In this document: one piece after another, positions 1-64,000 of the stretch
Numbering within the stretch: the first letter of the stretch is position 1
Layout of the letters: the number at the start of each line of letters is the position of its first letter
NCBI RefSeq assembly: GCF_015840915.1
Contig: NZ_CP060398.1
Location: forward strand, 558,001 to 622,000
Length of the DNA stretch: 64,000 bases
From: Synechococcus sp. CBW1002
Lineage (GTDB): Bacteria > Cyanobacteriota > Cyanobacteriia > PCC-6307 > Cyanobiaceae
Direction of reading: 5' to 3'
Translations under genes and position numbers: made by a program
The notes under the pieces: model-generated
Database searches by the model: none
The model's input: the letters and a program-made list of their open reading frames with translations, nothing else
What the model was told of the DNA's origin: nothing

Positions 1-208
1 TGCCGGCATCCAGCAGCAGACGGCACACCGCCAGGCTGCACATGCGCATCACCGCCCTGCTGCCATCGGTGACGTTGACGGCATGAACCAGACCCCGCAG
101 AGCTCGCGCCGCCTCCAGGGTGCGTGTGCAATCGCCTCCACGCGGTGGCGTCACCTCGGCAGTGACAGCAAAATGACCCTGGGTGAGTGCCTGGTGGAGC
201 TGCTGCAA
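1..208 (-). CDS. metF: Methylenetetrahydrofolate reductase, N-terminal part (runs off window)
   Basis: MetF reduces 5,10-methylene-THF to 5-methyl-THF for methionine synthesis. Only the first ~69 residues are present, read leftwards off the window edge. The sequence contains AVTAEVTPPRGGD followed by HAVNVTDGSRAVMRM, the conserved N-terminal strand and folate-binding region of the family. No ATG lies in frame. The TTG at 208 gives a sensible N-terminus just before the conserved block, and a TTG at 277 is an alternative. It diverges from a one-domain LuxR-type regulator. I recall that pairing in marine Synechococcus genomes but cannot check it here. Confidence 0.75.
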   Translation of the reverse strand, partial: MQQLHQALTQGHFAVTAEVTPPRGGDCTRTLEAARALRGLVHAVNVTDGSRAVMRMCSLAVCRLLLDAG

Positions 209-323
209 GCCTTCGGAGGATCTCAGGCTCCCATCATGCGGCAGCGACCTGCGTACAGTGAGGTCTGAGCCTGGCAAGTACCGGAGCGGTCGGATGGAGT
301 GGAGTCACAGACTGGGCCCACCG

Positions 324-590
324 ATGGCCGGCCTTTCAGAGCGGGAACTTGAGATTATTGAGCTGGTGGCGCAAGGCCTGACCAACCAGGAAATCGCCGA
401 TCGCCTGATGATCAGCAAGCGCACCGTAGATAATCACGTCAGCAATATCTTCACCAAGACAGGTGTGAAGAACCGGGTGGCCCTGCTCAACTGGGCCATG
501 GACAACGGCAAGATCTGCCGCGACGGCTTCAATTGCTGTTCGCTGGATGGGACTGGACCGGAAGCTCGCCCACCAGGGAAACAAGGCTGA
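324..590 (+). CDS. Single-domain LuxR-type HTH regulator
   Basis: This 88-residue protein is essentially one LuxR/NarL helix-turn-helix. It starts LSERELEIIELVAQGLTNQEIADRL and continues with the recognition helix (KRTVDNHVSNIFTKTG). No receiver domain is attached: the upstream frame is not receiver-like, and ATG 324 opens directly on the HTH. The tail carries CRDGFNCC, a Cys-containing motif after the HTH. It is divergent from metF, so it may control that gene or itself; this is inference. The last 60 bases overlap, tail to tail, a small gene on the other strand. Confidence 0.8.
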   Translation: MAGLSERELEIIELVAQGLTNQEIADRLMISKRTVDNHVSNIFTKTGVKNRVALLNWAMDNGKICRDGFNCCSLDGTGPEARPPGKQG

Positions 591-690
591 AACTCTCCAC
601 CTCAAAGCCGAACAGCTCTGCGTACGCCAGGCAATCCTCCAGATCACCAGAGACCCGCAACACACCTTGGTGGTCGTAGAGGCCGGTCAC
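529..690 (-). CDS. Small conserved-looking hypothetical protein
   Basis: A 53-residue protein if GTG 690 is used. That start is preceded by a strong AGGGGGA ribosome-binding sequence at suitable distance. The frame extends further up to an ATG at 798, but that part is basic and low-quality. The core (GVLRVSGDLEDCLAYAELFGF) looks like a real soluble alpha/beta fold, and I vaguely recall similar short proteins in marine Synechococcus. Function unknown. It overlaps the end of the LuxR-type gene on the opposite strand by about 60 bases. Confidence 0.5.
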   Translation of the reverse strand: MTGLYDHQGVLRVSGDLEDCLAYAELFGFEVESFSLVSLVGELPVQSHPANSN

Positions 691-835
691 CGGCAGTCCC
701 CCTGAAAATACTGATTTTCTTTCGACTTGGACACTACGGCACCGCCGGCCCTTGCTTGGCCGTTTGCGCCGCCGCGACTGATTGGAAAAACGTATCAATC
801 GCTGCCGTTACGGCGACGTCGGCCCGAACTGAGGC

Positions 836-1417
836 CTAATCCAACGGCCCCAGCAGGGCGCCAAGCTCCGCAGTGGACCAGGAGTTCAGGGGATGGCGGG
901 CCAGGGCTGCGTTGCTGAGGTCGTGGCGGCCTGTGATCTCGGGTCCGCACCAAGGCGGCACCACCACCTCGGTGCCGGCATCGGGCAGTTCAACTTCCGC
1001 CACCACCAGCGGAGCATTGGCCCCCTCAAACACATCCAGCACCCAGTCGCCCCCGGGCAGATCCAGGCCATAGCGGTGCTTGAGCACCTGGTTTGGCGCC
1101 TGGGCCAGCAGAGCCTCGCCATCCGCCCACGGGATCGCGTATTCGAATTCCTGGCGGATCAAGGGAACGACGGTGGCAGCCTTGTCCGCTGGAACCTGCA
1201 CGGCCTCCGATAACGGTGCCTCGGATGACACCGCTCCAGATGGCACCGCCGCCTTGAGGGTGAGCCAGGCGCGGTCCCCATCGGCGAGGCGCACCCGCAG
1301 GGTGAAGCCATCCTCCCGGCTCACCAGATACCCCTGGGCCAATTGCTCACTCCAGCGCACCCGCGTCCGCCATTGATCCCCACGCACAAGAAAGCGACGC
1401 TCGATTTCCAGGGCCAT
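836..1417 (-). CDS. CYTH-domain protein (triphosphate tunnel enzyme family)
   Basis: At 193 residues, this matches the bacterial CYTH/triphosphate tunnel metalloenzyme size. The signature EIERRFLV at residues 4-11 is the ExExK motif with Lys replaced by Arg. Further charged strands (FTLRVRL, AWLTLK, EFEYAIP, VLDVFEG, VAEVELP) give the alternating acidic/basic pattern of the tunnel. Family members hydrolyse inorganic triphosphate or similar compounds; the substrate here is not proven. It follows nadK by 53 bases on the same strand and is probably the last gene of the ndh-nadK transcript. Confidence 0.85.
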   Translation of the reverse strand: MALEIERRFLVRGDQWRTRVRWSEQLAQGYLVSREDGFTLRVRLADGDRAWLTLKAAVPSGAVSSEAPLSEAVQVPADKAATVVPLIRQEFEYAIPWADGEALLAQAPNQVLKHRYGLDLPGGDWVLDVFEGANAPLVVAEVELPDAGTEVVVPPWCGPEITGRHDLSNAALARHPLNSWSTAELGALLGPLD

Positions 1418-1470
1418 GGCTGCAGGGCGACGCCATGGCGCCGGATCTCTGCCGTCATTCTGGGCCGGCC

Positions 1471-2421
1471 TCAGTTGGGCCCGGCTTCGGCTCCATCGAG
1501 GCTGCCGGCCCAGTGGAGTTTGCGGGTGAGGGTGCGGTAGTAGGAGGGGCTCTGCTCAAGGATCACGAACAGGGCCGGGTGCGGACTGCGCTGCACGATG
1601 CAGCGATCGCCCGGCTCCAGTTCGGTGGCGTGGGCGCCGTCTTTCCAGAGCTTGACGCGGCGGCTGCTCTCCCCCAGGGGCCAGACGATCAGTCGCGCCC
1701 GCGGCGGCACGACCACCGCCCGGCTGGAAAGACTCATGGGGCAGATCGGCGTGATCACGATCGCCTCGATGCCCGGATGGAGGATTGGTCCACCCGCCGC
1801 CATGGCGTATCCCGTGGAACCGGTGGGGGTGGCGATGATCAGGCCATCGCCGCGGTACTGGTCCACCACCTCGCCGTCGATTTCCAGTTCGAGCACACAG
1901 GTGGGCGACAGCTCATCGAGGCAGGGTCGCAGGTAGAAATCGTTCAGGGCGCAGTGGGCTCCATCGCTGTCATCGCCCAGCAGCACCCCATCGCCGCGAT
2001 CGACCTGGGCCTCCAGCATCAGGCGGCGCTCCAGGGCGAAACGGTCGTCGTGCAGGCGCTGCCACAGGCTGTCCGCCGGATCGGACGGCTGGGCGCCACT
2101 GGCACTGAGCCGCATCAGCCGGGGATCATGGGTGAGGAAGCCCAGGTGCCCGCCCACGTTGAAGCTGAGGATCGGCACGTTGTGGCGGGCCAGATGGCGG
2201 GCAGCCCCGAGCACGGTGCCATCGCCGCCCAGCACCAGGGCCAGATCCGGCAGGCGTGGCTCCGTCGCCAGCAGGCCCGGGAAGGGATTGGAGGTGAGGC
2301 CGCTCACCGCGACGATCACGTCGACTCCGAGTGTCTTGAGATCGGCGACGCAGCGGCGAGCCTGCCGCTGGGAAGCCTGGCTGCCGGAGCGCACGATCAG
2401 CCAGACCCGTTCAATCAGCAT
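1471..2421 (-). CDS. nadK: NAD kinase
   Basis: It phosphorylates NAD+ to NADP+. The 316-residue sequence has the GGDGT motif ([15 protein letters not shown]) near residue 87, [10 protein letters not shown], and the second conserved block [15 protein letters not shown], all diagnostic of the ATP-NAD kinase fold. Cytosolic. The gene starts 15 bases after ndhE, so it belongs to the ndhA-I-G-E transcript. The linkage couples NADP supply to the NDH-1 complex genomically; regulation by this link is inference. Confidence 0.95.
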
Positions 2422-2436
2422 GGCCGGGAGACCGAC

Positions 2437-2766
2437 CTACCAGCGCAGCAGGTTGAAACGCTCCATATCCACGGTTTCGCGGTTGCGATAGAGGGACAGG
2501 AGGATGGCAAGACCCACGGCAGCTTCGGCGGCCGCCACGGTGATCACGAAAATGGTGAACACCTGGCCGCGGATCAACTGGCCATCCAGGTAGGTCGAGA
2601 AGGCCATCAGATTGATGTTCACCGCGTTGAGCATCAGTTCAATGCTCATCAGCACGCGCACAGCGTTGCGGCTGTTGATCAGCCCCCACACCCCGGTGCA
2701 GAACAGGATGGCGGCCAGCACCAGATAGGCCTGCAGGGGGATGGGGCTGGGCAGATCAAGGCTCAT
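2437..2766 (-). CDS. ndhE: NDH-1 subunit NdhE (NuoK-like)
   Basis: A small membrane subunit of the NDH-1 complex in the thylakoid/plasma membrane, equivalent to NuoK. Its 109 residues form three hydrophobic helices (about 12-30, 38-58 and 70-95). The second contains the family motif [13 protein letters not shown] with the membrane Glu used in proton translocation. Start ATG 2766 overlaps the ndhG stop by four bases (ATGA), which indicates translational coupling. Confidence 0.95.
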
Positions 2767-3392
2767 GGAGTGTTCTCCAGCATGGGACGCTTCTGGGCAT
2801 TGGTGTCCAGCAGCAGGGGAGTGCGGGACTTTTCGATCAGGCCCTGATCGGCGGGCTCGCCTGTGATCACATCACTGCTGAACACGTCGCGGCGGGCCAG
2901 CACAATCGCTCCGATCATCGCCATCAAGAGCAGCACTGAGGCCAGCTCAAAGGGCAGCAGATAATCGCTGAACAGGTGCTCACCGATGCGGATGGTGGCC
3001 TCATCGCCGATCGGTTCGGGGCCTGGCAGGGCCCAGTCGGTGGTGAAGGCCACCCGAACCAGCAGCAGGAACAGTCCAGCGCAGACCGCCCCGGAGAGGA
3101 TGCGACGCAGCAGCAGGCCGGGAATGGCGGCGAGGGTCTCCTGCTTGTTCACGAGCATGATCGCGAACAGGATCAGCACGTTCACGGCACCCACGTAGAC
3201 CAGCACCTGGGCGGCGGCCACGAAGCTGGCATTGAGCAGGAGATACAGCCCAGCCACCGACAGGAAAACGCCGCCGAGCAGGAAGGCCGAATAGACAATG
3301 TTGGGCAGCAGCACCACGCCGAGCGAGCCGAACACCAGGGTGGCCGACAGCACCAGGAAGCAGATCTGCTGGGTGGTGGAAGCGATCGTCAT
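2763..3392 (-). CDS. ndhG: NDH-1 subunit NdhG (NuoJ-like)
   Basis: A membrane-arm subunit of NDH-1 with 209 residues, close to the family norm, and about five transmembrane segments (roughly 10-30, 33-52, 58-80, 92-112 and 145-165). The conserved [16 protein letters not shown] segment in the third helix is the NuoJ signature. It lies between ndhI (one-base overlap at 3392) and ndhE (four-base overlap), in the order usual for cyanobacteria. Confidence 0.95.
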
Positions 3393-4021
3393 CAGGAAGC
3401 GGCTCCGGGATCGGCCTGGGTCTCGCCGGCAGGGGCGGCCTTGGGCAGGGTCTGCAGAACCTGCTCGGGAAGTTTGCCTGCCCGCGGGGCCGTGGCGGGC
3501 ACATCGCGGGGATCCATCACCCCCTGGGGCAGGTAAGCCAGTTCGCGCAGGGCGAACACGGCCGGATCACTGGTGACACTGGTGGGCAGCCGGCCGAGGG
3601 CAATGTTGTCGTAGTTGAGACTGTGGCGATCGAAGGTCGACAGCTCGTACTCCTCGGTCATCGAAAGGCAATTGGTGGGGCAGTATTCGACGCAGTTGCC
3701 GCAGAAGATGCACACCCCGAAATCGATTGAATAGTTGCGCAGCTCCTTTTTCTTGGTGGCTTTGTTCATGACCCAGTCGACCACCGGCAGGTTGATTGGG
3801 CAGACGCGCACACACACCTCACAGGCGATGCACTTGTCGAACTCGTAGTGGATACGACCCCGATAGCGCTCCGATGGGATCAGCTTCTCGTAGGGGTACT
3901 GAACCGTGATCGGGCGCCGGCGCAGGTGGTCAAAGGTGACCGCCAGGCCCTGGGTCATGTACTGGGCGGCGCCCACTGCATCACGCGTGTAGTCACTGAC
4001 CTTCTTGAGGAAGCCGAACAT
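3392..4021 (-). CDS. ndhI: NDH-1 iron-sulfur subunit NdhI
   Basis: NdhI carries two [4Fe-4S] clusters and passes electrons toward plastoquinone in the NDH-1 peripheral arm. Both cluster motifs are visible: [12 protein letters not shown] (about residue 64) and [12 protein letters not shown] (about residue 103). The 209-residue length is normal. The C-terminal ~50 residues are Pro/Ala-rich and less conserved. It overlaps ndhG by one base and follows ndhA after a 95-base gap. Confidence 0.96.
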
Positions 4022-4116
4022 GAACCGGAGAGCGAGGGAGCTGGAAAGGGAAGCAGGCTGAGCACCATGATGGCCGCCTCAGCAAAAAACCGTCGACCAG
4101 GTCGTACCCGGCAGGT

Positions 4117-5286
4117 TCAGCCGCCGAAGGCCACCGGGAAGGCGAGTTTCAGGGCGGCGGTCACGAGCAGATTCACCAGGGCGATCGGCAGCAGGAACTT
4201 CCAGCCGAGATCCAGCAACTGGTCGATCCGCACCCGTGGGGTGGTCCAGCGCAGCAGGATCGCCAGGAACACCAGCAGATAGGCCTTGAGCACGGTCATC
4301 ACGATGCCGGTGGCGCCTGTGATCATCTGCACCACAGGGGCATCGACCGACTGGCCGAGGGCGCCGGCCAACCACTCGACCGGGACCGGAAAGCCCCATC
4401 CACCCAGATAGAGCACCGAGACGAGCAGGGCCGAAAGCACGAGGTTGATGTAGCTGCCCAGATAGAAGAGGGCGAACTTCATGCCGGAGTATTCGGTCTG
4501 GTAGCCGGCCACCAGTTCCTCTTCGGCCTCCGGCAGGTCAAAGGGCAAGCGCTCGCATTCAGCCAGGGCACAGATCCAGAAAATCAGGAAACCCACCGGC
4601 TGGCGCCAGATGTTCCAGCTGAGGATGCCGGCGCCGGTCTGCTGATCGACGATGTCGACGGTGCTGAGCGAGTTGCTCATCATCACCACTGCCAGCACCG
4701 CCAGGGCCAGGGGGATTTCGTAGCTGATCGACTGGGCCGCCGCTCGCAGACCGCCCAGCAGGGAGTACTTGTTGTTGCTGGCGTAGCCACTCATCAGCAG
4801 GCCGATCGGCTGGATGCTGCTGAGGGAGATCCACAGGAAGATGCCGATCCCGACGTTGCTGATCACCAGGTGCTGGCCAAAGGGGACCACCAGCCAGCTG
4901 AGGATCACGGGAATCACCACCAGCACAGGCCCGATGGTGAAGAGCAGGCCATCGGCCCGGGCTGGAATGATGTCCTCCTTGAACACCAGCTTGAGGCCGT
5001 CGGCAATCGGCTGCAGCACCCCGAGGGCGCCGGCATATTCCGGACCGATGCGCTGCTGCACGGCGGCGGAGATCTTGCGTTCCAGCCAGACGCTCACCAG
5101 CACGCCCACCACGGCGGCCACCAGCACCAGCAGCATCGGCAGGGGAAGCCAGAGCAGACGGGCCGCACCGGCACTGAGGCCGAGGCCCTGCATCACGTCG
5201 GTGAAGCTGGCCTCCAGATCGAGGCCGGGACTGACGGTCGCCGCGGTGGCGACCGCTGCGAAGGAGGAGATGGTGGAGGTCACCAT
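4117..5286 (-). CDS. ndhA: NDH-1 subunit NdhA (NuoH-like)
   Basis: The quinone-site membrane subunit of NDH-1, 389 residues with about eight transmembrane helices. Recognisable blocks are [21 protein letters not shown] near residue 68, the [10 protein letters not shown] loop near 103, and [20 protein letters not shown] near 242, the conserved acidic loop at the quinone channel. The N-terminal ~30 residues are variable and weakly hydrophobic. It follows gltA by 85 bases and heads the ndhA-I-G-E set. Confidence 0.96.
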
Positions 5287-5371
5287 GCGGAGGGCGGCAA
5301 GGAGCGCGGCGGCAGTGGGGGCAACTTAGGCGGACGATCAGGGAGACGGTGCGATCGCTGCGAAAGCGCGA

Positions 5372-6532
5372 TCAGCGGGCCTCCAGGGGCACCCAGCTGA
5401 GATCGCTGGTGCCGGTGTAGATCTGCGTGGGTCGGTAGATGCGATTCGCACCCAGCTGCTCTTTCCAGTGGGCCAGCCAGCCGGCGGTGCGGGCGATCGC
5501 GAAGATCGGGGTGAACAGATCGCGGGGGATGCCGAGCTTTCGATACACCAGGCCGGAATAGAAGTCCACATTCGGATAGATGCCCTTCGGACCCAGCCGC
5601 ACGGCGGCAGCATCCTCCAGCTGGCGGGCCAGGTCGTAGAGGGGGTCGTGGCCGAAGCGATCGAACAGATCCTCGGCCAGGCGCTGCAGGATCACCGCAC
5701 GGGGATCCTTCACCTTGTACTCACGGTGGCCGAAGCCCATGATCTTCTGCTTCTCGGCAATCGCCTGATCCAGCCAGGCCTCCACCCGGTCGGCGCTGCC
5801 GATCGTTTCGAGCATGGCCAGCACGTCTTCGTTGGCGCCGCCATGCAGGGGGCCGGCGAGGGTGCCAACGGCCGAGGCCACCACGGCGTAGGGATCGGTG
5901 AGGGTGCTGGCGGTGACGCGGGCACTGAAGGTGCTGGCGTTGAGGCTGTGCTCGGCGTGCAGGATCAGACAGGCATCGAAGATGCGGGCCGCCAGGGGAT
6001 CGGGCTCCCGCTCAGTGATCATGTAGAGGAAGTTGGCGGCGTAGGAGAGATCGTCGCGGGGCTGGATCGGATCCTGGCCTTTGCGGATCAGCTGGAACGC
6101 CGCCACCATCGTGGGGATCTTGGCAATCAGCCGGACCACCGCCTCAAAGATGTATTCGGGGTTGTCGAGGGCACGGCGGGAATAGAACAGCCCCAGTGAG
6201 GCCGCGCTCGACTGCAGCGCGTCCATGGGGTGCCCCGTGGCCGGGAAGCACTTCATCATGTCCCGGATGCGGAAGCTCACCCGGCGGTGCATCTGCACCT
6301 CATGCTGGAACGAGGCGAGCTGGGAGGCCGTGGGCAGGTCTCCCCAGATGAGCAGATAGGCCGTTTCGAGGAAGCTGCTGCGGTCCGCCAGCTCATCCAC
6401 GTCGTAGCCGCGGTAGGTGAGCAGGCCCTGCTGTCCGTCGATGTCGCAGATCGCCGACTGGGTGGCCGGTACGCCCTCCAGACCCGGACGGAAGGGAGGA
6501 GAAGAGGAAGACGGATCCACCGTGCCAGGCAT
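5372..6532 (-). CDS. gltA: Citrate synthase
   Basis: It condenses acetyl-CoA with oxaloacetate. This is the short bacterial type II-like form (386 residues). Active-site regions are present: HAEHSLNASTFSAR, GPLHGGANEDV and MGFGHREYKVKDPRA, which contain the two catalytic His and the Asp region. It lies directly upstream of ndhA on the same strand, an arrangement I associate with marine Synechococcus. Start ATG 6532 gives a short Ser/Pro-rich leader before the conserved GLEGVPATQSAI. Confidence 0.95.
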   Translation of the reverse strand: MPGTVDPSSSSPPFRPGLEGVPATQSAICDIDGQQGLLTYRGYDVDELADRSSFLETAYLLIWGDLPTASQLASFQHEVQMHRRVSFRIRDMMKCFPATGHPMDALQSSAASLGLFYSRRALDNPEYIFEAVVRLIAKIPTMVAAFQLIRKGQDPIQPRDDLSYAANFLYMITEREPDPLAARIFDACLILHAEHSLNASTFSARVTASTLTDPYAVVASAVGTLAGPLHGGANEDVLAMLETIGSADRVEAWLDQAIAEKQKIMGFGHREYKVKDPRAVILQRLAEDLFDRFGHDPLYDLARQLEDAAAVRLGPKGIYPNVDFYSGLVYRKLGIPRDLFTPIFAIARTAGWLAHWKEQLGANRIYRPTQIYTGTSDLSWVPLEAR

Positions 6533-6598
6533 TCCACTGCTGCAGACCCTACGGCCAGGGGCTGGGGTGCGCCGTAGTGCATCCCACCAGGCGCAACC

Positions 6599-7111
6599 TC
6601 AGGATGCCAGCAGGGAGCGTGGCGAGAGCAGCAATCGCAGGGCGCTGTGGCCCCAGGGCAGCCCCCGGGACGGCAGGGCCAGCAGGATCACGCCGGCCTT
6701 GCGCAGCTCCAGCGCTTCGAGGGGCGCACCGATCAGCCTGGCTGCCAGGGCGCTGAGGTCGGGTTCATGGCCCACCAGGCCCAGACGGCTCCAAGCGGGC
6801 AGTTCGCCATCGCCAGCCAGGCAGCGCTCCAGCAGGGGTGCGGCATCGGCCTCCGGGGCCAGTTCGGGGGCCTCGAGTGGGAGCGGTGCCAGGCCCAGAT
6901 CGGCGGCGATGGCGGCGGTCTGGCGGGCGCGCAGCAGCGGACTGGTGAACCACAGCTCGCAGCCCAGGTTCAGGGCGCAGAGGCGCTCCACCACGGCGCG
7001 GGTGCGGCGATCGCCCCGTGGGGTGAGGCCGCGTCCCGCGTCGGGCCGGTCCGGTGAACGCTCCTCGGCGATGCCATGGCGAAGCAGCAGCAGTTCCCGC
7101 CCCTCGCTCAT
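6599..7111 (-). CDS. sixA: SixA-type phosphohistidine phosphatase (histidine phosphatase superfamily)
   Basis: The 170-residue protein starts with LLLLRHGIAEE, the RHG catalytic motif, and carries the second catalytic His in LGLVGHEPDLSAL near residue 107. Length and motifs match SixA, which removes phosphate from His-phosphotransfer domains; the substrate in cyanobacteria is not established. The longer open frame to 7483 is not used: ATG 7111 overlaps the stop of the DUF3352 gene as ATGA. The two genes are probably translated together. Confidence 0.85.
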   Translation of the reverse strand: MSEGRELLLLRHGIAEERSPDRPDAGRGLTPRGDRRTRAVVERLCALNLGCELWFTSPLLRARQTAAIAADLGLAPLPLEAPELAPEADAAPLLERCLAGDGELPAWSRLGLVGHEPDLSALAARLIGAPLEALELRKAGVILLALPSRGLPWGHSALRLLLSPRSLLAS

Positions 7112-8682
7112 CCGGCCAGCTCCAGGCGGGCGCGCAGGCGCAGGGCTTCTCCGTCGGCCTGGGCCGCGAAGGAGGCCCCCTGCACCGGCTCGCTCAGGCG
7201 AGTGCCGGCCAGACCGGAGAGGAGCCGCCAGGGTTGCCAGCCCTCGATCCAGTCGCGGGCCGGAGCGGCGGCCATGGCCCGCTGCAGTGGGGCCGAGGGC
7301 ATCGCCAGGGCGGTGAGCTGCTCCAGACGAGCATGGGGAAGCCCCCGGGCCGACTGCTGCCGGTCGAGCACCGCCAGGTTCTGCCCCCACCAGGCCCAGG
7401 CACCGGACTGGCTGCGGGCGCCGGCCAGGGAGGCCTGCAGCTGCCGATCGCCACGACCGTCCGCCAGGCTCAGCCGGGTCCACACCTGCACCGGGTCGGT
7501 ACCACGGGAGGCGAGTGTCAGAGGCGCCATCACCAGCCCCTGCCGCTCCAGATCGGCCGCCAGGTCGGCGAGAGCGGGTCGGTCGGCCGCTGTGCCCAGC
7601 ACCCAGCCATCGGCGGTCTCGCTCCAGAGCAGGGGACCGGCATCACGGGTCGCCACCAGGGCCGGCAACGACTCCTCGTCTGATGACCCGGCCAGGGGTG
7701 CCAGCGCCGGCGCCAGCGGTGAGGCCAGCAGGCTGGCCGGGTTCTGCAGCAGCAGCAGCTGGCGCGAGGAACCCCGCAGCTGGTTCAGCGGTCCCTCGGG
7801 TTCGGCCGGATCGAGCTGCAGGCCCGGCTCCTTCCAGCCCAGCAGGGCATCCACCACCAGAGCGGTGCCCTGGGGCCGCAGGGCGGCCACCAGATCCGTG
7901 ACACGGCTGTCATCGGCGAGGGAGGCCGGCAGGCCCAGCCAGCGCTGCAGAGCCTCGGGCCGGGCCTGCACCACAACCACGCCCCGTTCAAGCTGCTGCA
8001 GCTGCTGCTGAAAGCGGGAACTGGCGGCCTGGTTGAGTTCATCGATCTGGGAGACGTCGAGCGCCTGCTCCAGCACGCCACGGCCCGATCCGATCAGGAC
8101 CAGGTCATCGTCGATCAGGGCCGTGGCCAGGGGGGCGGGCTCCTGCCCCAGCAGGGCTCCGCGGCCGCTGATCAGGCCCATGCCGCGGTAGCGGCTGATC
8201 TGCAGGTCGGTGCCCGCCAGGCTGCGGGTCTGCCAGAAGCGCTGCAGGAAACGGCGAGCGCCCTGGTCATCGCGGCTGCGCAGGGCCAGCAGCCAGCCGG
8301 TGTCGCCGGGATCGGCGCCGGTCTCCAGCAGGGCGAGGGTGATCTCGGGGCCGAGCCACTCGGCCAGTTCACCGCTGTAATCGATTCCGGCAGCCGCGAA
8401 GGCGCCATCCCGCAGGCGCGCCACAGCCTCGGCTGATGGTCGGCGCTGGCGGTTGGGGGCAACGGCGCGGGCGTAGTCGACCGGTTGGTTGCCATCCGCC
8501 AGCAGGTAGAGGGCCAGGGGGGCGGAGCGGGGCACAAAGCGGGCTGACAGCGGCACCACCAGGGGCTGACGCTGGAGCTGGAGGGGGCTGCGCTGCCAGA
8601 CGAGCCACCAGCCCGCCAGGCCGAGACTCAGCAGCAACACCGCCACCAGCAGCACGACCGCCAGGAAGGGGCGGGCCTTCAT
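7108..8682 (-). CDS. DUF3352 family membrane-anchored protein
   Basis: A 524-residue protein with one N-terminal transmembrane segment (about residues 6-28) after a short basic start. The rest is extracytoplasmic and Leu/Ala/Gln-rich. The block VPRSAPLALYLLADGNQPVDYARAV.. and repeated LALRSRDDQGA-type segments match the cyanobacterial DUF3352 family, whose function is unknown. Start ATG 8682 is chosen because it opens on MKARP just before the hydrophobic segment. An upstream in-frame ATG at 8706 adds eight non-conserved residues. Confidence 0.8.
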   Translation of the reverse strand: MKARPFLAVVLLVAVLLLSLGLAGWWLVWQRSPLQLQRQPLVVPLSARFVPRSAPLALYLLADGNQPVDYARAVAPNRQRRPSAEAVARLRDGAFAAAGIDYSGELAEWLGPEITLALLETGADPGDTGWLLALRSRDDQGARRFLQRFWQTRSLAGTDLQISRYRGMGLISGRGALLGQEPAPLATALIDDDLVLIGSGRGVLEQALDVSQIDELNQAASSRFQQQLQQLERGVVVVQARPEALQRWLGLPASLADDSRVTDLVAALRPQGTALVVDALLGWKEPGLQLDPAEPEGPLNQLRGSSRQLLLLQNPASLLASPLAPALAPLAGSSDEESLPALVATRDAGPLLWSETADGWVLGTAADRPALADLAADLERQGLVMAPLTLASRGTDPVQVWTRLSLADGRGDRQLQASLAGARSQSGAWAWWGQNLAVLDRQQSARGLPHARLEQLTALAMPSAPLQRAMAAAPARDWIEGWQPWRLLSGLAGTRLSEPVQGASFAAQADGEALRLRARLELAG

Positions 8683-8749
8683 GCGCCCTACGCAAGGTGG
8701 CCCCATCTTGATGCCAAGCCCCTACCTTGACCGCCCACTCCCCCACGCC

Positions 8750-9100
8750 ATGGCCTCCGCCAGCCCGAGCTCCCTCAGCGCCAGCGAGCTGCAGCAATGG
8801 CTGCAGGCGGAACGCCCCCTGCAACTGGTGGATGTGCGGGAGGACCAGGAACTGGCGCTGGCCCGGTTATCCCATCCCACGGTGCATCTACCGCTCAGCC
8901 GCTCCCAGGAGTGGCTGGCGGAGCTGCCGCAGCGGCTCGATCCGGAGGCCGACATCGTTGTGCTCTGTCATGCCGGCGTGCGCAGCTGGCAGTTCGGCTG
9001 CTGGTTGATGGAGACACAGGGCTATGAACGGGTCTGGAATCTGCGGGGGGGCATCGACGCCTGGAGCGTGCTTGTGGATCCCAGCGTGCCCCGCTACTGA
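8750..9100 (+). CDS. Rhodanese-like domain protein
   Basis: A single rhodanese domain of 116 residues. LQLVDVREDQELALARLSH is the N-terminal rhodanese motif. The active loop is LCHAGVRSW with the catalytic Cys, and the closing motif is VWNLRGGIDAWS. Such proteins transfer sulfane sulfur; the acceptor is unknown. ATG 8750 is preferred over the in-frame ATG at 8681, which would overlap the divergent DUF3352 gene start. Confidence 0.88.
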   Translation: MASASPSSLSASELQQWLQAERPLQLVDVREDQELALARLSHPTVHLPLSRSQEWLAELPQRLDPEADIVVLCHAGVRSWQFGCWLMETQGYERVWNLRGGIDAWSVLVDPSVPRY

Positions 9101-9176
9101 TCTCCAGTCTGGCGCAGGCGCTGGAAGCTCTCTAAGCTCAACGCCACTCTGACCGGGTCCGTGCCGGCCCCTTCCC

Positions 9177-10166
9177 GTGGACAGCCTGCCCCGCCGCCAA
9201 CAGCAGGTGCTTCAAGCCACGGTGAGGCACTACGTCGACACGATGGAGCCGGTGGGAAGCAGCACCCTGGTGCGTCGCTTCGGCCTGCCCGCCAGCCCGG
9301 CCACGGTGCGATCGGCCATGGGCGCCCTGGAACAGCGGGGCTTGCTGACCCAGCCCCATACCTCCGCCGGCCGTATCCCCAGCGAGCGGGGCTACCGCAC
9401 CTATGTGGATCAGCTGCTGCCGGCCCCCGGTGCGGCTGCCCTGCAACTGGAGCGTGAACTCACCGGCCTCAGCCTTCAGTGGGCCAGCCTGGACGACCTG
9501 CTGCGTCACCTCGGCCGGCGGCTGGCCGATCTCACCGGGCTGCTCAGCCTGATCACCCGGCCGCAACGGGCCGAGCCGCGGCTCCAGGCGATCCGGCTGA
9601 TGGGCAGCCACGATCGCCTGCTGGTGTTTCTGGTGCAGGCCCCGGCGGTGGCCACCAGCCTCAACGTGCGCCTTCCGGGCGAAACGGAGCTGGAGTTGCC
9701 TGTGCTGGAGCGCTGGGCCAATCAGCAACTGCGCCGGCCGGGGGAGCCCGGCATCTCCTGGGAGCAGTTGCCACGCGAGCTGCAGCGCAGTGGCCGGGTG
9801 CTGCGCCAGGCCCTGGCCAGCCGTGCCAGCAGCGATGCCGATGATGCTGATAACGCCCTCGCGATCGGACTGGGGGGATTGCTTGGACAGCCGGAATTCA
9901 GCCGCACCGCCAGCCTGCGGCCACTTGTGCAACTGGTTGAAGAGCGACCGCGGCAGGTGCTGGGTCCTGAAGGGGATGCGATCTGGATCGGCCGCGAACA
10001 CCCCCACGTCGCCCTGCATGACTGCGCCGTGGTGCAGGCCAGTTATCGCAGCGGCGACGGTGGCCTGGGCCATGTTGCCCTGATCGGACCGATGCGGATG
10101 GCGTACGCCACGGCGCGGGCGACGGTCCGATCGGTAGCCTCGATTCTGCAACGCCTGCTCAGCTGA
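9177..10166 (+). CDS. hrcA: Heat-inducible transcription repressor HrcA
   Basis: HrcA represses groESL/dnaK-type heat-shock genes through CIRCE operators. The 329 residues carry an N-terminal winged helix (QQVLQATVRHYVDTMEPVGS, then SPATVRSAMGALEQRG and the wing PHTSAGRIPSERGYR), a GAF-like middle and a C-terminal dimerisation part (YRSGDGGLGHVALIGPMRM). It uses a GTG start at 9177. I saw no CIRCE sequence next to the gene, so its targets are outside the window. Confidence 0.93.
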   Translation: MDSLPRRQQQVLQATVRHYVDTMEPVGSSTLVRRFGLPASPATVRSAMGALEQRGLLTQPHTSAGRIPSERGYRTYVDQLLPAPGAAALQLERELTGLSLQWASLDDLLRHLGRRLADLTGLLSLITRPQRAEPRLQAIRLMGSHDRLLVFLVQAPAVATSLNVRLPGETELELPVLERWANQQLRRPGEPGISWEQLPRELQRSGRVLRQALASRASSDADDADNALAIGLGGLLGQPEFSRTASLRPLVQLVEERPRQVLGPEGDAIWIGREHPHVALHDCAVVQASYRSGDGGLGHVALIGPMRMAYATARATVRSVASILQRLLS

Positions 10167-10220
10167 GGGCTGCGGCTGCCGGATTGCCCCTGCCCGCCCC
10201 TCTTTCCTCCCGACCCCGGA

Positions 10221-11309
10221 ATGACCTATTGCGTCGGCTTTCTTCTCGATTCGGGGCTGGTCTTCGCATCTGATTCCCGGACCAACGCCGGGGTGGATTA
10301 CATCTCCACCTACAGCAAGATGCACGTGTTTCAGCCGGCAGAAGACCGGTTGTTCGTGCTCCTGGCCGCCGGCAACCTCGCCACCACCCAGGCGGTGCTG
10401 AACCGGATCCACCGTGATCTGCTGGCCAAGGGCGTGAGCACCCCCCCTGGCGTGGGCAGTGGCCCAGCGGTGGGCATCGGCTCCAGCCTGATGCAGCAAC
10501 CGAGCCAACCACCGCAGGAAACGGAGGTGTTCGCCGATTCCTGCCCCATCAGTCCTGATGCGGCAACCGGCTCCACGGCACCGGCTGCCGGACCGCTCGC
10601 TGCCTGGGCTTCTGATTTCGCCTCGGTGACCAGCTCCGTCAAAGCCGGGAACCCGTCCTCCCGGGCGGCAGCGGACTGGGAGGGATTGGACCGGCAGGCA
10701 GTGGATCGCGCGGCAGTGGGTCGGGAGGGAGTGGGTCGGGAGGGAGTGGATCGAGAGGCCGTGGGTCTGCGGGACTCATCCCTGCCCGACCTGCTCAGCG
10801 CCCGCTTCCTGTTTGAAGCGGCCGACTATGTGGGTCGCGTCAGCGTGGCGGTTCAGCAGGAATACGGCCATACCCTGCGGCAGTCGGGAGCCAGTGCCGA
10901 AGCCAGCTTCATCCTGGGCGGCCAGATCCGCGGTGACCGCCATGGCCTGGTTCTGATCTACCCCCAGGGCAACGCGGTGATGGCCACCCGCGAAACCCCC
11001 TTCCTGCAGATCGGTGAAAGCAAGTACGGCAAGCCTCCGCTTGATTTCGTGGGGCATTGCGGCCTGTCCCTGGAGGATGCGGCGCGGCTGTGCCTGATTT
11101 CCCAGATCATCACGCGACGCTCCAACCTCACGGTGGGCCCGCCGTTTGAGGTGGCCCTGATGCCCCGTGACGAGCTTCGGATCTCGCGCCGCATCAAGCT
11201 CTCCAAGGGGGCACCGGAGATCGGCCGCTCGATGGACATCTGGGCCCGCAGCATGCAGGACGGCCTGCGCCGCCTGCCGCGTTTCGCCTGGGAAGAGGAT
11301 CCCCTCTGA
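10221..11309 (+). CDS. Anbu-type proteasome-like protease with a large insertion
   Basis: A bacterial proteasome-related (Ntn-hydrolase) Anbu family protein. It begins MTYCVGFLLDSGLVFASDSR; the Thr after the initiator Met is the expected catalytic nucleophile. C-terminal blocks SFILGGQIRGDR, MATRETPFLQIGESKYGKP and LMPRDELRISRR match Anbu. Family members are about 240-250 residues, but this one is 362. The excess is a linker at about residues 74-190, low in complexity, containing a tandem VGREG/VDREA repeat (10690-10765). The Anbu neighbours I would expect (ATP-grasp, transglutaminase-like) are absent; it sits between hrcA and trpB. Confidence 0.85.
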   Translation: MTYCVGFLLDSGLVFASDSRTNAGVDYISTYSKMHVFQPAEDRLFVLLAAGNLATTQAVLNRIHRDLLAKGVSTPPGVGSGPAVGIGSSLMQQPSQPPQETEVFADSCPISPDAATGSTAPAAGPLAAWASDFASVTSSVKAGNPSSRAAADWEGLDRQAVDRAAVGREGVGREGVDREAVGLRDSSLPDLLSARFLFEAADYVGRVSVAVQQEYGHTLRQSGASAEASFILGGQIRGDRHGLVLIYPQGNAVMATRETPFLQIGESKYGKPPLDFVGHCGLSLEDAARLCLISQIITRRSNLTVGPPFEVALMPRDELRISRRIKLSKGAPEIGRSMDIWARSMQDGLRRLPRFAWEEDPL

Positions 11310-11310
11310 C

Positions 11311-12585
11311 TCAGCCCTCGAGCCTGCCGCCCAGCTTGTCGGCCACGGTGTTGACGTCTTTGTCGCCGCGGCCTGAGAGGTTGAGCACCACCTCCGTTCC
11401 GGGGGCAAGGGTGGGGCAGAGGGTCTCGAGCCAGGCGAAGGCGTGGGCGGTTTCGAGGGCCGGAATGATCCCCTCGAGTTCACACACCAACTGCAGCGCC
11501 CGCAGGGCTTCGGCGTCCGTCACGGCACCGTATTCGGCCCGGCCGATCTCCTTGAGGTAGCTGTGTTCGGGGCCCACTCCCGGGTAGTCGAGGCCGGCGC
11601 TGATCGAATGGGCCTCCTGGACCTGGCCTTCGCTGTCCTGCAGCAGCAGGCTCATGGCGCCATGCAGCACCCCGACGCGCCCTTCAGTGATCGTGGCGGC
11701 GTGGCGACCCGTGGCCACACCGTCGCCGGCGGCCTCCACCCCGATCAGGCGCACGGAGGTGTCCTCCACGAAGGGGTGGAACAGGCCCATGGCATTGGAG
11801 CCCCCGCCCACGCAGGCGATCAGCACGTCCGGCAGGCGACCGAAGGCCTCCTGGCACTGCGCCTTCGCCTCCCGGCCGATGCAGGCATGGAAGTCGCGCA
11901 CCAGCATCGGATAGGGGTGCGGCCCCGCCACCGAGCCGAGGATGTAGTGGGTCGTCTCCACGTTGGTGACCCAGTCGCGGATGGCCTCGCTGGTGGCGTC
12001 CTTGAGGGTGGCGGTACCCGCGGTGACGGGTTGCACGGTGGCCCCCAGCAACCGCATGCGGAAGACGTTCAAAGCCTGGCGGCGCATGTCTTCGGCGCCC
12101 ATATAGATCACACACTCCAGGCCGAAGCGGGCACAGACGGTGGCGGTGGCCACGCCATGCTGGCCGGCGCCGGTCTCGGCGATGATCCGTTGCTTGCCCA
12201 TGCGCATGGCCAGAAGTGCCTGCCCGAGGGCGTTGTTGATCTTGTGGGCGCCGGTGTGGTTGAGGTCTTCCCGCTTCAGCCAGAGGCGCGGACCGCCTTC
12301 GGGACGGGCGTAGTGGGCCGTGAGTCGTTCGGCCTCGTAAAGGGGCGTGGGCCGGCCCACGTAGGTGCGCAGCAGGTGATTCAGCCGATCGGTGAAGCCT
12401 GGATCGGCCCAGGCTTCGGCCGCCGCCTGCTCCAGTTCCGCCAGGGCCGGCATCAAGGTTTCGGGCACGTACTGGCCGCCATACCGCCCGAAGCGACCGG
12501 CCGGGGTGGGCCGTGCCGACGGGTCGAGGGCCGTGGCATCGGGCTGCCCCGGGGCTGGGGTCTGCGCTGACAGGGTGCTGGTCAC
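11311..12585 (-). CDS. trpB: Tryptophan synthase beta chain
   Basis: The PLP enzyme that joins indole and serine to make tryptophan. PLP-binding Lys is in [14 protein letters not shown]; the substrate loop [14 protein letters not shown] and the phosphate-binding GGGSNAMG follow. With GTG 12585 the protein is 424 residues, the family norm plus a short leader. The longer frame to 12669 adds a basic, unconserved stretch. It is convergent with the Anbu gene, leaving one base between stops. No trpA is adjacent. Confidence 0.95.
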
Positions 12586-12625
12586 CGGCGGCTGGACGGG
12601 GTGATCCCAGCGTAGGAAGCCGTGC

Positions 12626-12829
12626 TCAGGGCGGTGGCGGCGGCGCCACCGGCCAGCCGGGCGGTTCATCGATACGCAGCCAGTCCGGCTCGAGGGTGCA
12701 GTCGGCTGCTCCGGACACGGAGGAACGGAGGCTGTCGGGTCGCAACGGCGCCTTGCGGCAGAGAGCGGCGGCAGGTTCGCCCTGCAGGCCGATCCGCAGC
12801 ATTTCCAGCTGCAGGGGGGGAAGATCCAC
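12626..12829 (-). CDS. Possible small hypothetical protein
   Basis: A 67-residue frame from GTG 12829 in the gap between trpB and the SUI1 gene. The sequence ([19 protein letters not shown]..) has normal protein composition and ends in a Pro run. An ATG at 12895 in the same frame is unlikely because it shares its CATG with the divergent SUI1 start. No homolog recognised; it may be spurious. Confidence 0.3.
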
Positions 12830-12893
12830 GGTGGGGGCGTTGGCGGAGTGGAAGGGCGGTGCGCTGGAGTGGGTGGTAGCGAAGGATGGAGCC

Positions 12894-13232
12894 ATGGCCA
12901 AGGGGGGCTGGACCGAATTCAGCAGTGGCGGCAGCCGGCCGGAAAGCCTGCAGCGCGCTGGTGCGGGGGATGCCGCCGCCCAGCCACGTGCCCAGCAGCG
13001 GGTGCGGGTGCAACGCACCAAAGCGGGCAAGGGCGGCAAGCTGGTGACCGCCATCACCGGGCTGGAGATCGGCGAGGCTGAAAGCAGGACCCTGCTGAAG
13101 CAGCTGAAGGCCTCCGCCGGTACCGGCGGCACCCTCAAAGATGGCGTGATCGAACTCCAGGGCGATCAGGTGGCCGCGGCTCTTTCCGCCCTTGAGCAGG
13201 CTGGTTTTCGGCCGAAGCAGGCAGGGGGATGA
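12894..13232 (+). CDS. SUI1/YciH family translation factor (eIF1-like)
   Basis: A 112-residue protein with a C-terminal SUI1 domain: [20 protein letters not shown], then [25 protein letters not shown]. This is the eIF1/YciH core that binds the small ribosomal subunit near the start codon. The N-terminal 35 residues are Ser/Gly/Ala-rich and probably disordered. ATG 12894 is chosen over the much longer open frame because it opens on MAKGGWTEF. It stands alone between trpB and a DUF1993 gene. Confidence 0.85.
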
Positions 13233-13285
13233 CGCGAGCAGGGCCCCTAGGGTTGTGAGATCTCAGAGATTCCGCTGTCTTACCG

Positions 13286-13795
13286 ATGCAACTCTCGATG
13301 GTTGATGCGTCGGTGCTGCCGCTGACGCGGACACTGACCAATCTCGCCGCCGTGCTCGCCAAGGGGCAGGCCCACGCGGAAGCCCACAGCATCGATCCGG
13401 CGGTGCTGCTGCAGAGCCGCCTCTATCCCGACATGTTCCCCCTGGTGCGTCAGGTGCAGATCGCCTCGGACATCGCCCGCCGAGGGGTCGCCCGGCTGGC
13501 CGGATCCGAAGCGCCAGCGGTGGAGGACAGCGAAACCAGTTTCGCCGAACTGATCGAGCGGCTGCAGCACACGATCACCTTCATCGAAAGCGTGCCGACG
13601 GAACAGCTGAACGGCTCGGAAGAACGGCTGGTCACAGTGCCGATCGGCCGCGATCAGACGATCACGATGCCGGGCTGGCCCTTTCTGAGCAGCTTCGTGC
13701 TGCCGAACGTCTATTTCCACGTCACCACCGCTTACAACATCCTGCGCCACAACGGTGTTGTCCTCGGCAAGCGCGATTTCCTGGGCGCATCCTGA
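13286..13795 (+). CDS. DUF1993 family protein
   Basis: A 169-residue protein of the DUF1993 family, related to the DinB-like four-helix bundle. Recognisable features are LTRTLTNLAAVLAKGQAHAEA at the start, LYPDMFPLVRQVQIASD in the middle, and FHVTTAYNILRHNGVVLGKRDFLG at the end. The ending is typical, with a His/Asn metal-site-like pattern. Function unknown. Monocistronic and convergent with the dihydroxyacetone kinase gene. Confidence 0.85.
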   Translation: MQLSMVDASVLPLTRTLTNLAAVLAKGQAHAEAHSIDPAVLLQSRLYPDMFPLVRQVQIASDIARRGVARLAGSEAPAVEDSETSFAELIERLQHTITFIESVPTEQLNGSEERLVTVPIGRDQTITMPGWPFLSSFVLPNVYFHVTTAYNILRHNGVVLGKRDFLGAS

Positions 13796-13876
13796 AATCT
13801 TCGCCTCCAGCCCATTGCCATCGACACGATGCCTCTCCATGGGGTGGGCAAGGGTCCTGAGGCGCCCAGGCCAGGC

Positions 13877-15604
13877 TCAGATCTGAACGGCCACCGACAC
13901 CTCCGCCAGGGAAACGGCGCCTGGATCGGGGTGGCCGACGCTCCTGGCGCCATGGGATCGGGCTCGACCCAGTCGGGGCAACAGCTCGGCTGTGGCCTGG
14001 GCAGCATGAACTGCGCAGCTGGCCGCCTCAGACCAGGCCCTGGCAGCCGACTCCCCTTGGGCGATACCGCTGCTCAACCGTTCCGAGAAAGGGATCAGGG
14101 CATCGACCAGGGTCTTGTCGCCAGCCTGGGCCTTGCCGAGATTCCGAATGGCGCCAAGAGCGGCGGCGACGGCTCCGGCCAGGGCGGTTGGATCCAATCG
14201 ATCCGCCGCGGCGAGGGCATTGCCGGCAGCCGCCAGACCAATGCCCCAGAGGGCACCGGAGCTGCCGCCGCCCTGCTCAGACCAGGCCTCTCCGGCTTCC
14301 AGCAAGACACGGGCCACGCTGCCCTGGTCGTCCACCGCCCGCTGGGCAGCAGCCACCGCCCCACCGACGCCCCGCACCATGCCCAGGCCATGGTCGCCGT
14401 CTCCTGCGATGGCATCGAGCTGGCCCAGCTCCTGGTGGCTCGCCTCCAACGCTGCCTGGGCCTTCTGGAGGCCCTCCAGCACCCGACGGGCCCAGATCAG
14501 CTGATCCCCCTGGCCAGCTGGACTGTCGCGCGCTGATGCCGGCGGAATCGGGGCAGGAGCGTCTGCCTCCCGTTCCGGAGCGGTCGTCGGGCCGAGTGTC
14601 GGATGGCCGCGTTGGAAAGCAGCGCTGTCGGCTGGGGCTTGCCAGAACGGCTCGAGCTCATCGTCGAGCCAGAAGAGACTGAGAGACAGCCCGGCCATCT
14701 CCAGGCTGGTGACCAGTTCGCCACATTCGGCATCGACGATCCGCACGCCCCTGGCCTCAAGATTGCTTGCCACCGCATCGAAGAGGCTGAACAGCTCCTC
14801 ATATTTGAACCCGCCCAACCCGTTGAGCAGCACCACTACCCGAGCCTCCTGGGGCGGTATGTCATCCGGGCTTTCCGCCAGCAGCGCAGCCACCAGCAGC
14901 TCCGCCAGTCCGGCAGCGTCGGGGAGAGGACGCTCCTCCAGCCCCGGCTCGCCGTGCACGCCCAGCCCCACGGCCATGCGACCCGCCGGCACAGAGAACA
15001 AGGGAGACTCCGCCCCCGGCAGGGTGCAGCCGCTGAAGGCCACACCGAGGGTTCGGGTGCGGGCATTGGTCCGCCGGGCCAGCCTCTCCACCGCATCCAG
15101 GTCCAGGCCTGCTTCGGCAGCCGCACCGGCCACCTTGTACACCGCCAGCCCGCCGGCAATGCCACGGCGCTGATTCATGGCGGAGGGCGGGGCACTGGCG
15201 ATGTCATCACTCACCGCCACAATGCGCACATCGTGGCCCTCGGAACGCAGGCGTTCCGCCGCCAGGCCGAACTGCAACATGTCGCCGGTGTAATTCCCGA
15301 AAGTGAGCAGGAAACCAGCGCCCCGATTCACCTCACGGCTCACACTGACGATCTGGCCAGCCGACGGCGACGCGAAGATGTTGCCGCAGGCGGCACCGGC
15401 GGCCATGCCCATCCCGACAAAGCCCATGAACGCGGGATAGTGGCCGGACCCACCGCCGGTCACCACGGCCACCCGTCCCCTGACGAGGCCTGAGGCACGC
15501 ACGACACCACCCGCCACGGCCCGCACCCGGCGGCGATTCGCAGCCACGAACCCAGCCTTGGCCTGTACCGCAAAGCGGCCGGGATCGGTGATCAGGTGCG
15601 TCAT
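13877..15604 (-). CDS. Dihydroxyacetone-type kinase, DhaK-DhaL fusion
   Basis: A single-chain ATP-dependent dihydroxyacetone kinase (575 residues). The DhaK half (1-330) has VTGGGSGHYPAFMGFVG and His217 in GLGVHGEPG, the His that binds the substrate carbonyl covalently. The DhaL half (about 370-575) has AIAGDGDHGLGM and GGSSGALWG for Mg-ATP binding. The two are joined by a Pro/Ala linker. The substrate could be dihydroxyacetone or a related keto-sugar such as erythrulose. It stands alone. Confidence 0.9.
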   Translation of the reverse strand: MTHLITDPGRFAVQAKAGFVAANRRRVRAVAGGVVRASGLVRGRVAVVTGGGSGHYPAFMGFVGMGMAAGAACGNIFASPSAGQIVSVSREVNRGAGFLLTFGNYTGDMLQFGLAAERLRSEGHDVRIVAVSDDIASAPPSAMNQRRGIAGGLAVYKVAGAAAEAGLDLDAVERLARRTNARTRTLGVAFSGCTLPGAESPLFSVPAGRMAVGLGVHGEPGLEERPLPDAAGLAELLVAALLAESPDDIPPQEARVVVLLNGLGGFKYEELFSLFDAVASNLEARGVRIVDAECGELVTSLEMAGLSLSLFWLDDELEPFWQAPADSAAFQRGHPTLGPTTAPEREADAPAPIPPASARDSPAGQGDQLIWARRVLEGLQKAQAALEASHQELGQLDAIAGDGDHGLGMVRGVGGAVAAAQRAVDDQGSVARVLLEAGEAWSEQGGGSSGALWGIGLAAAGNALAAADRLDPTALAGAVAAALGAIRNLGKAQAGDKTLVDALIPFSERLSSGIAQGESAARAWSEAASCAVHAAQATAELLPRLGRARSHGARSVGHPDPGAVSLAEVSVAVQI

Positions 15605-16118
15605 GCTCTGAGACCCCGAATGGGGCCGTCCGGATCGTCAGCATCAGCATGGACCCTGCTGCTGTTGCGGCCCAGGAGTTTCATGACAGCGTCATGCTGT
15701 ACCACCCATCTCACTACCCAGGACCATCGGGACGGTGCCGAACGCCGCGGTCACTCACAGGCCGTGAGGCCGTCGTAGCGACCGTGGCGGGGGTGGGCAG
15801 GATGATCACGGCCGGCAGCGACGTAGAGCCGCTGGAGGATCAGAGAGGGGACTGGCTCAAACAGGCCTAGATGGCGAAGGTAGGAAATGAGGGCATGAAC
15901 CATCCGGCAGCTCACACAGGTCGACCTCATTCCAATCAGACCATCGGACGACGTCTGTATGAAAATCATCCAAAAGGCCTGGTGAAATCCAGATCTGTAG
16001 TGATTGATGCCAGCAAGACGCGTCGATCAATCGATAGTCAGGAGTTCGCAACTGACATCAGGCCATGATCCAATGGCACGGCCTGATGCGGTAGCGGACA
16101 TCACGACAACCGTTGTTC
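15605..16118. other. Gap between dhaKL and cynS; no gene seen
   Basis: About 510 bases, shared upstream region of two divergent genes. Short frames here look random. A 6-3-6 dyad (CATGAC/GTCATG) lies at 15682-15696, about 80 bases before the kinase start, and could be an operator. The right half (15850-16110) is poorer in GC than the flanks. I looked for an NtcA site (GTA-N8-TAC) before cynS and found none; GTA-N8-CAC at about 16091 is only a near match. Confidence 0.4.
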
Positions 16119-16568
16119 ATGACTGCGAACCAAGACACAATGATCTCTGCATTGCTGGCTGCCAAAAAAGCCAAGGGAATGAGCTTTGCCGACCTGGGCG
16201 CCAAGCTGGGCCGCGACGAAGTCTGGGTAGCCTCCCTGTTTTATCTCCAGGCCACCGCCTCGGCGGACGAGGCAACCCAACTGGGTGAGCTGCTGGACCT
16301 GGATGCGGAAATCATCGCTGCATTGCAGGATTTCCCTACCAAGGGATCGCTGGATCCGGTTATTCCCACTGATCCATTGATCTATCGTTTTTACGAGATC
16401 ATGCAGGTGTACGGCATGCCACTCAAGGATGTGATCCAGGAGAAGTTTGGCGATGGCATTATGAGCGCGATCGACTTCACCTTGCACGTGGACAAAGAAG
16501 CCAATCCCGCCGGGGACCGAGTGAAGATCACCATGTGCGGCAAGTTCCTGCCTTACAAGAAGTGGTGA
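16119..16568 (+). CDS. cynS: Cyanate hydratase (cyanase)
   Basis: It converts cyanate plus bicarbonate to ammonia and CO2, letting the cell use or detoxify cyanate. With ATG 16119 the protein is 149 residues, as in other cyanases. The N-terminal HTH-like part ([22 protein letters not shown]) is followed by the catalytic domain, where [11 protein letters not shown] holds the catalytic Arg and Glu and DGIMSAIDF the Ser. No cyanate transporter genes are adjacent; instead an FNT channel faces it across a shared terminator. Confidence 0.95.
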
Positions 16569-16609
16569 TCCAGGCGCTGCGCGTGCCCACCGGCCGAATC
16601 AGCCAGTAA

Positions 16610-16640
16610 CGAAAAAGGACCCGTCGCAATGCGACGGGTC
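16610..16640 (-). terminator. Rho-independent terminator of the FNT channel gene
   Basis: A perfect 11-bp stem (GACCCGTCGCA / TGCGACGGGTC, 16618-16640) around a single central base. On the minus strand it is followed by CTTTTTC, so it ends transcription of the FNT gene stopping at 16714. In the plus direction no T-run follows, so it is weaker for cynS. Confidence 0.75.
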
Positions 16641-16713
16641 TGATCGTTGGAGACCTTGCTGATTGTTGAAAGCCGTTGAGAAAGTCGACTTTTAAATCAG
16701 CTTACCCAGATCA

Positions 16714-17595
16714 TCAACGGGCGCCAAGCTCGGCAGCCAACTCACGCTCAAGCTTCTCATCATGCACCGTGGGCAGCACATTGCTGACCGTTGTGCGATG
16801 GGTGCTGTAGAAGAGCATACCGATGAACACCATCCCACCAACAATATTTCCCATGGTGACAGGCAGGTAATTCCAAAATGCAATCTGTCCGAAACTTACG
16901 CCAGAGCCCAGAAGAGGCCCCGTGGTGTGCAGGAACATGTTGACCACGATATGTTCCATACCGAGAGCCTGGAATGCCGTGATTGGCAGCCAGCAGGCAA
17001 GGATCTTTCCAGGAACACTTTTGCTGACGAGCGCCAGAGTGACACCAAGGCAGACCAACCAGTTGGCAATAAGGCCTCGGACAAAGGCAAGAAAGAAACC
17101 AAGGACACCGAGGGACTGATACTTGACGATCACGTTGGCTTTATTCAGGCCGATGATCTTGTTGGCGACCGCAACCCAATCCCCTGACCCTGCAGCCAGA
17201 TCTGCAGTTCCACCACTTGTGAGGCTGATGGCAAACAGGATGCCCACCAGGCCTGTACCGAGGAAATTGCCGATCCAGACCCAGATCCAGTTCCGGATGG
17301 TTTTGCTCCAAGTGGTCTTACCTGCCCAGACCGCCATAGGAAGCAAGGCAAAGTTACCGGTGACCAGTTCCATGCCGAACAACACGATACTGGCGAATCC
17401 GAAAGGAAAGATCAGAGACCCGATCCACGGTATTCCGGTCTGAACCATGATCGTGAGGGCAAGGCACAAGGCCAGACCGAGAACGGATCCGGAGTAGAAA
17501 CCTCGCAGCAACAGATTCTTGATGCTGACGCCGGATTTCTTGCCGCCGGCAGCAATCATGCCGTCAACGAGTTCATTTGGTAAGACGTAATCCAT
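16714..17595 (-). CDS. Formate/nitrite transporter (FNT) family channel
   Basis: A six-helix FNT-family channel of 293 residues. Signatures include GFYSGSVLGLALCLALTI, FGFASIVLFGMELVTGNFALLP (the FNT motif with TGN) and the repeat-related LIANWLVCLGVTLAL and MFLHTTGPLLG. Homologs carry nitrite (NirC) or formate (FocA) across the plasma membrane; nitrite uptake is more likely in a cyanobacterium and beside cyanase. Codon use is less GC-rich than in flanking genes, which suggests acquisition by transfer. Confidence 0.88.
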   Translation of the reverse strand: MDYVLPNELVDGMIAAGGKKSGVSIKNLLLRGFYSGSVLGLALCLALTIMVQTGIPWIGSLIFPFGFASIVLFGMELVTGNFALLPMAVWAGKTTWSKTIRNWIWVWIGNFLGTGLVGILFAISLTSGGTADLAAGSGDWVAVANKIIGLNKANVIVKYQSLGVLGFFLAFVRGLIANWLVCLGVTLALVSKSVPGKILACWLPITAFQALGMEHIVVNMFLHTTGPLLGSGVSFGQIAFWNYLPVTMGNIVGGMVFIGMLFYSTHRTTVSNVLPTVHDEKLERELAAELGAR

Positions 17596-18643
17596 CTTTG
17601 AGGTGCTACTGAATTGGAACTGGGAACGAAAGAGTTAGGCGCCTCAGCCACGGATGGCGTTGATGAAGCAACCGATCAGCCCACTACCTGGACGGTGGCC
17701 TGCCTGGACAACCCTGTCGGGTGCCATGAAGTGATGGCCATGGGAAGAGAAAAAGCAGCTGTGGAATCAAGTTGGCGCCAACTAAGCAGAGCCTGCCGGT
17801 AGGGCCCCAGGGAAATGGACGATGAGACTACGCCTCAGTCAAGATGTCCAGCCAGAGGGAGCACTTCAACAGGGAAGGTACTGGAACAAGACAGACGACG
17901 AAGAAGCGAGAAGCATTCACTGCCCCGAGGGGTGGACGCAATAACGTCCAATGTTGACCTGTCGGAAACAAGCGAGATCAACGGAACTTGTCTAGGTGCT
18001 GCCAGAACGAAGTGTTGTGACAGATGCTACAGAAGATCAATCCTGGCTGCCCAGGGGCTTCGGAGCTCGTGGCACAACCGTGCTGATCGTCTCCCATAGA
18101 GGTGCCGGCCTGAAAAGTCACAGAGTGGGCAATGTGTGCGCAGCGCCGCTTCCCCATCAAGCATTCCGAGCCCGTCGCGTTAAAGGCTTGTCAGCGATCT
18201 GACGGCTGTGACGAGGTCCTGATTCCCTTGATAGACAGATGAATGTGGACATGGGGAGAGTGAACACCCTGAGCTTTTCAACGACAAGACCGCGTCGGCC
18301 AGATCATGGCCGGGGTGAATTTCCTGCATGGCTGATCTCTCCTGAATGGTTGACTCTGGGCTTCATCCAACCTCGATTCCCAGCCCACGCACAGCTCACC
18401 CCCGGACTGGGAATGCTCCAGCAGTGAGTCACTGGCATCAGTGCATTTCAGAGGTCTTTCGGTCGAAAGTCCAGACCGAATCCGAAGCGAGTCTCACGGG
18501 CCCTGCAACGAGGCCTTCCCGATCACCCGCGCCTCAAGCCATCCATTCCACCAAGCCTCCACCTGGGTGCCGCCGGTCCGGATGGATGATCAGGGCCTCT
18601 CCCGCCACAGGCGGGAGGCTTGCCGCTCTTCCAGCCCTCCCCC
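17596..18643. other. Gene-poor 1-kb stretch upstream of argS
   Basis: I see no recognisable protein, tRNA or repeat here. Frames up to about 90 codons exist on the plus strand but have no protein-like character. Base composition is lower in GC on the left, as in the neighbouring FNT gene, and rises toward argS. It must contain the promoters of the FNT gene (left end, minus strand) and of argS (right end). Confidence 0.5.
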
Positions 18644-20488
18644 ATGCTTCGCCTCGCCCAAGCCCTCGACAGCCAGCTGTGTGCGGCAATGGAGCGGGCG
18701 TTTCCGCAGGCCGCCGCCGAGGCCCGTGCAGATGGCCGGCGCCTGGATCCCCAGTTGGCAGCGGCCAGCAAGCCCGAATTCGGTGATTTCCAGGCCAACG
18801 GCGCCCTGCCCCTGGCCAAGCCCCTGAAGCAGCCGCCCCGTGCCATCGCCACGGCGATCGTGAACGAACTGGCGGCGGATCCAGCCTTCGCGGAACTCTG
18901 CCTGGAGCCCCAGATCGCCGGGCCCGGCTTCATCAACCTCACCCTGCGTCCTGAGCGGCTCACGGCCGAGGTGGCGGCCCGTCTTGGGGACCCCCGCCTG
19001 GGCGTTCCCGCGGCTGCGGAGGTGGGCGGAGGCCAAGGCGGCAGCGATCAAGGCGGCGGAGCACCGGCGGCTCCGGTGGTGGTCGACTTCTCCAGCCCCA
19101 ACATCGCCAAGGAGATGCACGTGGGCCATCTGCGCTCCACGATCATCGGCGACTGCCTGGCCCGGGTGCTGGAGTTCCGCGGCCACCCGGTGTTGCGCCT
19201 CAACCACGTGGGTGACTGGGGCACCCAGTTCGGCATGCTGATCACCCACCTCAAGCAGGTGGCCCCCGAGGCGCTGATCACCGCCGATGCGGTGGACCTG
19301 GGCGATCTGGTGGCCTTCTATCGCCAGGCCAAGCAGCGCTTCGACGACGACCCCGTCTTCCAGGCGACGTCCCGCGAGGAGGTGGTGAAGCTGCAGGGGG
19401 GAGATCCGGTCTCGCTGAAGGCCTGGGGCCTGCTCTGCGACCAGAGCCGCCGGGAATTCCAGAAGATCTACGACCGGCTCGACATCCGCCTCAGCGAACG
19501 GGGCGAATCCTTCTACAACCCCTACCTCGAGGCCGTGGTGAGCGACCTGGAAGCCACCGGTCTGCTGGTGACCGACGACGGCGCCGGCTGCGTGTTCCTG
19601 GAGGGGGTGAGCGGCAAGGACGGAAAGGCCCTGCCGGTGATCGTGCGAAAAAGCGATGGCGGCTTCAACTACGCCACCACCGACCTGGCGGCCATCCGCT
19701 ATCGCTTTGCCGAGCCCCCGGCCGGCGATGGCGCCCGCCGCGTGATCTACGTGACGGATGCTGGTCAGGCCAGCCATTTCGCCGGCGTGTTCCAGGTGGC
19801 CCGGCGGGCCGGCTGGATCCCCGCAGACGGGCGGCTGGAGCATGTGCCCTTCGGCCTGGTGCAGGGCGACGACGGCAAGAAGCTCAAGACCCGTGCCGGC
19901 GACACCGTGCGCCTGCGGGATCTGCTCGATGAAGCCGTGGAGCGGGCAGGCACCGACCTGCGCCGCCGCCTGGAGGAGGAGGGGCGCCACGAGGAGGAGA
20001 GCTTCATCACCCAGGTGGCCACCACCGTGGGACTGGCGGCGGTGAAGTATGCCGACCTCAGCCAGAACCGCACCACCAACTATCAGTTCAGCTTTGATCG
20101 GATGTTGGCGCTGCAGGGCAACACCGCCCCCTATCTGCTCTATGCCGTGGTGCGGATCGCCGGCATCGCCCGCAAAGGCGGCGACCTGGCGGGCCAGGCG
20201 GAGGCCTCCAGCCTGCAGTTCAGTGAGCCTCAGGAGTGGGCCCTGGTGCGAGAACTGCTGAAGTTCGACGCGGTGGTGGCCGAGGTGGAGCAGGAGTTGC
20301 TGCCCAACCGGTTGTGCAGTTATCTCTTTGAACTCAGCCAGGTGTTCAACCGCTTCTATGACCAGGTGCCGGTGCTCAAGGCTGAGGAAGCCGCCCGCCC
20401 TGGACGCCTGGCGCTCTGCCGCCTCACGGCCGACACCCTGCGGCTGGGGCTGGGGCTGCTCGGCATTCCCAGCCTGGAGCGGATGTGA
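18644..20488 (+). CDS. argS: Arginyl-tRNA synthetase
   Basis: Class I synthetase charging tRNA-Arg, 614 residues with ATG 18644. It has the N-terminal additional domain, the HIGH-like motif in [22 protein letters not shown] (HVGH), [13 protein letters not shown] and the C-terminal anticodon-binding part. As in many ArgRS, the KMSKS region is degenerate ([18 protein letters not shown]). A Gly/Gln-rich insertion sits just before the HIGH region (about residues 125-145). An in-frame start 24 bases earlier is less likely. Confidence 0.95.
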
Positions 20489-20706
20489 GCGCTCCTGGCA
20501 GCAGGTCATCCGGCCTTTCCCAGCGGCGACCGGTCGGCGCAGGAGCCGAAGCTGCCGCGGAGATGGGGTTCATCGAGAGGCAGGGGTCCGTCACCTGCTT
20601 GCGGCGTCGTTCGGGCATGGGACTCCAGAATCCTTGCCTCCATGGCCATGGTCAGCCGATCACTCCTGAATCGATCACCACACGGCCCGCAAGAGCAATC
20701 TGAGCA

Positions 20707-20883
20707 ATGATGCGTTCAGACAGTGTTCCCCAGATGATCGGGATCGAGACGATCCAGAGGGGCAAGTCCTGCCCCTACGGCACAACGAACAGCGAGCTCA
20801 CATCGGGTCTGATTGAGCGCATCGGTGGCAGCCCAAGCACTGTTCGTCTTGAGCGCGAGACCAGGCATCGTGGCAGTCAGTGA
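20707..20883 (+). pseudogene. Possible IS30-type transposase HTH remnant
   Basis: A 58-codon frame in the 470-base gap after argS. Its end, ERIGGSPSTVRLERETRHRG, resembles the helix-turn-helix of IS30-family transposases (consensus like IGRSPSTVSREIRRN). Nothing else of a transposase follows. The rest of the gap (20489-20706 and 20884-20956) shows no gene. The match is short and could be chance. Confidence 0.2.
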
Positions 20884-20956
20884 TCAGCTCTTCGGGAGTT
20901 GGATCAAGGCCCAACGCCCAAGCTCGGAACCGGCACGCCCGTGATGGGCATGAGCT

Positions 20957-21937
20957 TCAAGGCGGATTGACACCGCCATCAGCGGCATCCGCCGGTTGAA
21001 GCGGCGGCACCCCCATCGCCGCTCGCAGCTTCTCCAGCGGCTCATCCACGTGCTCCCAGAAGTTCCAGGCAGGGTTGAACGTGTCGCCACTGGTGACATC
21101 GCCGCGGTTCCACGCCACCCAGAACTTGCGCGCATCCAGAGCTCCCGTGGCGCTGCCGGCAGGCTCCACGAGCGGCACGCCCAGGTGCCAGCTCACGATC
21201 ACCGGCAGGATGTGCCCAGCCAGCGCCTCCACTGGGTGCATACCGGCAGTGAATGTGCTCACCAGCAACTCCCCCTGCGGCGACGTGCCGTAGCCCGAAA
21301 GCAGGTGGGCGGCATCATGGGGCGTGGTGAAGGCTTCGGCCACTGCCTCCTCCATCCCAGCAAAAGGGAAACCGTTGACGCGGTAGAAGTCGTGAAAGGC
21401 CCGCCCGAAGGTCCCGGGTGGCTTCGCAGCCAGCGCCTCATAGCGCTGGCTGAGTTCCGGAGCCGACGCATCCCGGTAGGGCAGCAGCCACTCACAGAAG
21501 CTCGCCACGTCCTCCACCCACTCGCCGGTGATGCTGGCCCGGTTGCGGCGCAGCATGTCGGCCCGCACCAGCCCCAGCTCGCCCTGCACCAGCGACTGCA
21601 GATCGCGGACTGCCGGCTCCTCGACCCCGAGGGCCTCGGCATAGGCAGCCACCCGCTCGGCCGCAGCGGGCGACACCTGCCCATCCACCGTGGCGATCAC
21701 CACCAGCGGCACGATCACCTCGCTCCCCCGCTCCCCCAGACCCTCGGCCAGCTGGGCCGGCGAAACGCGCTCAAGGCTGTGGAGATCCAGTCCGGTACCG
21801 ATCCGGAACACCAGCAGCGCCGCCGAACACAAGGCACTGCGATCGAGGGCGGTGAGTTCACCATCGCCAGCCCGGGCCACCTCCGCCATCGCGCCAAGGA
21901 TCAGCCTGGCCTGCTGCTCACTGCCATCGAAAATCAC
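20957..21937 (-). CDS. TerB-like / Coq4-like fusion protein
   Basis: A 326-residue two-part protein. Residues ~1-130 are helical and acidic and resemble a TerB-like (tellurite-resistance B) domain (LVVIATVDGQVSPAAAERVAAYAEALGV). Residues ~165-300 match Coq4: His207-Asp-Ala-Ala-His211 followed by 11 residues and Glu223 is exactly the HDxxH-x11-E metal/lipid-site motif. Coq4 acts in ubiquinone synthesis, but cyanobacteria make plastoquinone, so the role must differ. A Coq4 homolog from Nostoc has a known structure with a bound prenyl phosphate. It may share a transcript with the upstream membrane-protein gene. Confidence 0.7.
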   Translation of the reverse strand: MIFDGSEQQARLILGAMAEVARAGDGELTALDRSALCSAALLVFRIGTGLDLHSLERVSPAQLAEGLGERGSEVIVPLVVIATVDGQVSPAAAERVAAYAEALGVEEPAVRDLQSLVQGELGLVRADMLRRNRASITGEWVEDVASFCEWLLPYRDASAPELSQRYEALAAKPPGTFGRAFHDFYRVNGFPFAGMEEAVAEAFTTPHDAAHLLSGYGTSPQGELLVSTFTAGMHPVEALAGHILPVIVSWHLGVPLVEPAGSATGALDARKFWVAWNRGDVTSGDTFNPAWNFWEHVDEPLEKLRAAMGVPPLQPADAADGGVNPP

Positions 21938-22048
21938 CGGCCACTCCCCTGCCGTGGATCACACCATCCTCAGGCGGGAACCGTCGCTCGGCAATGCAGA
22001 GAACTGAGCGCCGGAGCTGGCGATGGTTCAGGGATGGGCGAGTTGTGA

Positions 22049-22498
22049 TCACGGCAACGGTTTGAACTGATCCTGGGGCTCAGAGACTGGCTGCCCGGGC
22101 TGCTTTCGTTTCAGCAAGTGTCGCCTCGACAGGTAGCTCAGCGCCGTTGCGAACACCAACAGGGCCAGCCCGGGCTGGATCGAGACATGGGCCTGAGCCG
22201 CCAGTGGCCATTCGGGGCAGGAGAAACTGGCCCTGAACTGGCTGAGGATCTGCAGCAGTCCGCTGAAGATCGCGCAGAACATGAGCACGACCACTAGGGG
22301 GAACAGCACCAGGGGCGTGACCACCCCGATCAGGGCAAGCACGAGACCAAGGACCTGCAATCCTCTCAGCCAGAGCAGAGTCCGGGTCGTCATCCCAGCG
22401 CCTGGGAGCAACCCGTTCAGCAGTAGGGCGAGTAGCAGGGGCAACAGCAGGGTCAAGGCCCAACGGAACGCTGCGGCGACGGATTCAGGCACAACCAT
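22049..22498 (-). CDS. Small integral membrane protein, unknown function
   Basis: 149 residues with about four hydrophobic helices (10-32, 42-62, 63-84 and 106-124) and a charged, Pro/Gln-rich cytoplasmic tail. No family recognised. Start ATG 22498 opens directly before the first helix. It lies 111 bases upstream of the TerB-Coq4 gene on the same strand, so a two-gene transcript is possible. Confidence 0.6.
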   Translation of the reverse strand: MVVPESVAAAFRWALTLLLPLLLALLLNGLLPGAGMTTRTLLWLRGLQVLGLVLALIGVVTPLVLFPLVVVLMFCAIFSGLLQILSQFRASFSCPEWPLAAQAHVSIQPGLALLVFATALSYLSRRHLLKRKQPGQPVSEPQDQFKPLP

Positions 22499-23205
22499 GG
22501 GGAAAGAAGCATGACCCGATCATCTCTGCGTCGGGAGTTGACTCAGCCCCATATTGCGAAGCTAAGGTCCTGAAGGCCGAAGGGAAAGGCAGGCGATCCT
22601 GCCGTCCAGGATCCAGGCCTTCGGGGCCTCACCTGGGGCAATGCATCAGGACAACTATCAGTGAGTCGTGCAGCAATGGATGCGCTCAGAGCAGTCCGGC
22701 GCATGCTGTTGCCGGCCAGCAGCAGTCATCCATCTATTAGTCTACGAATGGCGAGACTCAATCAGTTGCGAGGACGTGCACCTCAGGATCTGCATCAGAT
22801 ACGACTTAGAGGTAACGCGAATAAATGGACCCGCCTTAACTTCGATCAGATCAGCGCGGAAGCCTAGCCGCACTGCCTTGTGGCGTCGAGTGGAGCGCTC
22901 TATCAGGCACTTTATCCGCCAGCAGAAAGGCTAACGCGAACAAGCAGATCGCCGGCGCCAATAGTTACCAGAGCCTAATCATCACCATCCCCGTATATAA
23001 CGAGCAAGGACGAATCCTGTCCTTACCCGGCATTGGCAAAGTGCCTTTGGCCCAGCAGTAGCCAACCATGCCAGCGAAACCGCCCGAAGAAATCAGACCA
23101 AAAGCCAAACAATTCAGCGCAGAATCTTGAAACAAGGTTCCAAGACCATGATTCGACTTATCACTGAGAAAAACGAGTCCTGCCCAAGCAAGTAAATGCC
23201 GCCGG
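22499..23205. other. Low-GC gap with no intact gene
   Basis: About 700 bases, clearly richer in A/T than the flanks. Short frames at 22661-22934 have no protein character. On the minus strand an uninterrupted hydrophobic frame of about 90 codons (about 22970-23245, containing LLAWAGLVFLSD and GLISSGGFAGMVGYCW) lacks a start codon; it may be a gene scrap. Together with the integrase-like fragment to its right this looks like decayed mobile DNA. Confidence 0.4.
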
Positions 23206-23325
23206 CGAATATTCCGAGCGCCAGGAGAAGATTCCGCTCACCTGCAGATCGACCGCCAGATGGCTGAGGAACGCCTTCACCTCAGCGCTGCCCATCTCTC
23301 GCGGTAGCGCTGGATCAGGCCTCCC
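23206..23325 (-). pseudogene. Fragment of a tyrosine recombinase (integron-integrase-like)
   Basis: On the minus strand, PREMGSAEVKAFLSHLAVDL (about 23236-23310) closely resembles the N-terminal SAM-like domain of XerC/IntI-type integrases, where a segment like AEVEAFLSHLAV is common. The frame then runs into unrelated residues and stops near 23165. No catalytic domain follows. It is evidence of past integration of mobile DNA. Confidence 0.45.
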
Positions 23326-23357
23326 TACGCTGCCGTTGGTCGTCGCCCCGTTCCGCC

Positions 23358-24548
23358 TTGCCCGCCAGCCTGCCTCCAGGACCCAAGGCCCGGCCCGAGG
23401 TGGAGTCGCTGCAGTCCTACAGCGCCCCCCTGGAGGGCAGGCGCGGCCTGCTGCGGCTCGATTTCAACGAGAACACCGTGGGGCCCAGCCCCCGGGTGGT
23501 GGAGGCGATTCGCGCCATCCCGGCCGACCACTACGCCATCTACCCGGAATACGACGGCCTGCGCGAGGCGGTGGTAGCCAACCTCAGTGCCACAGCCCCA
23601 GGGCTGGTCCGGTCACTCGCCCCTGAGCAGGTTGGCCTGTTCAACGGCGTGGATGCCGCGATCCACGCCCTGTTCCAGGCCTATGGCGCGGCAGGAGACC
23701 GGCTGCTCACCACCAGCCCCACCTTCGGCTACTACACCCCCTGCGCCCGGATGCAGGGCATGGCGATCGAGGCGATTCCCTACGAGGAGCCGTCGTTCAC
23801 GTTCCCGCTGGCCGCGATCCAGGCCGCGCTTCAGCCACCGGCGACTGGTGCTGCGGCTGGCGATGAAGCCCAGGCGAGCTGGACGCCACCTCGCATCCTG
23901 TTGCTCTGCAACCCCAACAACCCCACCGGCACCCGGCTGGCACCGGAGCGGGTCCTGGAGCTGGCGGCGCTGGCACCCCACACCCTGGTGGTGGTGGATG
24001 AGCTCTATGAGGCCTTCACCGGCGACAGCGTGCTGCCGCTCCTGCTGCAGGCCAGCGGCGCCGCTGATCCGTTTGCGGCCTATCCGAACCTCCTGGTGCT
24101 GCGCTCCCTGGCCAAGACAGCCGGCCTGGCGGGGCTGCGCATCGGTTTCGCGATCGGGCCAGCAGCCGTGGTGGACCGGGTGAGCCGGGTCACCGGCCCC
24201 TACGACATCAACAGCTTTGCCGTGACTGCCGCCCATGCCGCCCTGGCTGACCAGCCCTATGTGGAGGCCTATGTGGCGGAGGTGCTGCGGGCCCGGGACT
24301 GGCTGGTGCAACGCCTGCGGGAGGCCGGTGTGCGCCACCACGTGGACGGGGGCAACTATCTGCTGCTTTGGCCCCAGGGGGATCCGGCTGAGGTGGAGGC
24401 CGAGTTGCGGCGAGCCGGCATTCTGGTGCGCTCGATGGCGGGCAAACCCCTGATCGATGGCTCCCTGCGGGTGAGCCTTGGAACGCTGGACCAGATGGAG
24501 TGCTTCTGGGCGGCCTATGCCGCCATCGAGCTCAGCGCATCACCATGA
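23358..24548 (+). CDS. hisC: Histidinol-phosphate aminotransferase-like (class I/II aminotransferase)
   Basis: A PLP-dependent aminotransferase of 396 residues. Hallmarks are RLDFNENTVGPSPRVVEAI at the start, LLCNPNNPTGTRL, VDELYEAF (Asp/Tyr of the PLP site), SLAKTAGLAGLRIGFAIG (PLP Lys) and SLRVSLGTLDQM (substrate Arg). These fit HisC, the seventh step of histidine synthesis, though related amino acids are possible. Start is TTG 23358 with no clear ribosome-binding site. Its 3' end overlaps the convergent metallo-hydrolase gene by 17 bases. Confidence 0.85.
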   Translation: MPASLPPGPKARPEVESLQSYSAPLEGRRGLLRLDFNENTVGPSPRVVEAIRAIPADHYAIYPEYDGLREAVVANLSATAPGLVRSLAPEQVGLFNGVDAAIHALFQAYGAAGDRLLTTSPTFGYYTPCARMQGMAIEAIPYEEPSFTFPLAAIQAALQPPATGAAAGDEAQASWTPPRILLLCNPNNPTGTRLAPERVLELAALAPHTLVVVDELYEAFTGDSVLPLLLQASGAADPFAAYPNLLVLRSLAKTAGLAGLRIGFAIGPAAVVDRVSRVTGPYDINSFAVTAAHAALADQPYVEAYVAEVLRARDWLVQRLREAGVRHHVDGGNYLLLWPQGDPAEVEAELRRAGILVRSMAGKPLIDGSLRVSLGTLDQMECFWAAYAAIELSASP

Positions 24549-25290
24549 TCTCGGTGCCCTCACTCAGCTTGCCCGGCAGGGTCACACTGCTGCCCACCCG
24601 CTTCACCGGGGTCCCGGCCATGGCCTGCAGAAAGGGCTCGACGCTGCCCTGGTCGCAATCCGGCTTCTCCTTGCCGCTGTTGTGCTGAACGGGGATCACC
24701 CTGCGAGGCTTCAGTTCCCGCACAACCTCCGCCGCCTCGGCACCGGTATAGACCTTCGCGCCACCGCCGACCCCGATGATCAGCACATCCGGTGTGCCCA
24801 GCAGCACCCGATCGGCCGGGGCCAGCCTGGCGGCAGTACCGCCCAGGTGAGCGAAGGTGAGTCCACCCTGCTGCCAGCGCCACAGGGTGGACTGCCCGAA
24901 GCGGCGGCCCCCGACCCGGTCATGGGGTGCGGCGATCCCCTCGATCTGCAGGCCCGCGACGCGATAGGAACCCGGAGTCACCAGCATGCGGCCGCTGGCC
25001 ACCGGGGCTCCTTCATCCAGCAGGCGACTGCTGGCCAGGATCACATCGGCACCCACCCGCGGCTCGCTGAGTCCCGCGGCACAACCCACGGCCTTGAACG
25101 GATTCACCAGCACGGTGGCGCCGCCGCCACGGATCAACAGGGCGCTGTGGCCATAGCTGGTGATGGTTACCCCGCCTGCAGCCAGCGCAGCCGGGGTGAG
25201 GGCCGCTCCTGCCAGGGTGGTTCCCGCCAGCACGCTGGTGGCCGTGAGCGTCGCCAGGGGGCGGAATCGGCGGAAACCGGCAACAGCCAT
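24532..25290 (-). CDS. Secreted MBL-fold (UlaG-like) metallo-hydrolase
   Basis: 252 residues with an N-terminal signal peptide (basic start, hydrophobic 12-35, cleavage probably after ALAA). The mature part reads VTITSYGHSALLIRGGGATVLVNPF, the first strand of UlaG-type beta-lactamase-fold proteins, with AHLGG and VIPVQHNSG later. The classical HxHxDH is reduced: the region after ILASSRLLDEG lacks it, so catalysis is uncertain. Exported, substrate unknown. Confidence 0.75.
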   Translation of the reverse strand: MAVAGFRRFRPLATLTATSVLAGTTLAGAALTPAALAAGGVTITSYGHSALLIRGGGATVLVNPFKAVGCAAGLSEPRVGADVILASSRLLDEGAPVASGRMLVTPGSYRVAGLQIEGIAAPHDRVGGRRFGQSTLWRWQQGGLTFAHLGGTAARLAPADRVLLGTPDVLIIGVGGGAKVYTGAEAAEVVRELKPRRVIPVQHNSGKEKPDCDQGSVEPFLQAMAGTPVKRVGSSVTLPGKLSEGTEIMVMR

Positions 25291-25373
25291 GGGATGGGGG
25301 AGGCGGCCCCAAGGGCCCTTGCGTGGCGCGAAACTAGCAGCGATGGGGCGCCAGAACAGTTTGGCCGGGCTGC

Positions 25374-25997
25374 TCAGCGACTGGCCTGGCGCTGGTTGCT
25401 CGGATGCAGGCTCGCCTGCCGCAGAAAGTTGGCCAGCAGCGCATGGCCGTTCTGGGTGAGCACGCTTTCGGGGTGGAACTGCACCCCCTCGATATGGGGA
25501 TGGTCACGGTGGCGCAGGCCCATGATCGTGCCGTCGTCGAGCCAGGCCGTGATCTCCAGGCACTCCGGCAGGCTGGCGCGCTCGGCGATCAGGCTGTGAT
25601 ACCGCGTGGCGGTGAGGGGATCAGGCAGGCCGGCGAACACCCCTTCGCCGCCATGGCGCACCGGAGAGGTCTTGCCGTGCATCAGCTCCGCCGCCCGCAC
25701 CACTCGCCCTCCATACACCTGGGCAATGGCCTGGTGGCCCAGGCACACCCCCAGGGTGGGCACGGTGGGGCTGAGCTGCCGCAACACCTCCAGGCACACA
25801 CCCGACTGATCTGGATCGCCCGGGCCGGGGGAGATCAGAATCGCGGCTGGGGCGAGTTCCCGGATCTGCTCCAGGCCGAGGGCATCGTTGCGTTCCACCC
25901 GCAGCTCAGCAGCCAGGGGATGGTCCGTCGCCAGCTCGCCCAGATACTGCACCAGGTTGAACGTGAAGCTGTCGTAGTTGTCGAGGACCAGCAGCAT
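25374..25997 (-). CDS. trpG: Anthranilate/aminodeoxychorismate synthase glutaminase subunit
   Basis: A class I glutamine amidotransferase that supplies ammonia to TrpE (and perhaps PabB). 207 residues; [20 protein letters not shown] at the start, catalytic Cys in [17 protein letters not shown], and the His/Glu pair in [12 protein letters not shown]. It is probably co-transcribed with the upstream dgkA, ybeY, DUF3285 and prfB genes, all on the minus strand with short gaps. Confidence 0.93.
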
Positions 25998-26086
25998 GGG
26001 AGCCTTCGGGCGCCGGCAGGCGCCGCATCGATCGCCCCATTCAACGTTGCCGCCTCAGCAGCGGGATGGCTTGGCAGGGCGCAGCC

Positions 26087-26566
26087 TCAGAGGCCCAGCC
26101 GCAGCATCAGCGGCGGCAGCAGCAACAGGCCCGCCACCAGCAGCGAGGCCAGGGCCGCCACCAGCACAGCGGCGGCGGCGCAGTCTTTGGCGATCTTGGC
26201 CAGGGGGTGGAAGGATCGCCCGATCGCCAGGTCGACCACGGCTTCGGTGGCGGTGTTGAGCAGCTCCAGCACCAGCACCGTCGCCACCGTGAGCACCAGC
26301 ACCGCGAGCCGGTCGGCGCTCAGCCCGAGCCAGAGGCCCAGGGAGAACACCACCACCCCCGTGCCCACATGGATGCGGAAGTTGCGCTGGCTGCGGAAGC
26401 CATAGATCACGCCCTGCGCTGCGTAGCGAAAGCTGGAGGGCAGATCCCCTGCCACGGTCCAGGCACCCAGTCGGGGTTTGCGGCTGCGGGAAGTCCCTTG
26501 CGTGCTCATCGCCAGGCCGCTGGGCTCATGCAGCGTGAGGATGGGGGGCTCGTGCGGAACCTGCAT
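26087..26566 (-). CDS. dgkA: Diacylglycerol/undecaprenol kinase family protein
   Basis: A small membrane kinase of the DgkA family, 159 residues. After a hydrophilic ~40-residue leader come three helices with the conserved FRYAAQGVIYGFRSQRNFRIH and ELLNTATEAVVDLAIGRSFHPLAKIAKDCAAAAVL. The latter contains the catalytic Glu and Asn-Thr motif. Substrate is diacylglycerol or undecaprenol. Start may be the internal ATG 26509 rather than 26566. It lies between ybeY and trpG. Confidence 0.9.
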   Translation of the reverse strand: MQVPHEPPILTLHEPSGLAMSTQGTSRSRKPRLGAWTVAGDLPSSFRYAAQGVIYGFRSQRNFRIHVGTGVVVFSLGLWLGLSADRLAVLVLTVATVLVLELLNTATEAVVDLAIGRSFHPLAKIAKDCAAAAVLVAALASLLVAGLLLLPPLMLRLGL

Positions 26567-26601
26567 GGCATCGGTACCAGCAACGCGTCTCTTGGCGCAC
26601 C

Positions 26602-27192
26602 CTACCGCCGGTTTTCGGCCTGACCAGTCCTGATCAAACGCTCCTGCAGGGCCAGCATGGCCGCGAGGCTGGGCTCATCGGGATGGTCCCAGCCGAGCAG
26701 GTGAAGCAGGCCATGGCTGGCCAGGAACAGCAGCTCATCCTCGAGCGTGTTGCCAGCATCTCCGGCCTGGCGAGCGGCGGTTTCCAGCGAGATCACGATG
26801 TCGCCCAGCTCCAGGGCCTCCAGCTCCATCCCAGCCGCCATCGGCAGATCGGGGAACTGTTCGCCTTCAGCGGTCTCCTGGGCGGCGAAGGCGAGCACGT
26901 CCGTGGCGCCATCCTTCTGCCGCCAGGAGGCGTTGAGTTCGGCGATTGCGGCATCGCTGCAGAGGCTCAGGCCAAGGCTGTAGGCCGTTGCCTGCAATGT
27001 GCCGGGCAGCTCCGGCCTCAGCTCCGCCAGCCAGCGCCCCAGGTGCTCGCTCCAGGGTTCCAGCCCCGCCACGGCATCGGCCAGGGGCGCTGCCGCTGCC
27101 AGCAGAGCGGCTTCCAGGCTGTCGTCCGCCTGGAAGGCCAGGTCAAGGTCGAGCTCGTTGGGGTCGATCTCGATGGTGGAGTCGGCGGGCAT
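26602..27192 (-). CDS. ybeY: Endoribonuclease YbeY (16S rRNA maturation)
   Basis: A zinc-dependent RNase acting on the 16S rRNA 3' end. The metal motif HGLLHLLGWDHPDE (HxxxH-x5-H) is intact near residue 161, preceded by the GDIVISLETA strand and TDVLAFAA. 196 residues: the N-terminal ~40 are an acidic extension beyond the usual ~150-residue enzyme. It starts four bases after the DUF3285 stop, in a tightly packed operon. Confidence 0.93.
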   Translation of the reverse strand: MPADSTIEIDPNELDLDLAFQADDSLEAALLAAAAPLADAVAGLEPWSEHLGRWLAELRPELPGTLQATAYSLGLSLCSDAAIAELNASWRQKDGATDVLAFAAQETAEGEQFPDLPMAAGMELEALELGDIVISLETAARQAGDAGNTLEDELLFLASHGLLHLLGWDHPDEPSLAAMLALQERLIRTGQAENRR

Positions 27193-27196
27193 GGCG

Positions 27197-27379
27197 TCAG
27201 CCCGTGGGGGGCAGGGTGGGCCGGCCCAGCCAGGCGATCAGCACCAGAAAGCCGCACAGGCCCAAAGCGGTGAGGCCGAAATGCACCAGGCTCTGGCGTC
27301 CCTTGCGCACCATGTTGCGCATGGCCAGCTTCACGAAACTGGCCGGTGGCGCCTGCGGGTCTGGTGAAGAATCCGGCAT
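27197..27379 (-). CDS. DUF3285 small membrane protein
   Basis: A 60-residue cyanobacterial protein with SFVKLAMRNMVRKGRQSLVHF followed by one transmembrane helix (about 35-53), the DUF3285 pattern. ATG 27379 is chosen; the frame stays open to 27571 but that region is not protein-like. Function unknown; its constant place between prfB and ybeY in related genomes (recalled, not checked) suggests a housekeeping role. Confidence 0.8.
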   Translation of the reverse strand: MPDSSPDPQAPPASFVKLAMRNMVRKGRQSLVHFGLTALGLCGFLVLIAWLGRPTLPPTG

Positions 27380-27497
27380 CAAGGAAAAGAGACGGGAGAG
27401 CGTTCGTTTGCGCCTGTTCAGTGTCGGCGTTTCAGACGCCGATCGTGAGCCCGGAGGTTCAGTCGGTTGCTTCAGTCCTGCGCATCGGTCCGGCGCC

Positions 27498-28641
27498 TCA
27501 GTCCGGCGCTTCGGTGGCCATCTCCACCCCCTGGTGCAGCAGGCTCTCGATGAAGGGGTCCAGGTCACCATCCATCACGCCCTGCACGTCGGTGGTTTCG
27601 TGCTGGGTGCGCAGATCCTTCACCATCTGGTAAGGGTGGAACACGTAGTTCCGGATCTGATTACCCCAGGCCGCTTCCACGATGTCGCCACGGATGTCGG
27701 CGATTTCAGAGGCCCGCTGCTCCTGGGCGATCACCAGCAGCTTGGCCATCAGCAGCGCCATCGCCTTCTCCTTGTTCTGCAGCTGGGAACGTTCCTGGGT
27801 GCAGCGCACGAACAGGCCGGTGGGGATGTGCAGGATCCGCACGGCCGTCTCCACCTTGTTGACGTTCTGGCCGCCGGCACCGCCCGAACGGGAGGTGGTG
27901 ATCTCCAGGTCCTTGTCCGGGATGTCGAGTTTCACCTCCTCATCCAGCTTCGGCATCACCTCCACACCAGCGAAGCTGGTCTGGCGCTTGTCGTTGGCGT
28001 TGAACGGCGAGATCCGCACCAGCCGGTGGGTGCCCTTTTCATTGCGCAGGTAGCCGTAGGCGTAGCGGCCCTCGATCTCGATCGTGCAGCTCTTGATCCC
28101 CGCCTCCTCCCCTTCCGAGAGTTCGTCCACGGTCACCTTCATGCCGTGGTCTTCAGCCCAGCGCGTGTACATGCGCATCAGCATCAGGGCCCAGTCCTGG
28201 GCGTCGGTGCCGCCGGCACCGGCATTGATCGAAATCACGGCGCCCTCCTTGTCGTAGGTGCCGGAAAGCAGCCGCTCCAGCTCCCAGCGGTCCAGATCGG
28301 AACGCAGGGTGGCGAGGCCGCTGCTGGCCTCCTCCAGCAGGTCATCGTCGGGCTCCAGCCCGTACAGCTCCAGGGTGGCTTCGGCGTCGTCCACGGCGCC
28401 GCGCCAGCGGGCCAGCTGCTCGAGCTGGCTCTTCACATCGTCGAGCAGGCGCATCTGGCGGCGCGCCTCCTGCTGGTCATCCCAGAAATCGGGCTGGGAG
28501 GCCAGCTGCTCGAGGTCGCGCTGGCGGGCTTTCAGGGCCGGTACGTCAAAGACAGTCCTGGGCATTGCCCAGGCGGTCGGTGAGCTCGGACAGATCGCGT
28601 TTGAAGTCGGTGAGGTCGAGCACCGTGGAGGGAGGTCGCAT
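27498..28641 (-). CDS. prfB: Peptide chain release factor 2, with +1 programmed frameshift
   Basis: RF2 terminates translation at UGA and UAA. Frame 0 starts at ATG 28641 (or GTG 28623) and reads [18 protein letters not shown] to ...AQDCL, then hits TGA at 28548-28546. A +1 shift on CTT continues as [16 protein letters not shown] for 350 codons to 27498. The catalytic GGQ is in [16 protein letters not shown] and the stop-codon SPF motif in [10 protein letters not shown]. Total is about 380 residues. The coding segments are 28641-28549 and 28547-27498. It heads the prfB-DUF3285-ybeY-dgkA-trpG group. Confidence 0.95.
28545..28551 (-). promoter_or_regulatory. prfB recoding site (CTT TGA C)
   Basis: The sequence CTTTGAC on the minus strand is identical to the known bacterial RF2 frameshift site. 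An AGGA element lies four bases upstream and acts as the internal Shine-Dalgarno-like stimulator (AGGGGG in E. coli). Low RF2 lets ribosomes pause at UGA and slip +1, giving autoregulation. Confidence 0.92.
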
Positions 28642-28653
28642 GGGGCGACCGTA

Positions 28654-29318
28654 TCAGCGCAGTTGCTCGTCGAGCCAGTCGAAGACGATCTCCTCCGCCA
28701 CCTGGGCACCCACCGGCTGATCGTGCAGGGAGGCCCCTTCGGCCGCCGTGAGACGCACCAGCCGCCTCTGGCTCGGAGGCAGGGCGGTCAACAGGGCAAA
28801 GGCCTGCTCCGACTGGTCGGCAAAGGCCCAGTCCCCCTGGTTGGCCAGCACCAGGCTGGGAATCCGGATGCGCTGCCAGTCGCTGCGGAAATCGAAGGGC
28901 AACATCGCTTCGAGCAGGCCGTAGTAATCGGAGGGCGGCTGGCCCGCCCTGGCCTCCAGCAGCACCTGGCGGCTGAAGATCTCGCCCCGCTTGTGAATCT
29001 GGAACCGCTCGGTCGGGCTCAGGGAGGGCCAGGCGGCCTGCAGGCCGGCATTCACCTGGCGGCGCACCTGCTGCTGCTCGCGGCTCCCAGCCCCCTGGCT
29101 GCGTTGCACGGCGGCCATGCTGGTCTGATCACCCCAGAGGGGGGCAAAACTCCAGGCCGCCGGTTCGAACACCACCGCATCCAGCCCGCTGAGCGCGGCC
29201 GCGGCCCGGGCGCAGAGCATGCCACCGAAGGAGATCCCGATCAGGGCCACCCGCCCCACGTCGCTGCGTTGACGCACCGCATCCAGCACCGGACCCACCA
29301 CCTGGTCCCAGTCGGGGG
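28654..29318 (-). pseudogene. Alpha/beta-hydrolase, C-terminal fragment (cut by ISAs1)
   Basis: The downstream part of a hydrolase gene interrupted at 29309-29318. It contains the nucleophile elbow GISFGGML (Gly-x-Ser-x-Gly), the acid region SLVLANQGDWAFAD and the His in [14 protein letters not shown] at 29301 is the first in-frame start, but this piece lacks the signal peptide and lid of the full protein. Joining it to the fragment at 30585-31333 across the 10-bp target duplication restores ...FTPDWDQVVGPVL... in frame. Confidence 0.88.
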
Positions 29319-30584
29319 CAGGGCTGCCTAAAAGTGTGATCAGCCCAAGCTCCCTCGGCTGGCCACGCCGCCAAGTGCCAGCATTCCCTTGATGTCGTAG
29401 GCCAACTCCCGCAGGCCTTGGCGGATCGAGCGGTAGCCGCCCCGCCGCAGCAAGTTCATCACGATGGTTCGCAGGAAGGCGAACACCGGGGCCCCGATCC
29501 GGTTGGCGTAGCGATGAGCGTCCTCACCCAGCTGGACGTCACGGGCCCAGTGCCATTCGTTCTCAATGCTCCAGCGCTGACGGATCAGGCGCAGCAGGGC
29601 TTGTGGCGTGGTGCGCACGCTGGTGAGGAACAGGTGGTGCCTGATCTTGCGCTTGCCCTTGCGGGTGAGGGTGCCTGTGATCACCTCAACGATCCAGGCG
29701 CTGCCGGGCCAGTTGGCTTTGATGTGCTCCGGTGCCTCTCTGGCTCGCAGTTCCCAGACGGTGTCGCGCCCGTGGCGCTTCTCGTGATCTGTTGCAGTGA
29801 AAGGGATGTGACGCTTTCCCTGGAACTGGCAGCCGATCTGGCGGTAGAGGGTCTTCTGGTTCGATTTGACGGTCAGGAGCACGTCGGCCCCCTGGGAGAG
29901 GCACCAGCGAAAAACGCCTGCGTCGTGTGCAGGGCATCCGCCTGGATCAACACGCCATCGAGATCCAGGCTGCTGAGCAGCTCTTTCAGCGCCGCACGCT
30001 CACTGGATTCGTGGGTGTCATAGGTCGTCTGGGCCAGGGCGACGCCAAGGGCCCGGGCGTACACCGTGACCTGGGCGACAAACCGGTGACTGCCGTCTTC
30101 TGTCTCCACGGCAGAGCCGCGCAGGGTCTTGCCATCACACACCAGCTGATCCAGACCCGTTGCCCCGCTTGGGACCTGGCTGATCATCCAGGCCTGCAGC
30201 ACCTGGCCAAACTCCTGCAGGCGGGCCTTGTTGAACAGGTAGAGGAAGGTGGCATCGGAGGGCCAGCGCTTGAAATTCAGGCCCAGCGCCTGGTTGAGTG
30301 CCTCACGGTGCCGCCGGGCAAAGGCCTCCAGATCACGGGAGCTGCGGCAGCCGCTCAGGATCCCGAGCACAGCCACCAGCAGCAGGAACCACTGCGGGTA
30401 ACGCACCCCGCGGCGGCAACGCCCATCCGGGATGGCCTTGAGGAAGCTGATCAGGTCATCCGGTGCGGGCTGATCGACTCCGGTGGAGCGGGTTTCGGGC
30501 ATTGGGGGCACTGAGACCCGCCGACCAAACCCAATGCTGGCAGACCTGCCAAGAGCTACCAGGACAGACTTTTAGGCGGCCCTG
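29319..30584 (-). mobile_element. ISAs1-family insertion sequence (1266 bp)
   Basis: Boundaries come from the sequence. The left end (29319-29338) is CAGGGCTGCCTAAAAGTGTG and the right end, reverse-complemented (30584-30565), is CAGGGCCGCCTAAAAGTCTG, so 18 of 20 match. Both sides are flanked by the 10-bp direct repeat CAGTCGGGGG (29309-29318 and 30585-30594), the target duplication expected for this family. It sits within the hydrolase gene, and the transposase faces the same way as that gene. Confidence 0.93.
29340..30511 (-). pseudogene. ISAs1-family transposase, frameshifted
   Basis: A DDE transposase in two frames. The first (30511-29873) starts with the family's N-terminal segment FLKAIPDGRCRRGVRYPQWF and has the DDE Asp regions LVCDGKTLRGS and LIQADALHTTQAFF. 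The second (to 29340) has LLTVKSNQKTLYRQI and RWSIENEWHWARDVQLGEDA. Switching by -1 in the five-T run (29914-29910) joins them as HTTQAFFRWCLSQGADV. A one-base loss is likeliest; frameshift expression is possible. Confidence 0.9.
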
Positions 30585-31333
30585 CAGTCGGGGGTGAAGG
30601 GGATCTGCCGCTGGAACAGCAGCGACATCTGGCCGGGCCCCTCGAACAGGACAACGTTGTATCCCCGGGCCAGGGCAGCGGTGACGCCGAACTGCATCGT
30701 TTCGACGTTCTGCCCGTCGCTGCCCTCGCTGATCAGCACCGTGGGGCGCGCTCCGCTTCCGCCAGGGGCGGGGAAGAAGGTGACAGGAAGCTCTCCGAAG
30801 CGCGAGGCCACCACGAACCGTTCGACCCGGGGCTCCAGGAGGCGGATCGCCTGCAGCCAGCGGCGCTGGGCAGAGGCAAAGAGAGCCTCCTCGCGCGCGC
30901 CATCGCCGCTGCCGAGCACGAAGAACAGCTGCTGGGCGGCGCAGGTGGCGGCGCGGAACCAGCGGTGGCGGGCGGTGACGGGGTGCGCACTGGCCTGCTC
31001 GGCCAACTGTTCGAGCCGATCTCCGGCGCTGCCGAAGGCCTCGACCAGGGCATCGAAGGCAGCCGTGGGCGGATCGGAAGGGTTGCCGCTGCGGGCACGG
31101 ATCACCTGGGCGATCCGCAGCACTTCTCCCACCTCCGCCGTCTGGGAGCTGGCACCGCCGAGGGCGAACAGAACCTGGTCGTTGAAGACGGGCGCCGCCA
31201 GCAGCTGCAACGGCGTGACCGGCAGTCCCGAAGACTCGCCTGCCGACGGCCTGGCCTGCGCCCTCCAGGGAACCGTGCCGGCCACTGCACTCGACGCCGC
31301 GACCAGCAACAGGTGGCGGCGTGTCCATGTCAT
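30585..31333 (-). pseudogene. Alpha/beta-hydrolase, N-terminal fragment with Tat-like signal
   Basis: The upstream part of the interrupted hydrolase. ATG 31333 opens on MTWTRRHLLLVAASSAVAG, a twin-arginine-type signal peptide cleaved probably after AQA. The mature part is helical (about residues 45-190), then the beta-sheet core begins (LPVTFFPAPGG, PTVLISEGSDG, NVVLFEGPGQ). It ends in the insertion sequence with an artificial stop (..FTPDCRAA). The uninterrupted protein would be about 465 residues, resembling exported esterase/hydrolases of unknown substrate. Confidence 0.85.
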
Positions 31334-31418
31334 GGCCCAGCCCTCAGCCCCCTGATCACCATGCCCAGCCGTGCCGCTGTTCACTTCTAGGATCCACCCT
31401 TCCGCCTGAGTTGAGGAG

Positions 31419-31679
31419 ATGGCCGCCAACGTTGAGATCTACACCTGGCGGTATTGCCCGTTCTGCATTCGCGCCAAGCAGCTGCTGGAGCGCAAGGGAG
31501 TGCCCTACACCGAGTACGGCATCGATGGCGACCATGCCGCCCGGGCGGCGATGAGCGAGCGGGCCGATGGGCGCACGAGCCTGCCCCAGATCTTCATTGA
31601 TGGCCAGGGCATCGGTGGCTGCGATGAGTTGCATGCCCTCGATCACAAGGGCCAGCTCGATCCCCTCCTGGGCAGCTGA
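31419..31679 (+). CDS. grxC: Glutaredoxin 3 (GrxC type)
   Basis: An 86-residue dithiol glutaredoxin. Active site CPFC in [14 protein letters not shown]; the cis-Pro region [19 protein letters not shown] binds glutathione. It reduces protein disulfides with glutathione. It is followed after two bases by gshB, the enzyme that makes glutathione, so supply and use are co-expressed. Confidence 0.95.
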
Positions 31680-31681
31680 CG

Positions 31682-32698
31682 GTGAGCGTCCTTCCGCCCC
31701 CCGGTTCCGCCTCCCAGCTGTTCCTGATCGATCCGATCGCCCGGCTCAATCCCGCCAAGGATTCGAGCGTGGCCCTGATGCAGGCGGCTCAACGGGCCGG
31801 CCAGGAGGTCTGGGTGGCCACCATCGCCGACCTGTCGGCCGCGCCGCCAGTCAGCGGCGTTGACGACCGCGGCCATCGTGCCTGGGTGTGGGCCCAGCCG
31901 GTATGGCTGGAGCCGATGGTGGCCGATCCGGCGGGCTGGCAGGTGCCCCAGCCCTGGTACCGGGCCGAGCCGCCGCGGTTGCTGCCCCTCGAAGCGTTTC
32001 CCCGGGTCTGGATGCGCAAGGATCCGCCCGTGGACGAGGCCTACCTCTATGCCACCCATCTGCTGGAGCTGGCCGAGCGCCAGGGGGTGCGGGTGCTCAA
32101 CCGGGCCGCCTCCCTGCGCGGCTGGAACGAGAAAGTCGGTTCCCTGCGCTTCAGCCACCTGATGGCGCCCTCGCTGGTGAGTGCCCGGGTGGAGCAGTTG
32201 GCCGCCTTTGCCGCCGAGCACGGCGATGTGGTGCTCAAGCCCCTGGGTGGCCGGGCCGGTCAGGGGGTGGTGCGCAGTGCGGCCTCAGCCCCCGGACTCA
32301 CGGCCCTGCTGGAGCTGGTGACCCAGCAGGAACGGTTGCCGGTGATGGTGCAGGCCTTCCTGCCGGGGGTGACGGCCGGCGATAAGCGCATCCTGCTGGT
32401 GGACGGCGAACCGCTCGGGGCCGTGAACCGCAAGCCCCTGCCGGGTGAGTTCCGCAGCAACCTGGCGGTGGGTGGGGCGCCGGAGGTCACCGAGCTGACG
32501 GAGGCGGAGCGGCGGATCTGCGCCGAACTGGCCCCGGTGCTGCGGGCGGAGGGTCTGTTCTTCGTGGGGATCGATGTGATCGATGGCCGCCTCAGCGAAA
32601 TCAACGTGACCAGCCCCACCGGTGTGCGGGAAGTCGAACGGCTGGCGGGGCAGCCGCTGGCGGATCTGACGATCGAGCGGTTGCTGGCACAGGGCTGA
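31682..32698 (+). CDS. gshB: Glutathione synthetase
   Basis: An ATP-grasp enzyme joining gamma-glutamylcysteine and glycine. 338 residues from GTG 31682, two bases after grxC. Features are [20 protein letters not shown] near the start, [20 protein letters not shown], the ATP-grasp strands [14 protein letters not shown] and [23 protein letters not shown], and the metal-binding end [14 protein letters not shown]. Bicistronic with grxC. Confidence 0.95.
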
Positions 32699-32732
32699 AG
32701 CAACCCCACCTGAACCACGCCGGCGCGCCCCC

Positions 32733-33599
32733 TCAGAGCCCGTTGCCGCACTGGCGGCAGAAGCGGGCATCGCCCTGGTGCCCCCCCTTGCCGCAGCTGG
32801 GGCAGCGCCGCACCGGCTCCTGGCGGCGGCGTGCCTGCTGAATCCCCACCGTGAGGATGCCGGTGGGCACCGCGATGATGCTGTAGCCCAGCAACATCAC
32901 GATCGAGGCGACGAAGCGCCCCAGGGGGGTGACCGGCGCGACATCGCCATAGCCCACGGTGGTCACGGTGACCACGGCCCAGTAGATCCCGACCGGGATG
33001 CTGACGAAGCCGCCGGATTCGCCCTCGATCAGATACATCAGAGCTCCGATGATGACCACCAGGAGCACCATGGTCATCAGAAAGACGATGATCTTGCGCC
33101 GGCTGGCCACTATCGCCCGCCAGAGCAGCTCCGATTCCTGCAGATATTCGCCCAGCTTGAGGATCCTGAAAACCCGCAGCAGCCGCAGGATGCGTACCAC
33201 CAGAAAGTATTTGGTTCCCGCCAGCATCAACCCCAGGAAACTGGGCAGGATCGCAATCAGATCCACCACGCCGAAGAAGCTGGTGGCATACCGAAACGGC
33301 TGACTGGTGCACAACAGCCTCAGCACGTATTCGAGACCGAACAGCAATGTGAAGCCCCATTCCAGCCCCTCGAAGAGATGGGGATGGCTCAAGGCCACGC
33401 GGCTGTCGCTTTCCAGGATCACCGCCAACACGCTGGCGCTGATGGCGATCAGCAGCAACAGGTCAAAGGCCTTGCCCGCCGGCGTGTCCGCCTCGACAAT
33501 CACCCGATGGAGGGTGGCGCGGCCAAAGTGCTGGCGCAGCAGCAGGCCACTGACCAGCAGACCGCTCAGCAGCAACAGCAGAACGAGCAGGGGGGCCAT
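32733..33599 (-). CDS. Voltage-gated-type potassium channel with C-terminal zinc ribbon
   Basis: A six-helix ion channel (288 residues) plus one extra N-terminal helix (3-20). S4 is Arg-rich (residues 132-149: VVRILRLLRVFRILKL). The pore has TTVGYGD (213-219), the K+ selectivity filter, and is followed by a long S6. The tail (266-285) has CPSCGKGG..CRQC, a zinc ribbon of CxxC-x11-CxxC type, which is unusual for this family. Plasma membrane. Monocistronic and convergent with gshB. Confidence 0.88.
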   Translation of the reverse strand: MAPLLVLLLLLSGLLVSGLLLRQHFGRATLHRVIVEADTPAGKAFDLLLLIAISASVLAVILESDSRVALSHPHLFEGLEWGFTLLFGLEYVLRLLCTSQPFRYATSFFGVVDLIAILPSFLGLMLAGTKYFLVVRILRLLRVFRILKLGEYLQESELLWRAIVASRRKIIVFLMTMVLLVVIIGALMYLIEGESGGFVSIPVGIYWAVVTVTTVGYGDVAPVTPLGRFVASIVMLLGYSIIAVPTGILTVGIQQARRRQEPVRRCPSCGKGGHQGDARFCRQCGNGL

Positions 33600-33649
33600 G
33601 GCCGGCTAGGGGCAGGAGCGGTGCAGAAACCCGCGGCAGCGCTCGTGCA

Positions 33650-35089
33650 TCAATGCGGCATCGGAGCCAGCGGCAGATTGAGCTGCTGCTGCAGCACCCC
33701 CAGCTTGAGGGCGACCTCCTGCAGTTCCCGCTCCGCCACCGAGCCCTGCACCAGGCCGGCGCCGGCGGTGAGTTCCAGCTCGCGGCCGCGCAGGGTGCCA
33801 CTGCGGATCGCCACCCGCAGCTCGGCATCCCCCTCGCTGTCGATCCAGCCCAGGGGCGCGGCGTAAGTACCTCGCTCGAAGGGCTCGAGGCTGCGCAACC
33901 AGGCCATGGCCTCCCGCCGGGGCAGGCCGGCCACCGCCGGAGTGGGATGCAGGGCCGCGGCCAGGGCCAGGGGTTGCTGTTCCCCGAGGCTGGCGGTGAT
34001 CGGGGTGTGCAGATGCACCAGCTGGCCGTGGCGGGCCAGCCGCGGTCGCCGCGGCCGGCGCGGATCGAGGCCGGCCTCGCGCAGCACCTCGGTGATCGCC
34101 TCCACCACCAGCTCGTGTTCATGCCGATCTTTGACGGAGCCGGGCAACAGATCGGCCGCCGGGCCGATCGGAGCCGTGCCGGCCAGGGCATCGCTGCGCA
34201 GCTGGCCCTGGCGCACCGTGAGCAGCCGCTCCGGTGACGCGCCCAGCAACACCCCACCCTGGGCCTGCTGCCAGAGGAAGCGACAGCTGCCGGGCTGGCG
34301 CAGGCGCAGCTGGGCCAGGAGCAGGAGGGGATCCAGGGGGCGATCCAGCTCCAGCCGCTGGCGCACCGCCAGCACCAGCTTGCGCAGCGCCCCCGTCTCC
34401 ACCAGCTCCAGGCCTCGAGCCACCGCCTCGCGGTAGCCCTCCTGCCAGGGGGAGCTGTGCAACAGGCGGACCCCCAGCAAATCGCCCGCCGGTTCGGAAG
34501 ACGGCGGCAGTGTGCGCAACAGCTCGGCCTGCTCCCAGAGCTCCTCCGCCACCGAGCGGGGGGTCACGTCGCCGCCGAGGCTGCGCTGCAGCCGCAGCCA
34601 GCAGTGGCGCCCCTGGCGGCTGAGCTGCCAGCGCGGCAGCACCGCCTCCACCCCGGCCACGCCCTGGCCGTCCTGCAGGGGGCTGTCGAAGAAGGAGAAG
34701 GCCAGCAGCACCCGCGGCCTGGCCAGGGGCGGGCAGGCCTGCGGCGCCACCGCCAGCCGGCTGAGGCTCACGGCGCTGAAGCGCTGGGCCAGCTCGAAGC
34801 GACGCGGTCCGCTCAGCTCCAGACTGTGGGTCTTGCCGCTGGCGGCCAGGCAGAGGCCGGGGGCGCTGTCCCAGAGGAAACGAAACCGCTGGCCGTTGGG
34901 CAGATGGGCCAGCAGCGCCATCGGGTCTCGCGCGGCCAGCGGCAACGCCAGGCTCAGCACACCGTCGTCTTCCAGCTGGCTGGCCCCCTGGGCCGCCGCG
35001 GCAAGGAGCTCCGTGAAGCTCGCCTCCGGCAGGGAGGGCTCCGCGAGAAACGACGGGAGTGGGGAGGTGACGCTGGGTGGAGCCTGCAC
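33650..35089 (-). CDS. menF: Isochorismate synthase
   Basis: The first committed step of phylloquinone synthesis, chorismate to isochorismate. 479 residues of the chorismate-binding family: LRKLVLAVRQRLEL, FLWQQAQGGVLLGASPERLL, then the core SDALAGTAPIG, DRHEHELVVEAI (Glu of the Mg site) and TYAAPLGWIDSEGDAELRVAIRSG. The region LHPTPAVAGLPR is also typical. It diverges from menA with 64 bases between starts, so the shared promoter region probably co-regulates both. Confidence 0.92.
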   Translation of the reverse strand: MQAPPSVTSPLPSFLAEPSLPEASFTELLAAAAQGASQLEDDGVLSLALPLAARDPMALLAHLPNGQRFRFLWDSAPGLCLAASGKTHSLELSGPRRFELAQRFSAVSLSRLAVAPQACPPLARPRVLLAFSFFDSPLQDGQGVAGVEAVLPRWQLSRQGRHCWLRLQRSLGGDVTPRSVAEELWEQAELLRTLPPSSEPAGDLLGVRLLHSSPWQEGYREAVARGLELVETGALRKLVLAVRQRLELDRPLDPLLLLAQLRLRQPGSCRFLWQQAQGGVLLGASPERLLTVRQGQLRSDALAGTAPIGPAADLLPGSVKDRHEHELVVEAITEVLREAGLDPRRPRRPRLARHGQLVHLHTPITASLGEQQPLALAAALHPTPAVAGLPRREAMAWLRSLEPFERGTYAAPLGWIDSEGDAELRVAIRSGTLRGRELELTAGAGLVQGSVAERELQEVALKLGVLQQQLNLPLAPMPH

Positions 35090-35153
35090 CGGGTGGCGCC
35101 GAAGCGGCTGCTCAAATGTATGGACCTTCTCGCATCAGCAGCTGCCGGCATCC

Positions 35154-36152
35154 ATGTCCGAGCCCCAGGTCGTCGCAAGCCTTCACGCCGCCGAGGCGCC
35201 ACGGCAAGGGCCACCGCTGGATCGGCGCCGCCTCTGGAAGGCGGCGATCAAGTGGCCCATGTATGCCGTGGCGGTGATGCCGGCCCTGATCGCCGCCGGC
35301 TGGCGGCTGGGTCGCGGCCTGCCGATGCGGCTCGATCAACTGCTGCTGTTCCTGCTGGCGGCCGTGCTGCTGCTGGCCTGGGAGAACCTGGCCAACGACG
35401 TCTTCGATGACGAGACCGGCGTCGATACCCAGGGCAAGCCCCACTCAGTGGTGGCCCTCACCGGCCGGCGCGACCGGGTGGCGGCCCTGGCCAACGGGGC
35501 CCTGGTGCTGGGTCTGTTGGTGATGGCCGTGGTGGCCCTGCGCAGTTCCACGGCGGTGCTGCTGCTGGTGCTGGCCTGCTGCGGACTGGGTTACCTCTAC
35601 CAGGGGCCGCCCTTCCGCCTTGGCTACCGGGGTCTGGGGGAGCCGCTCTGCTGGCTGACCTTCGGCCCCTGCGCCACGGCGGCGGCCCTGCTGGCACTGG
35701 CGCCGGTCGCCGAGGCCGGTGGGGCGGCGGGAGTCACGATCCCCTGGGCCGATGCCCTGGTGCTGGGGGGAGGTCCGGCCCTGGCCACCACCCTGGTGCT
35801 GTTCTGTTCCCACTTCCATCAGGTGGAGGAAGACGCCACCCATGGCAAGCGCTCACCGGTGGTGCAGCTCGGCAGCGATCGGGCGGCGACCCTGGTGCCC
35901 TGGTTTGTGGCGGCCACCCTGGCCTGGGAGTGGGCACCGGTTCTGCTCGGCTGGTGGCCCCTCACGGCCCTGCTCGGTGCGATCGGTCTGCCGCCGGCCC
36001 GGGCCCTGATCCGCCTGCTGCGCGAGCACCATCATGTGCCCGAGCGCATCAGTGGCAGCAAGTTCCTGGCCCTCCGCTTCCAGGCCCTCAACGGCCTGGG
36101 GCTGGCCCTGGGCCTGGCGCTGGGGCCCTGGCTGGCGCGGGCCGGGCATTGA
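35154..36152 (+). CDS. menA: 1,4-dihydroxy-2-naphthoate phytyl/prenyltransferase
   Basis: A UbiA-family membrane prenyltransferase attaching phytyl to DHNA in phylloquinone synthesis. 332 residues with about nine helices. The Asp-rich prenyl-diphosphate site is NLANDVFDDETGVDTQGK (about residue 80), and the second is SHFHQVEEDATHGKRSPVV. ATG 35154 is chosen because it gives a normal N-terminus; the frame is open far upstream opposite menF. First gene of menA-menC-menE. Confidence 0.93.
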   Translation: MSEPQVVASLHAAEAPRQGPPLDRRRLWKAAIKWPMYAVAVMPALIAAGWRLGRGLPMRLDQLLLFLLAAVLLLAWENLANDVFDDETGVDTQGKPHSVVALTGRRDRVAALANGALVLGLLVMAVVALRSSTAVLLLVLACCGLGYLYQGPPFRLGYRGLGEPLCWLTFGPCATAAALLALAPVAEAGGAAGVTIPWADALVLGGGPALATTLVLFCSHFHQVEEDATHGKRSPVVQLGSDRAATLVPWFVAATLAWEWAPVLLGWWPLTALLGAIGLPPARALIRLLREHHHVPERISGSKFLALRFQALNGLGLALGLALGPWLARAGH

Positions 36153-36178
36153 GCTACAGCCCTGGATCAGGAGCGGCC

Positions 36179-37168
36179 GTGGCGCTGCGGCTGCAGTGGC
36201 GCCCGTTCCGTCTTTCATTGCCCCAGCTCCTGCGCACCTCCCAGGGCTGGCTGCGCCAGAAGCAGGGCTGGCTGTTGCGACTGGAGTCGCCCGATCACAC
36301 CGCCTTGGGTTGGGGCGAGGCGGCGGCCCTGCAAGGCGAAACGGCGGCTCTGGCGGTTGCGATCGCCCGTTGCACGCCTGGACCAGACGCCACCATGACG
36401 CGTGTCGCCCTCGAGGCCCTGCTGCCCGGCCTGCCAGAGGTGCTGGCGTTCGCGATCGGTGCCGCCCTGGCGGAGCTGGACGGGCTGATCGGCCCCATCT
36501 GGCTGCCGCCGCCGCCCGCCGCCCGGCTGCTTCCGGCCGGAGAGGAAGCCCTGGCTGCCCTTGAGCTCCACCTGAACGCAGACGGGGCCAACAGGGCGGT
36601 CCGGCCGAGCTGCAAGTGGAAGGTGGCCGCCAACCCCGATCCACTGGAACGGCAGGTGCTGGAACAGCTTCTGGAGCGGCTGCCTGCCGGCGCCCGGCTG
36701 CGACTTGATGCCAATGGCGGCTGGAGCCGCGCCACCGCAACGGCCTGGGCAGAGCGGCTGGCGGAGGAGCCGAGGCTCGAATGGCTGGAGCAGCCGCTCG
36801 AACCCTTCGACCTGGAGGGCCATGAGGCCCTGGCCCGACTGCTGCCGGTGGCCCTGGATGAATCCCTGCAGCACAGGCCGGAGCTGCGCCAACGCTGGCC
36901 CGGCTGGCAGGTGCGGCGCCCCTCGCAGGAGGGGGACCCGCGCCCCCTGCTGGCGGCACTGGCAGGGAGGGGGGGCGGGCCATTGCCGCGGCTGGTGCTC
37001 AGCACCGCCTTCGAGACCGGCATCGGCCAGCGCTGGCTGAACCATCTGGCGGCCCTGCAGGCTCACCAGGGCGACGCCCCCGCCCCAGGCCTGGCACCGG
37101 GCTGGCTGCCAGGCACGGGGCTCGGCAGCCTGGACCCTGTGGAGGTGTGGGAGGCGGCGGCTCGATGA
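36179..37168 (+). CDS. menC: o-Succinylbenzoate synthase
   Basis: An enolase-superfamily enzyme dehydrating SHCHC to o-succinylbenzoate. 329 residues from GTG 36179, which has a good AGGAG upstream; a TTG at 36149 is possible. Motifs are SCKWKV (catalytic Lys), RLDANGGWS (metal Asp), LEWLEQPLEP (metal Glu) and PVALDESLQ (metal Asp/Glu). Its second Lys region is modified (WQVRRPSQEG), so the usual KP.. reads RP. Its stop overlaps the menE start. Confidence 0.85.
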   Translation: MALRLQWRPFRLSLPQLLRTSQGWLRQKQGWLLRLESPDHTALGWGEAAALQGETAALAVAIARCTPGPDATMTRVALEALLPGLPEVLAFAIGAALAELDGLIGPIWLPPPPAARLLPAGEEALAALELHLNADGANRAVRPSCKWKVAANPDPLERQVLEQLLERLPAGARLRLDANGGWSRATATAWAERLAEEPRLEWLEQPLEPFDLEGHEALARLLPVALDESLQHRPELRQRWPGWQVRRPSQEGDPRPLLAALAGRGGGPLPRLVLSTAFETGIGQRWLNHLAALQAHQGDAPAPGLAPGWLPGTGLGSLDPVEVWEAAAR

Positions 37169-38448
37169 AGGATCCGGAGTTGCACGCGGGCGCCGAACCG
37201 CTCTTGTTGCAAAGCGGCGAGGCTGGCGACCCGGCGGAATTGATCGCGACGCTCGAACGTGCCTGGCAGGAGCAGCGCCTGGTGGCCCTGACCGATCCCG
37301 CCGAGGCGCAGCAGCTGCAGAGCGAGTTGATCGGCGCCCAGTTGCCGGTCGGCGCCGGCGTGCTGGTGGGCAGCGGCGGCAGCAGCGGCGGGCGCCGCTG
37401 CTGCCTGCAGCCCCTGGCCCACCTTCAGGCCTCGGCTGCGGCCACGGCGCACTGGCTGGAGCAACTGGGGATCGATCCGGCCCGTTGTCTGCACCTCAAC
37501 CCCCTGCCGCTGCATCACGTCAGCGGTCTGCTGCCGCTGCTGCGGGCTCAGCAGTGGGCGCAGCAGCGGACGCGGCCGCATCCCTGGGCGGAGAGCCACC
37601 GGTGGCTGCCAGCGACCCTGCTGCGCCAGCCCCAGCACCTGGCAGACGCCCTGCCGCACCCTGGCGATCGGCCGGTGCTGCTCTCGCTGGTGCCCACCCA
37701 GCTGGCGCGGCTGCTGGAGCATCCGACTGCCGTGGCCTGGCTGCGTGGCTGTGCCGTGATCTGGGTGGGTGGTGCGGCCCTGCCGCAGGACCTGGCCCGC
37801 AGGGCCCGGCACTGGGAGCTGCCGCTGGCCCCCTGCTACGGCGCCACGGAAACCGCCGCCATGGTCTGCGCCTTGGCGCCGCAGCAGTTTCTGGCCGGCG
37901 ATCCGGCCCAGCCTGGTTGCGGCTTCCCACTCGAGGATGTGGAACTGCGGCTGGAGCCCCAGACCGGCGCCGTGCAGCTGCGCACCGCACGGCTCAGTCC
38001 CGGCTGGCTGGCGCAGGGCTTGCTGCAGCCGCTGCCCCGCACCCCGGACGGCTGGTGGACCAGTGGGGATGGTGGGGTGCTGACACCCCTGGGCCTGCAC
38101 ATCCAGGGCCGTCTGGATGGCGCCATCAGCAGCGGCGGTGAGACCGTGTTTCCCGAGCAGCTGGAGGAGCGGCTGCGGCAGCTGGCCGCAGCGCTGCCCC
38201 TGCAGGAGGTGTTGCTGCTCGGCGTGGAGGAGCCCCCCTGGGGGCAGCGGCTGGTGGCGCTGGTGCGCGGTCACTCGCCTGACGACTGGGAGTCGCTGCA
38301 GCAGGCGCTGCCGGCACTCACGGCCGGCTGGCGGGCCGCTGAACGGCCGCGCCGCTGGTTGCTCTGCCCCGATCTGGCACCCACCGCTACTGGCAAATGG
38401 CAACGGGGGCGTTGGCAGCAGTGGCTCGCCTCGCTACAAAACCCTTGA
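37165..38448 (+). CDS. menE: o-Succinylbenzoate-CoA ligase
   Basis: An acyl-adenylate-forming enzyme activating OSB with CoA. 427 residues, starting at ATG 37165 overlapping the menC stop (ATGA). The phosphate loop VGSGGSSGGRR replaces the usual SSGTTGxPK, the adenylation motif is PCYGATETAAM, the hinge region WWTSGDGG..IQGRLDGAISSGGETVFP, and the C-terminal Lys is in PTATGKWQRG. Shorter than average acyl-CoA ligases, as usual for cyanobacterial MenE. Confidence 0.9.
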   Translation: MKDPELHAGAEPLLLQSGEAGDPAELIATLERAWQEQRLVALTDPAEAQQLQSELIGAQLPVGAGVLVGSGGSSGGRRCCLQPLAHLQASAAATAHWLEQLGIDPARCLHLNPLPLHHVSGLLPLLRAQQWAQQRTRPHPWAESHRWLPATLLRQPQHLADALPHPGDRPVLLSLVPTQLARLLEHPTAVAWLRGCAVIWVGGAALPQDLARRARHWELPLAPCYGATETAAMVCALAPQQFLAGDPAQPGCGFPLEDVELRLEPQTGAVQLRTARLSPGWLAQGLLQPLPRTPDGWWTSGDGGVLTPLGLHIQGRLDGAISSGGETVFPEQLEERLRQLAAALPLQEVLLLGVEEPPWGQRLVALVRGHSPDDWESLQQALPALTAGWRAAERPRRWLLCPDLAPTATGKWQRGRWQQWLASLQNP

Positions 38449-38464
38449 CCCAGGCCCTCAAGAC

Positions 38465-38728
38465 ATGAACGGCGTTGATCCGGAAGTGAGCAACAAAAAG
38501 CTCGCCGCCGGCCTGCTTGGGATCTTCCTGGGTGCCTTTGGGATCCACAAGTTCGTACTGGGCTATACGAACGCCGGCATCATCATGGCCGTTGTCACGG
38601 TTGTGACGTGCGGATTCGGCGGATTCGTGATGGGTGTGATCGGCCTGGTTGAAGGGATTATCTATCTCTCCAAAACACCTGAGGAGTTCAAAGCCACCTA
38701 TCTCGACGCCAAGCGGGAATGGTTCTGA
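38465..38728 (+). CDS. TM2-domain membrane protein
   Basis: An 87-residue protein with a TM2 domain: KKLAAGLLGIFLGAFGIHKFVLGY (first helix, with the typical GxxGxHKFYLG pattern) and a second helix IIMAVVTVVTCGFGGFVMGVIGLVEGI. The Cys-Gly turn between helices is typical. Cytoplasmic tail EEFKATYLDAKREWF. Role unknown. It starts 16 bases after menE, possibly on the same transcript. Confidence 0.88.
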   Translation: MNGVDPEVSNKKLAAGLLGIFLGAFGIHKFVLGYTNAGIIMAVVTVVTCGFGGFVMGVIGLVEGIIYLSKTPEEFKATYLDAKREWF

Positions 38729-38823
38729 TGCCGTTGGGTCTTCCCCTTGCCAACCCTGCATCGCCCGGGGTCTCACAAGGTTCAGCACCGCGTTCCGGCT
38801 CCCCGGCATCGACCGTCTTCCCC

Positions 38824-38991
38824 ATGGCCCTGCGCCGAATGCCGCTGCTGCTGTTGGTGCTGGCCAGCCTGATCAGCCTCGCCGCCTTCAACGCCATCCC
38901 AGATCAGGGGCTCCACCCTCTGGCCTGGATGGCCAGCCTGCTCCCCCTCCAGCTCGCGGCCCTGCTATGGGGCCTCAGCCGGCAGCGCTGA
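38824..38991 (+). CDS. Small hydrophobic protein, unknown
   Basis: 55 residues from ATG 38824, with two hydrophobic segments (6-22 and 31-50) separated by DQGLHPL. A longer frame from 38719 would add an unlikely Pro/Ser-rich leader. It overlaps the end of the convergent thioesterase gene by 17 bases. No family recognised. Confidence 0.45.
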   Translation: MALRRMPLLLLVLASLISLAAFNAIPDQGLHPLAWMASLLPLQLAALLWGLSRQR

Positions 38992-39415
38992 GGTTGGAGG
39001 CCTCCAACCAGCGCTGGATCGCCAGCGGCAGAGGGCAGCGCCTTCGGGTCTCCACCGTGATGGCCACATGGCGCGTCAGGCCAGTGGCGACGTCGTGGCC
39101 GTCGCAGCGGAAGCTGTAGCGCACCTCGAAGCTGCCGGGATCGAGGCGTTCCGGTTGCAGCCACACCCTGAGCTGATCGCCGCAAACCAGCGGGTGGCGG
39201 TAATCGGCGCTGCAATGCACAATCGGCAACCCCACGGCGAGCGGCTGGCCAGGACGCGGGAAGATCTCCTCGGCGCTGATGCCGTAGCGCGCCAGGCTCT
39301 CCTCATAGGCCTCATGGCACCAACGCAGCAGCTGGTGAAAGTGCATCACCCCGGCGGCATCGGTGTCGCCGAAGCGCACGGTGCGCTCGATCTGCAGCCA
39401 GTGGCTCGATGCCAT
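38975..39415 (-). CDS. 1,4-Dihydroxy-2-naphthoyl-CoA thioesterase (hotdog fold)
   Basis: 146 residues of the 4-hydroxybenzoyl-CoA thioesterase-like hotdog family. RTVRFGDTDAAGVMHFHQLLRW carries the catalytic Asp; HEAYEESLARYGI follows. The cyanobacterial/plant homologs hydrolyse DHNA-CoA, the step between MenB and MenA, and the position by menF/A/C/E supports that. ATG 39415 is chosen; an upstream ATG at 39460 adds 15 unconserved residues. Confidence 0.88.
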   Translation of the reverse strand: MASSHWLQIERTVRFGDTDAAGVMHFHQLLRWCHEAYEESLARYGISAEEIFPRPGQPLAVGLPIVHCSADYRHPLVCGDQLRVWLQPERLDPGSFEVRYSFRCDGHDVATGLTRHVAITVETRRRCPLPLAIQRWLEASNLSAAG

Positions 39416-39489
39416 CGATCCTGTCCCCGGGTCTCCCTTGTGCGGCTTTGGTGGCCCCATTACATTCCGGCCATCTTCGCCCCGCTGGT

Positions 39490-40203
39490 GTGGCCGCTGC
39501 GTTCGCCTACGAGCCGCCCAGCCTGAATCGGGCCTGGGAGGCCTTCGTGGCCCATCTCCCCACCCTGCTGGTGATCTGGCTGATCACCATGGCGATCACG
39601 GCGGTGGGCAGCGGGGTGTCCCTGGTGTTTGCCTTGCTGGGCGTGAGCCTGGGCGGCGCTGATCCGGCGGCACTCACCCAGGGAGCCCTCGATCCCACCG
39701 GCGCGGCTGCCCAGATGGCCTTGCTGCTCGGCCAGCTGGGTCAGGTGCCCTTTGCCATCCTCTCCAGCCTGGTGGGGGTACTGCTGGTGGCGGTGCCGGC
39801 CCTGCACTACGAAACGGGCACCACCATCACCGTGTCCGAGGCCCTGCGGATCCTGCAGGATCGACCGATGCGCTATCTGCTGGCGGGCCTCTTCTTCGCG
39901 CTGGTCACCTGCGTCGGCCTGTTGCTCTGCCTGCTGCCCGGCTTTGCGGTGCTGCTGGTGGCGCCGGTGTATGTGAACCGCATCTTCGCCACCGATCAGG
40001 GGGTGCTGGACGCTTTTGCCAGTTCCTTCCAGGCCGTGTTCCGCTCACCCCATGGCATGGCCTTTGTGGGGGTGCAGGCGCTGGTGGGAACGGTGGTGCT
40101 GGTGGTGTCGATCTGCACCTGCGGCCTGGCGGCGCTGGTGGCGATACCGGTGGGAAACTTCTACATCCAGAACTCCGCGTATCACCAGGGCGTGATCTCC
40201 TGA
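39490..40203 (+). CDS. Multi-pass membrane protein, unknown
   Basis: About 237 residues from GTG 39490 with five to six hydrophobic segments (about 23-50, 84-105, 128-160 and 195-225). The pattern (repeated LPTLLVIWLITM and FFALVTCVGLLLCLLPGFAVLLVAP) recalls the DUF975/DUF4013-type membrane proteins, but I cannot name it firmly. ATG 39409 would overlap the divergent thioesterase start. Confidence 0.6.
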   Translation: MAAAFAYEPPSLNRAWEAFVAHLPTLLVIWLITMAITAVGSGVSLVFALLGVSLGGADPAALTQGALDPTGAAAQMALLLGQLGQVPFAILSSLVGVLLVAVPALHYETGTTITVSEALRILQDRPMRYLLAGLFFALVTCVGLLLCLLPGFAVLLVAPVYVNRIFATDQGVLDAFASSFQAVFRSPHGMAFVGVQALVGTVVLVVSICTCGLAALVAIPVGNFYIQNSAYHQGVIS

Positions 40204-40235
40204 TCCCGGCTCCGATCAAGGCCGCTCTGCTGGGC

Positions 40236-40335
40236 CTCTGATCTGCTGATCAGATCTTGCCTTCTGATCTGAATCTTGTCTTCTGATCTTGTCGTCCTTC
40301 TGATCTGAATCCTGTCGTTTGATCTGAATCTGGTC
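40236..40335. repeat. Degenerate short tandem repeat, TCTGATCTGAATC-type
   Basis: About 100 bases between the membrane protein and the DUF2752 gene contain at least four imperfect copies of a 16-22-base unit built on TTCTGATCTGAATCTTGTC (near 40261, 40281, 40298 and 40318), rich in T and quite unlike the flanking GC-rich DNA. It also contains a small palindrome CTGATCAG. No coding potential. It may be a transcription stop region or mobile repeat. Confidence 0.75.
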
Positions 40336-40363
40336 ACTCCTGGCCTGTCCTGCTGCGGAACCC

Positions 40364-40804
40364 TCAGCCCGTCGGGAAGGCCGGCAGCCCCAGTCCGTAC
40401 TGCAGGGTCATGCGCACCCCCCAATAGAGAACCAGCGCCACACTGATCACCACCAGATGGCTCCCTTTCAGCTGGGGTGGCACCAGCCGCCGGCTGCGGA
40501 TCGACGCCACCGACCAGACCAGCAGAGCCACGGCCGCCGCAGGTCCGAAGGCATGCCAGTCCATCGCCTCACGGATCTGGCCCTGGAGGCTGGAGCAGAC
40601 AGCCCGGGTGAGGAAACAGGTGGGGCAGGGAATACCGGTGAGCGCCCGCAACGGACACGACCAGCCGGGCAGGAGGCCATGGCCCAGCCAACCCTTGAGC
40701 CCCAGGTAACCGGTGAGAGCAGCAGGCAGGAGGAAGCCAGACTGCTGCAGCCGCTGGAGCCAGCGCTGGCGCGTGGATCGAGGTCGGGTTGCTGCGCGGC
40801 TCAG
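40364..40804 (-). CDS. DUF2752 membrane protein
   Basis: About 146 residues. The signature [22 protein letters not shown], with its Cys pairs, and three hydrophobic helices identify DUF2752. No ATG, GTG or TTG lies near the N-terminus. The likely start is CTG 40804, which overlaps the ndhH stop as CTGA and would give coupled translation; this is inference. Function unknown. Confidence 0.7.
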
Positions 40805-41985
40805 CGGTCCACCGAGCCCATGATCACGTCGATCGAGCCAAGGATCGCCATGATGTCGGCCACCTTGTTGCCCTTGAGCAGGTGGGGCAGGATCTGGAGG
40901 TTGTTGGAATCGGCGGCGCGAATCTTGAAGCGCCAGGGGGTGACGTCGTCGTTGCCCTGGATGAACACACCGATTTCCCCTTTGCCGGATTCGAGGCGTG
41001 TATACAGCTCGCCCGAAGGAATCTTGAAGGTGGGAGCCACTTTCTTGGCCACGTACTGGTAATCGAAGCCATACCACTCGCTCTTCTTGCCCTCGGCCAT
41101 GCGCCGGGCTTCCAGGTTCTCGGTGGGGCCGCCGGGGATCATCTGGCAGGCCTGGCGCAGGATCTTCAGCGACTGGCGCATCTCCTCCACCCGCACCCGG
41201 TACCGGGCGTAGCAATCACCTTCGCTGGCCCAGGCCACGCTCCAGTCGAAGTCGTCGTAGCACTCGTAGTGATCGACCTTGCGCAGGTCCCAGGGCACGC
41301 CGGAGGCCCGCAGCATCGGGCCCGAAAGGCTCCAGTTGATCGCCTGCTCCCGCTCGATGGTGCCGAGCCCCTCGATGCGGCGGCGGAAGATGGGGTTGTT
41401 GGTGATCAGCTTCTCGTATTCATCGATCTTGGGGCCGAACCAATCGCAGAAATCGAGGCACTTCTCCAGCCAGCCCCAGGGCAGGTCGGCAGCCACACCG
41501 CCGATGCGGAAATAGTTGTTGTTGATCAGCCGCTGGCCGGTGGCCGCTTCCCAGAGGTCGTAGATCATCTCCCGTTCGCGGAAGATGTAGAAGAACGGCG
41601 TCTGGGCGCCCACGTCCGCCAGGAAGGGGCCGAGCCAGAGCAGGTGGTTGGCGATGCGGTTGAGTTCCAGCATCAGCACGCGGATGTAGCTGGCCCGCTT
41701 CGGCACCGGCACGTTGGCCAGACGCTCGGGCGCATTCACCACGATCGCCTCGTAGAACATGCCGGCCGCATAGTCCATGCGGCTTACGTAGGGCACGAAC
41801 ATCACGTTCGTGCGGTTCTCGGCGATCTTCTCCATGCCGCGATGGAGGTAGCCGATCACCGGCTCGCAGTCCACCACGTCTTCGCCATCGAGGGTCACGA
41901 CCAGCCGCAGCACCCCATGCATGGAGGGGTGATGGGGCCCGAAGTTGACCACCATCGGCTCCGTGCGCGTCTCCAGCTGCGTCAT
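40801..41985 (-). CDS. ndhH: NDH-1 subunit NdhH (NuoD-like)
   Basis: The 49-kDa-type subunit at the quinone site of NDH-1. 394 residues. Conserved blocks are [39 protein letters not shown] at the start, [33 protein letters not shown], and the C-terminal DVIMGSVDR. It is about 36 kb from the ndhA-I-G-E group in this window, which is normal for cyanobacteria. Confidence 0.96.
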
Positions 41986-42071
41986 GGGGCCGTGGGCTGC
42001 GGATCGAATGGCGGGATCTTAGGAAGGGAGAGCCCGCTGCATGGCCTCTTCTGGCACAGGCCTTCGATCAC

Positions 42072-42968
42072 GTGCCGGTGCTGGCGGAAGCGGTGCTCGC
42101 CAGCTTCGCGGTGCTCCCCCCCGCGGCGGCGGGCCCGCAGGGCGGCCTGCTGATCGACTGCACCCTTGGCGGCGGCGGCCACAGCGCCCTGCTGCTGGAG
42201 GCCCATCCCGGCCTGCGCCTCATCGGTCTCGACCAGGACCCCACCGCCCGCGCCGCCGCCGCCCAGCGCCTGGACCCCTACGGCGATCGGGTGCGGATCG
42301 TGGCCACGAACTTCGCCGATTTCCTGCCCCCCGAGCCCGCCGCCCTGGTGCTGGCCGACCTGGGGGTGAGCAGCCCCCAGCTGGACGTGGCGGAACGAGG
42401 GTTCAGCTTCCGCGTCGATGGCCCGATCGACATGCGAATGAATCCCGCTGCCGGCGAGCCGGCCGCCGCGCTGCTCGATCGGCTCTCGGAAACCGAGCTG
42501 GCCGATCTGCTGTATGCCTATGGCGAAGAGCGGCTATCGCGCCGCATCGCCCGCAAACTGGTGGAGCTGCGCCCCTGGAGTGATCCCACAGGAGCGGAGG
42601 GTAGGGGTACAGCCGCCCTGGCCTACGCAATCGCCGGCTGCTACCCGCCCAAGGCGCGGCGCGGCCGCATCCATCCCGCCACCCGCAGCTTCCAGGCCCT
42701 GCGCATCGCCGTGAACAACGAACTCGCCGTGCTGGATCGCCTGCTGCAGCGCGCCCCCGACTGGCTGCTGCCCGGCGGACTGCTGGGTGTGATCAGTTTC
42801 CATTCGCTCGAAGACCGGCGGGTCAAGACCGCCTTCCTCGCCGATGAACGGCTGGAGCGGATCACCCGCAAGCCCCTGGTCGCCAGCGCAGCGGAGCAGG
42901 AGGCCAATCCCCGCAGCCGCTCCGCCAAGTTCCGGGTGGCCCGGCGGCGGGTTCTGGAGGAGGGTTGA
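42072..42968 (+). CDS. rsmH: 16S rRNA C1402 N4-methyltransferase RsmH
   Basis: It methylates C1402 of 16S rRNA. 298 residues from GTG 42072. The SAM site is [36 protein letters not shown] and [15 protein letters not shown] are family hallmarks. The residues just upstream in frame (FDH before VPVL) also match the family, so the true start is probably a few codons earlier at a non-ATG codon (CTG 42051). Its stop overlaps the next gene (TGATG). Confidence 0.93.
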
Positions 42969-43564
42969 TGGCCCTGGCCGCGATCGCCCTGCCGGCGCTG
43001 AGCGCCACGGCACGCACCGACCTGCTCTGGTGGCTGGCATTCCTGATTCAGCTGGCGGCCCTGCCCGGCACCCTGCTGCCGTTGCTGCCCGGTCTGGTGC
43101 TGCTGCCCCTGGGGGCGCTGCTCTGGCCCCTGGCGGTGGGCTGGAGCGTGGGCTGGCCGCCGCTGGCGCTGGCCGTGGTGCTGTTGCTGCTCGGCTGGGG
43201 GGCCGAGGCGCTCGGGCTGGTGCTGGGTCCGGCGCGGCTGCAGGCCACGCGCTGGGCCTATCTCGGTGCCGGCATCGGGCTGCTGGTGGGGTTGCTGGGC
43301 CTGCTGCCCGCCCTGCCCTTCGGTGGACCTCTGCTCGGGGCACTGGTGGGACCCCTGCTGGGGGCGAGTGTGGGGGAGCTGGTCAGCGCTCCGGCCTCGC
43401 TGGCGCCCACCCCGCTGCTGCGGTTACGGCGCTGCCTGCTGGTGGGGCTGGCGGTGGTGAGCGGGATGCTGGTGAGCCGGGTGGCCCAGGCCCTGCTGGC
43501 CGTTGTAGGGGTGGTGGGCTTCGTGCTGCTCACCACCCTGTGGGGCCCGAGCGGAGCTGGTTGA
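42968..43564 (+). CDS. DUF456 membrane protein
   Basis: 198 residues, very rich in Leu, Gly and Ala, with about five helices. LPGTLLPLLPGLVLLPLGALLW, and LGAGIGLLVGLLGLLPALPFGGPLLGALVGPLLGASVGEL in the middle, are the DUF456 glycine-zipper pattern. Function unknown. Translationally coupled to rsmH; the 3' end overlaps the convergent cysteine desulfurase by 35 bases. Confidence 0.82.
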   Translation: MALAAIALPALSATARTDLLWWLAFLIQLAALPGTLLPLLPGLVLLPLGALLWPLAVGWSVGWPPLALAVVLLLLGWGAEALGLVLGPARLQATRWAYLGAGIGLLVGLLGLLPALPFGGPLLGALVGPLLGASVGELVSAPASLAPTPLLRLRRCLLVGLAVVSGMLVSRVAQALLAVVGVVGFVLLTTLWGPSGAG

Positions 43565-44681
43565 CGGCCTCACGCACGGCCGTGATCGCCGTGCTGATGT
43601 CGGCCTCGGTGGTGCCGCGCCCCAGCCCGAAGCGGATCGAGGCGGCGGCCTCGGCGCGGCTGCGCCCCAGGGCCGCCAGCACGTGGGAAGGACTGCCCTG
43701 GCTGCAGGCCGAGCCACTGCTCACCGCGATCTGGCGGCGCAGCCGCTGATGCAGTCGGGTGCCGTCCAGGCCTGCCACGCTCACATTGAGGCTGTGGGGC
43801 AGGCGGGCCGTGGCGGACCCGTTCAGGGTCACCCCCCCGAGGTTCTCGAGCGCCTGCTGCAGCCGGTCGCGCAGGGGCGCCAGCCGCAGGGCCCGCGCCT
43901 CCCGGTCGGCCAGGGCCTGCTCCACCGCCACCCCCAGCCCCACGATCAGCGGCACCGGCAGGGTGCCGGCCCGCAGCCCCCCCTCCTGCCCGCCGCCGTG
44001 CTGCTGCGCCGCCAGGGGCACGCCGGGGCGCACCAGCAGCGCCCCCACCCCCTTGGGCCCATACAGCTTGTGGCCGCTGAGACTGAGCAGGTCGATGCCG
44101 AGCTCCTCGGCGGCGAGCGGAATCTGGCCCACCGCCTGGGCGGCATCGCAGTGAAACAGCACGCCCCGATCGCGGCAGAGTCGGCCGATCGCCGCCAGGG
44201 GCTGCAGCACGCCGATCTCGTTGTTGGCGGCCATCACCGAGAGCAGCAGCACGTCCGGGGTGAGGGCCTCCTCCAGCCGGTTCAGATCGAGCAGCCCATC
44301 GGGCTGCACCGGCAACAGCGTCAGCGGCACACCGTGGCGTTGCAGATGGGCGAGGGGATCCCGCACCGCCCGGTGTTCGCTCACCAGGCTCACGATCCGC
44401 CGGCGGGAGAGACCGCGCTCCGACGCCGCTTCCACCACACCCTTGAGGGCCAGGTTGTTGGCCTCGGTGGCGCCGCTGGTGAAACACACCGTTTCCGGGG
44501 CCACGCCAAGGGCCCTGCCGATGCGGCCGCGGGCCTGCTCCACCGCCGCCGCCGCCTGCAGGGCCGGCCGGTAGAGGCGGCTGGCGGGGTTGGCGAAAGC
44601 CTCACTCCACCAGGGCGCCATGGCGGCGACCACGGCCGGATCGCAGGGGGTGGTGGCGTGGTGGTCGAGGTAGGCCAGCAT
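43530..44681 (-). CDS. Cysteine desulfurase (NifS/IscS-like)
   Basis: A PLP enzyme taking sulfur from cysteine for Fe-S cluster and tRNA thiolation. 383 residues from ATG 44681 (MLAYLDHHATTP). Motifs are FTSGATEANNLALKG, HCDAAQAVGQIPL (PLP Asp), SLSGHKLYGPKGVGAL (PLP Lys) and SSGSACSQG..SHVL, the Cys-containing loop that receives sulfur. It could be a NifS-like or IscS-like paralog; no iscU is adjacent. Confidence 0.92.
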   Translation of the reverse strand: MLAYLDHHATTPCDPAVVAAMAPWWSEAFANPASRLYRPALQAAAAVEQARGRIGRALGVAPETVCFTSGATEANNLALKGVVEAASERGLSRRRIVSLVSEHRAVRDPLAHLQRHGVPLTLLPVQPDGLLDLNRLEEALTPDVLLLSVMAANNEIGVLQPLAAIGRLCRDRGVLFHCDAAQAVGQIPLAAEELGIDLLSLSGHKLYGPKGVGALLVRPGVPLAAQQHGGGQEGGLRAGTLPVPLIVGLGVAVEQALADREARALRLAPLRDRLQQALENLGGVTLNGSATARLPHSLNVSVAGLDGTRLHQRLRRQIAVSSGSACSQGSPSHVLAALGRSRAEAAASIRFGLGRGTTEADISTAITAVREAVNQLRSGPTGW

Positions 44682-44687
44682 GGATTC

Positions 44688-45242
44688 ATGCTGACAACTG
44701 CACGGGCAACCGCGACACCCAGGCTGGCCGGTGGGCTGCTGACCCGCGGGCTGACAACCATGGCGGGGCTGCTCGCCTGCTGGGTTCTGGCTGCGCCAGC
44801 CTCGGCCCAGGGCCTGAACTTGATCCCCTCGAAGGCGAGGCCCAAGGATCTGATTCTTCTGGAGGAACGGCAGGTGCGGGGCGGCAAACAGGCCACCGGC
44901 GTCTATGGCGCCACGGCCGATCCAGCCGAGCCCGGGCTCTGGCGGATCAAGGTGTGGGAGGAGCTTCCCGACGACATCAAGGTGCGCACCGAGTCGATCC
45001 GCTGCAACCCCGCCACGCCGATGCGGATCACCAGCGACGGCCGCAACCTGATCGTGCTCGAGCTCAACCCCGGCGGCCAGATCACCCCCGGCAACCGGCT
45101 CCATCACCTGATCTGGTGGGCCACCTGCTTCCCGGAGCAGGCCGGCAAGGATCCGGCCACCCTGGGGGCGGTGGCCCGCCAGCTGGGCTATCCCGGCCAC
45201 CTGCAGGAGCGCCGCCAGGTGCTGCCGGGAAGCCGTCGATAG
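44688..45242 (+). CDS. Secreted hypothetical protein
   Basis: 184 residues from ATG 44688, or 160 from ATG 44760. The second gives a standard signal peptide (MAGLLACWVLAAPASAQG). The mature part has two Cys (in IRCNP and WATCFP), probably a disulfide, and no domain I recognise. With ATG 44688 the start would be only six bases from the divergent desulfurase start, so 44760 may be the true one. Confidence 0.65.
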   Translation: MLTTARATATPRLAGGLLTRGLTTMAGLLACWVLAAPASAQGLNLIPSKARPKDLILLEERQVRGGKQATGVYGATADPAEPGLWRIKVWEELPDDIKVRTESIRCNPATPMRITSDGRNLIVLELNPGGQITPGNRLHHLIWWATCFPEQAGKDPATLGAVARQLGYPGHLQERRQVLPGSRR

Positions 45243-45252
45243 ATTGATCGTC

Positions 45253-46074
45253 ATGACCCCCGACCCCACCGGCTCCCGACCCGCCGATCCCCATGCGGCC
45301 GCAACCAGCCCCGCTGGTGCCAGCTCCGCAGCGGCCGGATCCGCCGGAGCCGCTTCAGCCGAGGCCGCCGAGCCGGCTCCGCAGGCACCGGCCCGGCTGC
45401 TGCTTGTGGACGATGAACCCGGTCTGCGCACCGCCGTGAAGGCCTATCTCGAGGACGAGGGCTTCGTGGTGACCACCGCCAACGACGGCGAGGAGGGCTG
45501 GACCCTGGCCCAGGAGCTGCTGCCTGATGTGATCATCAGCGACGTAATGATGCCCCGCCTCGATGGCTACGGGCTGCTGCAGCGGCTGCGGGGCGATGAG
45601 CGCCTGGGGGGCACCCCGGTGATCTTCCTCACCGCCAAGGGGATGACCGCCGATCGCATCGCCGGCTTCAATGCCGGCGCCGACGACTACATCCCCAAGC
45701 CCTTCGATCCCGACGAGCTGGTGGCCCGCGTCCACAACGCAGTGCGACGTCAGGAACGGCTGCTGGCCGAGGCGGCCCGCTTTGCCGATGCGGACATCGG
45801 CCAGATGGCCAAGCAGATCACCGAGATCCGCTCCCTGCTCTCCAGCAGCGGCAGCAAGAAGCCGCCGGCGGCGGTGCGGCTGGAATTCACGCCCCGCGAG
45901 GCGAGCGTGCTGCAGCTGGTGGCGGAGGGGCTGATGAACAAGGAGATCGCCCGGCGGCTGGAAACCTCGATCCGCAACGTGGAGAAGTACGTGAGCCGGC
46001 TGTTCACCAAGACCGGCACCTCCAGCCGCACCGAGCTGGTGCGCTACGCCCTCGAGCACGGCCTGGTGGAGTGA
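45253..46074 (+). CDS. LuxR-type response regulator (Ycf29-like)
   Basis: 273 residues in three parts: an Ala/Pro-rich disordered leader (1-48), a receiver (LLLVDDEPGLRTAVKAYL; phosphoacceptor Asp in DVIISDVMMPRLDG; Lys in YIPKPFDPDEL), and a LuxR HTH (TPREASVLQLVAEGLMNKEIARRLETSIRNVEKYVSRLF). This order fits the Ycf29/TctD-like regulators of cyanobacteria and red-algal plastids. The partner kinase is unknown. It overlaps the pseudouridine-synthase gene by four bases (GTGA). Confidence 0.88.
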   Translation: MTPDPTGSRPADPHAAATSPAGASSAAAGSAGAASAEAAEPAPQAPARLLLVDDEPGLRTAVKAYLEDEGFVVTTANDGEEGWTLAQELLPDVIISDVMMPRLDGYGLLQRLRGDERLGGTPVIFLTAKGMTADRIAGFNAGADDYIPKPFDPDELVARVHNAVRRQERLLAEAARFADADIGQMAKQITEIRSLLSSSGSKKPPAAVRLEFTPREASVLQLVAEGLMNKEIARRLETSIRNVEKYVSRLFTKTGTSSRTELVRYALEHGLVE

Positions 46075-47246
46075 GCTCCGGGGCCCCTCCGGGCGAGGCA
46101 GCTCCGCTGGAGGAAGCTCCGCCTCCGGACTGGCTGCCGGAGAGCCTCAACCAGGGTCACGTGTATCGCGAGCGGATCAGGGCCGCTGATCTGCGCCAGT
46201 TGGACACCCTCTCCAGCCCAGATTCAGTGGCTGGGGTACCGACGGCCAACCCCGCAGGCGTGTTGTCTTACTTGGCGTCCCGCTTCACCCATTCGGGGGC
46301 GGCACTGTGGCGCCAGCGGCTCGCCGCCGGTGAGCTGTGGCGGAACGGCCACCAGCTCCGGGCCGATGGGCCTCTCGCAGCCGGGGATCGGCTGGACTGG
46401 CATCGGCCCCCCTGGAAGGAGCAGGCCGTGCCGGGGTCGTGGAACGTTCTGTTCGACGACGGCGACCTCTGCGTGATCGACAAGCCCAGCGGGCTGCCGG
46501 TGCTGCCCGCCGGTGGCTTCTCGGAGCACACCCTGCTGCGGCTGCTGGAGCGGCGCCATGGCGGTGATCCCGCTGGGGTGCCCCGCCCCGTGCATCGCCT
46601 GGGCCGCTCCACCTCCGGCCTGCTGGTCTGTGCCCGCCGCCCCGCCAGCCGCGCCTGGCTCAGCGCCCTGCTGCGCGACAGCAGCAGCAGCCAGCGGTCA
46701 GGCACCGGCCAGCACGGACAGCGCAGCTGCAGCAAGATCTACCGCGCGCTCACGACTCCGCTGCCGCCGGATCTGGCGGGGCTGGCCCCGGGGGAGAGCC
46801 TCACCATCACCACCCCGATCGGTCGGCGTCCCCATCCCTTGCTGGGAACGATCTGGTGTGCCGCCGAGACGGCCGAAGACCCCGCTGCCCTGGCCGCCGA
46901 GAGCCGCCTGACGCTGCTGCAACGCCGCTGCGGCGCCTGCCTGGTGGCCGTGGCCATCACCACGGGCCGCCCCCACCAGATCCGCATCCACACCGCCGCG
47001 CTCGGTGCCCCCCTGCTCGGCGATCCGCTCTACCAGCCGGGCGGGACCGCCCATCCGGCGGTGCTGCCCGGCGCCGGCGGCTATCACCTCCATGCCCACC
47101 GGCTCAGCCTGCCCCTGCCCGGGGGTGGCTGCCTGGAGCTGGAGTCGCCGTTGCCGGCAGTCCTTGCGTACGCAACGGAGCCCATGACCGCAGGGGACTC
47201 GCTCCGAAAGGCCGAAAGCCAATCCTTTGCATCAGTCCCTGGCTAG
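46071..47246 (+). CDS. RluA-family pseudouridine synthase-like protein lacking the catalytic Asp
   Basis: 391 residues from GTG 46071. An S4-like RNA-binding start (about 60-110) precedes a pseudouridine synthase core: LCVIDKPSGLPVLP, PRPVHRLGRSTSGLLVCA (about 172-188), TTGRPHQIRIHTAALGAPLLGDPLY. The RluA motif HRLDxxTSG normally holds the catalytic Asp; here it is HRLGRSTSG with Gly178. I recall some plant and cyanobacterial homologs with HRLGR, so this may be a natural subclass. Activity is uncertain. Coupled with the response regulator. Confidence 0.85.
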   Translation: MSSGAPPGEAAPLEEAPPPDWLPESLNQGHVYRERIRAADLRQLDTLSSPDSVAGVPTANPAGVLSYLASRFTHSGAALWRQRLAAGELWRNGHQLRADGPLAAGDRLDWHRPPWKEQAVPGSWNVLFDDGDLCVIDKPSGLPVLPAGGFSEHTLLRLLERRHGGDPAGVPRPVHRLGRSTSGLLVCARRPASRAWLSALLRDSSSSQRSGTGQHGQRSCSKIYRALTTPLPPDLAGLAPGESLTITTPIGRRPHPLLGTIWCAAETAEDPAALAAESRLTLLQRRCGACLVAVAITTGRPHQIRIHTAALGAPLLGDPLYQPGGTAHPAVLPGAGGYHLHAHRLSLPLPGGGCLELESPLPAVLAYATEPMTAGDSLRKAESQSFASVPG

Positions 47247-47271
47247 CAAGGGGGAGTCCCCGTACACCTCC

Positions 47272-47994
47272 ATGGCCCATCCATCCCGATCCCGCTGGGG
47301 GAGCCGGCCCCAGGGCCTGCTGCTCAACCCTCTGCTGCTGACGCCCCTGCTGTTGCTGCCCCTGCTGCTGTCGGCACCGCAGGCCACGGCCAGGCCCATG
47401 CGGGGCGGCGGAGTCGGCGGACCGGCCTCCGGTGCCGGGGTGCGGCCTGGTGCCGGTTTTGGAGAGGCCGGACCCGGCCTGTACAACCGCGGAGGCGTGG
47501 GAGGACCGGCTTCGGGGCGGGGCGTGCGGCCCGGCGCCGGCTGGGGTGCGCCCGGTGCCGGGGTGGTGCGGAGGCCTGGGGTGGGCACCTGGAATCCCGC
47601 CTGGCAGGGCGGCCGCTACTGGCAGGCCAGGCCATGGACTGCCGGCTGGTACCGCGTCAACCCGGCGGGCTGGGGCTGGTGGGGAGCGCGGTCGGCCGCC
47701 TGGGGAGTCGCCAGCCTGGCCACTGCGTCGGCCGTCACCGATCTGGTGGACGCGGCGGTGGAGGAGCACAACACCGTGATCGTGGTGCCCCAGACCTCGA
47801 TTCAGCTCGACTACGCCTCGGTGCAGGCCGTGCCGCCGAAGGGCGCCAGCTTCGCCTATGCCATCAGCGGCGGCAGCTATTCCTATGGCCAGGCGGATTG
47901 CGACCAGGGCCTGTTGCAGGGCCAGCCCCCCAGCACGGCAGATCAGGCCCAGTTGCTCAATGCCGTGTGCCAGATCGCCTATGGACCCGGCTGA
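47272..47994 (+). CDS. Secreted glycine-rich protein with internal repeats
   Basis: 240 residues from ATG 47272. A long hydrophobic signal (about 12-40, ending near ATAR) is followed by two copies of GGVGGPASG.GVRPGAG (about 44-62 and 74-92) and a Trp/Gly/Ala-rich middle. The C-terminal ~80 residues form a small globular part with two Cys (CDQG, AVCQ). It may be a surface or periplasmic protein; I do not recognise the family. Confidence 0.65.
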   Translation: MAHPSRSRWGSRPQGLLLNPLLLTPLLLLPLLLSAPQATARPMRGGGVGGPASGAGVRPGAGFGEAGPGLYNRGGVGGPASGRGVRPGAGWGAPGAGVVRRPGVGTWNPAWQGGRYWQARPWTAGWYRVNPAGWGWWGARSAAWGVASLATASAVTDLVDAAVEEHNTVIVVPQTSIQLDYASVQAVPPKGASFAYAISGGSYSYGQADCDQGLLQGQPPSTADQAQLLNAVCQIAYGPG

Positions 47995-48081
47995 CGCCGC
48001 TCCGCAGGCGTGCAACGGTGGGGCACAGCTCCCTTGCACCCGACGTTCGGAGAGCCGTCCGCCACCAACAGCAACAGATCG

Positions 48082-50523
48082 ATGCCCGCCACCCCACCTG
48101 CGTCCATCGAGCTGGTGGCCGGCGCCACTGCGGAGCTGCTCACCTGGGCCGAGGCCATCGAGTCCAGCGATGCCACCACCTTCGAAAAGGCACGCCTGCT
48201 CGCCACCCGCCTCGGGGCCCGTGGACGAGCCGATGGGCTGACGGAGATCGGCTTCTGGACGCCGGAGCTGTCCACCGGTGTGATTCAGCCGAAGAACATC
48301 GTGCTGGAGGTGTTCACACCCCGCCAGGCGATTGATCCGGCGTTGGCCGACCAGGAGGTGCGCTTCCGCCGCGACTACGTGCAGCTCGAGAAGCAGGGCG
48401 ATTACCACTGGGGGGTGCTGCGTGGCCTGCAGCAGGGCAACCGCGAGATAATCGGCTCCCTCTACTGGCTCCGCTATCTCAGCCCGGAAACCAACGCCGT
48501 GTGCATCGTGGGCGACTGCCTCGGCACCTCCTTCCCCTACGGCGTCTATGCCCCAGCCGAGCTCTACGACCTGGAGTCACTGCAGCGCACGCGGGCGGAT
48601 CTGGCCTATTTCGAGACACAGAAGGAAAATCCTACCGTTGTTCCAGCGCCGCGGAACATTCTCCAGCTGCATGTCAAAACGGCATCCCCGAATGGCTACC
48701 TCTCGGGGCTGACGACCCTGTTCCGGGAGCTGGGCCGCAAGCTCAGCCGTGGGGAGAACCTCTCCCCGGCGGAAACCAATTTCCTCGGCTACGACGCCGT
48801 GCAGCTGCTGCCGACTGAACCCACGGTGGAATACCGGGGAGGGAGGCCCCATGAGGACGGCTTCTTCAGCCTGCGGGACGGCGATGAAGAGAGGCTGGAT
48901 CCGGAAACCGAAGGCATCGTCAGTGAATCCGCAACCGTGCGGGTGCAGCTGCGTCGCCCCGATCTCCAGAACTGGGGCTACGACGTGGTGATCTTCGCTG
49001 GAGCGGCCACCAACCCCGCCCTGCTGGAAACCCTGCGGCCGGATGAGCTGGTGGATTTCATCGCCACGTTGCATACCTTCCCCACCGGGCCGATCCGGTT
49101 GATCTACGACCTGGTGTATGGCCATGCCGACAATCAGGCGATCGACCTGCTGAATGGCCGTTTCCTCAAGGGGCCGAACATGTACGGCCAGGATGTGAAT
49201 CATCAGAATCCCGTGGTACGGGCGATCCTGCTGGAGATGCAGCGCCGCAAGGTGAACACCGGCGCCGACGGCATCCGAATCGACGGCGGCCAGGATTTCA
49301 AGTTCTTCAACCCGATCAGCGGCCGGGTCGAGTACGACGATCCCTATCTGCTGGCGATGGGCGATCTCGTTCAGGAGATCGGCGGCGATCAGTGGCGTCC
49401 CTTTGTGATCTATGAGGATGGTCGACCCTGGCCGGCGGAGGGCTGGGAAGAGATCTCCACCTACCGAGACCTGGTGGAGCTGCGCCCGGATTCCTACCAG
49501 TGGGGACCGCTGATCTTCGCCCACAACACTCCGGCCCTGAAGGGTTTCTGGGCGCACAAATGGCACCGCGTCTGCGAGAAGATGCAGTTCGGCTCCCACT
49601 GGATCACCGGTTGCGGCAACCACGACACCCTGCGGCGCGGCACCCAGGTGGATCTGAACGAGCCGATCAATCACCACCTGGGCAGCAATCTTCAGCAGGT
49701 GCTCAACAATGCCTACGACAACCCGGCGATCGCGGCACTCACCTATGGCTTTGCGCCGGGGCTGCCGATGGATTTCATCCACTGTCTGATGCGCGCCCCC
49801 TGGGGCTTCTTTCGCAACACCGACGACCGCTATGCCGTGAAGGTGGTGGCAGAGGAAGCGCCGGGATTCCTCGATTGGCAAGTGACGCCGGAGTTGTTTG
49901 CAGAGGCAGCACTGTTTCCCCGCATCAAACAGCTGGGGTTCGCTGAGCTGGGGCAGCTCCGGCGGTTTCTCGCCCTGCTGGTCGAGACCATCACGGACAC
50001 CGATTACGACCTTGAACGGATGGCCGAACACTGCGCGCGGGCCGTGCCGGTGGAGACCGCCGGCATCGATGTGTTCTGGCTGAAATCATTCGCCCGCCAG
50101 TTCATGGAAGACGTGCACGAGGCCTGCAATGTCTGGTTGCACGCCGATCGGCTGCAGCCCACCCAGGCCGACTTCAATCTCTCGCTGCGACGCTTCCGCC
50201 AGGCCCGGCCCTGGCTGGGCGACAACCTCGCTCCGGCAGAGCGGCTCAATCTGCTGGCCATCCCATCCACCACCATCTTCTATGGGCTGCGCTGGGAGCC
50301 ACCGATCACGAGGGATCCATCCCGGCATGGGGTGGCCCTCGTGGCCCACATGGGCGGCGAGACCATGGAGGTCCGTCTGCAGGAACTCTTCCCGAGCCAC
50401 TGCGGTGGCTGGCAGCTGCTGCTCGCCTCACCGGGCCTGGAGCTCACCGCAGTCGACCTGGCTGGCGATGCGATCGCGCTGAGTGACAGCCAGGCGCTGC
50501 TCTTGGAGCCCCTGGCAGGCTGA
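48082..50523 (+). CDS. gghA: Glucosylglycerol hydrolase (GghA-like)
   Basis: An 813-residue protein matching the cyanobacterial glucosylglycerol hydrolase family (type protein GghA of Synechocystis). It breaks the compatible solute glucosylglycerol to glucose and glycerol when salt falls. The (beta/alpha)8 parts resemble GH13: LIYDLVYGHAD, GADGIRIDGGQDFKFF (catalytic Asp region), FVIYEDGRPWP (Glu) and GCGNHDTLRRG (the NHD pair). ATG 48082 is preferred to 48010. Its presence suggests a salt-tolerant or euryhaline strain. Confidence 0.8.
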   Translation: MPATPPASIELVAGATAELLTWAEAIESSDATTFEKARLLATRLGARGRADGLTEIGFWTPELSTGVIQPKNIVLEVFTPRQAIDPALADQEVRFRRDYVQLEKQGDYHWGVLRGLQQGNREIIGSLYWLRYLSPETNAVCIVGDCLGTSFPYGVYAPAELYDLESLQRTRADLAYFETQKENPTVVPAPRNILQLHVKTASPNGYLSGLTTLFRELGRKLSRGENLSPAETNFLGYDAVQLLPTEPTVEYRGGRPHEDGFFSLRDGDEERLDPETEGIVSESATVRVQLRRPDLQNWGYDVVIFAGAATNPALLETLRPDELVDFIATLHTFPTGPIRLIYDLVYGHADNQAIDLLNGRFLKGPNMYGQDVNHQNPVVRAILLEMQRRKVNTGADGIRIDGGQDFKFFNPISGRVEYDDPYLLAMGDLVQEIGGDQWRPFVIYEDGRPWPAEGWEEISTYRDLVELRPDSYQWGPLIFAHNTPALKGFWAHKWHRVCEKMQFGSHWITGCGNHDTLRRGTQVDLNEPINHHLGSNLQQVLNNAYDNPAIAALTYGFAPGLPMDFIHCLMRAPWGFFRNTDDRYAVKVVAEEAPGFLDWQVTPELFAEAALFPRIKQLGFAELGQLRRFLALLVETITDTDYDLERMAEHCARAVPVETAGIDVFWLKSFARQFMEDVHEACNVWLHADRLQPTQADFNLSLRRFRQARPWLGDNLAPAERLNLLAIPSTTIFYGLRWEPPITRDPSRHGVALVAHMGGETMEVRLQELFPSHCGGWQLLLASPGLELTAVDLAGDAIALSDSQALLLEPLAG

Positions 50524-50524
50524 G

Positions 50525-50556
50525 GGTTCAGGCCACCAGGACTGCGGCCTGGAACC
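50525..50556. terminator. Possible bidirectional hairpin between gghA and chlM
   Basis: GGTTCAGGCC and GGCCTGGAACC pair across an 11-base loop with one bulge, exactly filling the 33-base gap between two convergent genes. Neither strand shows a T-run, so its efficiency is unclear. Confidence 0.4.
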
Positions 50557-51255
50557 TCAGCCCCGCTTCTCGAATTCGATCAGCCGCGAGAAGTAGAAGG
50601 GGGCCTTGTTGAGGCTGCGGCGGATCGGCTGGAAGCCGCAGGCCATCGCCGCCTTGACGATCCCCTCTTCCCGCAGGGTGTAGGCGCGGGTGGTCTTGCT
50701 GGGGCCGGGGAACAGCTGGCCGATCCCCTTGAGCAGCGCCAGCAGGGGGGTGTAGGGGGCAAAGCTCACGATCAGGCGCTTCTCCGCCATGCCGGCCAGA
50801 TGGCGCACCATCTCCTCAGCGGCCGCCTGGGGGTAATGGATGAACACATCCAGGCAGATCACCGTGTCGTAATGGCCCTCGAGGCTCTCGAGATCAGAGG
50901 CCGTGAAACGCAGCTGCTCGCTGGAGATTCCGGCAGAGGCGGCCCGGCGGCCGGCTTCCTCCACCATGGCGGCGGACAGATCGCTGGCGGCGATCGATCC
51001 TGCCCCCAGCTGGGCCAGGGGCAGGCTGAGGCTGCCCACGCCACAGCCGGCATCGCAGAAGCTGCGGTTGGCCAGATCGCCCTGCTCCTGCAGCCAGGCC
51101 AGCACCTGATCGACGGTTTTCTGGTGGCCGATGCGGATGTTGCGCTGGACCCGGTTCACCTCCGAGCTGTCGCTGTAGATGCGATTCCAGCGCTCGAAGC
51201 CGGTGCTGTTGAAATAGGCCTCCACCACGGCTTTCTCGGCTTCTTTCGTGGGCAT
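50557..51255 (-). CDS. chlM: Mg-protoporphyrin IX methyltransferase
   Basis: SAM-dependent methylation of Mg-protoporphyrin IX in chlorophyll synthesis. 232 residues from ATG 51255 (MPTKEAEKAVVEAYFNSTGF). SAM motif I is FCDAGCGVGSLSLPLA; then VICLDVFIHYPQ and the C-terminal LNKAPFYFSRLIEF, typical of ChlM. The open frame up to 51339 is not conserved. It precedes nothing obvious; nagA lies upstream on the same strand. Confidence 0.93.
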   Translation of the reverse strand: MPTKEAEKAVVEAYFNSTGFERWNRIYSDSSEVNRVQRNIRIGHQKTVDQVLAWLQEQGDLANRSFCDAGCGVGSLSLPLAQLGAGSIAASDLSAAMVEEAGRRAASAGISSEQLRFTASDLESLEGHYDTVICLDVFIHYPQAAAEEMVRHLAGMAEKRLIVSFAPYTPLLALLKGIGQLFPGPSKTTRAYTLREEGIVKAAMACGFQPIRRSLNKAPFYFSRLIEFEKRG

Positions 51256-51293
51256 GGGGCTGGAATTCGTCGCTGGGAATCGTGGCGCGGATC

Positions 51294-52448
51294 TTAGGCA
51301 GCGCGTCGCCAGGCCAGACCCGTGCCGTCCTGATGCCAACGCAACGCCTCGCCGAGCGGGGTGCCCACCAGCATCGTTTCCACGGAGCGTTCGTCGCCGA
51401 GCACCCGCCGCGGCGACACCGTGGCCGCGGCGATCGCCTGCTCCGGCCGGCCGCTCCAGCTGGCGAGCCGCCGCACCCCCTCCAGCAGGGGCAGGGTGAC
51501 GCCAGCCAGGGTGCCGTCCTCCAGGCGGCAGGAGCCTTCTTCCACGAGCAGCAGCCGCTCATCCCAGCGGTGAGCGCCTTCCCCCAGTCCGTAGGGCGCC
51601 AGGGCGTCACTCACCAGCACCAGCCGATCCGGCGCCAGCCGCTGCAGCAGCACCGCCATCGAGGGAGCCACATGCACCCCGTCGGCGATCAGGCCCAGGG
51701 CCACAGTGCCCGCCAGGATCGCCGCCGCCACCGGTCCGGGGCTGCGGTGCTGCAGACCGTCCATGGCATTGAAGGTGTGGGTCACCATGGTCACGCCGGC
51801 CCCATAGGCGTGCTGCGCTGCCGCCTCATCGGCGCCGCTATGGCCGAGGCTCACCACGATCCCCCGGGCCCGCAGGGCGTCGATCACGGCCTCGGCGCCG
51901 GCAAGCTCCGGGGCCAGGGTCACCAGATCGATGGCGTCCTCATGGCCGCCGATGCGCTCCTGCAGGGCCTCCAGGCTGGGCGGGCAGAGGTGCTGAGCTG
52001 GGTGGGCACCACGCCGTTGCGGCGCCAGGAACGGGCCTTCCAGGTGGGCGCCCAGCAGCCGGCAGCGCCCGGGCTGGTGCTGCTGGCGGGCCTGGTCCAA
52101 CACCGCCAGGGCCTGGCGCAGGGGACCCACACCACAGGTCACCAGGGTGGGGCAGATCGCCTCCACCCCATCCGTCCAGAGCCGCTCCAGCAACTGCAGC
52201 AAGGTCGGCAGATCCGCCGGGGTGAGTTCCGGGAAGGCGAGGCCGAGGCCACCGTTGATCTGCACATCCACCCCGGCCGGGCTGAGCCAGTCGCCCCCCC
52301 AGGCCTCACCGGCGGCGGCGCTGCCGGCCGGGATCGGCTCCACCACAGCGATCTGACCCGCCTCATCGATGCCGATCCGCCAGGAGCGGTTGTGGCCATG
52401 GCGGCAGGGGGAAGCCTGGGGCAGGCGGACGTGGCTGAGCCAGCGCAT
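51294..52448 (-). CDS. nagA: N-acetylglucosamine-6-phosphate deacetylase
   Basis: An amidohydrolase removing acetate from GlcNAc-6-P in amino-sugar recycling. 384 residues. Conserved parts are [14 protein letters not shown] (Gln in place of the first His, as in E. coli NagA), [18 protein letters not shown] (metal Glu), [30 protein letters not shown] (metal His residues) and [11 protein letters not shown] (catalytic Asp). The tail is 38 bases from the chlM start. No nagB is adjacent. Confidence 0.92.
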
Positions 52449-52537
52449 GGCGAAAGCCGACCCGGCGGCGGGGCAGGCGGAAAGATGCCATCCTCTCTGG
52501 CTTGCTCCCTCGGCCCGTCGTCGGGCGTTGCCCTTTG

Positions 52538-53122
52538 GTGTCCTCCCCTTCCGCTGCCGCTGCCGGATCCGCTGCCGACGCGGTGGCGCCCCAGGCCCAG
52601 CCCGTGCGGGTGGCGGTGATCATGGGCAGCGATTCAGACCTGCCGACCCTGCAGCCCGGGGTGGCGATGCTGGAGCGGTTCGGGGTGAAAGCGGAGGTGC
52701 GGGTGCTCTCGGCCCATCGCACGCCCCTGGAGATGGTGCAGTTCGCCCGCGAAGCGGCAGGCCGCGGCCTGAAGGTGATCATCGCCGGCGCCGGCGGCGC
52801 CGCCCACCTGCCCGGCATGGTGGCCTCGCTCACCACCTTGCCGGTGATCGGCGTGCCGGTGCAGACCCGGGCCCTGGGGGGCGTGGATTCCCTCCATTCG
52901 ATCGTGCAGATGCCCGCCGGCATCCCGGTGGCCACGGTGGCGATCGGCAATGGCACCAACGCCGCCCTGCTGGCCCTGCAGATCCTGGCCACCGCCGATG
53001 CGGAGCTGAGTGCCCAGCTGGAGGCCTACCGCAGCGACCTGCACGATCAGGTGGTGGCCAAGGACACCCGCCTGCAGGAGCTCGGCAGCAGCACGTATCT
53101 GGAGCAGATGCCCCATGCTTGA
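52538..53122 (+). CDS. purE: 5-(Carboxyamino)imidazole ribonucleotide mutase
   Basis: Class I PurE of purine synthesis. 194 residues from GTG 52538: an Ala-rich leader of ~25 residues, then [35 protein letters not shown] and the conserved [28 protein letters not shown]. The catalytic His is in SAHRTP. A TTG at 52502 would lengthen the leader. Overlaps the next gene by eight bases. Confidence 0.93.
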
Positions 53123-54197
53123 GCGCCTGGTGCTGCCCCCCTGGCTGCGGTTCGGCCTCGCCCTGCCGCTGCTGGTTCTCAACCTCTGGGTGCTACGGCA
53201 GCTGCTGCTGCCCCTGGCGCCGTTTCCGGCCCTGTTCCTGGGGGCAGCCCTGATCGCCTTTCTGCTGGATCTGCCGGCCCGCTGGCTGAAGGATCGCGGC
53301 ATGCCGCGGCTGCTGGCCCTGGCCCTGGTGCTGGGGGGCGCCCTGGGGCTGGTGGCCCTGGCGGTGCTGTGGCTGGTGCCGCGGCTGGTGCAGCAGCTCG
53401 GCGATCTGATCAATGCGCTGCCCTCCTGGCTGGCGGAGGGGGAACTGCTGCTGCAGAACCTGCAGGACTGGGCCGTGCAGCGGGGCCTCCCCAGCGACTT
53501 CGGCAATCTCAGCAGTGATCTGATCAGCCGCACCAGCCGGATTGCCAGCCAGGTGAGCCAGCAGCTGCTGGCCCTGCTGGGCACCACGCTGGGGATCACG
53601 ATCAACACGCTGATCGTGCTGGTGCTGGCCGCCTTCCTGCTGCTGGGCGGCGACGCCATTGTGGCGGGGCTCGGGATCTGGTTACCGGCGGGGGTGCGCT
53701 CCCTGGTGCTCACCACCCTGGGACGCACCTTCCGCGGCTACTTCGCCGGCCAGGTGGTGCTCGCCCTGATCCTCAGCGGCGCCCAGATCGTGGTGTTCAC
53801 CCTGCTGGGTATTCCCTACGGCGTGCTGTTCGCCGTGGCGATCGGCTTCACCACCTTGATCCCCTACGCCAGTGCCCTCACGATCGTGGTGGTGAGCGTG
53901 CTGCTGGCGCTGGAAGACCCCCGCACCGCTCTGGAGGTGCTGGCGGCCGCGATCAGCGTCGGCCAGGTGGTGGATCAGGTGATCCAGCCGCGGCTGATGG
54001 GCAGCATCGTGGGGCTGCAGCCGGCCTGGCTGCTGGTGAGTCTGCCGATCGGGGCCCGGGTGGGCAGCCTGATGGGCTTCGGGGAGCTGCTGGGCCTGCT
54101 CCTGGCGGTGCCCCTGGCCAGCTGCGTCAAGACCTTCCTCGATGCCTGGGGTGAACGCTTGCGGGCAGGGGAGGCACCGGGCGAGCCACTCAGTTGA
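53115..54197 (+). CDS. AI-2E family transporter (PerM-like)
   Basis: 360 residues with about eight helices and the family blocks [22 protein letters not shown] and [26 protein letters not shown] near the C-terminus. Family members export small compounds (AI-2 in E. coli TqsA, others Na+/H+); substrate here unknown. It starts inside purE (eight-base overlap) and its end overlaps the convergent cysC by eight bases. Confidence 0.88.
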
Positions 54198-54849
54198 CCG
54201 CCGGGATGATGCCCTGCGCCTCGAGGTGGCTGATCACCTGGGCGACGCAGTCGTCCAGACTCTGACTGCCGGTATCGACCCGCAGTTCGGGGTTCTCCGG
54301 TTCCTCGTAGGGGCTGGAAATGCCGGTGAATTCCTTGATCTCACCCGCTCGGGCCTTGGCATAAAGGCCCTTGGTGTCGCGGTCTTCGCAGATGCTCAGG
54401 TCGGCGGCACAGTGGATCTCGATGAAATCGCCGGCCTCCACCAGCGAGCGGGCCTTGTCACGATCCGCCCGGAATGGCGAAACGAAGGCGGTGAGCACCA
54501 CCACGCCGGCATCCAGGAAGAGCTTGGCCACTTCACCGATGCGGCGGATGTTCTCCTCCCGATCGGCATCCGAGAAGCCCAGGTCCTTGCAGAGCCCGTG
54601 GCGGATGTTGTCGCCATCGAGTACGTAGCAGGCCAGGCCCTGCTCGAACAGAGCCGAGTTGACGGCGTTGGCCAGGGTGCTCTTGCCGGCACCACTCAGC
54701 CCGGTGAACCAGAGAATGGCGCTGCGGTGGCCGCGCTGGTGGGCCCGGGCGGCCCGGGTCACCGTGGAGTGGTGCCACACGATGTTGGTGGAAGCCCCCC
54801 GGCTGGTGAGCTCGCCGTAGGCGGGATTCGAGGCGGGGCTGGCAGTCAT
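54190..54849 (-). CDS. cysC: Adenylylsulfate kinase
   Basis: It phosphorylates APS to PAPS in sulfate assimilation. 219 residues from ATG 54849. P-loop GLSGAGKSTLANAV, then VLDGDNIRHGLCKDLGFSDADREENIRRIGEVA and SPFRADRDKAR, all APS kinase hallmarks. The first 30 residues are a short leader. The open frame to 55044 is not conserved. Confidence 0.95.
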   Translation of the reverse strand: MTASPASNPAYGELTSRGASTNIVWHHSTVTRAARAHQRGHRSAILWFTGLSGAGKSTLANAVNSALFEQGLACYVLDGDNIRHGLCKDLGFSDADREENIRRIGEVAKLFLDAGVVVLTAFVSPFRADRDKARSLVEAGDFIEIHCAADLSICEDRDTKGLYAKARAGEIKEFTGISSPYEEPENPELRVDTGSQSLDDCVAQVISHLEAQGIIPAVN

Positions 54850-54913
54850 CGGGCGGCGCGGGACAGGAGGACGCAGACAGGCATTCTCCCCCGCACTCGC
54901 CGCGCTGCCGGCC

Positions 54914-55459
54914 TCAGACGCTCTGCAGCCGGCAGCGCAGCAGCGCCAGCGCCTCATCCGGCAGGCCGAGAAAGCGATCCAGCCACGGATCGCCGCAGGG
55001 GGGCACGGTGGCGACTCCCACCAGCACCCCCTCCCCGGCGGCATCCAGCGGCCGGCCCGCGAGGCGATGCCGCCGGCTGGCCACCGCCCCGGTGCTGAGC
55101 CTGGTGTCCACCAGCAGATCCGGAGCGGCGTAGAGGCTGCCGATGCGGAAGCGGAAGCGGGCCTGGAACTGCAGGCTGAGCTGGCCGCTGGCCGGATCCA
55201 GCTGACCGGCCAGGGCGGTGGGCACGATGGCGATGTGCAGAAACGGCGGCAGAGGAAGGCCTAGCTGACGGGTGTTTCGGCTGCACAGCTCAGGGATCAC
55301 CACGCCGGCTGGATCGAACTGCACGTCGTGCAGACCCTCAGCCCCAGGGGAGGAAAGGTGGCCAAGCGCTCCACCACCGCGGGCGTCGTAGCGGAAGCGC
55401 GGATACCCGCCGATCGCCAGGCCACAGCCATCGAGGGTGTCGAGCTGGATGGAGGGCAT
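54914..55459 (-). CDS. Conserved-looking hypothetical protein (DUF1997-like)
   Basis: 181 residues from ATG 55459 (MPSIQLDTLDGCGLAIGGYPRFRYDARGG). Beta-rich, without membrane segments. A central LPPFLHIAIVPTALAGQLDPASGQLSLQFQARFRF pattern recalls the cyanobacterial/plastid DUF1997 family, but the match is by impression only. It follows a SepF-like gene on the same strand. Confidence 0.55.
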   Translation of the reverse strand: MPSIQLDTLDGCGLAIGGYPRFRYDARGGGALGHLSSPGAEGLHDVQFDPAGVVIPELCSRNTRQLGLPLPPFLHIAIVPTALAGQLDPASGQLSLQFQARFRFRIGSLYAAPDLLVDTRLSTGAVASRRHRLAGRPLDAAGEGVLVGVATVPPCGDPWLDRFLGLPDEALALLRCRLQSV

Positions 55460-55516
55460 GGGGGGTGTTGCGTCGTGCTGGATGTCGCGCTGGACATGGC
55501 GCTGAATGCCGTGCAA

Positions 55517-55804
55517 TCAGTCGCGCTGGATCGAAACGCTTTCAGGAGCGAACAGGAACACCTGATCGCCGGCCCGTTCGGAGGAGCCATCGAGGGCGAA
55601 GACACCGCCGGCGAGGAAGTCGACCACCCGCTGGGCCACATCCTCGTCCAGCTGGGAGAGGTCCACGAGGATGGTTTTCTGCTCGCGCACCAGCACCAGG
55701 GCCGCACATCCCTCCGAGAAGGAGCCGGGATGCACGACAACCACTTCGATCGGACGGATCCAGAAGGGGTCGTCGATGGCCTGCAAGGTGCCCTCAAGAT
55801 CCAT
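55517..55804 (-). CDS. Compact SepF-like (DUF552) protein
   Basis: 95 residues covering just the SepF core: EVVVVHPGSFSEGCAALVLVREQKTILVDLSQLDEDVAQRVVDFLAGGVFALDGSSERAGDQVFLFAP. SepF anchors FtsZ to the membrane in cyanobacteria and Gram-positives. Normal cyanobacterial SepF is about twice as long, with an N-terminal membrane-targeting helix and a variable linker; both are missing here. It may be a paralog with another role. It could share a transcript with the gene at 54914. Confidence 0.75.
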   Translation of the reverse strand: MDLEGTLQAIDDPFWIRPIEVVVVHPGSFSEGCAALVLVREQKTILVDLSQLDEDVAQRVVDFLAGGVFALDGSSERAGDQVFLFAPESVSIQRD

Positions 55805-55929
55805 CGGGGGGATGGTGCGTCGACCGGATGCCGGATCATCACCCGGGCATCCAGCCTGCCCTGCCGGCAGCTGGCCTGGCGTTCATCCGGCTCCAGAGGA
55901 TCAGCAGGGCAGCAGATCGCGCGCTTTGA

Positions 55930-56133
55930 TCAGGAAGCCTCTTGATAGAGCGCTTCCAGCCGCTCGCGTTGAAGATCCACGTAGAGCACCGGCTCACCAG
56001 GCTTGGGAGCTTCGGGATGACGGGGCGCCGCTGGGGGACTGGGGCGGCGGAATCCCTGGCTCATCAGGGCGAAGGAGCCGCCGAGCAGCACCGCAAAGAC
56101 AATCAGATAGAGGATGGGGAACAGGACGTCCAC
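55930..56133 (-). CDS. Small membrane protein (DUF2973-like)
   Basis: 67 residues: one N-terminal helix (4-24), then a Pro-rich linker and a tail VLYVDLQRERLEALYQE. This layout resembles small cyanobacterial DUF2973 proteins, though I am not sure of the family. Divergent from the DUF1543 gene with 45 bases between. Confidence 0.55.
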   Translation of the reverse strand: MDVLFPILYLIVFAVLLGGSFALMSQGFRRPSPPAAPRHPEAPKPGEPVLYVDLQRERLEALYQEAS

Positions 56134-56178
56134 GGGCGCACCGACGGTCCCCCAGACTAATGTAAAGATCTGTTAACC

Positions 56179-56739
56179 GTGACCGACGCGCCAGCGACTC
56201 CCCTCCTGTTCCTGGTGGTGCTCGGCGGCCGGACGGCCCGCTGCCACGTGGAGCTGCACGATGTGCGCTTTGTGGCGGGGGACTGCATCGAGGCCACCAT
56301 CCCAGCCCTGCGCGCCCAGTGGTTCGGGCAGCGGCGCGGGCTGCACATCGACAGCTATGTGGCCGTGCATCGCGTGGATGGCTTCCAGGTGATGCTGCAG
56401 CCAGAGCCCCAGCAGGCCAGCGCCGAACGGCTCTACTTCGTGAACCTCGGTGCCTACGACCCTCGGCAGCTGGCGGAGTTGCACCAGTTCGGACTGGTGG
56501 TGGCCCGCTCACCCCGGGCCGCCAAGGCCAGGGCCAAGGGCCGCTGGCTGGTGGGAGCCACCGAGCAGCACAAAGACGATCTCTCCCTGCTCCAGGTGCT
56601 GCCGGAGGCGGACGACTGCCTCCCCCTGGCGCAGGTGGGAGCGTTGCACGTGCACCTGATCCCCGATCCGCAGGGGCGCCATCAGCCCCTGGTGCCCGAC
56701 TGGTTCGGCTACCGGCGCATCGATCGGGATGACGTCTGA
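56179..56739 (+). CDS. DUF1543 family protein
   Basis: 186 residues from GTG 56179. The pattern LLFLVVLGGRTARCHVELHDVRFVAGDCIEATIPALRAQWFG, and a second similar half (YFVNLGAYDPRQLAELHQFGLVVA), fit DUF1543, a duplicated small domain of unknown function. The sequence just upstream is unusually AT-rich (TAATGTAAAGATCTGTTAAC), a likely promoter. Confidence 0.8.
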   Translation: MTDAPATPLLFLVVLGGRTARCHVELHDVRFVAGDCIEATIPALRAQWFGQRRGLHIDSYVAVHRVDGFQVMLQPEPQQASAERLYFVNLGAYDPRQLAELHQFGLVVARSPRAAKARAKGRWLVGATEQHKDDLSLLQVLPEADDCLPLAQVGALHVHLIPDPQGRHQPLVPDWFGYRRIDRDDV

Positions 56740-56784
56740 TCGCGATCAGGCTGATCGTGATGCCAACGAACGCGATCAGGGCCT

Positions 56785-57600
56785 TCAGGCCGGCACCACC
56801 TGGCGGTAGCCGTTGGCGGTGCACACCTTCAAGGGGGTGTCGAACAGGGCGCTGAGAGGAGCGTCCTGCAGCAGAGCGGCGGCGGGGCCATCGTTCACCA
56901 CCCGCCCCTGGTTCAGCAGCACGGCTCGGCTGATCTCGGGAAGGATCGCCTCGATCTGATGGGTGACCAGCAGCAGGGTGGTGCCGGACTGGGCCAGCTG
57001 CCGCAGGATCGCCAGGAGCTGGTGCTTCGCCTGGAGGTCGAGGCCGTTGGTGGGTTCATCGAGCACCAGCACCTCGGGGTTGTGCACCAGGGCCCGGGCC
57101 AGCAGCAACCGGCGCCGCTGGCCATCGGACAGCTGGGCATAGGGCCGTTCCACCAGATCGGCCAGCCCCAGCTGCTCCATCAGCTCGGCCACCCGCTGGC
57201 GCTGGGGGAGGGTGGGCTGCTGACTGCGGCCGATCCCCACCGAGCCGAAGAAGCCGGAGAGCACCACATCAGCAGCGGGCACGCGGCCGACATAACCCGC
57301 CTGCAGATCCTGAGACACCAGGCCGATCCGGCCGCGCAGCTGCCAGAGGTTCACCGTCTCGCTGCCGAAGATCCGCAGCCGGGAGCCTGGCCTGACCACG
57401 GGGTAGAGCTCGCGGCTGAGCAGCTTGATCAGGGAACTCTTGCCGGAGCCGTTGGGCCCCAGGATCACCGTGTGTTCGCCCAGGTGCAGCTGCAGGGAGA
57501 GGTCGTCGAAGACGCGGCGAGGTCCCAGCCAGACCTCGACCGCCTCAAGCTCCAGATAGGGGGTGGGGGTGAGCAAGCGGAGCCCTGACCATCGACCCAC
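56785..57600 (-). CDS. ABC transporter ATP-binding protein (ModF/YlmA-like)
   Basis: About 271 residues if GTG 57600 is used; an ATG at 57717 would overlap the divergent regulator. Walker A is LGPNGSGKSSLIKLL, signature YAQLSDGQRRRLLLARAL, Walker B VLVLDEPTNGLD, switch TLLLVTHQIEAI. The signature reads LSDGQ in place of LSGGQ. This group (ModF/YlmA-like) is often without a permease; none is adjacent here. Substrate unknown. Confidence 0.85.
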   Translation of the reverse strand: MGRWSGLRLLTPTPYLELEAVEVWLGPRRVFDDLSLQLHLGEHTVILGPNGSGKSSLIKLLSRELYPVVRPGSRLRIFGSETVNLWQLRGRIGLVSQDLQAGYVGRVPAADVVLSGFFGSVGIGRSQQPTLPQRQRVAELMEQLGLADLVERPYAQLSDGQRRRLLLARALVHNPEVLVLDEPTNGLDLQAKHQLLAILRQLAQSGTTLLLVTHQIEAILPEISRAVLLNQGRVVNDGPAAALLQDAPLSALFDTPLKVCTANGYRQVVPA

Positions 57601-57698
57601 ATGGTTGCGCACCAAGGCGGAGACAGCTGAAGAGGATCTTTCAGACGAAGCATCCAGCCATAAAATGATGTCTTGTGCAGGACGCGGCTGAGTATGGG

Positions 57699-58460
57699 AT
57701 GACAGCTTCCGATTCACCGCTCGATTCCTCCTTCCCAGGCCTGCGGGCCCTTCACGACGCCACGCATCACCTGGGACTGGTGGAGCGGACCCGGCTGGTG
57801 ATGGAACTCCTCAGCCACTACCAGGTGCTGGTCTGCAACCCCAACCGCACCTTCGGGGTGCTGCTGTTGAGCCATCTTCAGGAGTGGCGTGCCACTGGAG
57901 TCAGCCAGCGGCTGGTAGGCATCGCCCACACCAGCAATGAGGGGCGCTCGCTGATCGAGCGGGTCCAGGGGCGCCTGCTGGTGGTCACCACAGTGGCCCT
58001 GCAGGATGGCCCGGTCTACGGGTGGTCAGGAGAGTTGCACCGTCGCAGCTCACCCACCAAGGTGCTGATGCTGATGGATGCCGCCCATCGCACCACTGTG
58101 AAAACCGCGATCGATGCCGGTGTGGATGCGCTGCTGGTGCAGCACAACATCGGGCAAGGCGCGTTGCTGGAGGCCCTGGAAGCACTGGAAACCGGCCAGC
58201 GCTACCTCGATCCGGAGTGCCGGCTCGCCCTGGAAACACGCGAGCGGGCCAGCGACGAGCTCTCGGAACGCGAGATGGAGATCCTGCAGCTCGTAGCAGA
58301 AGGCTGCTCGAACCGGGAGATCGCCGGTCGGTTGTCCATCGCCGAGGTGACGGCCCGCGACCACGTCCAGAACATCCTGCGCAAGCTCCGGGTGGATAAC
58401 CGCACCGCGGCCGTACTGGCGGGCGTGCGGCAGGGCTATCTGCACTGGACGAACACCTGA
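57699..58460 (+). CDS. LuxR-type regulator with a degenerate receiver domain
   Basis: 253 residues. Residues ~20-180 look like a receiver fold (YQVLVCNPNRTFGVLLLSHL; KVLMLMDAAHRTTVKTAIDAGVDALLVQH), but the acidic pocket and the Asp acceptor are missing: the expected position reads VVTTVALQDG. So it is probably not controlled by phosphorylation. The HTH (SEREMEILQLVAEGCSNREIAGRLSIAEVTARDHVQNIL) is standard. It lies just upstream of a dyad and of the RTX gene in the same direction, so it may regulate that gene (inference). Confidence 0.82.
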   Translation: MTASDSPLDSSFPGLRALHDATHHLGLVERTRLVMELLSHYQVLVCNPNRTFGVLLLSHLQEWRATGVSQRLVGIAHTSNEGRSLIERVQGRLLVVTTVALQDGPVYGWSGELHRRSSPTKVLMLMDAAHRTTVKTAIDAGVDALLVQHNIGQGALLEALEALETGQRYLDPECRLALETRERASDELSEREMEILQLVAEGCSNREIAGRLSIAEVTARDHVQNILRKLRVDNRTAAVLAGVRQGYLHWTNT

Positions 58461-58526
58461 ACACAGGATCAGCCAACGGACCAGGGATGCTGCACAGCAC
58501 CCCTGCAGTTGAAGGATCCTGCAGAG

Positions 58527-58548
58527 CCATCCTGCATGTGCAGGATGG
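58527..58548. promoter_or_regulatory. Perfect 10-bp dyad, probable operator of the RTX gene
   Basis: CCATCCTGCA and TGCAGGATGG are exact reverse complements separated by two bases, 50 bases before the RTX start. A third ATCCTGCA copy lies at about 58515, and CCTGCAG also occurs at about 58502. No T-run follows, so a terminator is unlikely. A LuxR-type dimer site is plausible. Confidence 0.6.
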
Positions 58549-58598
58549 AATCGAACGGCGCTGATTGCACTCTGGGATCAAGAGAAATCAGATCCGCC

Positions 58599-58709
58599 AT
58601 GAACCCTCTCACCCTCCATCCAGAACTTCCCATCTCGAGCGAACCGATCACGGCTGTGACTCCTGAGATCAGCGCCTACGAATCCCTGGATTCCGAAGGG
58701 GATCTGTAA
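58599..58709 (+). pseudogene. RTX protein, N-terminal fragment (36 codons)
   Basis: ATG 58599 begins an acidic, Ser/Pro/Glu-rich peptide (MNPLTLHPELPISSEPITAV...) that is stopped by TAA supplied by the inserted IS66-like element. The last host codons are ..SEGD plus part of a Leu codon at the target duplication GGGGATCT (58698-58705). The second copy at 62174 continues the same frame (GDLLVEEAEGLHAD). As it stands the fragment is non-functional. Confidence 0.85.
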
Positions 58710-60400
58710 GCATTCAGGGGTCGGGACAGCACGCGGCGAACATCGTCTCTGCTGAACCCTTGACGGCGTCCTGATTCCCGTTTGCATCTCAGGCAGAGAC
58801 TGCTTGAGATGGGCGCCCCTCCTGCTGGCATTTCCGAGGTGGACTGGTTGTCGTGGCCAGCTGGTGCCAGGGAGTTCATTCTGGCTCAACAGGAGGAGAT
58901 GGTGCAGCTCCGCGTCCAGCTCACCGCCCTGGCGACCGAACTGGCCCATCTGCGCGAGCGGATCGGCCGCAGCTCCCGCAATTCTTCCAAGCCTCCCTCC
59001 AGTGATGGCCAGGGGTTTAGGCCGCCCGAACGACGCAAGGGCAGTGGCCGCAAGCGCGGCGGCCAGCCGGGCCATCCCGGATCTGGGCCGGAGCTGCTGC
59101 CGATCGAGCGGGTGGATGAGGTGGTCGAGCACCACCCCCAGGCCTGCCGCCGCTGCGGCACGTTGCTACAGGGTCAGGATCCCGAGCCCTTGAGGCACCA
59201 GGTGATCGAGATTCCACCGATCACGCCTCTGGTGATCGAGCACCGGCTGCACCGCCTGGTCTGCCCCTGCTGTTCCACCAGCACCTGTGCCTCGTTACCG
59301 GCGGAGGTGGAAGTAAGCCATTACGGTCCCCGGCTCAGTGCTCTGGTGGGTCTGCTGGGTAGTGCCTTCCCGTTGAGTTTCAGCAAGACCCAGGCGCTGC
59401 TGGATCAGCTGCTGGGGGTACAGATCAGCCGGGGAGCGATGGCCACTATCCGCCAGCGCTTGAGTGCAGCACTGGAGCAGCCCATGCAGGAGGCCCTTGC
59501 GTTTGCCCGTCAGCAGTCGGTGGTCTATGTCGATGAAACCGGTGCCCCCACCGGTAATGCCGATGGGGGCAACCCCGATGGCCGGCGCGGCTGGGAGTGG
59601 GTCATGGTGACCGCCATGGGGGTGACAGTGTTCTTGCAGAGCCTGAGCCGCTCGGCTGCCGCCGCGATCGACCTGCTCGGGAATGCCTTTGGCGGAATTG
59701 TGGTGAGCGATCGCTTCTCCGCCTACAACCATCTCCCGCTGGAGCAGCGCCAGCTGTGCTGGGCGCACGTGATCCGCGATCTCACCGCCATCGCTGACCG
59801 TCAGGGCGCCAGCGGTGAGATTGGAGCGGAGCTGCTGGGCCTGCAGCAGCAGCTGTTTGCCCAGTGGCACCGCTACAAAGACGGAACGATCGACTGGTCC
59901 ACGTTGCAGCAGGGCTGTCGGCCGATCCGCCAGGCGTTTGTGGGCACGCTGCAGCGGGTTGTGGAGCTGGGCTGCCAGCGCGGCGAGCGAACGCCGTGGG
60001 CCAAGACGGTGCGTACCTGCCATCAGTTGCTGCAAGTGAGCGATGGCCTCTGGACCTTCCTGGAGATTGAAGGGATCGAGCCCACCAACAACGCAGCCGA
60101 GCGTGCCCTGCGCCATTCGGTGATTCAGCGCAAGATCAGCCATGGCGTCCAATCCCGCCAGGGTGCAATCTGCCGCAGCAGGTTGCTCACGGTCACCACC
60201 AGCCTGCGGCAACAGGGCCGTGATATCTGGCAGTTCCTGGAGCAGGCCTTGATCGCCCATCATCGCGGCGGTGAGATGCCATCGCTGTTGCCGAATCCCT
60301 GAGCCGGCCGTCATCGATCGTGGTGTCTGTGGTCGCTTGGTGATCAGCGATCAAGGGCGGTGAATGCTGCGCGGCTGCGTCACGGCCCCTGAACGGATAC
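58706..60400 (+). mobile_element. IS66-like insertion sequence (1695 bp)
   Basis: Left end GTAAGCATTCAGGGGTCGGG (58706) and right end, reversed, GTATCCGTTCAGGGGCCGTG (60400) are imperfect inverted repeats starting GTA, as in the IS66 group. The 8-bp target duplication GGGGATCT occurs at 58698-58705 and, beyond a second element, at 62174-62181. It has one transposase and no accessory tnpA/tnpB genes, like the ISBst12 subgroup. Confidence 0.88.
58782..60302 (+). CDS. IS66-family transposase
   Basis: 506 residues from TTG 58782 (or 497 from ATG 58809); apparently intact. N-terminal leucine-zipper-like part (QLRVQLTALATELAHLRERIG), linker NSSKPPSSDGQGFRPPERR, zinc finger CRRCG..CPCC, then the DDE core: VVYVDETGAPTG, GIVVSDRFSAYNHLP, and EPTNNAAERALRHSVIQRK. 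These are the IS66 transposase hallmarks. Confidence 0.93.
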   Translation: MHLRQRLLEMGAPPAGISEVDWLSWPAGAREFILAQQEEMVQLRVQLTALATELAHLRERIGRSSRNSSKPPSSDGQGFRPPERRKGSGRKRGGQPGHPGSGPELLPIERVDEVVEHHPQACRRCGTLLQGQDPEPLRHQVIEIPPITPLVIEHRLHRLVCPCCSTSTCASLPAEVEVSHYGPRLSALVGLLGSAFPLSFSKTQALLDQLLGVQISRGAMATIRQRLSAALEQPMQEALAFARQQSVVYVDETGAPTGNADGGNPDGRRGWEWVMVTAMGVTVFLQSLSRSAAAAIDLLGNAFGGIVVSDRFSAYNHLPLEQRQLCWAHVIRDLTAIADRQGASGEIGAELLGLQQQLFAQWHRYKDGTIDWSTLQQGCRPIRQAFVGTLQRVVELGCQRGERTPWAKTVRTCHQLLQVSDGLWTFLEIEGIEPTNNAAERALRHSVIQRKISHGVQSRQGAICRSRLLTVTTSLRQQGRDIWQFLEQALIAHHRGGEMPSLLPNP

Positions 60401-60403
60401 GGG

Positions 60404-62170
60404 GGGACTCCTGAAAAAGATTCTCGGCCCATCGGCGCCGGATTCGTCCGTTTGCTTCGCGTTAATCAGGCTGGCAAGCGCGGTGACATCAAGTCGGCCA
60501 GATCTCAAAAGCATGGCTTGCAGATGCCCTCAGGCGCTCTGATCGCTGACCAGGCCATAAAAAAGCTGTAGATCCACCCAAAAAGAAGGACAAAAAAGAG
60601 GCGCAGCAGCCTCAAGACCTTTTCCGCGCACATCACGACAAAGGCCATCGAGATGGAGGATTCGGCACCAGCTGGTAGACGAGCCATGATCAGATCCAGG
60701 GAATACTTGCGCTTTCCAGAGCCAAAGACGCCTTCCACTTCATTGCGTCGAGCTTGATCAGATCGGAGCTGGTGCTTGTGTGCAGTGGTGACATCAGGAT
60801 CCTTGGGCGGGCGACCCAATCGCTTGCCGGAGAGGCGAATACCGTTCCTCGTGCAGAAATGCCTATTCTTGGCCGTGATATAAATCCGGTCGGCGCAGAT
60901 TCGCTCTGGGTAAGATCCTGTATCCAGCTTGTATTTTTCCGCCTGAGCGATAAGGTCTTCTCCTTCGTTGTAGGGGTTCCAGCTTATGCGGTGCAAGAAC
61001 GGAAAGCCGTTTTGAACCGAAACACTGATTTTGGCTCCAAACTCCACCGCAGCACGTGCTTTGCCTCGCACCATTGGGCGGATATGGGTCTGCACAAGAT
61101 TCACCAGGCGGTCTGGAATGCTGTTGGTCTGAGAGGCGAGCAGAAGGCCCTGTTGCCGCTCCAACTCGCTGCAGGCCAACAACTTCTGCCACCAATGCCT
61201 CTTAAGCTCGGAAAGCCTTGCCCCGCAGCCGATCAGAGCATCAATGGCCTTGAGATTCTGCCGCACATAGCCAAGCTGATGTTTAATGGCAGCCTTCACT
61301 TTGCGGCGACGTGGTCGTTTTTGCTTCGCCACTCTCAGGAAATGAGCACGAGCAAGGCCACGGTCGTAGCGAGGTCGATGTCTCCTGAATCCCGATGACT
61401 GACTGCACAGATCATCAATGACTCGCTCGGTCGTTGTGCGAGCCTCGTTGAGGAGCTTGAGGTCTCTGGGATAGGTGATGTCGGCTGGAGTGCAACTGGC
61501 ATCAATCGTGAGAGTGCCCCAATTCTTTCCTTCTGGCCAGTCAGCAGGCTTGATCAACGCATCAAGTTCTAGCTGAGCGCCTCCTCCACTGGAATCACGA
61601 TCATCATGGTCGTCATCGTCTGCTGCCTGAGCAAGTGCTTCCAGAAGGATCTCTTTGCCGCGCTGCACCACCAGCTCGTTGATACGGCGCAGATCCTCGT
61701 CAGAAAAACGCTTGCGAAAGTGCACCATCATCGAGGCATCAAACGGTGCCTTAGCTGTGTAGCCCGCAAAGCCGAGAAAGAACTGAATATAGGCGTTCTC
61801 TCTGATCTGATGGACTGTCTCTTCGTCGGTGAGCCCTAACTTCTGTTTGATGTAGAGAGCACCAAAGGCCATTCTCACTGATTTGGCTGGAGCGCCAATT
61901 GTGGCGCTGAATTGAGGGGCATAGGTTTCTTCCAGCTCATCCCATGGGATCAGCCCCTCCAGTTGAACCCAGCGATTCTCGGGATCAAGTGTGCCGCCAA
62001 ATGGCAGGTGGAACTCCTTGATTGAGATCTGACCGTTATTGTGCCTCCGGTACATATGGAACGATCAGGAGTAAAGGCAATCACGGATTGCCTGATTCAC
62101 GGCCACTTTAGCGGTTTCTCATGCTTGAGACCAGCTGCGGCGCAATGGATCTGGATTGTTCAGGAGTCCC
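60404..62170 (-). mobile_element. IS5/IS1182-like insertion sequence (1767 bp)
   Basis: The ends are inverted repeats: GGGACTCCTGAAAAAG at 60404 and, reversed, GGGACTCCTGAACAATCC at 62170. Both flanks show TACGGG (60398-60403 and 62171-62176), the target duplication. The target was the junction where the IS66-like element meets its own duplication, so this element arrived second. Base composition is clearly lower in GC than the host, suggesting a recent arrival from another lineage. Confidence 0.88.
60505..62055 (-). CDS. IS5/IS1182-like transposase (DUF772 type)
   Basis: 516 residues, intact. The N-terminal DUF772 part has SVRMAFGALYIKQKLGLTDEETVHQIRENAYIQFF, then MMVHFRKRF. The DDE core begins GTLTIDASCTPADITYPRDLKLLNEAR; later blocks are YPERICADRIYITAKNRHFC and RNEVEGVFGSGKRKYSLDLIMARL (Glu). 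Family naming is uncertain between IS5 and IS1182, which share this transposase type. Confidence 0.9.
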   Translation of the reverse strand: MYRRHNNGQISIKEFHLPFGGTLDPENRWVQLEGLIPWDELEETYAPQFSATIGAPAKSVRMAFGALYIKQKLGLTDEETVHQIRENAYIQFFLGFAGYTAKAPFDASMMVHFRKRFSDEDLRRINELVVQRGKEILLEALAQAADDDDHDDRDSSGGGAQLELDALIKPADWPEGKNWGTLTIDASCTPADITYPRDLKLLNEARTTTERVIDDLCSQSSGFRRHRPRYDRGLARAHFLRVAKQKRPRRRKVKAAIKHQLGYVRQNLKAIDALIGCGARLSELKRHWWQKLLACSELERQQGLLLASQTNSIPDRLVNLVQTHIRPMVRGKARAAVEFGAKISVSVQNGFPFLHRISWNPYNEGEDLIAQAEKYKLDTGSYPERICADRIYITAKNRHFCTRNGIRLSGKRLGRPPKDPDVTTAHKHQLRSDQARRNEVEGVFGSGKRKYSLDLIMARLPAGAESSISMAFVVMCAEKVLRLLRLFFVLLFGWIYSFFMAWSAIRAPEGICKPCF

Positions 62171-62173
62171 TAC

Positions 62174-64000
62174 GGGGATCTACTGGTTGAAGAAGCAGAA
62201 GGGTTGCATGCAGACCCCGACCCAACCAGCACCTGGGAAACGCTTTCTTTACCCCCCTCCACAGAGACCCTCCATTTCTCGACGGCAACAGAAAGCATGG
62301 GCGGAGCACCCAGCGGAACCCTGCTGCACCACAGCAGGCACTATGTAGGCATGGGTCGCTGGACGAATGCATGGGTGTATTCCACCGGCGCGACGCACAT
62401 GGCAGAAGGCTCGACCAACCTGGACAAACCCAACTGGGGATCACAACAACAGTCAGGAGGCACCGGCTTTTACGTTCCCAGCGAGATTTACGGCAATTCC
62501 CAGGACAACCTCATCGTGGGATACAACTCGGCGAAAACATCAAGTGGCGAGGAGTTCTACCACCACAATGACCGCATCGATGGTGGCGGAGGCAATGACA
62601 CGATCTATGGCCAAAACGGCTATGACCTACTCCGAGGAGGAAGCGGCAACGACCATCTGCTGGGCGGCAACCACAACGACACGCTCGAGGGAGGCGACGG
62701 CCAGGACTTGCTGGAGGGAGGCAACGATCACGACCTGCTCCACGGCGGAGATGGCAACGATCGCCTGCTGAGCGGCACCGGCACAGACACCCTGATGGGG
62801 GGCGCCGGAGATGACTGGCTGATCGTGGATACGATGGCAGGGAGCGACCAGAACCGCCTGAGCGGCGGCAGCGGCTTCGACACCTTCGTGCTGAGCCCAC
62901 TGGTGGCACCTGCGCTTCAATTCAATGAAGGCGTGGAAACCGCGTTTTCCCACTCCGTCGCCGCAAAGGGGCTGGGACGCGCAAGCGTAGTGGCACTTGC
63001 CACAGGGAACTTTGCTCTCTCTTCAGCCCTGAATCTGGGACAGGGACTGCTCGAATACCTGAACTCCAACGACAGCACTGCCCCCTCCTACTCACTGCAG
63101 TGGAGCAAGGCGCAGATCATCACGGACTTCAACCCCTACGAAGACTCCCTGATCCTCAACCTGCATCCGGACAAAGACAAGCCCCAGATCGTGGCCAAGC
63201 AGTTCTCCAGCAACAGCGGAGGCTTCTATGTCATGCAGGAGATCAATGGCGCCCCCGCCTATCTCGCCGATGTCACCTTTGACATGGATGCCATGCTCGC
63301 CCACGCGCAGCGCAACGGACTCGGCCATCTCTCCAATACCGACCTGGCAGACCTGGCCTTCTCCACCCTGCGCCGCAGCTACGTGATCGCCGATGGCACT
63401 TCATCGCAACTGCAGATGCAGGAAGGCGAGCGGAGCGTGAACCTGGATGGCCTCGATCAGCTGGGCGGCGATTCGATGATCATCCTCGGTGCCCACGGGG
63501 CTACCACCGTCAGCAAGGGGGTCAACGGCGTCTCCTCCTTCAGCGGCACAGCGCTCGACGACATCCTGGAGGGTCACCACTCACCCAGCGCCAACCATCC
63601 CGACATGAGCCGCGCCGTGCTCTACGGACTCGCGGGGGACGACATCCTCATGGGCGGCGGCGGCTCCAATCTTCTCTATGGCGGGGAGGGCATCGACACG
63701 GCCTTCTACGGCTATGCCAGCAACAGCGCCACCCAGGGCATCACGGTGGACACGGCCACCACGGTGGATGGAGCGGTGCTGCTGCACAACGGCATCCGTG
63801 AGCTGGGCAAGCCGATGGTGGCGGAAGGCGCAGACCTGGACTACCTCTATGGGATCGAGAACATCGTGGGTTCGGACCGCGATGACATCATCCGCGGTGA
63901 CGATGGAGACAATGTCCTGGCCAGTGGCATGGGCGACGACATCCTGGCCGGCAGCGGTGGGAGCGACACCTTTCTGCTCAATGGCGGCACCAACACCATT
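62174..64000 (+). pseudogene. RTX calcium-binding repeat protein, main part (runs off window)
   Basis: An open frame of over 600 codons with no start codon of its own, continuous with the fragment at 58599 once both insertion sequences are removed. After an acidic leader and an AWVYSTGATH/NLIVGYN region come nonapeptide repeats of the GGxGxDxLx type (62582-62830, for example GGNDTIYGQNG, GGSGNDHLLGG), a non-repeat region of about 230 residues, and further repeats (63620-64000). RTX repeats bind Ca2+ outside the cell, and the proteins are usually exported by type I secretion with a C-terminal signal, which lies beyond the window. Role could be adhesin, surface protein or enzyme. Confidence 0.88.

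Follow-up and report, generated by a model that had tools for sequence, protein, structure and literature searches.

A TerB-fused, histidine-enriched Coq4-like gene of Synechococcus sp. CBW1002, probably acquired from other bacteria

The window analyzed here, a 64,000-nucleotide stretch of the 3.85 Mb, single-contig genome of Synechococcus sp. CBW1002, contains a gene in which known parts are newly combined: it is a Coq4-like gene that is fused to a TerB-like domain, enriched in histidines and laterally spread, and its placement in phylogenetic trees points to a probable origin in other bacteria. Coq4 relatives are found widely among bacteria that do not synthesize ubiquinone, where no function has been assigned to them, and a laterally spread, fused subfamily with additional invariant histidines provides a testable entry to bacterial Coq4 function. 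A search of open-licence papers found none describing a TerB-Coq4 fusion. The gene and its parts lie in the window as follows.

20957..21937, minus strand: TerB-Coq4 two-domain gene, 326 aa, GTG start (open reading frame, orthologue, AlphaFold model)
21944..21950, minus strand: Shine-Dalgarno-like AGGGGAG, 6 nt 5' of the GTG
21587..21937, minus strand: TerB-like domain, residues 1-117 (hhalign, isolated-domain model, 2OU3 fold match)
21002..21586, minus strand: Coq4-like domain, residues about 118-312 (hhalign, profile match, fold match)
21305..21319, minus strand: HDAAH, first part of the Coq4 motif (H207, D208, H211; sequence)
21269..21271, minus strand: E223, final predicted ligand of HDxxH-x11-E (sequence)
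21185..21238, minus strand: stretch with the clade-specific H234, H242 and H251

The GTG start is fixed by an in-frame TGA eight codons upstream, and the Shine-Dalgarno-like element is unchanged in the orthologue of Synechococcus sp. CS-1328. The two fusion proteins are 91% identical, and the dN/dS of the gene pair, about 0.34 (NG86) or 0.23 (YN00), is below 1, so that a truly coding ORF is supported by comparison of the two species; a shadow ORF or a chance motif is ruled out by orthology, fold and dN/dS. At the 3' end of the gene, window positions 20957-20990 and the CS-1328 locus (L001, 3489-3536) diverge abruptly past about residue 314-316, with unrelated DNA downstream, and this border is possibly a recombination edge.

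An earlier note, made from the sequence, had proposed the fusion of a TerB-like and a Coq4-like domain, and both halves are borne out: profile-profile comparison, fold matches and an AlphaFold model of high confidence establish them. As a single sequence, the protein reaches neither Pfam gathering cut-off, scoring 14.7 bits against 22.9 for Coq4 (PF05019; E 0.02, residues 166-230) and 12.2 bits against 24.4 for TerB (PF05099; E 0.24, residues 73-110), the latter family giving any match in just 3 of 23 family members. By profile-profile comparison, on the other hand, hhalign relates the C half to Coq4 proteins at 99.0% (E 3e-18) and the N half to TerB proteins, represented by cyanobacterial TerB domains, at 98.3% (E 1e-14), the reference proteins having been fetched with the window family's own sequence or profile and those scanned passing the PF05099 or PF05019 cut-off independently. 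Swapped controls, in which each half was compared with the family of the other, returned 2.7% (the TerB cross-control) and 0.2%. When a family profile built with 23 relatives was run against the whole PDB, the first three ranks were taken by 6E12 (E 2e-8), 3MSQ (E 1e-7) and 2OU3 (E 0.04).

The AlphaFold model of the whole protein (mean pLDDT 92.8) displays the Coq4 and TerB folds and not a different one. Its residues 100-312 match 6E12 (Alr8543; Z 10.9, rmsd 5.8, 167 aligned) and 3MSQ (Npun02000094; Z 10.1, rmsd 5.7, 160 aligned), with 16-19% identity in the fold alignment. Foldseek TM-scores to Coq4 structures are modest (0.47-0.48 by target length). For helical folds the Z values are of intermediate size, and the profile-profile comparisons therefore matter here. 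With its single-sequence score under the Pfam cut-off, the C half is described as Coq4-like and not as a plain PF05019 member, its homology being established by profile and fold. With the Coq4 family, which includes the animal COQ4 proteins, it shares the common fold and the HDxxH-x11-E motif, and it differs from that family in the added N-terminal TerB-like domain, in three clade-specific histidines and in belonging to an organism where a ubiquinone pathway is not expected.

The acidic, helical N-terminal region had likewise been read as resembling TerB, and this holds: it carries a net charge of -9 over 117 residues, and in the full model it matches 2OU3, the Nostoc TerB protein Npun_F6341, with Z 8.6 (rmsd 3.1, 108 aligned). 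A somewhat better match is obtained with 2H5N (Z 9.5, rmsd 3.3, 109 aligned), which is again on top when the first 121 residues are modelled alone (pLDDT 91.9; Z 9.6, the following row having 5.2). Because 2H5N is missing from the listing of the TerB sequence search, 2OU3 is the safer TerB reference. The helical fold and the DG-containing repeats are shared with the TerB family (PF05099, including TerB itself, PDB 2JXU), whereas the acidic motif is partly lost and a Coq4 domain has been joined to it. Few residues of this half are invariant (L14, A21, G86 and L103); D32 and D85 are mostly retained in the window clade, D85 being replaced by G in the CS-1328 orthologue, and the acidic residue following the second DG is replaced. 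Since the acidic residues typical of TerB are kept only in part, metal binding by this half is doubtful. We describe it as TerB-like but degenerate, with homology established by profile and fold below the Pfam cut-off.

The exact HDxxH-x11-E (H207, D208, H211 and E223) noted earlier is present, and all four residues are invariant in 60/60 aligned relatives, comprising 35 window-clade proteins, 18 other cyanobacterial fusions and 7 single-domain Coq4 proteins, which argues against a chance motif. The motif is a catalytic Zn site in animal COQ4, where it supports decarboxylation of CoQ precursors at C1, an activity lost in the double mutants H/H and D/E (PMC7615680); for the human protein, oxidative decarboxylation is reported in work cited by PMC11495197. 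Alr8543 was crystallized with oleic acid and with Mg at the HDxxH-x11-E residues (PMC9774615). By analogy, we give about an even chance to the window protein being a Coq4-type metalloenzyme, soluble or peripheral, whose substrate would be hydrophobic, either aromatic or prenyl, and different from ubiquinone. A divalent metal would be bound at H207, D208, H211 and E223, the substrate might be a prenyl- or acyl-phenolic acid and the reaction, for instance, an (oxidative) decarboxylation, while the TerB domain would dock the enzyme to the membrane or to a partner, or regulate it.

The earlier note had instead suggested a lipid- or quinone-handling scaffold at the membrane, in which a non-catalytic Coq4 fold would hold a lipid between its helices and TerB would anchor the protein to the membrane or to a partner. 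This idea is compatible with the fold: the Alr8543 crystals with oleic acid were initially reported with prenyl phosphate (PMC9774615), and yeast Coq4 was long regarded as an organizer of the CoQ complex (PMC11495197). However, invariance of four putative metal ligands goes beyond the needs of lipid binding alone, no clear transmembrane segment is found within the fusion protein and later work assigns COQ4 an enzymatic role (PMC7615680). Given that the animal COQ4 motif is a catalytic Zn site, a scaffold is no more likely than an enzyme, and we regard a purely carrier or scaffold function as somewhat unlikely.

The three histidines that follow the motif separate the window clade from its relatives. 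H234, H242 and H251 are each present in 35/35 window-clade proteins, whereas the other fusions and the single-domain Coq4 proteins most often have different residues at positions 234 and 242; at position 251 the other fusions have E (11) or H (5), H251 thus being a minority outside the window clade. The AlphaFold model places these residues just past the helix of E223 (220-233) and in or just past the next helix (238-250). Together with HDxxH-x11-E they could build a second or enlarged metal centre and make the window clade a different metalloenzyme on the Coq4 fold, a change of chemistry for which their clade-wide conservation and modelled location speak; conserved histidines may, on the other hand, be structural, and we consider such a change distinctly unlikely. 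We would grant an equally small chance to a broader proposal, by which laterally spread two-domain metalloenzymes, found across bacteria with different quinones, would use an enlarged His-rich centre on the Coq4 fold for a membrane-lipid reaction unrelated to ubiquinone, with TerB coupling the reaction to the membrane or metal state.

The presence of a Coq4 site in a plastoquinone organism, which had been remarked upon as odd, turns out not to be a paradox, because cyanobacteria commonly have Coq4 relatives: four additional Coq4-family genes of the window genome score over the Pfam cut-off, and Nostoc is the source of 6E12 and 3MSQ, the two solved Coq4-type structures that the searches returned. 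A ubiquinone enzyme is implausible in this cell, whose genome gave no match to COQ7. A core plastoquinone enzyme is also unlikely, since the genome has UbiD, the decarboxylase family normally used, and the fusion gene is rare: of the 292 cyanobacterial genomes sampled, about 10 have full-length fusions, the window genome included. In this count some query-profile rows come from sampled genomes and match by construction, so that seven genomes are independent.

Outside the cyanobacteria, full-length relatives with 38-45% identity occur in the Alphaproteobacteria (mainly Reyranella and other Rhodospirillales) and in the Nitrospirota. An Acidimicrobiia contig (L030, 7911-8465) encodes a Coq4 part that is 65% identical; the TerB half was not detected on this contig, the title of which gives a coverage of 1.6. 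In the full-length tree the window protein and its sister orthologue form a group of 17 rows with 15 non-cyanobacterial ones (100/99), into which none of the 18 remaining cyanobacterial rows falls, and the branch that decides whether the pair lies inside this group or at its base has 76/62. In the tree of the Coq4 part the pair joins the Acidimicrobiia row (100/99) within a clade of 18 rows (100/100), and all fusions fall on one side of the branch that separates them from single-domain Coq4 proteins (96/89), as is compatible with a single fusion event. Long-branch joins were flagged at the deeper levels of both trees. Because the window protein groups with non-cyanobacterial relatives and apart from the other cyanobacterial fusions, a lateral transfer of the gene between phyla is well supported. 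The same grouping, with full-length relatives in two other phyla, speaks against the fusion being a cyanobacterial invention. As regards direction, the cyanobacterium is the likely recipient, for this copy is found in just two species of one genus, and the GC content of the gene, which resembles that of its neighbours, suggests that the transfer was not very recent. Plasmid cargo was considered and rejected, as tblastn gave no match among plasmids.

The other cyanobacterial TerB-Coq4 fusions (for instance in G267, G233 and G329) have the same domain layout and motif as the window protein, yet they form separate, distant groups with 21-31% identity and mostly lack H234 and H242. One of them is a second, distant fusion in the window genome itself (C1:825957-826916; L047, L098), which the sister species also has (L048). 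Several genomes harbor two or three paralogues, some of them interrupted by stops: copies with in-frame stops or split into pieces were seen in G233 (L114), G269 (L066/L113) and G034 (L041/L068), a pattern that suggests paralogue decay. The window genome also contains several TerB genes. Among these TerB-related sequences, a further combination is that of an N-terminal TerB joined to a C-terminal Mo_nitro_C domain (PF06967) in place of Coq4, encoded in the window genome at C1:3256840-3257157 (L091) and in many cyanobacteria (L070, L072, L074, L083).

The genomic surroundings of the fusion gene were surveyed for a conserved partner, the small membrane protein encoded just upstream having been put forward as one.

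22049..22498, minus strand: gene for a 149-aa membrane protein with hydrophobic segments, 111 nt 5' of the fusion gene

This gene precedes the fusion gene by the same 111 nt in CS-1328, where argS is also close, and the linkage is thus seen in one sister species only. A homologue lies away from argS in a genome without the fusion gene (G035), so that the membrane protein is probably not an obligate partner and the suggested partnership is not supported. More generally, no operon partner is conserved across phyla. In Reyranella-type genomes the fusion gene usually lies about 50 nt behind a thiolase gene and near a divergent cyoABCD ubiquinol oxidase operon (14 loci where the operon was seen; an example is L022, 2377-8942). 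This neighbourhood would suit a quinone carrier or scaffold, and the synteny (thiolase, SDR and cyo) may reflect shared ancestry within one clade. Elsewhere the neighbours vary (MsrA/MsrB, GST, DoxDA, Ysc84, transglycosylase), and most other cyanobacterial fusions look solitary.

The occurrence of methionine sulfoxide reductases and of glutathione transferase or DoxDA next to the gene in single genomes, added to the TerB fold, could point to a tellurite or metal stress-response protein with the TerB half as its working part. We consider this highly improbable: such neighbours change from genome to genome, the N half is less conserved than the C half and no ter operon gene was recognized among the neighbours scanned. 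A phage or anti-phage protein was likewise rejected, PADLOC and PHROGs giving no match. Finally, one Coq4 of marine Synechococcus lies within a prochlorosin-type cluster (PMC10783134); a comparable biosynthetic link was discarded for the fusion loci examined, which show no obvious cluster of this type by gene layout.
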